Origin: Fidelibacterota bacterium
GTDB taxonomy: Bacteria; Fidelibacterota; Marinisomatia; SCGC-AAA003-L08; D37C17
Direction: 5' to 3'
Length of the DNA: 32,776 nucleotides
NCBI GenBank assembly: GCA_030748955.1
Contig: JASMKZ010000014.1
Coordinates: 1-32,776, forward strand
Shown piece by piece: positions 1 through 32,776 of this stretch. How positions within the stretch are numbered: the stretch's first letter is position 1; each line of letters begins with the position of its first letter. The notes under the pieces were generated by a model. It did not search any database. It was not told the origin of the DNA and saw only the letters and a program-made list of their open reading frames with translations. A program made the translations under genes and the position numbers.

Positions 1-2736
1 GCCTCTAATCAAGGGCCTGGATTTGGTGGGTATACCGATGATGATTTTAATGATTTTTTGTGGGATACGGTTCTGTCTGATTTTACTTATGATAGTTATG
101 AAGGAATATATGATGGTAGTGGTGGAACGGACAGCCAAGGTATTAACGCCATTAATACGGGTGTAAGCCTAATTAACTATACAGGTCATGGTTCTATTTC
201 CAGTTGGGGGAATGGTGCATCCCTGAGCACTTCTCAAATTAATTCTCTGACGAATGACAACCGCCTTCCATTTGTTATTACAGTTGGCTGCAACGTAGGT
301 GAATTCCAGAGCACCAATGAATGTTTCTGTGAAGCGTGGATGAGGGCGACTAATGGAGGAGAACCTACAGGCTCTATTGCTCATTTTGGTTCTACTATAA
401 GTCAATCCTGGGAGCCTCCCATGCATGGTCAATACGGAATGAATCTTATATTGACAGAAAGTTATGATGACCATCTTACGAGAACAATAGGTGGTATCAC
501 TACCAATGGTTGCATGTATATGAATGATGCTCAGGGTAGTTCAGGGATTAATGAAACCAAGTACTGGACCTATTTTGGAGATCCTTCTGTACCTCTTAGG
601 ACTGCACCGTCAACAGAAATGAATATTGTTCATGATGATGTAATTATTATTGGTTCAACTGAATTTCTAGTTACCACAGGCTCTGAAGGTGATCTCGTGG
701 CTCTATCGCGAGATGGACAGCTGCTGGTATCGGGTTATACCGATAGATTTGGAGAGGTAAACCTGGAACTTGGTGATGCGGCAACGGTACCTGGCGAGAT
801 AGATTTTGTTGCCACAGGGTTTAATAATACTCCCTATGAGACTACGGTGATGGTACTTTCTCCAGATGGTGCTTATGTTCTTGTAAATAGTAGCTCTCTT
901 TCAGCGGGATTTGATGACTTGATTGAATATGGTGAATCTGTAGGGCTCAGTTTGACACTTGAAAATGTGGGCAGTGATGCTGCTAGCGATATATCAGTTG
1001 ATATCAGCACAGATGATCCCTACATTACCATTACAAGTGCTTCCGCTTCCACTAGCTATATTGCCCCAAATGGAACAGCTACGGTAACCGGACTTTCCTT
1101 TGATGTTGCAGGAAATGTTCCCAATAATTATAATTTTGAACTTAGTTGCGCTATTTCATCAGGTGGTGAAACCTGGGCATCAAATCTGAATTTTACCGCT
1201 TATGCTCCTGTATTGGACGTCACTTCTATAGTAGGAGATTTGGACCCTGGTGCAAGTACAGATATGAGCGTGACTGTGGTAAATAATGGTGGTACTCAGA
1301 TCACTTATCCTGAAGTGTCTGTAAGTGGTGATTCTTATGTTACTATAAATAATTCTTCGTTTTCTAATGCATATTCAGTAGAAGTGGGGATGGAAGCAAC
1401 ATTAGATATGAATGTTACAATAAGTTCTGCTGCGCCCATTGGACATCTGGCAGAATTTACTGTAACTGTGCTGGCAAACCTAGGGGATGGCCCTGTAACC
1501 ACAACAACATTTGCAGTACCTGTTGGGCAGGTAACTGCAAATTTCGAAGCTGGTCTTGGCTCATTAGATTGGGATCTCTCATGTAGCGGTGTTGGCTGCG
1601 CAAACTGGGGTGTTGATAATACGGAAGCAAACTCCGGCTCTTCTAGCGCACAGTCAGGTGCTATTGGTAACAGTCAGTCTTCCAGCATTTCTGTAACTCT
1701 GGATGTAACAGCCGATGGTGAAATTGACTTTAATTATAAGGTATCAGCAGAATACTCTTCATCCGGCAATTATTTTTATGATGGTTTGGAGTTTTATATT
1801 GACAATACTCTGAAAGGTCAGTACCAAAGTACCACATCCGGCGGATCACCCTGGACCAATGTAAGTTATGATGTTACCGCTGGTGAGCATACCTTTAAAT
1901 GGACCTATGTGAAAGATGGTGGAGGCGGCAGTACAGACTGCGATAATACAGACTGTGCTGATGCAGCCTGGATTGATGATATTGTATTCCCCCCAGCCTA
2001 TATGGAATCTGATGTTATAACAGGTGATCTGAATGGAGATAGTTTGGTTAATATTTTGGATGTTATAATTATGGTCAACATGATACTCGGAATAGAGCCT
2101 GAAACCTCCCTGGCAGATTTGAATGGAGATGGTGTGTTAAATATTCTGGATGTTGTGCAGGAAATTAATCTTATTCTGGGCCCTCGTGTGGATAATGCCA
2201 GCAGGGCACAGCTATTTGATACAGGTTCAGCTATAAAAGTCCAATCAGATGGGTATATAGCAGCTTTGAAAATGACTCTTATACATGAAGGCTTGTTCAG
2301 TTTAGAATTGACAGATGATGCGTACCTTGCAAGTTATAATACTGAGAGGAATACTACTACTATCATTGTGGTGGCACCAGAGACAGATCATCTCTTCAGC
2401 TATGAAGGCACATTCAGTATTATAGATGTAGAGGCTGCAAGTTCAGACGATTATATACAGGTTATGTTGCCATCTAGAACATCTTTGAGTGCAGCCTATC
2501 CTAATCCATTTAATCCTTCCACAACTATCAGCTATACACTTGCAAATACAGCTAATATTAACCTGAGTGTTTATAATGTTTCGGGACAGCTCATTGAGAA
2601 GCTGAAAAATGGTTATCAAGATGCTGGAAACTATGAAATAGTATGGGATGCATCTGAACAGCCTAGTGGGATATATTTATTGAGATTGCAGTCAGAACAT
2701 GAATCATTTAATCAGAAATTGATGCTAATGAAGTAA
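1..2736 (+). CDS. C25 (gingipain-type) secreted cysteine peptidase, C-terminal part
   Basis: The reading frame is open from base 1, so the N-terminus lies outside the window; the TTG at 58 is not a real start. The visible part opens in a C25 peptidase domain: the catalytic His is in NYTGHG (codon 187-189) and the catalytic Cys in VGCNVGEF (codon 289-291), the gingipain order and spacing. Beta-rich Ig-like/CARDB-like segments follow (about 600-1500), then a lectin/MAM-like region (about 1540-2000). Two dockerin-like repeats come next, GDLNGDS..NILDVIIMVN and ADLNGDGVLNILDVV (2023-2181). The last ~80 codons are a type IX secretion sorting domain beginning AYPNPFNPSTTISYTL. I infer an extracellular, surface-attached protease. 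Carrying both dockerin repeats and a T9SS domain sets it apart from the other dockerin proteins here. Family call is firm; substrate is unknown. Confidence 0.9.
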   Translation, partial: ASNQGPGFGGYTDDDFNDFLWDTVLSDFTYDSYEGIYDGSGGTDSQGINAINTGVSLINYTGHGSISSWGNGASLSTSQINSLTNDNRLPFVITVGCNVGEFQSTNECFCEAWMRATNGGEPTGSIAHFGSTISQSWEPPMHGQYGMNLILTESYDDHLTRTIGGITTNGCMYMNDAQGSSGINETKYWTYFGDPSVPLRTAPSTEMNIVHDDVIIIGSTEFLVTTGSEGDLVALSRDGQLLVSGYTDRFGEVNLELGDAATVPGEIDFVATGFNNTPYETTVMVLSPDGAYVLVNSSSLSAGFDDLIEYGESVGLSLTLENVGSDAASDISVDISTDDPYITITSASASTSYIAPNGTATVTGLSFDVAGNVPNNYNFELSCAISSGGETWASNLNFTAYAPVLDVTSIVGDLDPGASTDMSVTVVNNGGTQITYPEVSVSGDSYVTINNSSFSNAYSVEVGMEATLDMNVTISSAAPIGHLAEFTVTVLANLGDGPVTTTTFAVPVGQVTANFEAGLGSLDWDLSCSGVGCANWGVDNTEANSGSSSAQSGAIGNSQSSSISVTLDVTADGEIDFNYKVSAEYSSSGNYFYDGLEFYIDNTLKGQYQSTTSGGSPWTNVSYDVTAGEHTFKWTYVKDGGGGSTDCDNTDCADAAWIDDIVFPPAYMESDVITGDLNGDSLVNILDVIIMVNMILGIEPETSLADLNGDGVLNILDVVQEINLILGPRVDNASRAQLFDTGSAIKVQSDGYIAALKMTLIHEGLFSLELTDDAYLASYNTERNTTTIIVVAPETDHLFSYEGTFSIIDVEAASSDDYIQVMLPSRTSLSAAYPNPFNPSTTISYTLANTANINLSVYNVSGQLIEKLKNGYQDAGNYEIVWDASEQPSGIYLLRLQSEHESFNQKLMLMK

Positions 2737-2756
2737 CCTTGAGCGTTTACCATTAG

Positions 2757-2790
2757 GGAAAAAGGGCTCGGTTTTCTGGGCCCTTTTTTT
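2757..2790 (+). terminator. Rho-independent terminator after the C25 peptidase
   Basis: A 9-bp perfect stem (AAAAAGGGC at 2759-2767, GCCCTTTTT at 2780-2788) with a 12-base loop runs into a 7-T tract (2784-2790), 20 bases after the stop codon. It separates the peptidase from the next gene. Confidence 0.9.
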
Positions 2791-2840
2791 GTAGCTAGAT
2801 ATTAATAGTTATCTTTTCACAAATAATATTAAGTTTGTAA

Positions 2841-3098
2841 ATGATTTTTAGAGTACAGATATATAATTTCCTTGAAACAATCAGGCTTGCATTCCAAAAA
2901 CGATTAATTGGCGAAAAGGCAATTGCCAAACTGGAAGATAGATATAATCGACGTGACATCTGTTTCTCCTGTGAATTTAAAAAAGGATATTTTAAAAAAT
3001 ATTACCGTTGTACATCTTGTGAATGTTTAATTATTACAAAACTAATATTCACCACATCTGAATGTCCTGAAGGTAAATGGGGAACATTAGATTATTAA
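2841..3098 (+). CDS. Small Cys-rich, probably zinc-binding protein of unknown function
   Basis: 85 codons, not recognised as a named family. After a basic, helical N-terminus (residues 1-37) there are five cysteines in a zinc-ribbon-like layout: CFSC, then CTSCEC, then CPEGKW near the end. The CxxC...CxxC...C-P-x-G-K-W pattern is reminiscent of small ribbon proteins seen in phage and marine genomes, but that resemblance is from memory. The ATG is preceded at once by TAAGTTTG (2830-2837), which matches the Bacteroidetes -7 box TAnnTTTG, and there is no Shine-Dalgarno sequence. If that box is used the mRNA would be leaderless. It sits alone between a terminator and the next unknown gene. Probably a real gene because the Cys pattern is so ordered. 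Confidence 0.65.
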   Translation: MIFRVQIYNFLETIRLAFQKRLIGEKAIAKLEDRYNRRDICFSCEFKKGYFKKYYRCTSCECLIITKLIFTTSECPEGKWGTLDY

Positions 3099-3185
3099 AT
3101 TTGGATAAATTAACCTTCCATACAAATATTTAACCTGTTTAACTTCACCACAATATTTTTTAACAAACTGACATAATTAATATAA

Positions 3186-3869
3186 ATGAAATTATTTTCT
3201 CGCAATAAAGAAAGCTCAGATCCAGCAGATATAATACATAATAGTTTTATTGCCGTATCTGATAAAATTTATGCTGCCCTCGAAGAAGAAGGCTATCATT
3301 GGAGAAAGCCATGGGGGGTTAAGCGTTTTGAAAGTTTAGTATTAACTAAATTTATGATGGACTATTCTTTTAATAAGCTTGCCGAGGATAAATTAAAAGA
3401 TGATGAAAAAATTGCTTTTACTAATTTTTGTTCGATGGAATTTTCTCAATTGTTTAACGATGAATTTTCTCAAATCGGTTTAAATTTCGATGATATGCAG
3501 GATGAACTGCAACAAAAAATAGAGGCTTATTTTGATGCGCGGCGGGAAAGTAAACCTCCTTATTGTTGGCATAAAATATACCAATTGATTACTAGAAGTA
3601 AGTCTAAAGAAGAATTAGAAGATGATGTAGTGAAAAAATCTGCAGGATTAGAGCTTATAAAGGGGAATGAAAATTTTTCAGGGATGGTGCCCCAATATGA
3701 ATCTCAAATTCGTATTCTTAAAGATAAAGTCAATGCTTTTGAATCTGCAGAAATGATGTTGCCTCATATGGTTCGATTTACTAGGGATAAATTGCGGGCA
3801 ATAAATTTAAAAAAAATTAAAGCATTAAGTAAAAAATTAGCAAAAAAGGATAAGGGTAAGAAAAAATAG
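3186..3869 (+). CDS. Hypothetical protein, all-helical, lysine-rich tail
   Basis: 227 codons with no family I recognise. The sequence reads as soluble and almost entirely alpha-helical: charged amphipathic segments through residues 15-130, then a likely coiled-coil stretch around 175-195, and a strongly basic C-terminus (KKIKALSKKLAKKDKGKKK) that could bind nucleic acid or membrane phosphates. No signal peptide or membrane span is seen. The ATG is preceded by an AT-rich stretch without a Shine-Dalgarno sequence. Codon use and AT content match the neighbours, so there is no sign of recent transfer. Function is unknown; the basic tail is the only clue. Confidence 0.7.
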   Translation: MKLFSRNKESSDPADIIHNSFIAVSDKIYAALEEEGYHWRKPWGVKRFESLVLTKFMMDYSFNKLAEDKLKDDEKIAFTNFCSMEFSQLFNDEFSQIGLNFDDMQDELQQKIEAYFDARRESKPPYCWHKIYQLITRSKSKEELEDDVVKKSAGLELIKGNENFSGMVPQYESQIRILKDKVNAFESAEMMLPHMVRFTRDKLRAINLKKIKALSKKLAKKDKGKKK

Positions 3870-3887
3870 TTCCAATCTTAATTGGAA
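3870..3887 (+). repeat. Short inverted repeat after the hypothetical gene
   Basis: TTCCAAT and ATTGGAA (7 bp, 4-base loop) begin just after the stop codon at 3869. There is no T tract, so it is a weak terminator candidate or an mRNA 3'-end hairpin. The rest of the gap to ileS (3888-4047) shows nothing I can identify. Confidence 0.35.
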
Positions 3888-4047
3888 TACTATTCAAAGC
3901 AAGTTGCCCAATTACTTCCTGATGTGAGTTGCTCTATATTCAAAAAGGTAATTCTACATTTAGTTAATAAATATTATTCTCTTCGGAAGTCCATTGTATT
4001 CATATCTCAAAATGTCCTAAATTTCTTGTCATTAAACTATTAGATTT

Positions 4048-7000
4048 ATGGCTGATTCAAAAATATTTAATCCAGTAGATAATAAGGTTGATTTTGTCCA
4101 GATTGAGCATGACATGCTTGATAAATGGAATAGAGAAGATACTTTTAATCAATTAAGAAAAAAGAACGCTGAGGGTAAGCCCTGGTCGTTTCTCGATGGA
4201 CCTATTACTGCAAATAATCCTATGGGTGTTCATCATGCATGGGGTCGTACTTTAAAAGATATTTTCCAACGCTTTCATGCAATGAAAGGTAGAGATTTAA
4301 GATATCAAAATGGGTTTGATTGTCAGGGGTTATGGGTTGAAATTGAAGTAGAAAAAGAATTGGGTTTTAAATCGAAGAGAGACGTAGAAAAATATGGTTT
4401 AGAAAATTTTGTAAATAAATGCAAAGAAAGAGTGCTGAAGTATTCTACAATTCAATCTGAACAGTCAAAGCGATTGGGGTATTGGATGGATTGGGATAAT
4501 TCCTACTTTACTATGTCTGATGAAAATAATTATACTATTTGGGCATTCCTCAAAAAGTTATATGAAGATGGGAAAATTTATAAGGGTACAGATGTTGTTC
4601 CCTGGTCTGGTCGTTCGGGAACCTCCTATTCCCAAATGGAAATTATTGAAGGTAGAAAACTTGTAGCACACACGTCGGTATTTGTGCGATTCCCTATAAA
4701 AAATAAGCATAATGAATATATATTGGTATGGACAACAACTCCCTGGACCCTTACTTCAAATGTGGCTGCTGCCGTTAATGTAGACTTAGATTATATAAAA
4801 ATAAAAGCTACCGACGGCGCATTCTATTATTTTGCAAAAGAGAATCTTGAATTTCAACGCCTTGATAAACAATTTAAAGAAAAAAAGCAATGGATTGATG
4901 GTGTGCCGAAATTAAAAACAATTGCTCAAATATTTAAAGAGCGAGGTGGATATGAAGTAATAGGCACAATTAAGGGTGTTGATATGCTGGGATGGGAGTA
5001 TGAAGGGCCTTTTGACGAACTGGAAGCCCAGAGTAAAGTTGGCGGCTATCCATTTGTAGATAAAGCATTAAAAGTTGATGGAAAAACTGGTATTTCCTGT
5101 CATCGCATTATTGATGGTGGAAAAGATAGTATAGGCAGTGATGTGGTAGTGGCTGGCGAAGGTACGGGAATTGTACATACAGCGCCAGGATGTGGTGCAA
5201 TTGATAAGAAAATTGCTCAAAAAGCTGAACTTATTTCAATTGCACCTCTAAATGAAGAATCATGTTATATAGATGGCTTTGGAAAATATAGTGGAAAATG
5301 TGCAACACATCTTGAAACAACCCAGGAAATCATTGCTGATTTAAAGGATAAAGGGTTACTTCTTTATCAAGAGCAGTATCCTCATGTTTATCCTCATTGT
5401 TGGCGTTCAGGAGATGAATTGGTTTTTCGAATCGTTGATGAATGGTATATCAATATGGATTGGCGAGATAAAATTAAAAATCTGGTAAAAGATATTCAAT
5501 GGATTCCCGAGTGGGGTCATGATAGAGAAATGGAATGGCTTGAAAATATGGGAGATTGGATGATTTCCAAAAAAAGATTTTGGGGATTGGCTCTTCCAAT
5601 TTGGAAATTCGAAGATGATTCATTTTATGTTGTTGGTTCTAAAGAAGAACTTAAAAAATTAGCTGTTGAAGGATGGGATGAGTTTGAAGGTAAGAGCCCT
5701 CATCGCCCATGGATTGATAAGGTGAAAATAAAGCATCCTGAAACGGGACTTATTGGTACTCGTATTCCTGATGTGGGGAACCCATGGCTTGATGCAGGTA
5801 TTGTACCCTATTCTACCTTTCATTATAATTCTGATAAAGATTATTGGAAAAAGTGGTTTCCGGCTGATTTTGTAGTTGAATGTTTGCCCGGACAATTCCG
5901 CAATTGGTTCTACTCATTATTGGCTCTTTCTACGGTAATGGAGGAAAAAGCTCCCTTCAAAACTTTATTAGGGCATGCGTTGGTGAAAGATGAAACAGGC
6001 CGTGATATGCATAAATCATGGGGTAATGCAATTTGGTTTGATGATGCTGCAGAAAAGATGGGAGTTGATGTTATGCGTTGGATGTATGCCAGTCAAAACC
6101 CTGAACATAATTTATTATTTGGATATGGTATCGCAGATGAGGTGAGAAAACAATTAATTACATTATGGAATACGTATTCATTTTTTGTAACCTACGCAAA
6201 TTTGGATGGGTTTGACCCTTCAGCGAAAATAAAAAAAGAGACTCTTAGAAAGTCAGACCGATGGATCCTTGCAAAAACCAATAAATTTATCGAAACGGCT
6301 GAAAAACATTATAATTCTTTTCAAGTATTTCAGCTTATGGCAGAGGCGACCCGATTATTGGATGATTTATCTAACTGGTACGTAAGGAGAAATCGTCGAC
6401 GATTTTGGAAATCAGAAAATGACTCTGATAAAACGGCTGCATATTCAACACTTTATCATGTTTTAATTAACTTTGTAAAAGTTATTGCGCCAATTGTTCC
6501 TTTTGTTAGCGACAAAATTTATGGTAATTTAGTATCAGGGAACAATGAGACTAATTTTGATAGTGTGCATCTCTGTGATTTTCCAGTCGTTGATCCGAGT
6601 GATATTGACGAGAATGTATTGAATGAGATTGATGTGGTAATTCAAATTGTCAGTTTAAGTAGATCTGCTAGAAATAAAGCAAATATTAAAATTAGGCAGC
6701 CATTGTCTGAACTTGCTCTTTTTGCAATTGATGATATCCAAAAAATTGCAGAAAATAATAAGGCTGAAATTTTAGAAGAATTGAATATTAAGGAGTTAAA
6801 TTTTGTAGAAAAAGAATCTGATTTGGTACAATATAATGTAAAGCCTGATTTTCCAACGCTTGGGCAAAAATATGGAAAAGATATTGGACGGATCACTACT
6901 TATTTAAAAAGTGTTGATTCTCAAGAACTTGTACAAAAAGTTAAAAAAATGAATTCAGTTATTATTGCAGGTAAAGATGGGGATTTAGAAATATTACCTG

Positions 7001-7362
7001 AAGAACTTATTTTGGAAGAAGTGTCAGTAAATAATTATGCTGTTTCATCTGGAAAAAATTTCATTGTAGGAATAAGCACGGAAATTTCAGAATCTTTGAA
7101 ACAAGAGGGGTTAGTAAGGGATTTAATAAGACAAGTACAAAATTTACGAAAAGATTCAGGTTTAAAAGTAGAAGACCGGATTGAAATTGAAATAAATGGA
7201 TCAAAAGAGTTAAATGATGCTGTAGTATCTTATGAATCTTATTTCATGAATGAAGTATTAGGAGTAAAATTGGACATGGGGAATTGCATAACGTTTAAAT
7301 ATAATGATTCAGTAAAAATAGCTGGTGAAAAGACAATTATTGGAATTTCACCTTTAATATAA
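4048..7362 (+). CDS. ileS: Isoleucyl-tRNA synthetase, type 2 (eukaryote-like), with GVHH in place of HIGH
   Basis: Class I aminoacyl-tRNA synthetase charging tRNA-Ile with isoleucine in the cytoplasm. At 1104 residues it is much longer than the E. coli-type enzyme (about 940) and fits the longer IleRS2/eukaryote-like form. The HIGH signature aligns to G60-V61-H62-H63 in NNPMGVHHAWGRT, so the first and third positions are swapped (GxHH). The KMSKS loop reads DMHKS (residues 653-657, in GRDMHKSWGN). The CP1 editing domain is intact: the Thr-rich WTTTPWTLTSN motif and GTGIVHTAPGCGAID are both present. The anticodon-binding domain follows (DRWILAKTN..., SNWYVRRNRRRFW). I see no C-terminal zinc-knuckle Cys set. 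It heads the run leading to the DksA/TraR-like gene, lspA and rluD; no T-box leader is visible. From work on this family, GxHH variants are linked to strong mupirocin resistance. Confidence 0.97.
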   Translation: MADSKIFNPVDNKVDFVQIEHDMLDKWNREDTFNQLRKKNAEGKPWSFLDGPITANNPMGVHHAWGRTLKDIFQRFHAMKGRDLRYQNGFDCQGLWVEIEVEKELGFKSKRDVEKYGLENFVNKCKERVLKYSTIQSEQSKRLGYWMDWDNSYFTMSDENNYTIWAFLKKLYEDGKIYKGTDVVPWSGRSGTSYSQMEIIEGRKLVAHTSVFVRFPIKNKHNEYILVWTTTPWTLTSNVAAAVNVDLDYIKIKATDGAFYYFAKENLEFQRLDKQFKEKKQWIDGVPKLKTIAQIFKERGGYEVIGTIKGVDMLGWEYEGPFDELEAQSKVGGYPFVDKALKVDGKTGISCHRIIDGGKDSIGSDVVVAGEGTGIVHTAPGCGAIDKKIAQKAELISIAPLNEESCYIDGFGKYSGKCATHLETTQEIIADLKDKGLLLYQEQYPHVYPHCWRSGDELVFRIVDEWYINMDWRDKIKNLVKDIQWIPEWGHDREMEWLENMGDWMISKKRFWGLALPIWKFEDDSFYVVGSKEELKKLAVEGWDEFEGKSPHRPWIDKVKIKHPETGLIGTRIPDVGNPWLDAGIVPYSTFHYNSDKDYWKKWFPADFVVECLPGQFRNWFYSLLALSTVMEEKAPFKTLLGHALVKDETGRDMHKSWGNAIWFDDAAEKMGVDVMRWMYASQNPEHNLLFGYGIADEVRKQLITLWNTYSFFVTYANLDGFDPSAKIKKETLRKSDRWILAKTNKFIETAEKHYNSFQVFQLMAEATRLLDDLSNWYVRRNRRRFWKSENDSDKTAAYSTLYHVLINFVKVIAPIVPFVSDKIYGNLVSGNNETNFDSVHLCDFPVVDPSDIDENVLNEIDVVIQIVSLSRSARNKANIKIRQPLSELALFAIDDIQKIAENNKAEILEELNIKELNFVEKESDLVQYNVKPDFPTLGQKYGKDIGRITTYLKSVDSQELVQKVKKMNSVIIAGKDGDLEILPEELILEEVSVNNYAVSSGKNFIVGISTEISESLKQEGLVRDLIRQVQNLRKDSGLKVEDRIEIEINGSKELNDAVVSYESYFMNEVLGVKLDMGNCITFKYNDSVKIAGEKTIIGISPLI

Positions 7363-7374
7363 GAAGGTAATAAT

Positions 7375-7758
7375 ATGGCAGAAAGTGAAAAAAAGAAATG
7401 GACAAAAAAGGAATTAGATCAGTTTACAACTTTGATATTAGAAAAGAGAAATGAAGTAACTCTTGAGTTAAAAGAAGCTAAAGAAAAAGCTGACGAAGTT
7501 TTAAAGAATAATTCTAATAATGCGATTTACTCATCTCACATGGCAGATGCTGTATCGGATCAGCAAGAAATGGAAAAAAACTATTATATGATGGATCGGG
7601 GGAATAGTTATTTAAAATATCTCAATAGAGCGTTAGAAATGATTAAAGATGGATCTTTTGGAATTTGTTCATCCTGTGGTGTGCTTATTAATAAAGAAAG
7701 GTTGATTGAGGTACCGCATACTACCAGCTGCTTCGATTGCAAATCACAAACGGCTTAA
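7375..7758 (+). CDS. DksA/TraR-family zinc-finger regulator
   Basis: 127 residues. An N-terminal helical hairpin (about 10-90), rich in Lys and Glu, is followed by a C4 zinc finger: C98-x2-C101 and C119-x2-C122, within FGICSSCGVLINKERL. This is the DksA/TraR fold, which binds RNA polymerase through its secondary channel. The acidic tip sequence is HMADAVSDQQE, close to DksA's DxxDxA tip but spaced differently, so ppGpp-dependent behaviour cannot be assumed. It follows ileS by 12 bases with an AGAAGG ribosome-binding site. The ileS - dksA-like - lspA - rluD order is well known from Bacteroidetes/Chlorobi relatives, so co-transcription is likely. Confidence 0.9.
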   Translation: MAESEKKKWTKKELDQFTTLILEKRNEVTLELKEAKEKADEVLKNNSNNAIYSSHMADAVSDQQEMEKNYYMMDRGNSYLKYLNRALEMIKDGSFGICSSCGVLINKERLIEVPHTTSCFDCKSQTA

Positions 7759-7762
7759 TTTA

Positions 7763-8254
7763 TTGAAGGTATATATCCCAACCATATTGGTAGTATTTAT
7801 AGATCAATTTTCAAAATTGTGGATAAAAAATAATTTACCACATTGGGAAACATGGAATATCCTCGGTTCATTTTTGCGCTTTACCCATGTGAAAAACCCT
7901 GGTATTGCATTTGGTATTTCGGTTGGGGAGTTCAGTATAATAGTAGTGTTTTTATCAATAATTGCTACCTTGTTTATTGCTTATTTGCATTGGCAAGAAC
8001 GTAATAATCACCCGCTTATTTCAATTGGATTGGGACTTATTTTAGGTGGCGCAATTGGCAATCTTATTGATAGAAGTTCAATATTCTTTGTTCAAAATTA
8101 CGAAGGGGTTATTGATTTCATTGATATTGGTTCTTCAAGTTTCCGCTGGTATACATTTAATATTGCTGATTCGGCAGTTACTATTGGGATTATTCTTTAT
8201 TTAATGCATTCTTTTTTTACAACTAAGCCAGAATTATTAGAAAGAAATGATTGA
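7763..8254 (+). CDS. lspA: Lipoprotein signal peptidase (signal peptidase II)
   Basis: Inner-membrane aspartyl protease that removes signal peptides from prolipoproteins; the window encodes at least two candidate substrates (27523-27897 minus, 29133-31232). Family motifs are complete: DQFSKLW in the first membrane helix, NPGIAFGI, GGAIGNLIDR, and the catalytic Asp pair in VIDFID and FNIADSAV. Four hydrophobic spans are apparent. I choose the TTG at 7763, 5 bases after the previous stop, because it gives 163 residues and places the first DQxSK motif at residue 14, as usual for LspA. The frame also runs back to a TTG at 7706 inside the previous gene, but that would add about 19 unconserved residues. 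No good Shine-Dalgarno sequence is seen, so translational coupling is likely. The end overlaps rluD by 8 bases. It is one of only two called genes here ending in TGA, apart from a proposed small ORF. Confidence 0.92.
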   Translation: MKVYIPTILVVFIDQFSKLWIKNNLPHWETWNILGSFLRFTHVKNPGIAFGISVGEFSIIVVFLSIIATLFIAYLHWQERNNHPLISIGLGLILGGAIGNLIDRSSIFFVQNYEGVIDFIDIGSSSFRWYTFNIADSAVTIGIILYLMHSFFTTKPELLERND

Positions 8255-9206
8255 AAATCATTCATTTACTGTAGAAGAATCTCGTTTACGGATAGATCAG
8301 TATCTTGCGAATAAACTTCCTGATATTTCTCGATCTAAAATTCAAAATCTAATTAAACTGGGACAAGTTACAATTAATGGTGAACCAGTGAAGTCATCAT
8401 TAATACTGCAAGGCAACGAAGCTATTGAGTGCAAATTTCAAGCACAAATAAAAGACGAAAGTATAGCCGGTGAAGTAATGGACTTAAATATCATATTTGA
8501 AGATGACTACTTAGCCGTAATAAACAAACCAACAGGGTTAGTTGTACATCCTGGAAGTGGTAATTGGTCAGGGACGCTACTGAATGGACTCGTCCATCAT
8601 TTTAATAATCTATCTCGCCAAGATTCAATGAGGCCTGGAATTGTTCATCGTTTAGATAAAGATACCTCCGGAGTTATTATAATTGCAAAAAATGATAAGT
8701 CTCATGACAATCTGAGTGAACAGTTTAGTGAAAGAAAAGTAAAGAAGGAATATCTGGCATTGGCTTGGGGTAAATTAAATGATCAGGGTACAATAGAGGG
8801 TGAAATGGGACGGCATGCCCGAGATAGAAAATTATTTACCATGGTTGAAAGTGGTGGAAGAAATTCTTTTACCGAATTTGAGTTAGATGAGTACTTCCCT
8901 CCACTTTCATGGCTCAGACTCTATCCTGAAACTGGAAGAACTCATCAATTAAGAGTTCATTTAAAATCTATTGGTCATCCAATATTCTGTGATGATGCCT
9001 ATGGTGGTGGTGCAAAATATGCAAGGTCCTTCCATGTGAAGTATACTCAATTATTAAATCGACTATTAAAAAATGTAAATAGAGTAGCATTGCACGCACA
9101 TAAACTGGAAATATCCCATCCTGAAACAAATGAAATTATGTTATTTCAAGCGCCTATTCCTGAAGATTTAAATCGAGCATTAGAAATTTTAAAAAATGAA
9201 AAGTAA
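8247..9206 (+). CDS. rluD: 23S rRNA pseudouridine synthase, RluD/RluA family
   Basis: 319 residues. An N-terminal S4 RNA-binding domain (about 13-60) is followed by the RluA-type catalytic domain. The catalytic motif HRLDKDTSG is at residues 134-142, with D137 as the catalytic Asp. NKPTGLVVHPGSG and the C-terminal ETGRTHQLRVHLKSIGHPI motif are also typical. RluD-type enzymes modify helix 69 of 23S rRNA; exact target sites cannot be read from sequence. The start ATG lies inside the end of lspA, and the gene overlaps the following recombinase by 11 bases, so it is part of a tightly coupled operon. The neighbour of lspA in most relatives is RluD rather than RluA or RluC, which supports the symbol. 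Confidence 0.92.
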   Translation: MIENHSFTVEESRLRIDQYLANKLPDISRSKIQNLIKLGQVTINGEPVKSSLILQGNEAIECKFQAQIKDESIAGEVMDLNIIFEDDYLAVINKPTGLVVHPGSGNWSGTLLNGLVHHFNNLSRQDSMRPGIVHRLDKDTSGVIIIAKNDKSHDNLSEQFSERKVKKEYLALAWGKLNDQGTIEGEMGRHARDRKLFTMVESGGRNSFTEFELDEYFPPLSWLRLYPETGRTHQLRVHLKSIGHPIFCDDAYGGGAKYARSFHVKYTQLLNRLLKNVNRVALHAHKLEISHPETNEIMLFQAPIPEDLNRALEILKNEK

Positions 9207-10104
9207 TAACCACTCATTCATCAGTAGTTTTTTAAATTATATTAAAAATGTAAGACAATATTCATCTCATACTATTCGCTCGTACTCTCATGATTTAGAT
9301 GATTATTATTCATACTGCATCAATAATTATGGTGAAAAAGAATTTGTCAATCTAGATCATACGGCTATCCAATCTTATTTGCAGTATTTATCAAAAAGAG
9401 GATTAAGTGCAAAAACTTTAGCTAGAAGGCTGGCTTCTATTAAGTCTTTGTATAAATATATGCTGATAAATAATATGATACGAACCAACATTGCTAAATT
9501 TGTGAAAACCCCAAAAACAAATAGAGAACTACCGCATTATTTATCTTTAAAAGAAGCAGAGGATATACTGAGTCTTCCTATAGGTAATGATAAAGAAATA
9601 TTAAGAGATCGATTAATTCTGGAGCTCTTTTATGCAACTGGTGTTAGGATATCTGAATTAATAAAAATTCATTTAAAAGATATTCGCCTGGAAGAAAATC
9701 TGATACATATTTTGGGAAAGGGAAATAGAGAGCGCATTGTTATTATTGGTAGTGAAGCAAAGACTGCTTTACTTAACTATTTAGAGATATTAAATGAAAA
9801 TAACGCTAATGAGCAGGGCTTCTTATTCCCTCCAATTCGGAAAAACAAAAATAATACTATTTCACCTAAAACGGTTTTCAATATTGTAAAGAAATATTTA
9901 AAAATTGTATCAGATGATGAAAAACTCAGTCCACATTCACTTCGGCACACTTTTGCTACCCATATGCTAAATAACGGTGCAGATTTAATGGCTATAAAGG
10001 ATATGCTCGGTCATAGTAGTTTATCTTCAACCCAGATCTATACACACCTTCAGCCTGAGAAATTGAAAAAAGTCTATCAACAAGCACACCCGCATGCCAA
10101 ATAA
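9196..10104 (+). CDS. Tyrosine recombinase XerC/XerD type
   Basis: 302 residues, the usual length for Xer recombinases that resolve chromosome dimers at dif. The N-terminal SAM-like core-binding domain spans about 5-95. The catalytic domain has the complete set: R151 (ATGVRISEL), K175 (GKGNRER), H247 and R250 (PHSLRHTFATHML), H273 (LGHSSLSSTQ) and nucleophile Y282 (QIYTH). The start ATG overlaps the end of rluD, so this is a chromosomal housekeeping gene rather than an element integrase. I cannot say whether it acts as XerC, XerD or a single Xer protein. In many Bacteroidetes a xer gene stands directly before hpf; here pckA lies between them. Confidence 0.92.
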   Translation: MKSNNHSFISSFLNYIKNVRQYSSHTIRSYSHDLDDYYSYCINNYGEKEFVNLDHTAIQSYLQYLSKRGLSAKTLARRLASIKSLYKYMLINNMIRTNIAKFVKTPKTNRELPHYLSLKEAEDILSLPIGNDKEILRDRLILELFYATGVRISELIKIHLKDIRLEENLIHILGKGNRERIVIIGSEAKTALLNYLEILNENNANEQGFLFPPIRKNKNNTISPKTVFNIVKKYLKIVSDDEKLSPHSLRHTFATHMLNNGADLMAIKDMLGHSSLSSTQIYTHLQPEKLKKVYQQAHPHAK

Positions 10105-10113
10105 GGAAATAAT

Positions 10114-11745
<1,632 letters not shown>

Positions 11746-11761
11746 TAAGGGAAGATTTTCA

Positions 11762-12049
11762 ATGAATATTGAAATTACAGCTAGACATTTTACAGCTTCA
11801 GATAAACTTAAGGAGCTGATAAATGAAAAAATAATGAAAATTGAAAAATTTAATAGTGGTATAATGAATTGCCATGTCATCCTAACTAAAGAAAATAGCG
11901 GTGAAAATGTTGAAATAAATGCCCACATAAAAGGACATAATTTTTCAGCTCATGAAAATAGTGATGTATTTGAAAAGTCTCTTAGAAATGCTGTTGAAAA
12001 AATTTCAATTCAGATAAAAAAACAGCATGAAAGAGCAAAAGCCCATTAA
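11762..12049 (+). CDS. hpf: Ribosome hibernation promoting factor, short form
   Basis: 95 residues, the length of the short HPF/RaiA form that contains only the N-terminal beta-alpha-beta-beta-beta-alpha ribosome-binding domain. Typical features are NIEITARHFTASDKLKELI at the start, the basic helix-flanking residues and the KISIQIKKQHERAKAH tail. These proteins bind the small-subunit decoding centre in slow growth and block translation. The long-form C-terminal dimerisation domain is absent. It has an AAGGGA Shine-Dalgarno sequence and sits 16 bases after pckA, so it is probably transcribed with pckA, fitting a starvation/gluconeogenic setting. Confidence 0.9.
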   Translation: MNIEITARHFTASDKLKELINEKIMKIEKFNSGIMNCHVILTKENSGENVEINAHIKGHNFSAHENSDVFEKSLRNAVEKISIQIKKQHERAKAH

Positions 12050-12102
12050 TATTGTAAAGCCAATAATCTGTCTCAATTTGTATACTCGTATTTAAATAAT
12101 AT

Positions 12103-12987
12103 ATGATAAATCATTTAACGCTACTGGTAATGGCCGCTGGAATGGGTTCAAGGTATGGAGGCTTAAAGCAACTTGATACAGTGGGGCCAAGCGGCGAAAC
12201 CATAATAGATTATTCACTACATGATGCTGTTAAAGCTGGATTTACTAAAGTGATTTTTATCATTCGAAGAGATTTTGAAGATCAATTTAAATTGCAAATA
12301 ACAAATAAATATTTAGGAAAGTTTGCAGTAGAATTTGCTTTTCAGGATATTGATGATCTTCCGAATGGATTCAACTGTCCCAGCGGACGTGAGAAACCTT
12401 GGGGGACTGGGCAAGCCATACTTTCTGCAAGAAATTTAATCAATGAACCATTTGTCGTGATTAATGGAGATGATTATTATGGACAAGAATCATTTAAAGT
12501 GATTGCAGATTATTATAATAATGGAGGTGCTCAGTTTAGTATGGTTGCTTTTAGGTTAGATAAAACACTCTCTGATTTTGGACCTGTAACCAGGGGAGTC
12601 TGTAATGTAGAAAATGATAAACTAGATACAGTGGTGGAAACTGGAAATCTTGAAAAAAAAGGCAATTATATATCAACTGATAGAGATATTGCGTTAGATG
12701 GGAGTGAACCTGTATCTATGAATATGTGGGGGTTTACACCATCCCTTTTTAATTATTTACATGAAGATTTTGTCAATTTTCTTAATGATGAAGGGGATGA
12801 ATTGAAGAGTGAATTTTTAATTCCGACAGTTATTAATAATCTGGTTCAAGATAATCAGGAAGAAGTATATGTGCTTCGAAGCAATGCTTCCTGGTTTGGT
12901 GTTACTTATAAAGAGGATAAACCTTTTGTTATAAATAAGATACAAGAGCTAATTCATTCAGGAATCTATTCAAGCCCTTTGTTGTAA
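12103..12987 (+). CDS. Sugar-nucleotide-type nucleotidyltransferase family protein
   Basis: 294 residues with a GT-A-like nucleotidyltransferase fold. The N-terminal signature is LVMAAGMGSRYGGLKQ, a variant of the GxGxRxxPxxK NTP-binding loop with GG where Pro usually stands. NGDDYYG supplies the metal-binding Asp, and the C-terminal SNASWFGVTYKEDKP is typical of this subgroup. Annotated relatives are simply 'nucleotidyltransferase'; the product may be a UDP- or dNDP-sugar, or the family may be regulatory. There is no Shine-Dalgarno sequence, only AT-rich sequence next to the ATG. It is 53 bases after hpf on the same strand and may have its own promoter. Substrate is not determinable. Confidence 0.8.
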   Translation: MINHLTLLVMAAGMGSRYGGLKQLDTVGPSGETIIDYSLHDAVKAGFTKVIFIIRRDFEDQFKLQITNKYLGKFAVEFAFQDIDDLPNGFNCPSGREKPWGTGQAILSARNLINEPFVVINGDDYYGQESFKVIADYYNNGGAQFSMVAFRLDKTLSDFGPVTRGVCNVENDKLDTVVETGNLEKKGNYISTDRDIALDGSEPVSMNMWGFTPSLFNYLHEDFVNFLNDEGDELKSEFLIPTVINNLVQDNQEEVYVLRSNASWFGVTYKEDKPFVINKIQELIHSGIYSSPLL

Positions 12988-13013
12988 TTTAATATCTGAT
13001 ATTAAAGTTCTAA

Positions 13014-13045
13014 CTGTTCCTTTCAATCTAGCTGTTCCTTTCAAT
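13014..13045 (+). repeat. 14-bp tandem direct repeat between two genes
   Basis: CTGTTCCTTTCAAT occurs at 13014-13027 and again at 13032-13045, separated by 4 bases (period 18). It lies 80 bases before the start codon of yjbQ. It could be a pair of operator half-sites on the same face of the helix, or a slippage duplication. Confidence 0.6.
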
Positions 13046-13124
13046 ATAATCATGTATAAATATTGATGATTTCTTATGAGAATAATTAATCATAATATAT
13101 TAAAACCAGCAAAACGGAGGATAA

Positions 13125-13544
13125 ATGAATTCATTCCATAAAGAACTTTTCTTCGATATTCCATCTCGTATGGAATTTGTTAATATAACTCATGAAGTGC
13201 AGGAGGCGCTTTATGAAAGTGAAATACAAGAAGGTCTATGTCTGGTAAATGCCATGCATATTACTGCCTCTGTTTTTATTAATGATGATGAATCAGGATT
13301 GCACCGGGATTACAAAAAATGGCTTGAAGATTTAGCTCCCCACGAACCTTTGTCACAATATGATCATAATTTGACTGGAGAAGATAATGGGGATGCGCAT
13401 CACAAACGGCAAATAATGGGGCGTGAAGTTGTTGTTGCAATTACCAAGGGTGAGCTTCATTTTGGACCGTGGGAGCAGATATTTTATGGAGAATTTGACG
13501 GAGGGAGAAGAAAAAGGGTGCTGGTTAAAATTATTGGAGAATAA
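13125..13544 (+). CDS. yjbQ: YjbQ family protein (UPF0047; proposed thiamine-phosphate synthase activity)
   Basis: 139 residues, full length for the family. Conserved features are the [18 protein letters not shown] strand-loop, the histidines in the [12 protein letters not shown] stretch, and the ending [19 protein letters not shown]. These His/Asp/Glu residues form the family's metal site. Members were described as having weak thiamine-phosphate synthase-like activity, but the true role is unsettled. It has the strongest Shine-Dalgarno sequence among the housekeeping genes (ACGGAGG, 6 bases before ATG). No thiamine riboswitch is seen upstream. It appears to be a single-gene unit between the nucleotidyltransferase and the helicase. 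Confidence 0.9.
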
Positions 13545-13563
13545 GCAATAATTAATAAAAAAA

Positions 13564-13611
13564 GATCATTATGTCAAAATACAATATGTGGATTATATAT
13601 TGGGAATGATC
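13564..13611 (+). other. Nested inverted repeat between yjbQ and the helicase gene
   Basis: Outer arms GATCATT (13564-13570) and AATGATC (13605-13611) enclose inner arms CAATAT (13582-13587) and ATATTG (13597-13602). As RNA this folds into an imperfect long hairpin ending 31 bases before the helicase start. There is no T tract. It could be a 3' processing signal of yjbQ or a leader structure for the helicase. Confidence 0.4.
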
Positions 13612-13642
13612 GCCTAGCTTCACTTATGATTACTGTATAGAC

Positions 13643-16627
13643 ATGACTGAATTTAATACGCAACAACGTTCTGCCGTAGAGTATCCGCCGGAACCTCTAT
13701 TAATATTGGCCGGTGCCGGCACAGGAAAAACCACTACAATAGTGGGACGCATGGCATATCTTATTCAACAGCGTAAAGTTGATCCTGACTCTATTCTTGC
13801 ACTCACCTTTACCAATGATGCAGCAAACCATCTTAAGGAAAAACTTATTGAAGAGATTGGTGAGGTGGGCGGAGAAATTCAGGCTTGTACCTTCCATTCT
13901 TTTGCTCAGGAACAAACAAATGCTTATTCTTTAGAATTAGGCTACTCTGAACCACCCAATATAATGAATCAGGGTGACATATACTTTTTATTGCGTCAAA
14001 AATTTGATAAACTTGACCAATTACGAAGTATATTATTTCGTAGAGACCCAGTAAAGGCTATTCTATGTTTCCAAAAAGTATTTGATGCTTTTAGGCAAAA
14101 CCTTTTAAGTGAAAGGGAGTTGGCTTCATTAAAAAATAACGAATTGGAAAGAATAAAGTCGATTTCAGATAAAAAAGAGATTGAGAAAATATTTCAATTG
14201 GCAGATATGGTAGATATTTATCCATTGTATCAAAAGTGGAAAAAAGATGCCAGTTGGATTGATTATGGTGATTTGATTACAAATTTATGGAATTTAATTG
14301 AAACTAATAATGATGTGCTGACTCAATTACAGAATCAATTTAAACATATTATTGTAGACGAATTTCAAGATAATAATTATGCCTTAAGCAAAATTATTGA
14401 CAAGATTGCTTTACCGGAAAATAGTATTACGGTTGTAGGAGATGATGACCAATGTATTTATGCTTTTCGTCAGGCTAATATTCAAAATGTTCATCAATTT
14501 AAGGAACGTTATTTCAATGAAAATAAAGAACCTGTTCCGCTTATGCAGAATTACCGTTCTAACCAGGAAATTTTAAATTTTGCAAATAGTGTGATTGCAG
14601 AAAATACCGGTCGAATGTCAAAGGGAATTTTAAAAAGTGATGTTAACTCTGATGCAGTCCCAGGTTTATATATTGGGTCAGTAGATGAACAACTCATGCA
14701 ATTGAATGAAAATGTAGAACGATTATTGAATAAGGGTGAATATGCCGGCAATATAGCCATTTTACTGCGATCCCATACCAAATGCCGGCAAGTATCATTA
14801 TATCTTCAAAATAACGGCATTAACACCTATTATCATTCTGAAAAATTATTTAACCAAACTATTATAAAAGATTTGATAGCAATGCTGCATATTTTTGGAA
14901 AGAGTGAAAAAGCAGATCATAGTTTTCTCAGAATATTAATGAAAAAATATCCCAAATATGACACAACAGAATTTTTAATCGAATATAAAGAAAATAATAA
15001 TAATCTGACCTTGCTGGAATATATTTTGCAATCAAATAGTGAATTAAAAAGATTGGCTAGAGAGATAGTCACTCCTATTTACAATATAAAAGAGAAGGGC
15101 GTTGTGGAGCTGGTTTGGAGTCTCTTTAAAATTGGCAGATTTTATAGAAATAATGAAGGCATTGACAGTTTAGAAAAAAAAATGGCTTGGCAAAGTTTAA
15201 ATCAATTCAGGAAATTGGTTAATCTTTATTCTCAAAATTATAACCCAGATGATCTGCAAAATTTCATTGATTTTATAGATATACAATGGGAAGTTAACGA
15301 TGAGGCATTAGAGCCAATTAAAGCGCTCACTAAATTGCCAGCTGTGAGAATAATGACGGTGCATGGTGCAAAAGGAATGGAATTTAAACATGTATTTATC
15401 CCATTTCTACGATCAGGGAGCTTCCCCTTAAACTTTAGAGGCATGTCATTGGTTGATAGATTGCCAGTATCATGGCAGCGATGGGAAGTGGGGGATAGAG
15501 AAGAAAAAGAATTGCATTATGAAGAAGAGCGGCGGCTATTTTATGTAGCAATTACACGTGCAATGAAAACACTCACCCTTTTCGCACCGGAAAAGAGTCA
15601 GTCTCCATTTATAAAAAATATAAGTGATGAATTAGTAAAAAAGGAGAATATTATGCTTGAAGTAAAAGAGATCTCTCAATATGAGGAATTAATTGGGAAT
15701 TACCAATCTCGTATTCAATCAGAAATTAATTTAGGGCATTTTGAAACTGCAAATAATTTGCTCAATGCAATTGAGAACATTGCTATACTTCAAAATGGAG
15801 GAAAACCCCAGTGGGGTGAAAATCCATATAAAAGGGAGGTAATGCAATTATTATCCGTAGATGGAAACAAAGAAATTGATGTAAATCCAAATCTATCCGC
15901 AACCAGTATTCAAACCTATAATCAATGTTCTTTAAAATATAAATACCGCTATATTGATGGTATTCCTGGCGCTCCAGAAAAGCCATATTTTCAATTGGGG
16001 AAGGTGATTCATAAAGTATTGGAAATATTTCACGAAGAAAATTATACATCCTATGAAGATTTAATAAATCTATTAGATTCCAATTGGCAAGAAGGTGGAT
16101 ATAAATATGAGCAGGAAAAGGAGCAAAATAGGCAAGATGCTGAGAATATGCTTAAAAATTATTGGGATTATATTCAACTGCATCCTGTGAATACCTTATA
16201 CACAGAACATTGGTTTAGTTTTGAAACCGATTATGCTACACTCTCTGGGAAATGTGACCGTATAGATCTGGATGAAAATGAGAATTTATCCATTGTAGAT
16301 TATAAAACTTCTAAAACACCCAAAACAGAACGGCAGCTGAAAAAGGATGTTCAGCTTGGTATCTATGCCCTGTTCACATCCTTAAACGGAGTGGAAACCT
16401 CTCATAAGAAAAATATAAAGAAAATACCTGAAAAGCTCTCAATGATGTTTGTACGAGAAGAAATGCCGGAAGTTGCAGTTGAACTTACTCATGATGACTT
16501 GGATCTCATAGAGGAAAATATAAGAGCAACCTCAGATGGGATTAAGAAAAATAATTTCACTCCCTGTAAAGGTATGCATTGTGATTATTGTGACTATAAA
16601 GAGTTATTATGTCCCTTGTTTGGGTAG
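13643..16627 (+). CDS. UvrD/PcrA-type helicase fused to RecB-like Fe-S nuclease (AdnB/AddB-like)
   Basis: 994 residues. The SF1A helicase motifs are complete: motif I AGAGTGKT (23-30), motif II DEFQD (239-243), motif III VVGDDDQCIYAFR, motif V MTVHGAKGMEFKHVF, motif VI YVAITRAMKTL. The C-terminal ~230 residues are a PD-(D/E)XK nuclease domain starting LSATSIQTYNQCSLKYKYRY, with catalytic GKCDRID and IVDYKTSK. The Cys in YNQC together with C980, C983 and C990 gives the four-cysteine pattern of Fe-S nucleases (AddB, AdnA/B, Cas4). The likely role is end resection in double-strand break repair. AddAB and AdnAB work as two subunits, but no partner gene is adjacent. A mobile-element or defence role is possible but unsupported by neighbours. 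Confidence 0.9.
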   Translation: MTEFNTQQRSAVEYPPEPLLILAGAGTGKTTTIVGRMAYLIQQRKVDPDSILALTFTNDAANHLKEKLIEEIGEVGGEIQACTFHSFAQEQTNAYSLELGYSEPPNIMNQGDIYFLLRQKFDKLDQLRSILFRRDPVKAILCFQKVFDAFRQNLLSERELASLKNNELERIKSISDKKEIEKIFQLADMVDIYPLYQKWKKDASWIDYGDLITNLWNLIETNNDVLTQLQNQFKHIIVDEFQDNNYALSKIIDKIALPENSITVVGDDDQCIYAFRQANIQNVHQFKERYFNENKEPVPLMQNYRSNQEILNFANSVIAENTGRMSKGILKSDVNSDAVPGLYIGSVDEQLMQLNENVERLLNKGEYAGNIAILLRSHTKCRQVSLYLQNNGINTYYHSEKLFNQTIIKDLIAMLHIFGKSEKADHSFLRILMKKYPKYDTTEFLIEYKENNNNLTLLEYILQSNSELKRLAREIVTPIYNIKEKGVVELVWSLFKIGRFYRNNEGIDSLEKKMAWQSLNQFRKLVNLYSQNYNPDDLQNFIDFIDIQWEVNDEALEPIKALTKLPAVRIMTVHGAKGMEFKHVFIPFLRSGSFPLNFRGMSLVDRLPVSWQRWEVGDREEKELHYEEERRLFYVAITRAMKTLTLFAPEKSQSPFIKNISDELVKKENIMLEVKEISQYEELIGNYQSRIQSEINLGHFETANNLLNAIENIAILQNGGKPQWGENPYKREVMQLLSVDGNKEIDVNPNLSATSIQTYNQCSLKYKYRYIDGIPGAPEKPYFQLGKVIHKVLEIFHEENYTSYEDLINLLDSNWQEGGYKYEQEKEQNRQDAENMLKNYWDYIQLHPVNTLYTEHWFSFETDYATLSGKCDRIDLDENENLSIVDYKTSKTPKTERQLKKDVQLGIYALFTSLNGVETSHKKNIKKIPEKLSMMFVREEMPEVAVELTHDDLDLIEENIRATSDGIKKNNFTPCKGMHCDYCDYKELLCPLFG

Positions 16628-16831
16628 AATGTTTTGATTGATAGATATACTTTGTTAAGATGGTAGCAGGCGAGTATGTAAATACTCAGAAGCTCATGCT
16701 AATAAAATGATTAATCTTTGATTTTCAAAATTCCTTGCAAGCTAAATTCCAAATCCTCTCCTCTTTATGGATATGCAAATAGCTTACATGGGTAACTCAT
16801 TTATGGCTAAGGTGAATATGTTCACTATAAT

Positions 16832-16863
16832 AAAACTGCCTCTCTTTTCAGAGAGGCAGTTTT
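16832..16863 (+). terminator. Strong hairpin, probable terminator of the helicase gene
   Basis: A perfect 13-bp stem (AAAACTGCCTCTC at 16832-16844, GAGAGGCAGTTTT at 16851-16863) with a 6-base loop TTTTCA. The A-run and T-run flanking the GC part are typical of a bidirectional Rho-independent terminator, though it lies 205 bases after the helicase stop. Confidence 0.8.
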
Positions 16864-16897
16864 CGTTCATCAAGGCCAAAATAAGGAGATATTTTGG

Positions 16898-16934
16898 GTA
16901 AGAAGTAGGAAGAGCCAAAGGCTCTAATTCTTAC
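16898..16934 (+). other. Imperfect hairpin, possible structured RNA
   Basis: Outer arms GTAAGAA (16898-16904) and TTCTTAC (16928-16934) and inner arms AGAGCC (16911-16916) and GGCTCT (16920-16925) close on an AAA loop, with an asymmetric internal bulge (6 versus 2 bases). It lies right after the terminator-like hairpin. It has no T tract, so it is more like an independent RNA element or leader structure. Confidence 0.5.
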
Positions 16935-16967
16935 GTAGTAACTTATTGGTATTTATTGATTCATTAT

Positions 16968-16981
16968 TTGATCTAGATCAC
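16968..16981. promoter_or_regulatory. FNR-like palindrome upstream of the lysine dehydrogenase-like gene
   Basis: TTGATCTAGATCAC matches the FNR consensus TTGAT-N4-ATCAA at 9 of 10 defined positions. It is centred about 132 bases before the start codon. The other sites in the window fit TGTGA-N6-TCAC better, so this one may be chance. Confidence 0.35.
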
Positions 16982-17106
16982 GAAAAACTGAATCTCCCCA
17001 GAAAATAAAATAATAAATGACTCTTATAGTCTGGTGGTTGGTATAAATATAACTCTCTACATTTCCCTATTAATATTTCAAATAATTATTAATCTTAAGG
17101 TATAAA

Positions 17107-18192
17107 ATGTCAAAAAGTATTATCATTTTAGGTGGTGGAATGGTTGGCTCTGCAATTGCCAGAGATTTAAAAGAAAGTAATTACAACCTAACAGTGGCAG
17201 ATTGGGACGAAGGTATTGAATCATACTTAGCTCCATTTAATATTAATTATATAAAATTAGATTTTTTAAATAATGATGCTCTTAAGAAAACCATTGAGGA
17301 TTTTGATCTTGTCATTGGGGCGGTTCCTGGGTTTATGGGGTACAAGATTTTAGAATCCGTTATAGAAAAAGGAAAAAACATTGCTGACATTTCTTTTATG
17401 CCTGAGGACTCTAGAGCATTAATTCACTTAGCAAAAAAAAATGGAGTAACAGCCATTACCGATGCAGGAGTTGCACCGGGAATATCCAATTTATTATTTG
17501 GAAGAGCATTATTTGAATTTGACCAATTAGATTCAGCTAACTGTTACGTAGGAGGGCTGCCGCAGAACCCACAACCTCCCTGGTGGTACAAATCGGTATT
17601 TTCTCCTATTGATGTAATTGAAGAATATACCCGCCCTGCTCGTTTTGTAGTTAATGGAAAAATGATTACGAAACCAGCTATGACAGATATTGAAGAAATT
17701 ACGTTTGATAATATTGGAACATTAGACGCATTTAATTCAGATGGGCTGCGCTCATTGTTAGATATGCCGATTCCCAATATGGTTGAAAAAACATTACGCT
17801 ATCCAGGGCATATTCAAAAAATAATTGATTTAAAAAACAATGGATATTTTGCTCCGGAAAAAATTGAAGGTACAGCTAAGTCGCTTATAAATGATTGGAC
17901 TCCTGAAAAAGGGAACTATGACCAGACAATCATGCGCCTTGAATTTTCTGGAATGAAAGATGGAAAAGAATTAACTGAAACATTTGATCTTATTGACTAT
18001 TTCGATAAGCAGAAAAATATTACCTCAATGGCAAGAACCACAGGGTATACATGCGCAGCAGTAGCTAATATAATACTTTCAGGAGATTTTAAGCAAAACG
18101 GTGTATTTACGTTGGAGAACTTTGGCGAAGAAAAGAAGCTGGTGGATAATATATTGCACTATTTATCAGAGAGAAATATCCAATTTAAATAA
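17107..18192 (+). CDS. Saccharopine dehydrogenase-family oxidoreductase (lysine 6-dehydrogenase-like)
   Basis: 361 residues. The N-terminal Rossmann fold begins IIILGGGMVGSAIARDL (GxGxxG-type dinucleotide loop), followed by VADWDEG at the second strand. DAGVAPGISNLL and the GGLPQNPQPPWWYKSVFSP block are typical of the COG1748 branch that includes L-lysine 6-dehydrogenase and saccharopine dehydrogenases. The likely reaction is NAD(P)-dependent oxidation at a lysine-derived amine, giving piperideine carboxylate or aminoadipate semialdehyde. A carboxynorspermidine-type reaction is a less likely alternative. It has an AAGG ribosome-binding site 7 bases before ATG. The LOG-family gene follows after 22 bases, so they may be co-transcribed. 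Confidence 0.8.
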   Translation: MSKSIIILGGGMVGSAIARDLKESNYNLTVADWDEGIESYLAPFNINYIKLDFLNNDALKKTIEDFDLVIGAVPGFMGYKILESVIEKGKNIADISFMPEDSRALIHLAKKNGVTAITDAGVAPGISNLLFGRALFEFDQLDSANCYVGGLPQNPQPPWWYKSVFSPIDVIEEYTRPARFVVNGKMITKPAMTDIEEITFDNIGTLDAFNSDGLRSLLDMPIPNMVEKTLRYPGHIQKIIDLKNNGYFAPEKIEGTAKSLINDWTPEKGNYDQTIMRLEFSGMKDGKELTETFDLIDYFDKQKNITSMARTTGYTCAAVANIILSGDFKQNGVFTLENFGEEKKLVDNILHYLSERNIQFK

Positions 18193-18214
18193 TCAAAATA
18201 GGATAAATTATACT

Positions 18215-18907
18215 ATGGAAAAAAATAGATTTTATAATGATGAAAAGTTTTTAGGTAGCATGAGTGGGAGGCCACTAAGAATCTTATCAGAATATTTAGG
18301 CCCTCTCAGTATTTTACAAAGAAATAAAATTATCGATACCATTGTGTTTTTTGGATCAGCACGATTTAAAAGCACGGATTCTTATTATAAAAAAGCAAAA
18401 GAATTATCCAATAAACTTACTAAGTGGAATATGGAAAATTTTACTGATGATAATAGATATATTATTACCTCAGGTGCTGGCCCTGGAATAATGGAGGCTG
18501 CTAACAAAGGGGCGCATGAGGCAGGGGGTATATCTGTTGGGCTTGGGATTTCTCTTCCTTTTGAGCAAACCAATAATAAATGGATAACTAAAGGCCTTAA
18601 TTTTGTTTTCCATTATTTTTTCATGCGTAAATTCTGGTTTATTTATAAGACAAAAGGAATTGTGGTCTGGCCTGGCGGTCTTGGAACATTGGATGAATTG
18701 TTCGATATATTAACCCTCTTACAATGTAAAAAGATTACTCGAAAAATCCCTATTGTTCTTTTTAGCAGTGATTTTTGGAATGGGCTTATTAATTGGGAGA
18801 AAATGATTAAGCTTGGCACTATTTCCAGAAAAGATTTAGATCTATTTGTAATTGTTGATTCAGTAGATGAAGCATTTGAATATATGGTGAAGAATATGCA
18901 AAAATAA
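18215..18907 (+). CDS. LOG family protein (cytokinin riboside 5'-monophosphate phosphoribohydrolase-like)
   Basis: 230 residues. The family signature PGGLGTLDE is intact, and IITSGAGPGIMEAANKGAHEAGG matches the GGGxxGLMG-type nucleotide-binding region. VFFGSAR near residue 50 is the usual first strand. LOG proteins cleave nucleoside 5'-monophosphates at the N-glycosidic bond; PpnN-like members degrade purine nucleotides in stress. I take the ATG at 18215 because it follows a GGAT ribosome-binding region and starts with conserved sequence. The frame stays open further upstream but that part overlaps the previous gene and looks like noise. The long N-terminal lead (40 residues before the Rossmann strand) resembles the TIGR00730-related long subgroup. 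Confidence 0.88.
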   Translation: MEKNRFYNDEKFLGSMSGRPLRILSEYLGPLSILQRNKIIDTIVFFGSARFKSTDSYYKKAKELSNKLTKWNMENFTDDNRYIITSGAGPGIMEAANKGAHEAGGISVGLGISLPFEQTNNKWITKGLNFVFHYFFMRKFWFIYKTKGIVVWPGGLGTLDELFDILTLLQCKKITRKIPIVLFSSDFWNGLINWEKMIKLGTISRKDLDLFVIVDSVDEAFEYMVKNMQK

Positions 18908-19046
18908 TTCTGGAAATTAGGTGGTGAGAATAAAGTTCATGTTTCCATACCCGAGAATCTTATACAAACTATAGTGAAAATATTTAGCATTAATCTGTTA
19001 CATATTCATCCTTCTTTAATACTTTTAATAAATAATACATTATATA

Positions 19047-20477
19047 ATGAAATATTTTTGGCTTATTCTGTTAATGGGACCTGTTTTTGCATTGAATTAC
19101 AGCGAAAACATTTCTCCAATTATCTATAAAAACTGTACTAGCTGTCACCGTGGAGGGCAGATAGGTGCATTTTTACCATTAACAAATTATGATGAAGTTT
19201 TTAATAACCGCTTCTGGATTGCCTATGCCATTGCAGGTGATGAAGATTCTAGGCATGGCGACCCCATTATGCCGCCGTGGCCGGCAGACCGTAGTTACAG
19301 TGATCTCTTGGATGCAATGTATTTAACTGAAGATGAAATTCATACCTTTCTTGATTGGCTGGATGCAGGCGCAATGCAAGGTAGCCCTGATGAAGAATAT
19401 CCCATGCCAGATTTTTCTGAAGGCTCTGCAATTGGAGAGCCCGATATAGTATTGCAGATGGAAGAACCTTATTTTATTTCCGGAAATTATGAGGATGATT
19501 ATCGCTGTTTTATACTGAGTACTGAATTTGCTAGCCCCATAGACCTTTCTGCCATGGAATTTATTCCTGGGAATATGGAGGCAGTTCATCATGCCATCAT
19601 TGTAGCAGTACCTGAAGGATCTGCCGATGCACTGGATAACGCAGACCCAGAATATGGCTATGAATGCTTTGGTGATTTTGGTACGAGTAATATATCTGAT
19701 TTTTTAGGTGGATATGCACCTGGAACCATTGCCCGTGAATGGCCTCAGGGTCTGGCGCAGATAATCCCCGCTAATTCTGATCTTATTATGCAGGTACATT
19801 ATGCGCCACTTATTACAGACCAGACAGATCAGTCTTCCATTAATATATTTATCAAGGATGAGCCGGTGGAAAGATATGTTCAGGAACATCTTATGATAAA
19901 CTATCTGTTTGCCCTGCCTCCCAACGAGATCACGGATGTTACAGCAACATGGATGATTGATTCGGACATCAGTTTAATCCAGTTTTTACCGCATTCCCAT
20001 CTACTTGGCAAGTCATGGGAAATATTTGCTGTTCCACCAGCATCTAGAGATACCATACCCATCATCCGGATAAATGATTGGGATTTTGACTGGCAGTTCT
20101 TCTACTCCCCTGAATATATGATTCATCTTCCGGCAGGTACGGTTGTTGAGGCAACCTGCACTTATGACAATACCAGCGATAATCCGGAAAATCCCAATAA
20201 TCCGCCAGAGTGGGCCTTCTGGGGAGATGGTACTAATGATGAAATGTTTTTTGTTCCCTTCCGCTATATATCCTATGAGGATGGGGATGAGAATATTTAC
20301 TTGGGAGATGTACTTATGGGAGACATAAATGGAGATGGTGACTTAAATGTTCTTGATGTTGTTTCCATGGTAAATATTATTTTATCAGATGATTGCCCAG
20401 CGTCAGCAGATATGAATGCTGATAATAGTTGTAATGTACTGGATATTGTTCAATTGGTACATTTAATTCTCCTTTAA
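19047..20477 (+). CDS. Secreted cytochrome c - copper type II monooxygenase - dockerin fusion
   Basis: 476 residues with signal peptide (cleavage near GPVFA, residue 15). A c-type heme site follows: CTSCH (C30, C33, H34), with M75 in DPIMPPW the probable axial ligand. The central part is a PHM/DBH-like copper monooxygenase. All six copper ligands can be assigned: H181-H182 (VHHAII) and H251 (QVHYAP) for one copper, H316 and H318 (PHSHLLG) and M400 (TNDEMFF) for the other. The C-terminus carries two dockerin-like repeats, GDINGDGDLNVLDVV and ADMNADNSCNVLDIV, and ends there without a T9SS domain. I infer an extracellular or periplasmic oxidase that gets electrons through its own heme. Substrate is unknown. 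No Shine-Dalgarno sequence; AT-rich sequence abuts the ATG. Confidence 0.88.
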   Translation: MKYFWLILLMGPVFALNYSENISPIIYKNCTSCHRGGQIGAFLPLTNYDEVFNNRFWIAYAIAGDEDSRHGDPIMPPWPADRSYSDLLDAMYLTEDEIHTFLDWLDAGAMQGSPDEEYPMPDFSEGSAIGEPDIVLQMEEPYFISGNYEDDYRCFILSTEFASPIDLSAMEFIPGNMEAVHHAIIVAVPEGSADALDNADPEYGYECFGDFGTSNISDFLGGYAPGTIAREWPQGLAQIIPANSDLIMQVHYAPLITDQTDQSSINIFIKDEPVERYVQEHLMINYLFALPPNEITDVTATWMIDSDISLIQFLPHSHLLGKSWEIFAVPPASRDTIPIIRINDWDFDWQFFYSPEYMIHLPAGTVVEATCTYDNTSDNPENPNNPPEWAFWGDGTNDEMFFVPFRYISYEDGDENIYLGDVLMGDINGDGDLNVLDVVSMVNIILSDDCPASADMNADNSCNVLDIVQLVHLILL

Positions 20478-20505
20478 TTTTTCGTAATTATTTTTTTCAA
20501 GTTTA

Positions 20506-20742
20506 ATGTTTATTAAAAAACACTTCTTAAATATTCTGCGATGGGGCCTTCGTTTGCATGGTATAAGCCATTTCATTGAAGTTTTATCTGCAATCAATGA
20601 AGAGGCTTATATTACGGCAACCATTGCATTTATTTTTATTTGCATTGAAATATTAGCTAGCTTTTTTATTCCTCATGAGCACGTCCATATTAGACCTTTG
20701 AAGTCTGATGTGCATGAATCTTGCGAGAACGAAAAATCCTAA
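20506..20742 (+). CDS. Small predicted membrane protein, unknown function
   Basis: 78 residues; not recognised. It has a basic N-terminus (MFIKKHFLNILRWGLRLHG), one amphipathic segment and one clear membrane span around AYITATIAFIFICIEILAS, followed by a His-rich short tail (PHEHVHIRP). The His cluster next to the membrane could bind metal, which would fit a copper/heme protein 28 bases upstream, but this is only a guess. There is no T tract between the two genes, so they may share a transcript. Confidence 0.55.
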   Translation: MFIKKHFLNILRWGLRLHGISHFIEVLSAINEEAYITATIAFIFICIEILASFFIPHEHVHIRPLKSDVHESCENEKS

Positions 20743-20814
20743 TATTTATTACATAAATCAAAATTATGTGATGCAGAAAATTTGCTATTACTATTAAATA
20801 TTATATATTAGTCT

Positions 20815-22311
20815 ATGAGGAATTATAAAATTTCTATTATTTCGATAGTCTTACTACTGCTGTGTAAATCTGTAGTGGCAAGCGTTAGTTTCAATTTGGA
20901 ATTAGTTAGTAAAGTTGAAGATATCACCGAACATAATAGTAACAGTAATTTTGGGGTATCCGATGTTTGGGGCTATACCGATGAAACTGGAATCGAATAT
21001 GCCATAGTGGGGTACCGCTACGGCACATTTATTTATGATGTTTCTACCAATCCGGACAGTCCTGTTTTAATTGCGGATATTTTAGGCCCTTCAAATAATG
21101 ATTATTACTTCCATCGGGACTATAAAACATACGGCGATCATCTCTACATTGTTAACGAGATGACAGGCACGGATGCTGGTATGCAGGTGATAGATCTGTC
21201 TCCCTTGCCTGCAAGTGCACCCATTAAGCGCAACACCTACACCGGTGTTGCTCAATCACATAATTTATGGATTGATAATGACTCAGGTTATGGGTTCATT
21301 GAAAAAAATTATCCAGAGAATGTACATATAGTGGACTTGGCTAATTCTGGTGCGCCAGTACACTCTGCTAGCCTGAGTTATTGGGATGCAGAAAATTGTC
21401 ATGATATTTATACAGTAAACAATAGAGCTTATATTTCTGAAGGTTGGAGTAATCAATTTGGTATTTATGATATTTCAGATATTTTATATCCAATTCAATT
21501 GGCAACAATTCCTGCCTTTGGATATGCTCACAACGCATGGCTGAATAACACCGGAACCCACCTAGTTACCGCCGAAGAAACTGTCGGAATGACAGTGAAA
21601 ATCTGGGATATTCAAGACCTCGATAATATTAATCTAGTTGGTGAATATCTAGGCGAAAATTCTCTGGCTCACAATGTGCATGTGAAAGGCGACTTTGTCT
21701 ATATTTCACACTACACAACTGGGCTGAAAATCTTGGACATATACGATCCAACCGACCCAATTGAGGTAGCCGCCTATGACACCTATCCAGATGATGATAA
21801 CGATGGATTCTATGGGTGCTGGGGCGCATACCCATTCACGGAAAATAATTACGTCTATGCCAGTGATATGCAATACGGACTTTTCGTATTTTCGTTTGAT
21901 GATGTAGAGGCAGGATGGGTTTATGGTACCATCACCGATGGAGGACAAGCCGTAGCGGGAGTGGAAATAAAATCTCTATTAAACGGGAAGATTTTCACTT
22001 CGAATCTGAATGGAGAGTACGAATTTGGATTTCCGGAAGGGGACCATGAATTTGAATTTTGGAATAATGGCATACATATTGAGACTCAAACTATCACTAT
22101 TTATCCCCATCAAACTACCGGTCATAATATTATTTTTGGTGGGGAATTAGTAGGGGATGTTAATAATGACGGAGTACTGAATATACTCGATATTATTGCC
22201 CTTGTCAACTTAATCCTCAATGATCAATATGACTGGATTGGTGATATAAATAGTGATGAACTAATAAATATTTTAGATGTCATTCAATTAGTAAATTTAA
22301 TCCTTTCCTAA
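20815..22311 (+). CDS. Secreted choice-of-anchor B/LVIVD-repeat protein with dockerin tail
   Basis: 498 residues. A signal peptide (ISIISIVLLLLCKSVVAS) is followed by LVIVD-type beta-propeller repeats, each with an xxVYDVSxPxxP-like pattern (for example GTFIYDVSTNPDSPVLIADI and GLKILDIYDPTDPIEVAAY). This is the 'choice-of-anchor B' architecture. A short carboxypeptidase-regulatory-like domain comes next (GWVYGTITDGGQAVAGVEIK). The end holds two dockerin-like repeats, GDVNNDGVLNILDII and GDINSDELINILDVI. It is likely a surface-displayed binding or scaffold protein; no catalytic residues are seen. The upstream gap contains arms TTACATAA/TTATGTGA, a possible weak operator. Confidence 0.85.
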   Translation: MRNYKISIISIVLLLLCKSVVASVSFNLELVSKVEDITEHNSNSNFGVSDVWGYTDETGIEYAIVGYRYGTFIYDVSTNPDSPVLIADILGPSNNDYYFHRDYKTYGDHLYIVNEMTGTDAGMQVIDLSPLPASAPIKRNTYTGVAQSHNLWIDNDSGYGFIEKNYPENVHIVDLANSGAPVHSASLSYWDAENCHDIYTVNNRAYISEGWSNQFGIYDISDILYPIQLATIPAFGYAHNAWLNNTGTHLVTAEETVGMTVKIWDIQDLDNINLVGEYLGENSLAHNVHVKGDFVYISHYTTGLKILDIYDPTDPIEVAAYDTYPDDDNDGFYGCWGAYPFTENNYVYASDMQYGLFVFSFDDVEAGWVYGTITDGGQAVAGVEIKSLLNGKIFTSNLNGEYEFGFPEGDHEFEFWNNGIHIETQTITIYPHQTTGHNIIFGGELVGDVNNDGVLNILDIIALVNLILNDQYDWIGDINSDELINILDVIQLVNLILS

Positions 22312-22345
22312 GTGAAATTCAATTTCTTCGGTGTATGAATCCTTC

Positions 22346-22361
22346 GTGGTAAATTCACCAC
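22346..22361 (+). repeat. Short inverted repeat between the dockerin protein and typA
   Basis: GTGGT (22346-22350) and ACCAC (22357-22361) form a 5-bp stem with a 6-base loop, 35 bases after the stop. No T tract follows. It could be a weak terminator or an operator for typA. Confidence 0.35.
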
Positions 22362-22397
22362 CTGTAAAACACCTAAATTAATTCAAAATATAATATA

Positions 22398-24230
22398 ATG
22401 AGAAAAGACAATTTTAGAAATATTGCCATTATTGCCCATGTAGATCATGGCAAAACCACTCTCGTAGATGGTATGCTGAAACAAAGTGGCACCTTTCATT
22501 CCCATCAAGAAGTAGAAGATAGAGTAATGGATTCTATGGATTTAGAAAAAGAACGAGGAATTACAATCAATGCCAAAAATACTGCTATTCAATATGAGGG
22601 TATCAAAATCAATATTATGGATACTCCCGGTCATGCTGATTTTGGTGGAGAAGTGGAGCGCGGCTTAAACTTGGTAGATGGAGCGCTTCTCCTGGTAGAT
22701 TCAAGTGAGGGTCCATTGCCTCAAACAAGATTTGTTTTAAAGAAAGCCCTTGATAAGAATCTGCCCATTATTCTTATAATCAATAAAATTGATCGACCAG
22801 ATTCTCGAATAGATGAGGTAATTAACGAAGTTTATGATCTCTTTATAGATTTAGATGCTACAGATGAGCAAATTGAATTCCCTATCTTATATACAAATGC
22901 TAAGGAGGGCATCGCTCATTTGGAATTAGATGATGGGTCAACTACACTTAAGTCTCTGTTTGATACTATATTGTCTCAAATTGAAGGGCCTATTGCTGAT
23001 GATGCCTGTAAGCCACAGTTTTTGATAACCAACTTGGATTATGATCCATATGTTGGGCAAGTGGCGATTGGGCGGCTGAATCATGGCATTTTAGAAATGA
23101 ATACGATGTATTCGTTATGTGGAAAAGAGAAGACTACGAACGGACATAAATTCTCTGCAATATATACTTTTAAGGGTCTGGATAAAATTCAGGTAGATAA
23201 AGTTGTAGCAGGTGATATTATTGCAGTTGCAGGATTGGAAAATATTACCATTGGCGATACTGTTTCATCTCAAGAAGATCCTGAACCGCTACCGCGCATT
23301 CAAATTGATGAGCCCACCGTTGCTATGTTATTTTATGTGAATAATGGCCCCTTTGCCGGAAAGGAAGGGCAATATCTCACTACCAGAAATATTAAAGACC
23401 GTCTTGAAAAAGAGATATTGAGTAATGTTTCATTGCAGGTTTTTCCCACAGAAAAAACGGATGTTTTTGAAGTTAGGGGCAGAGGGGAGCTTCAAATGGC
23501 AATATTAATTGAAACCATGCGACGGGAAGGGTTTGAATTTATGGTGTCTAAACCTGAAGTGATAACACGTGAGGAAGATGGTAAAGTAATGGAGCCTATG
23601 GAAAAGGTGTTACTTGATATACCTGAAGACAAGGTAGGTGTAATTACTGAAAAACTATCAAAACGTAAGGGAAAAATGATTAATCTGCAAAACCATGGAT
23701 ATGGGCGCGTTACACTCGATTTTTCTATTCCTTCAAGGGGATTGATTGGGTTTCGGAGCCAGTTTATGACAGACACTCAGGGAGCAGGGATAATGAATAA
23801 ACTCTTTGATGGTTATGGACCTTGGTTTGGGAAAATTCCCCAACGAAATAGTGGTGCCCTCATTTCTGATAGACAGGGACCTGTTACAACATATGCCTGT
23901 GTTGGCATGCTAGATAGAGGCGAACTATTTGTAACTGTGGGAACAGAAGTTTATGAGGGAATGATAATTGGTGAGCGGAATAAATCAGACGACCTTGCAC
24001 TAAATATTACCCGTGAAAAGAAATTGACAAATATGCGCAGTTCCGGATCTGATAATACCGTTACCCTGAGGCCTCCTCGTCAACTTTCTCTAGATCAATC
24101 CATTGAGTTTATTGCTGAAGATGAACTGGTTGAAGTAACACCGCTTTCCATTCGATTGCGAAAAATGGAATTAGATCCTAATAAAAGGAATGCCCTGAGA
24201 AAGAAAGAAAATATTTCTGAGTTAAATTAG
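22398..24230 (+). CDS. typA: Translational GTPase TypA/BipA
   Basis: 610 residues, full length. G1 AHVDHGKTT (14-22), RGITI effector loop, DTPGHADF (G3) and NKIDR (G4) give a complete GTPase domain. EF-G-like domains II, III and V follow, then the BipA-specific C-terminal domain. BipA binds 70S ribosomes and helps 50S assembly and growth at low temperature or stress. The ATG is preceded directly by TATAATATA, with no Shine-Dalgarno sequence; a TATAAT box this close would give a leaderless or very short-leader mRNA. The FabH-like gene follows after 14 bases, so co-transcription is probable. Confidence 0.96.
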   Translation: MRKDNFRNIAIIAHVDHGKTTLVDGMLKQSGTFHSHQEVEDRVMDSMDLEKERGITINAKNTAIQYEGIKINIMDTPGHADFGGEVERGLNLVDGALLLVDSSEGPLPQTRFVLKKALDKNLPIILIINKIDRPDSRIDEVINEVYDLFIDLDATDEQIEFPILYTNAKEGIAHLELDDGSTTLKSLFDTILSQIEGPIADDACKPQFLITNLDYDPYVGQVAIGRLNHGILEMNTMYSLCGKEKTTNGHKFSAIYTFKGLDKIQVDKVVAGDIIAVAGLENITIGDTVSSQEDPEPLPRIQIDEPTVAMLFYVNNGPFAGKEGQYLTTRNIKDRLEKEILSNVSLQVFPTEKTDVFEVRGRGELQMAILIETMRREGFEFMVSKPEVITREEDGKVMEPMEKVLLDIPEDKVGVITEKLSKRKGKMINLQNHGYGRVTLDFSIPSRGLIGFRSQFMTDTQGAGIMNKLFDGYGPWFGKIPQRNSGALISDRQGPVTTYACVGMLDRGELFVTVGTEVYEGMIIGERNKSDDLALNITREKKLTNMRSSGSDNTVTLRPPRQLSLDQSIEFIAEDELVEVTPLSIRLRKMELDPNKRNALRKKENISELN

Positions 24231-24244
24231 AGGATAGATATATT

Positions 24245-25240
24245 ATGGAAGGTAATAAATCCTCTCTGAATATTCCAAAATCCAAATTCAAAATAACTGG
24301 ATACGGTATGTATCTTCCCCCGCTGGTTGAAAGCGCAGAAGAACTTGCCCCAAAGATAAATAAAACTACCCAGTGGATAATATCTAGAGCCGGTGTAAAA
24401 GAACGACGCGTTTCCCAAATTGATGTTGATAAAATGGGTGCATTGGCAATACAAGAAGCTGTGGGAGATAAAAATAAACCAGATCTTATTATCAATGCGT
24501 CTGGTGTGCCTAAACAGGTTATTCCTGACACCTCTGTTTTTATGCAGAAAGAGATTGGGTATAGTGGAATTCCATCATTTAGTGTGCATGCCACTTGCCT
24601 CTCATTTATAGTTGCATTAAACATTGCCGGGAATTTTATAAAATCTGGACAATATAAACGAATTATTGTAGTTTCCTCCGATCGTGGAACTTGTGGTAGA
24701 AATTTTACTGAGCCAGAAAGTGCTGCACTTTTAGGAGATGCTGCTGCGGCAATTTATATAGAACCTTCTCATGATAAGAGTGGATTAATTGATTATTCCA
24801 TGGAGTCATTCCCTGAAGGGGCAACTTTTACAGAAGTCCGGGGTGGAGGTACCAATTTGCATCCTCAAGATCCTAAAACTATGGCATCGGATAATTTATT
24901 TACAATGAATGGTCCAAAAATATTTAAAATGGCATTAGATAAAGTGTATGTACGAATTAATAAAGATATAGATCAGAATAAAATATCAAAATCTGATATA
25001 AAATTATTAATTCCTCATCAAGCCTCAGGAAAAGGAGTAAGAGCCTATTATCAATTTGGCGGATTTCAAAAAGAGCAGGTAATGGATATTGTGAAAAGTA
25101 CAGGAAATTGCGTTGCAGCATCCATTCCTTTGGCTATGGTGATGGCTCAGAAAAAAGCATTATTTTCTGAAGGTGATTTAATCTATTTAGTTGGCACGGG
25201 TGCTGGGCTCTCAATTGCTTCTGCTCTAATTAAAATTTAG
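24245..25240 (+). CDS. 3-oxoacyl-ACP synthase III family protein (FabH-like)
   Basis: 331 residues, thiolase fold. The catalytic triad of FabH enzymes is present: C118 (HATCLSF), H258 (IPHQASG) and N288 (STGNCVAAS). The reaction in the family is condensation of an acyl-CoA starter with malonyl-ACP to start fatty acid synthesis. It is not in a fab/acpP cluster; it lies between typA and a glycerophosphodiester phosphodiesterase. That makes a specialised ketosynthase (beta-ketoacyl or acyltransferase branch) as likely as the main FabH, so I give no symbol. GDPD follows after 2 bases. Confidence 0.88.
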   Translation: MEGNKSSLNIPKSKFKITGYGMYLPPLVESAEELAPKINKTTQWIISRAGVKERRVSQIDVDKMGALAIQEAVGDKNKPDLIINASGVPKQVIPDTSVFMQKEIGYSGIPSFSVHATCLSFIVALNIAGNFIKSGQYKRIIVVSSDRGTCGRNFTEPESAALLGDAAAAIYIEPSHDKSGLIDYSMESFPEGATFTEVRGGGTNLHPQDPKTMASDNLFTMNGPKIFKMALDKVYVRINKDIDQNKISKSDIKLLIPHQASGKGVRAYYQFGGFQKEQVMDIVKSTGNCVAASIPLAMVMAQKKALFSEGDLIYLVGTGAGLSIASALIKI

Positions 25241-25242
25241 AA

Positions 25243-26022
25243 ATGCTACCCATATCAGATTTTATTAACAATAGAAAATCGTCCATAAGAATTGCCCATA
25301 GAGGTGGGATGGCATTATATCCTGAAAATACATTGGAGGCATTTCATTTTTCAGTGGACAAGCATAATGTTGAAATGCTGGAGCTGGATCTACAAATAAC
25401 CAAAGATAGTAAAGTCATTGTTCTGCATGATGATTCTATAGATAGAACTACCAACGGAAAGGGAAATGTAATTGATCTTAGCTATGAGGAAATTTCAGAG
25501 TTCGATGCAGGATATAATTTTATGGATAAAAAAGGTAAATTCTCATTTAGAGATCAAGGTGTTATAATTCCCCTGTTTGAAGAAGTATTGAAACAACTCC
25601 CTAATACCTATTTAAATATTGAATTGAAGGGGAATAACCCACAACTAGTAGAGAAAGTGCAATTATTAATCACCAATTATAATGCTGAAAGTAAAATAAT
25701 AATCGGTTCAGCTAATTACTTTCAAAATAAACGTGTTCATAAGCATCTTCCGAATTGCGGTCATTATCTTTCACGTCTAGATTTATATGTATTTCTTTTA
25801 GTGGGATGTTTTGGCTTATTAAAAAAATATTGGGATAAATTTTTAACAGTAGAGGCTCCTATTGAATATCATGGTATCCCTGTTTATCAAATATATTTAA
25901 AAGCAGCTGAAAAATTAGGAAAACCATTATTCATTTGGGGAGCTGATGATAGAGACTCAATTCAAAAATTAAGTAAAGATGATGTGGCTGGAATAATGAC
26001 CGACCGACCTGATTTATTTTAG
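25243..26022 (+). CDS. Glycerophosphodiester phosphodiesterase
   Basis: 259 residues, one GDPD domain. The signature is intact: IAHRGGMALYPENTLEAF at the start, then ELDLQITKDSKVIVLHDDSIDRTTNGKG, with the catalytic His pair (in AHRGG and LHDD) and the Glu/Asp metal ligands. It splits deacylated phospholipids into glycerol-3-phosphate and an alcohol. There is no signal peptide, so it probably acts in the cytoplasm. One hydrophobic stretch (VFLLVGCFGLL, about residue 180) may be a buried helix or membrane contact. It follows the FabH-like gene by 2 bases, giving a lipid-related pair. Confidence 0.92.
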   Translation: MLPISDFINNRKSSIRIAHRGGMALYPENTLEAFHFSVDKHNVEMLELDLQITKDSKVIVLHDDSIDRTTNGKGNVIDLSYEEISEFDAGYNFMDKKGKFSFRDQGVIIPLFEEVLKQLPNTYLNIELKGNNPQLVEKVQLLITNYNAESKIIIGSANYFQNKRVHKHLPNCGHYLSRLDLYVFLLVGCFGLLKKYWDKFLTVEAPIEYHGIPVYQIYLKAAEKLGKPLFIWGADDRDSIQKLSKDDVAGIMTDRPDLF

Positions 26023-26069
26023 TATTATACTACAAAAATAAACCAAATTGGTTAATATAAATCATTACG

Positions 26070-26085
26070 TGTGATGCAAATCACA
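26070..26085. promoter_or_regulatory. CRP/FNR-family operator before the PQQ-type dehydrogenase
   Basis: TGTGATGCAAATCACA is a perfect match to the E. coli CRP consensus TGTGA-N6-TCACA. A TATAAC -10-like box lies at 26125-26130, which would put the operator near -60, the usual class I activator position. The regulator gene is not in the window. Confidence 0.7.
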
Positions 26086-26168
26086 CTTTAATATCTCCTT
26101 AGAAAATCTTCTTTATCTGCTATCTATAACTGTCATAAATTAAGGTTTGCCAATAAAAGGCAGTTATA

Positions 26169-27317
26169 ATGAGAGATTTATTAATATTACTACAAATAAT
26201 AACGGCAACATTACTCTTTTCTCAAGAGTATACCGTTGAGAATGCATTTCCAAATTTATCATTTACTGACCCTGTCGGCATTTATCATGCCGATGACGGT
26301 ACAGGCCGCCTTTTTGTTATAGAACAGCCGGGGACGATTAAAGTTTTTCAAAATGATCCTTCTACAACAACCGTAGAGACATTTCTAAACATTACTTCTA
26401 TTGTTGAGCAGGATCCGGGATATACGGAAGAGGGCCTCCTTGGTCTTGCCTTTCATCCTAATTTCACTGAAAATGGCTACTTCTATGTAAATTATACAGA
26501 TTATAGCCCTAAGCGAAATGTTATAGCCAGGTATACAGTGAGCTCTACCAACCAGAATCAGGCGGATGCTCTATCATCTCTTGTAATATTAGAAGTGAAT
26601 CAACCTTATACCAACCATAATGGAGGTCAGCTGGATTTCGGATCAGACGGATATTTATATATCAGCTTTGGAGATGGCGGCTCTTCGGGAGATCCACAGG
26701 GCAATGGCCAGAACCTCCAAACACTACTTGGTACCATTGTTCGTATTGATGTCGACAGCCCTTCAAATGGACAAGGCTACAGCATTCCTGTTGACAATCC
26801 CTTTGTTGCAGACCCCAATGCACGAGATGAGATTTATGCCTACGGCCTTAGGAATATGTGGCGTTTCAGCTGGGATCCCGTAACAGATCTGCTTTGGGGC
26901 GCTGATGTTGGGCAGTATAACTGGGAAGAGATTGATATTATCTACCCCGGGCTCAATTACGGATGGAATACCATGGAGGGCAATCATTGCTACCCCGCAG
27001 GCACAAGCTGCAGCTCTGAGGGTTTTGAACCTCCTGTCTTTGAATATGCATTATATGTAGATGGCGTATGTTCTGTTACTGGCGGGTATGTATATAGGGG
27101 CGCTGAAACTTTAAGCCTATATGGAAAATACATTTATGGAGACTGGTGTACAGGGGATATCTGGGCGCTTACATATTCTAATGATGGCGTAACAGAAAAT
27201 GAGCATCTTATACAATCGGGAGTAAATATAACTTCATTTGGCTTAGATCAGAATAGTGAATTGCTTATATGCGCCAATTCTAATATATATAAACTGACCT
27301 CTGATGAAGAACCTTGA
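26169..27317 (+). CDS. PQQ-dependent sugar dehydrogenase-like protein (GSDH/YliI family), dockerin tail removed by TGA
   Basis: 382 residues. A signal peptide (LLILLQIITATLLFSQ) is followed by a six-bladed propeller of the soluble glucose/sorbosone dehydrogenase family. Diagnostic stretches are EEGLLGLAFHPNF, TNHNGGQLDFGSDGYLY (with the catalytic His), YAYGLRNMWRFSWD and GADVGQYNWEEIDI. The family oxidises aldose sugars with pyrroloquinoline quinone. The ORF ends at TGA (27315-27317), but the same frame continues at once into a dockerin domain. The upstream gap has a consensus CRP-like operator. The start has an AAAGG ribosome-binding site about 9 bases before ATG. The catalytic part appears complete, so a shortened secreted enzyme is probably still made. 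Confidence 0.88.
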   Translation: MRDLLILLQIITATLLFSQEYTVENAFPNLSFTDPVGIYHADDGTGRLFVIEQPGTIKVFQNDPSTTTVETFLNITSIVEQDPGYTEEGLLGLAFHPNFTENGYFYVNYTDYSPKRNVIARYTVSSTNQNQADALSSLVILEVNQPYTNHNGGQLDFGSDGYLYISFGDGGSSGDPQGNGQNLQTLLGTIVRIDVDSPSNGQGYSIPVDNPFVADPNARDEIYAYGLRNMWRFSWDPVTDLLWGADVGQYNWEEIDIIYPGLNYGWNTMEGNHCYPAGTSCSSEGFEPPVFEYALYVDGVCSVTGGYVYRGAETLSLYGKYIYGDWCTGDIWALTYSNDGVTENEHLIQSGVNITSFGLDQNSELLICANSNIYKLTSDEEP

Positions 27318-27497
27318 GAAATGGGCGATCTCAACCAGGATGGTTTGAAAAATGTGCAGGATATTATTCTGACTATCAATATTATATTGGGAGCGCCTCC
27401 TAGCTATTATGAACTTTGCAGCGGTGATATCAATGAGGATGGCGTCATTGATATATTAGACATTGTTTTATTGATTAATCTGATTTTATCATCTTAA
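27318..27497 (+). pseudogene. Dockerin tail in frame after the TGA of the PQQ-type dehydrogenase
   Basis: Reading on in the same frame after the TGA gives 59 codons to a TAA: two repeats, GDLNQDGLKNVQDIILTINI and GDINEDGVIDILDIVLLINL, then LILSS. The pair matches the C-terminal dockerin of the other three secreted proteins in order, spacing and end position. A free 58-codon ORF from the ATG at 27321 has no clear ribosome-binding site. This is either a decayed tail, a readthrough extension or a sequencing error. Confidence 0.8.
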
Positions 27498-27522
27498 TTA
27501 TTATAATGTGGAGTATATAAAC

Positions 27523-27897
27523 CTACTTGATAAGGCGCATAGGTTTTAGTTTCATCCCACAATCCTCACATGTTCCGGGATTTTCTTCACGAATATGACT
27601 GTGAATAAGCATAGGGCATCCATAAAAATCTCTTTTTTCATTTGCAGTTATTACCCCAGCGGCTAAATCCATTCTGCATTTTGGGCAATGACCTGGGTCA
27701 CTGCTATATTCAGCGCTATGGGCATCCATAGGGCAGGTGTAATAAATAAGGGTTTCACCCTCAGCCATCTTATCTGCCGGATTGGTTGAATGCGTATGGC
27801 CCGCATGACTTTTAGCTGATTTTGTTTTAGCATCTTTTCCACCACCACAATTTATTGTTATGATAAGGGAAAGTATTGTTAAGATTATCTTTTTCAT
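27523..27897 (-). CDS. Metal-binding lipoprotein with two heavy-metal-binding domains
   Basis: 124 residues. A lipoprotein signal ends at the lipobox cysteine (ITINC, C17). A His-rich stretch (KSHAGHTHS, residues 29-37) leads into two heavy-metal-binding domains of the short kind found in CusB and copper ATPases: YYTCPMDAH...HCPKC (C55, C71, C74) and YGCPMLIH...CEDCGM (C94, C110, C113). I infer copper or similar metal capture in the periplasm. It is divergent from the exported HMA protein, and the two could share control from the ~180-base gap between them. Confidence 0.85.
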   Translation of the reverse strand: MKKIILTILSLIITINCGGGKDAKTKSAKSHAGHTHSTNPADKMAEGETLIYYTCPMDAHSAEYSSDPGHCPKCRMDLAAGVITANEKRDFYGCPMLIHSHIREENPGTCEDCGMKLKPMRLIK

Positions 27898-28078
27898 GCC
27901 TATTGTCCTTTTTATTGATGTGGTAAATTTACATGTTTAACCATTTTCATGTATAATGCGAAAATGAAAACCATTGAATTTGTAATAGCCATAATTATTA
28001 AATCATTGTCATTGGCTGTCACTATATTCCTGATTTAATTTTCTTTAAATGAAAAACTTAATAAATAGGAGAAATATA

Positions 28079-28414
28079 ATGAATTATATAATTAAGTCAA
28101 TGCTCACAGTTACAGCAACAATATCCCTTACTTTATTTGCTGGTGAAACAAAAGAAGTCTCCTTTAATATTAACGGAATGACCTGTCAAGGCTGTGCTGG
28201 AAAGGTGTCACTTGTTTTAGATAAAGCAGTTGGCGTAAGCAACTATAATGTGAGTGTTGAAAATAAGAATTGTAAAATTTCTTATGATGCTGCGCTAACC
28301 AATCCTGAGGCCATTAAAGCTGAACTATCTAAGACGCAGTTTACTATTAGTGATGTTGTGAATGAAAAGCAGAATTCATCTGTATTATCCTGGCTGAAAA
28401 ATTTATTTAATTAA
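28079..28414 (+). CDS. Exported heavy-metal-associated (HMA) domain protein
   Basis: 111 residues. I prefer the ATG at 28079 over the one at 28049: it has an AGGAG ribosome-binding site 8 bases upstream, and gives a clean signal peptide (SMLTVTATISLTLFAG). The mature part is a ferredoxin-like HMA domain with the metal motif GMTCQGC (C36, C39), followed by a short basic tail. Architecture is like MerP or a periplasmic copper carrier, not a cytoplasmic CopZ. No P-type ATPase or mer genes are nearby. It is divergent from the metal-binding lipoprotein and the thioesterase start codon follows its stop codon directly. Confidence 0.85.
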   Translation: MNYIIKSMLTVTATISLTLFAGETKEVSFNINGMTCQGCAGKVSLVLDKAVGVSNYNVSVENKNCKISYDAALTNPEAIKAELSKTQFTISDVVNEKQNSSVLSWLKNLFN

Positions 28415-28828
28415 ATGGGCATGCAGAGTATTGCTGACTATTCTCAACATTATGAGCTTAAAACCCGTTGGAAAGATATAGATTCATTTGGGCATGTAAA
28501 TAATGCAGTATTTCTCACCTATATTGAAGATGCCCGCATTATGTATTTTAAGAGGTGGAATGTTACAGAAAAGAAAAGATCTCTTATAGTAGCTTCAATA
28601 AAAATAGACTATTTAAGGCAGATAGTACATCCATCAGACTTGATTGTGGGCCAAAAAATATCTCGAATTGGGAATAGTAGCTTTGATATTCAATCTGCCA
28701 TATTCCTTAATAATGATTCTAAGCCAGCTGCCAATTCGGTAGTCTCTTGTGTTTGTTTTGATTATCAGCAAAATAAATCCGTTCCCGTATACGATGAAAT
28801 TAAAGCTGATTTTCAACTTGATCAATAG
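28415..28828 (+). CDS. Acyl-CoA thioesterase, 4HBT hotdog family
   Basis: 137 residues, a single hotdog domain. The signature DIDSFGHVNNAVFLTYIEDAR (21-41) holds the catalytic Asp and the HVNN motif of 4-hydroxybenzoyl-CoA/YbgC-type thioesterases. These hydrolyse acyl-CoA or acyl-ACP thioesters. The start codon follows the HMA gene's stop directly (TAAATG), so it is translationally coupled to a metal-binding protein, an unusual pairing with no obvious functional logic. M3 is an alternative start two codons in. Confidence 0.88.
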   Translation: MGMQSIADYSQHYELKTRWKDIDSFGHVNNAVFLTYIEDARIMYFKRWNVTEKKRSLIVASIKIDYLRQIVHPSDLIVGQKISRIGNSSFDIQSAIFLNNDSKPAANSVVSCVCFDYQQNKSVPVYDEIKADFQLDQ

Positions 28829-28893
28829 ATAATTCATCCTCTGTAAAACTTTTAGTCACCCATCACTTAAGCTAAATACAAAAAATATACCTA

Positions 28894-28917
28894 TATTTGT
28901 GGCATAAGTCACAAATA
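28894..28917. promoter_or_regulatory. Upstream CRP/FNR-like operator of the 28.9 kb gap
   Basis: Perfect 8-bp inverted repeat TATTTGTG / CACAAATA with an 8-base spacer, containing a TGTG-N8-CACA core. Its centre lies about 63 bases before the start site predicted from the -10 box at 28957, the class I activator distance. Confidence 0.65.
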
Positions 28918-28936
28918 CCTTCCCGATAATTGTCAA

Positions 28937-28952
28937 TGTGACAAGTATCACT
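28937..28952. promoter_or_regulatory. Second CRP/FNR-like operator, next to the -10 box
   Basis: TGTGACAAGTATCACT fits TGTGA-N6-TCACA with one mismatch. The same stretch also holds TTGTCA-ATG-TGACAA (28930-28944). It lies over the -35/spacer region of the predicted promoter, where binding could repress or provide class II activation. Confidence 0.6.
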
Positions 28953-28956
28953 CGTC

Positions 28957-28962
28957 TAATAT
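28957..28962 (+). promoter_or_regulatory. -10 box TAATAT
   Basis: TAATAT is near the sigma-70 consensus and lies between the second operator and the small ORF. A transcript would start near 28969, leaving a leader of about 11 bases that contains the Shine-Dalgarno sequence. Confidence 0.4.
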
Positions 28963-28979
28963 TCAAGAGGAGATACATT

Positions 28980-29078
28980 ATGCTTGATCTAGTTATTCAT
29001 CATGATAATTTTGTTCCTGCACTGGAACATTTACGCGAAGGTCCCAAACGGCGGTCATGCAACTCTCCTCCTGTATGA
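28980..29078 (+). CDS. Candidate small ORF (32 codons) with strong ribosome-binding site
   Basis: An ATG at 28980 follows GAGGAGA (28967-28973) at ideal spacing, the best ribosome-binding site in the window by complementarity. The peptide begins MLDLVIHHDNFVPALEHLRE and ends RRSCNSPPV at a TGA. I do not recognise it. Its last codons lie inside a hairpin. The known neighbours mostly lack Shine-Dalgarno sequences, which makes this one stand out. It may be a translated regulatory peptide or part of a dual-function RNA. No similar peptide is present elsewhere in the window. Confidence 0.45.
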   Translation: MLDLVIHHDNFVPALEHLREGPKRRSCNSPPV

Positions 29079-29082
29079 CCGC
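29051..29082 (+). ncRNA. Hairpin with anti-Shine-Dalgarno loop; candidate small RNA 3' element
   Basis: Arms GCGGTCATGCA (29051-29061) and TGTATGACCGC (29072-29082) pair over 11 bp with one G-U. The 10-base loop, ACTCTCCTCC, includes TCTCCTC, which is fully complementary to the GAGGAGA Shine-Dalgarno sequence 90 bases upstream. The following bases are TTCCTTATT, only a weak T tract. The transcript from about 28969 to 29090 would be about 120 nt. Confidence 0.5.
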
Positions 29083-29132
29083 TTCCTTATTAATACATAA
29101 ATCAATACATTATATACATGTAAATTAGTCCT

Positions 29133-31232
29133 GTGAAATTCCTTCCATATTTTTCTACATCTTTTTTAATAATTCTATTTAATTTGGCATGCCATACTAT
29201 GCCAAAGGGTGAAATTTCAAACTCTCAGTATGTTAGGCATAATCCACTCATTTACTCAAAAAATCAAAATATCGATTTTGCGATTATTAATGAAGATAAT
29301 ATTGAAAATGCCACTGAGTATGTACTGAGAGAGGCAGATGTAATTTTATCTGAAATAATAGCCGTGCCAACTTCAAAGCGTACTTTTGCAAATACTCTCT
29401 TAAGGTTAGATGATTTATATAATACAGTATCAAAGGTTTCAGGCCCTCTTGAGCTATTAGCGTCTGTGCATCCAAATAGAAAAATCAGGGATATATCTGA
29501 TGAGTCAATATTGATTATTCAAAGGTATTTTGTTGAATTATCTGCAAATGAAGCATTGTATGAGGTAGTAGATCAATTTTCAACTTCAAAACAGGCCCAT
29601 GAATTGCCCATTAACCAGCAAAGATTTTTAGAAAGTGAACTGCGGGATTTTCAACATAGTGGTCTTGGTTTATCGGAGTATGATCGTGAAAAACTAAAGC
29701 GTATTCAAAACAGAATTTCTGAATTGAGTATACAGTTTGAAAATAATATTTCTTCTTATTCAGATACATTATTTATTCCACATAGTATGATTGCAGGGCT
29801 CCCTGATGATTACAAAGATAACCATCTCCAGGATGATGGAAAATACGCTATTGATCTTTCCTACCCCTCATTTTACCCATTTATGGAACATGCAGAATCA
29901 GACTCTCTGCGAAAATTATTACGATATATGTTTTTAAATAAGGGAATGCCTCAAAATGTGTCAATATTAAGTGAAATACTTGCCAATCGTAAATCTCTAT
30001 CAGCATTGTTGAATTACCCTTCATTCTCTGCGCTGATTATTGATCAGGGAATGGCAAAATCAACAGAAGCAGTATGGGCATTTGAACGAGATTTAATTGA
30101 GAAAATTCAACCAAAAGCAAATTGGGATACTGATCAATTATTGCAAATCAAATATGATGCTATAGAAGAAAATGATAAAATAATAACTGACTGGCAGAAA
30201 GATTATTATGAGAATCAACTTTTACTAGATAGGCACAGAGTAGATTCTGAACAGATGAAACAGTATTTTCAAGTAGATAATGTTATAGAAGGTTTATTTG
30301 CCATATCCAGCCTGTTGTTTGATATAAAATTTCGTGAGATAGAAAGCCCATCTGTATGGCATTCTGATGTTAGAATGTTTGAGCTGAAAGAGAAATCTGA
30401 CAATTCTTTAGTTGGATATTTTTATTTAGATTTATATCCACGTGAAAATAAGTATCAGCATGCCGCGGCATTTTCTATTGTTAGTGGTAAGAAAATAAAC
30501 TCTGATTACCAGCATCCGATAACATGTTTAGTGTGTAATTTCCCACCACCTGGGAGAAATACTCCAGCTTTATTGAAACATGAAGATGTTGAGACATTTT
30601 TTCATGAATTTGGTCATTTACTACATGATTTGCTCACAACTTCAGAATTATACAGCCAATCAGGTACATCGGTAGCTATGGATTTTGTAGAAGCTCCCTC
30701 ACAAATGCTTGAGAACTGGGTGTGGAATAAAGAATCGTTAAGCATTTTTGCAACCCATTATAAAACAAATGAAATTATTCCAGATTCACTTATAAATAGA
30801 ATGATTAAAGCGCGGAATATTCAGTCTGGAAATAATTTACTACAGCAAATATTTTATGGCATGTTGGACTTGACACTGCATGGACAGTTTGATTCATCCA
30901 ATGTAAAATCCACCACAGAAATTATGAGTGAGCTGCAAAACTCTATCACAAATTATGACTATATGGAAGGCACCCATATGCAGGCTTCATTTGATCATTT
31001 ATTAGATTATGGAGCGTCTTATTATGGCTATCTTTGGTCGGAAGTTTTTGCTGCAGATATGTATTCTGTTTTTGAAAGAGAAGGACTATTAAATCAGGAA
31101 GTTGGTCTAAGGTTTAGAAAAACTATTCTTGAAAAAGGTGGTACAGAAAACCCAATGAATCTTGTAAGAGCATTTCTTAGAAGAGAGCCTAACAGTAAAG
31201 CCTTCCTAAAAAAACAGGGTATTGTTGAATAA
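29133..31232 (+). CDS. M3-family zinc metallopeptidase (oligopeptidase), lipoprotein
   Basis: 699 residues from a GTG start. The N-terminus is a lipoprotein signal (TSFLIILFNLAC, lipobox Cys about residue 20), so the protein is probably anchored in the cell envelope rather than cytoplasmic like most M3 oligopeptidases. The zinc site is complete: H491-E492-F-G-H495 in FFHEFGHLLHD and the third ligand E520 in DFVEAPSQ. The C-terminal YYGYLWSEVFAADMY is also typical. These enzymes trim short peptides, which would fit downstream of the secreted C25 protease at the left edge. No Shine-Dalgarno sequence is seen before the GTG. The upstream gap holds the two operators and the small ORF; the M3 gene may be controlled by them or have its own promoter. 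Confidence 0.93.
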   Translation: MKFLPYFSTSFLIILFNLACHTMPKGEISNSQYVRHNPLIYSKNQNIDFAIINEDNIENATEYVLREADVILSEIIAVPTSKRTFANTLLRLDDLYNTVSKVSGPLELLASVHPNRKIRDISDESILIIQRYFVELSANEALYEVVDQFSTSKQAHELPINQQRFLESELRDFQHSGLGLSEYDREKLKRIQNRISELSIQFENNISSYSDTLFIPHSMIAGLPDDYKDNHLQDDGKYAIDLSYPSFYPFMEHAESDSLRKLLRYMFLNKGMPQNVSILSEILANRKSLSALLNYPSFSALIIDQGMAKSTEAVWAFERDLIEKIQPKANWDTDQLLQIKYDAIEENDKIITDWQKDYYENQLLLDRHRVDSEQMKQYFQVDNVIEGLFAISSLLFDIKFREIESPSVWHSDVRMFELKEKSDNSLVGYFYLDLYPRENKYQHAAAFSIVSGKKINSDYQHPITCLVCNFPPPGRNTPALLKHEDVETFFHEFGHLLHDLLTTSELYSQSGTSVAMDFVEAPSQMLENWVWNKESLSIFATHYKTNEIIPDSLINRMIKARNIQSGNNLLQQIFYGMLDLTLHGQFDSSNVKSTTEIMSELQNSITNYDYMEGTHMQASFDHLLDYGASYYGYLWSEVFAADMYSVFEREGLLNQEVGLRFRKTILEKGGTENPMNLVRAFLRREPNSKAFLKKQGIVE

Positions 31233-31245
31233 TCTGAGAAGCTAT

Positions 31246-31374
31246 TTAATTCTGGTCGTCTTTACTTTCGACAACTGGGAGAAAATTTCTCAGAATAGAT
31301 TCAACGATATCCAATTGTTTCTTAAGATCTTGGTTTTCGTTTAGTTGTTTTTGATATAAGTCTTGCCAATCCAT
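31246..31374 (-). CDS. Small coiled-coil protein, 42 codons, unrecognised
   Basis: On the minus strand an ATG (31374-31372) opens 42 codons beginning MDWQDLYQKQLNENQDLKKQ and ending VVESKDDQN. The pattern is a strong amphipathic heptad helix with no Cys, like a small coiled-coil or anti-sigma-type helix. It is convergent with the M3 peptidase, ending 13 bases past its stop. No Shine-Dalgarno sequence is seen, but a TATTAT -10-like box on the minus strand (31424-31419) lies about 30 bases from the CRP-like site at 31448. It may be a real gene, but it is too short for confidence. Confidence 0.4.
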   Translation of the reverse strand: MDWQDLYQKQLNENQDLKKQLDIVESILRNFLPVVESKDDQN

Positions 31375-31447
31375 TAAGCGCAAATTATGAGGGTGAGAAA
31401 AAAATATTTGTGATCTACATAATATTTAATAAGGGTGCAGGTTGAGG

Positions 31448-31463
31448 TGTGATATTTGTCACT
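31448..31463. promoter_or_regulatory. CRP/FNR-like operator in the 31.2-31.7 kb gap
   Basis: TGTGATATTTGTCACT matches TGTGA-N6-TCACA with one mismatch, the same TCACT variant as at 28937. It could act rightward on the short ORFs at 31.5-31.7 kb or leftward on the small coiled-coil ORF. Confidence 0.6.
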
Positions 31464-31513
31464 TTTCAAGGTAGATTTTGATAATTGCAGGCCCGGGGCA
31501 GACAACCATTCAC

Positions 31514-31687
31514 GAGGAGGAGAATGCCGTTTTTCAGTTATCATCTACCTGCCGAGCCTAATTTGTTGTCGGCAATATAGAGGAGAGAAACAGTATCCAT
31601 CAAAATCTTAGTTGTAACAGTTTGTTAAGAGGAGGAATGTTAATATTATTAGCTTTAATTTCTAAACAATTCATAATTGTAATGTAA
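31514..31687 (+). other. Cluster of GAGGAG motifs with two minimal ORFs
   Basis: Three Shine-Dalgarno-like purine tracts occur in about 120 bases: GAGGAGGAGA (31514-31523), AGAGGAGAG (31579-31587) and AGAGGAGG (31628-31635). ORFs of 18 codons (31524-31580, MPFFSYHLPAEPNLLSAI) and 16 codons (31637-31687) follow the first and third. Spacing to their ATGs is short (3 and 1 bases), so translation is doubtful. The tracts match the anti-Shine-Dalgarno loop at 29063-29071. Otherwise the gap 31375-31705 shows only a weak TGCCGA/TCGGCA stem near 31.55 kb. Confidence 0.4.
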
Positions 31688-31705
31688 AACCAATTAATTT
31701 ACATC

Positions 31706-32101
31706 GTGAAGATCAAATTCAAATTCGTTGTTATTCTCTTTATCCTTCTTTCCACTATTTTTGCTAGAGAAGGAGATTTATTATTTAATGCTATAGAATC
31801 TCACCTTTCTAAATATAGATATAGCATTAATGAAAGGGATGTCTCCATTAGAAATGGTATAATTCGTTTGGAAATCGCTGCACGGCGGACAAATATAAAA
31901 TCCCAACAACTATTAGGATTCTATTCTGTTGGAAGCGCATTAAACAAAACCACCACCCCTTTTCGTGAGGTGCAGATTATTATTCGGTATGAATTAAGAG
32001 GAGGCAGGGAAGTTATTATGACAGCCCCCGTTGAATTGACATTAGCGTTGTCGCAGGGCAAACTTAGTTCAAATCAATTTTTTGATAAACTAGGTATTTA
32101 A
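31706..32101 (+). CDS. Small exported protein, unknown function
   Basis: 131 residues from a GTG start. A signal peptide is clear (basic KIKFKF, then VVILFILLSTIFA, cleavage before REGDLL). The mature part has alternating beta-type segments and several Arg residues (for example IRNGIIRLEIAARRTN) and one REVIMTAPVEL strand. No Cys and no family I can name. It is the only protein gene between the M3 peptidase and the convergent methyltransferase; it overlaps the end of the latter by 4 bases on opposite strands. The frame is open and codon use fits the neighbours, so I take it as real. Confidence 0.7.
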   Translation: MKIKFKFVVILFILLSTIFAREGDLLFNAIESHLSKYRYSINERDVSIRNGIIRLEIAARRTNIKSQQLLGFYSVGSALNKTTTPFREVQIIIRYELRGGREVIMTAPVELTLALSQGKLSSNQFFDKLGI

Positions 32102-32776
32102 TTTACTGCCTTAAATAGGTTGATGCTGATAGTGGCCAGTTTTTCATTTGGGAAGCGTGCCTGATAATTGGGGTCTGGAACTAATCCGGCCTTCTTGGCA
32201 GCATCCAGCATGGAATTTACCTCAATAATATATTGGTCAGAGAAGCCATGGGTTCCATCATAAGCTGTGGCCACTGTGATGCCCAAATTTCGAGCGGTAA
32301 CCTCAGGTGGAATGGTATGTAGTTCAAGGATGAGCAGTCCGTACTTGCTCACATAATCACGCCAGGAGCTGAAGTGCTCAATAAGGTTTTGTTTTAACTC
32401 TTTGCCTGGTATCCAGCGGCCCCTAAATGCAAATGCGCCAGTGGAGTTGCATGTAGTATTATGAAAGGGTGTTTTTGGAGGTGAATAGATCCTATTATGA
32501 TCAAGAAATGATCTCACATTTAACATTTTATGCAGATCCAGATCATATTTCTGTTTCAAATTTTCCGCATAATCTGCCGGATTGCTAATGTCGCCATTGA
32601 GAATTGAATGCTCAATTTTTGCTTCCTGCAAGGTGATGCTGCTTGCCAGGCGGGCGGCTTTATTAAAATCAGCACCGATAATTTTAAGCGGGTAGAGATC
32701 AAGGTGTTTCCCACGTTCTGTTTTATTTTTTACTACTTCAAATAAATGTTTCAAAAGCGTTCCATCTCCACAGCCC
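32098..32776 (-). CDS. SAM-dependent methyltransferase, C-terminal part (continues past the right edge)
   Basis: The frame is open through the window's right edge, so the N-terminus is missing. The TTG at 32754 is not the start: the bases before it encode GCGDGTLLKHL, the glycine-rich SAM-binding motif I. After it come GADFNKAARLAS (motif post-I region), an ILNGDISNP acidic loop, and LNVRSFLDHNR. The tail has HTIPPEVTARNLG and DGTHGFSDQY, both resembling methyltransferase modules of the kind found in polyketide synthases and O-methyltransferase-like proteins, but this is from memory. I infer a class I SAM-dependent methyltransferase; the substrate cannot be read. At least 226 residues are present. 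Confidence 0.75.
   Translation of the reverse strand, partial: GCGDGTLLKHLFEVVKNKTERGKHLDLYPLKIIGADFNKAARLASSITLQEAKIEHSILNGDISNPADYAENLKQKYDLDLHKMLNVRSFLDHNRIYSPPKTPFHNTTCNSTGAFAFRGRWIPGKELKQNLIEHFSSWRDYVSKYGLLILELHTIPPEVTARNLGITVATAYDGTHGFSDQYIIEVNSMLDAAKKAGLVPDPNYQARFPNEKLATISINLFKAVN

Follow-up and report, generated by a model that had tools for sequence, protein, structure and literature searches.

The question raised by this locus is what a compact intergenic segment, combining two regulator palindromes with a hairpin whose loop is the complement of a Shine-Dalgarno sequence, might do. The segment lies in a 32,776-nt stretch of DNA (the window; contig C55 of a 1.79 Mb genome in 355 contigs), between a thioesterase gene (28415-28828) and a gene for an M3 oligopeptidase, with HMA and heavy-metal-binding-domain proteins encoded upstream. 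A sequence-only reading had listed the two palindromes, a -10 box, the motif GAGGAGA, a 32-codon ORF and the hairpin, and had proposed either a CRP/FNR-controlled dual-function small RNA or a self-inhibiting leader peptide. All of these elements are present at the positions assigned to them, although not all of them matter: a CRP-type-controlled small RNA, with a loop that is under selection and could reach other mRNAs, is the part of the proposal that is supported, and its dual-function and leader-peptide versions are not.

Comparison of the window genome (G000) with its relatives G001, G003 and G005, i.e. four species of one genus, formed the basis of the analysis. A homologous segment was found in three of the five other species of the genus, with identities of 78% (G003), 74% (G001) and 94% over the 3' 71 nt (G005). 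In the four-species alignment, mean pairwise identity amounted to 0.85 at operator 1, 0.83 at operator 2 and 0.91 over 28963-28979, followed by 0.56 over 28980-29019, 0.86 over 29020-29047, 0.90 in the hairpin and 0.89 in the tail, with flanking values of 0.39 just upstream of the operators and 0.60 on the other side. The stretches of high identity are both CRP-type operators, the GAGGAGATAC(A/T)TT block and 29020-29092. The last of these is the conserved core of a putative RNA on the + strand, designated RNA-A (0.86-0.90 vs 0.56-0.60 on either side), which consists of a 5' arm starting with ACTGGAACATTTACGC, a hairpin and a U-rich tail. The hairpin comprises 12 pairs (arms 29050-29061 and 29072-29083, + strand; 11 pairs and a closing G.U) and encloses the anti-Shine-Dalgarno (aSD) loop ACUCUCCUCC at 29062-29071, in which UCUCCUCC(UGU) is invariant in the four species. 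It is part of the lowest-energy fold of every species, and a weak second hairpin that the fold of the window sequence shows on the 5' side (GUUCC/GGAAC) was dismissed, as it is disrupted in the relatives. Both the arms and the loop, on whose retention the sequence-only reading had made its case depend, are kept in the relatives; with an identity of 0.89-0.90 across hairpin, loop and tail and a covarying stem, they go beyond chance.

A covariance search, as recommended in that reading, was performed on 23 genomes of the family with a model termed R1 and recovered RNA-A in four of them with 98-103 bits (four sequences, all from one genus), together with diverged sibling hairpins described below. 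A second model, R2, was built from nine hairpins of RNA-A and the siblings RNA-B and RNA-C. In R2, 99.1% of the cells are paired and the covariation score reaches 0.477, compared with 0.333 +/- 0.036 after shuffling (0/500 shuffles); three pairs are changed on both sides, a count that is less striking when taken alone (28/500 shuffles). The 19 non-Watson-Crick cells, which are not independent events, are 18 G.U and one A-C on the + strand, and the RNA-C of G002 as well as RNA-D contribute further G.U cells. As 18 of these 19 cells are G.U on the + strand and would be A.C on the other, the + strand is the functional one.

Upstream of the core lie CRP-type operator 1 (core TGTGGCATAAGTCACA at 28898-28913, + strand, within the palindrome 28894-28917 centred at 28905.5), which is kept in the four species, and operator 2 (TGTGACAAGTATCACT, 28937-28952, + strand), which reads GTGA-N6-TCAC in all four. 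Across the genome, 25 places (36 strand-wise matches) fit the pattern TGTGR-N6-TCACW, compared with 2+2 for the reversed pattern that served as control, and the RNA-A locus has two of these places 39 bp apart; these counts, together with the four-species identity, lift both palindromes above chance. Nearly all sites are intergenic and many lie upstream of secreted-protein genes. One further perfect palindrome of this type, TGTGATGCAAATCACA at 26070-26085, is found 84 bp upstream of a glucose/sorbosone dehydrogenase-domain gene (26169). The genome encodes a single PF13545 protein (L151), with a cyclic-nucleotide-binding domain and a RETVSR recognition helix, which among the named models scores nearer to CRP than to FNR, yet below their curated cut-offs. 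For this reason the sites are called CRP-type and the ligand is left unspecified.

The 5' end of RNA-A is ambiguous among three candidate -10 boxes. The TAATAT proposed earlier (28957-28962, + strand) reads GAATAT, GTGTAT and TATATT in the relatives, is not conserved in any of the three and occurs no more than by chance; the transcript start near 28969 that had been placed downstream depends on this box, and two better-placed candidates exist. One of them falls into the conserved block TTCAAGAGGAGATACATT (28962-28979, + strand), which includes GAGGAGA and resembles the GAGTAGATAATAT -10 region of RNA-B. The block is more likely to be a promoter (-10 candidate GATACW/TACWTT) than a ribosome-binding site; the candidate, at 28972-28979, is conserved and would place operator 2 at about -41. 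The third candidate is GATAAT at 29004-29009 (+ strand); two relatives have AATAAT at the corresponding offset, and the remaining one has TATAAT displaced by 6. It is the closest to consensus and would start transcription at ~29016, with operator 2 at -71.5 and an RNA-A of ~77 nt, similar to RNA-B and RNA-C. With either 28972-28979 or 29004-29009 in use as the -10 box, GAGGAGA falls outside the RNA, and we consider it probably to be located upstream of the transcript. We also observed that several CRP-type sites have, immediately on their 3' side, TTCAAG and then a GAGG/GTAG-like stretch (window 31463-31480 and 28962-28975; L135), possibly representing a promoter motif of the lineage. At the opposite end, the RNA-A hairpin is followed by a weak U-tract (UUCCUUAUU), which leaves termination at this hairpin uncertain, and the U-tracts of RNA-B and RNA-C are good.

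An aSD-loop RNA (at least one sibling) was found in all six species of the genus examined, with each RNA represented by at most four sequences and RNA-D by five; in the covariance model the siblings have diverged, covarying stems and a common CUCCUCC loop. RNA-B was detected as a weaker R1 match in G004 and G001, where a different hairpin carries the same loop motif, and a third copy is present in G003; it has the CRP-type site TGTGATATAGGTCACA and a GATAAT placed for a start 62.5 bp from the site centre. The RNA-B hairpin in turn led to RNA-C, an aSD-loop hairpin with U-tract on the minus strand (L003 475-523, L004 332-382, L093 1501-1554), which in G005 and G001 is found upstream of the HMA gene and oriented opposite to it; an additional RNA-C-like hairpin occurs in G002. 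Neither RNA-B nor RNA-C was found in the window genome, whose assembly is an incomplete MAG. There, CTCCTCC-N-TGT occurs at 15 places, and a proper fold around the loop was obtained only at RNA-D (loop UCUUUUUCCUCCUCCUCCUAGU; G000:C177 ~4690-4790, minus strand, L080 1440-1545; also L113-L116), for which the hairpin counts as independent evidence and the loop does not, as it was found by motif search and subsequent folding. RNA-D is located directly 3' of a gene that we take to be a ribonucleotide reductase from reading its protein sequence rather than from a family search, precedes a strong intrinsic terminator and is kept in five of the six species. No CRP-type site is visible near RNA-C or RNA-D. 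A selenocysteine tRNA match (67.6 bits; L046 547-637, G001:C9), situated ~0.9 kb from RNA-B, suggests that the lineage makes selenoproteins.

Beyond the genus, a pattern scan of 84,980 genomes returned three Neomarinimicrobiota contigs and four matches in Rhodobacteraceae, Paenibacillus and Allobaculum, which were taken as chance (~2 expected by estimate); no match was obtained in viral contigs. A class-wide R2 search yielded nothing convincing outside the genus, and the matches in G103, G164 and G050 were set aside as generic hairpins.

Candidate targets were sought through the loop complement. The sequence AGGAGGAGA-ATG is rare before genuine genes in the genus. In G001, G002 and G005 it precedes the gene of a secreted protein with a lamin-tail domain, which in two of these three species has a CRP-type site at a distance of 193-195 bp upstream; in G000 it precedes the gene of a Cys-rich secreted protein, for which this distance is 229 bp. 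The remaining matches are mainly reverse strands of the small RNAs, gene-internal sites or sites with no long ORF, and no clear enrichment over a control pattern was observed. Predicted duplexes between the loop and the lamin-tail-domain and Cys-rich starts range from -16.8 to -18.5 kcal/mol, and those of all candidate targets including element S (see below) from -14.8 to -18.5 kcal/mol, compared with 61 other gene starts, for which the median is -4.3 and the best value -11.9 kcal/mol. These energies are not independent evidence because the targets were found by searching for the loop complement; such predicted values show the sites to be exceptional, not to be targets. Just 5' of the lamin-tail-domain Shine-Dalgarno sequence, a palindromic hairpin (ATTCCCGCTATAGCGGGAAT and variants) is present in G001, G002 and G005 (L152, L160, L163).

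A further candidate, termed element S (window 31448-31640; L169 ~990-1100, L170 ~1005-1115, L171 ~2959-3175), is located 2.4 kb downstream of RNA-A at the same locus in four species. It comprises a CRP-type site (TGTGATATTTGTCACT, 31448-31463, + strand), kept in the four species, and GAGGAGGAGA (31514-31523), a perfect loop complement followed by the ATG of an 18-codon ORF (together 31514-31580, + strand). Within it, GAGGAGGAG is invariant in the four species, and G001 carries GAGGAGGAGC-ATG. The duplex with the RNA-A loop is predicted at -17.2 kcal/mol. Element S contains further GAGGAG motifs and, in the relatives, a short ORF beginning MPFLRSHPPTGPN, which is frame-shifted in the window; it is a candidate target, sponge or small gene.

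Taken together, we regard it as probable, with some reservation, that RNA-A is a + strand small RNA under CRP-type control that blocks strong Shine-Dalgarno sites in trans, along with its siblings. Transcription would be governed by the single CRP-type regulator of the genome through the two operators, its binding being predicted from the sequence, and would release a free RNA of ~77 or ~107 nt, depending on the -10 box used, ending in the 12-bp hairpin. The loop UCUCCUCC would mimic the 3' end of the 16S rRNA, a likeness that we assume from the general bacterial anti-SD sequence. Pairing in trans with the unusually strong Shine-Dalgarno sites (AGGAGGAGA) would then block translation initiation of these mRNAs and repress them, and RNA-B, RNA-C and RNA-D, which carry this loop on stems of their own, would bring other inputs into the same type of regulation. 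More tentatively, and with considerable doubt, these parts may be joined into a closed circuit centred on the CRP-type regulator, which would drive the sibling aSD RNAs, the AGGAGGAGA secreted-protein genes and the GAGGAGGAGA-bearing element S (as target or sponge), with the aSD mimic as a selective switch and the RNA-D copy tying the circuit to DNA synthesis. In such a circuit, the mimic would be selective and not a general inhibitor because typical starts match the loop poorly.

Several other readings of the locus were weighed against a trans-acting RNA-A. That pairing between the loop and the GAGGAGA of the segment itself blocks the 32-codon ORF, in a dual-function RNA or a leader peptide as formerly proposed, now appears hardly tenable. 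The complementarity is perfect over 7 nt in the window (predicted duplex -11.9 kcal/mol), and GAGGAGA is found in G001 and G003 as well, but it is replaced by AAAGTAGA in G005, where the loop is unchanged and the break is not compensated; moreover, RNA-B and RNA-C have no comparable partner, and GAGGAGA may be untranscribed. The ORF itself (28980-29078, + strand) was judged not to be a gene: its ATG at 28980 is replaced by TAT, ATA and GTA in the three relatives (L002-L004), its stop is lost in G003 (L002), substitutions in its frame are mostly non-synonymous (dN 0.24-0.40 vs dS 0.10-0.39), and coding constraint, sought in the four-species alignment, was not found, with dN/dS near 1. An extended frame of 46 codons, starting at a GTG within operator 2, is open in all four species and was likewise rejected, having dN ~ dS and no conserved start. 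Because the 32-codon ORF is unsupported, the dual-function RNA and the self-inhibiting leader peptide lose their support as well; neither this ORF nor, as a structural claim, the pairing of the loop with GAGGAGA goes beyond chance, and RNA-A holds no conserved internal ORF of the kind that marks a dual-function small RNA. Also very unlikely is a functional minus strand, on which AGGAGGAGAGTTGCATG would supply a short ORF, enclosed in the hairpin, with its ribosome-binding site and start. A good Shine-Dalgarno-to-ATG spacing and a near-consensus TTCACA-17-TATAAT promoter at 29137-29109 would suit such a gene; however, the promoter is lost in the relatives and belongs to a pattern with 12 matches vs 13.8 expected by shuffling, a stop ends the ORF after 4 codons in both G003 and G005, the G001 version is different, RNA-C has no ATG at that position, and 18 cells of stem changes would be A.C mismatches.

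The remaining two readings accept a + strand hairpin and assign it another role. It could act as terminator or attenuator in a CRP-controlled 5' leader that precedes the M3 oligopeptidase gene (29133-31232), where transcription would end or continue into the gene, with a loop that has no role in trans or acts on nearby Shine-Dalgarno sequences only. M3 begins 50 bp after the hairpin and in the same orientation, CRP-type sites precede both, and M3 is also the next gene downstream in G001 and G003. In G005, however, the association with the downstream gene that an attenuator leader should display across species breaks down: M3 is reduced to a C-terminal remnant (L004 1594-1700, G005:C11), and the RNA-A core beside it is kept with 94% identity over 71 nt. 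As it persists where M3 is mostly lost, RNA-A is an independent unit, which speaks against a leader role; the siblings, moreover, occur in other contexts, one of them in a 3'UTR, and an attenuator needs no invariant CUCCUCC loop across diverged stems. We consider a leader role unlikely. Titration as the main function, with control of secreted proteins being secondary, is more improbable still: RNA-A would titrate another factor or be titrated by one, for example through element S acting as a sponge or through GGA-rich partners that bind a CsrA-type protein. The conservation of element S, with its CRP-type site and perfectly loop-complementary GAGGAGGAGA, in the same four species speaks for this, whereas the element may be no more than a small gene whose ribosome-binding site is strong, and its alignment displays no visible structural conservation.

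Regarding known families, Rfam returned nothing at the gathering threshold for the window; a search of seven loci relaxed to E up to 1 gave no more than tRNAs and sub-threshold matches, without CyaR, in agreement with the earlier remark that no named RNA family fits. RNA-A does display the mark of trans-acting aSD small RNAs, a CCUCC-type motif that is both conserved and single-stranded within a structured RNA free of coding constraint, and RNA-A and its siblings were filed as a new family of this known functional class. The closest parallels are ar14/NfeR1 of alphaproteobacteria (RF02344), which likewise carry an aSD motif (CCUCCUCCC vs CUCCUCC here) in the loops of variable stems and of which NfeR1 was shown to block translation initiation (PMC10746234). 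In ar14, however, three aSD hairpins, each with CCUCCUCCC unpaired, are contained in one RNA, whereas RNA-A and its siblings have one aSD hairpin each in separate genes; NfeR1 is under LsrB/NtrC and RNA-A stands behind CRP-type sites. RF02344 did not match RNA-A and reached 27.7 bits at the RNA-D locus vs a gathering score of 58.8. The rhizobial AbcR1/AbcR2 also are sibling RNAs with an aSD motif (CUCCUCCC) in a hairpin loop (PMC8844928), but possess a second aSD motif between stem-loops and differ from RNA-A in phylum, sequence and control. NmsRA/NmsRB of Neisseria share with the RNAs described here the sibling arrangement and conserved UC-rich anti-SD loops with complementarity to the Shine-Dalgarno sequences of their targets (PMC5362039), and differ from RNA-A in their tandem genes, stringent-response control and three stem-loops. 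If our reading is correct, aSD-loop regulation with diverged-stem siblings, known in alphaproteobacteria and Neisseria, extends to a deep, uncultured marine lineage, and should strong Shine-Dalgarno sites truly be rare there, the lineage would offer a clean case for the question of how aSD mimics achieve specificity. A search of the open-access literature found no paper on Marinimicrobia small RNAs, only three incidental co-mentions.

In its proposed control, RNA-A is comparable to the enterobacterial CyaR (RyeE), which is CRP-controlled and pairs with the Shine-Dalgarno sequence of the surface-protein mRNA ompX (PMC11795201). CyaR is Hfq-dependent, and RNA-A has no Rfam match to it; the likeness lies in putative CRP-type control and in the predicted Shine-Dalgarno targets of secreted-protein genes. 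With a pair of conserved CRP-type sites at the locus and one CRP-like protein encoded in the genome, the promoter of RNA-A may be activated in this way. A CRP-type regulator would control aSD-loop RNAs in Ca. Neomarinimicrobiota, for which testable targets are now defined.
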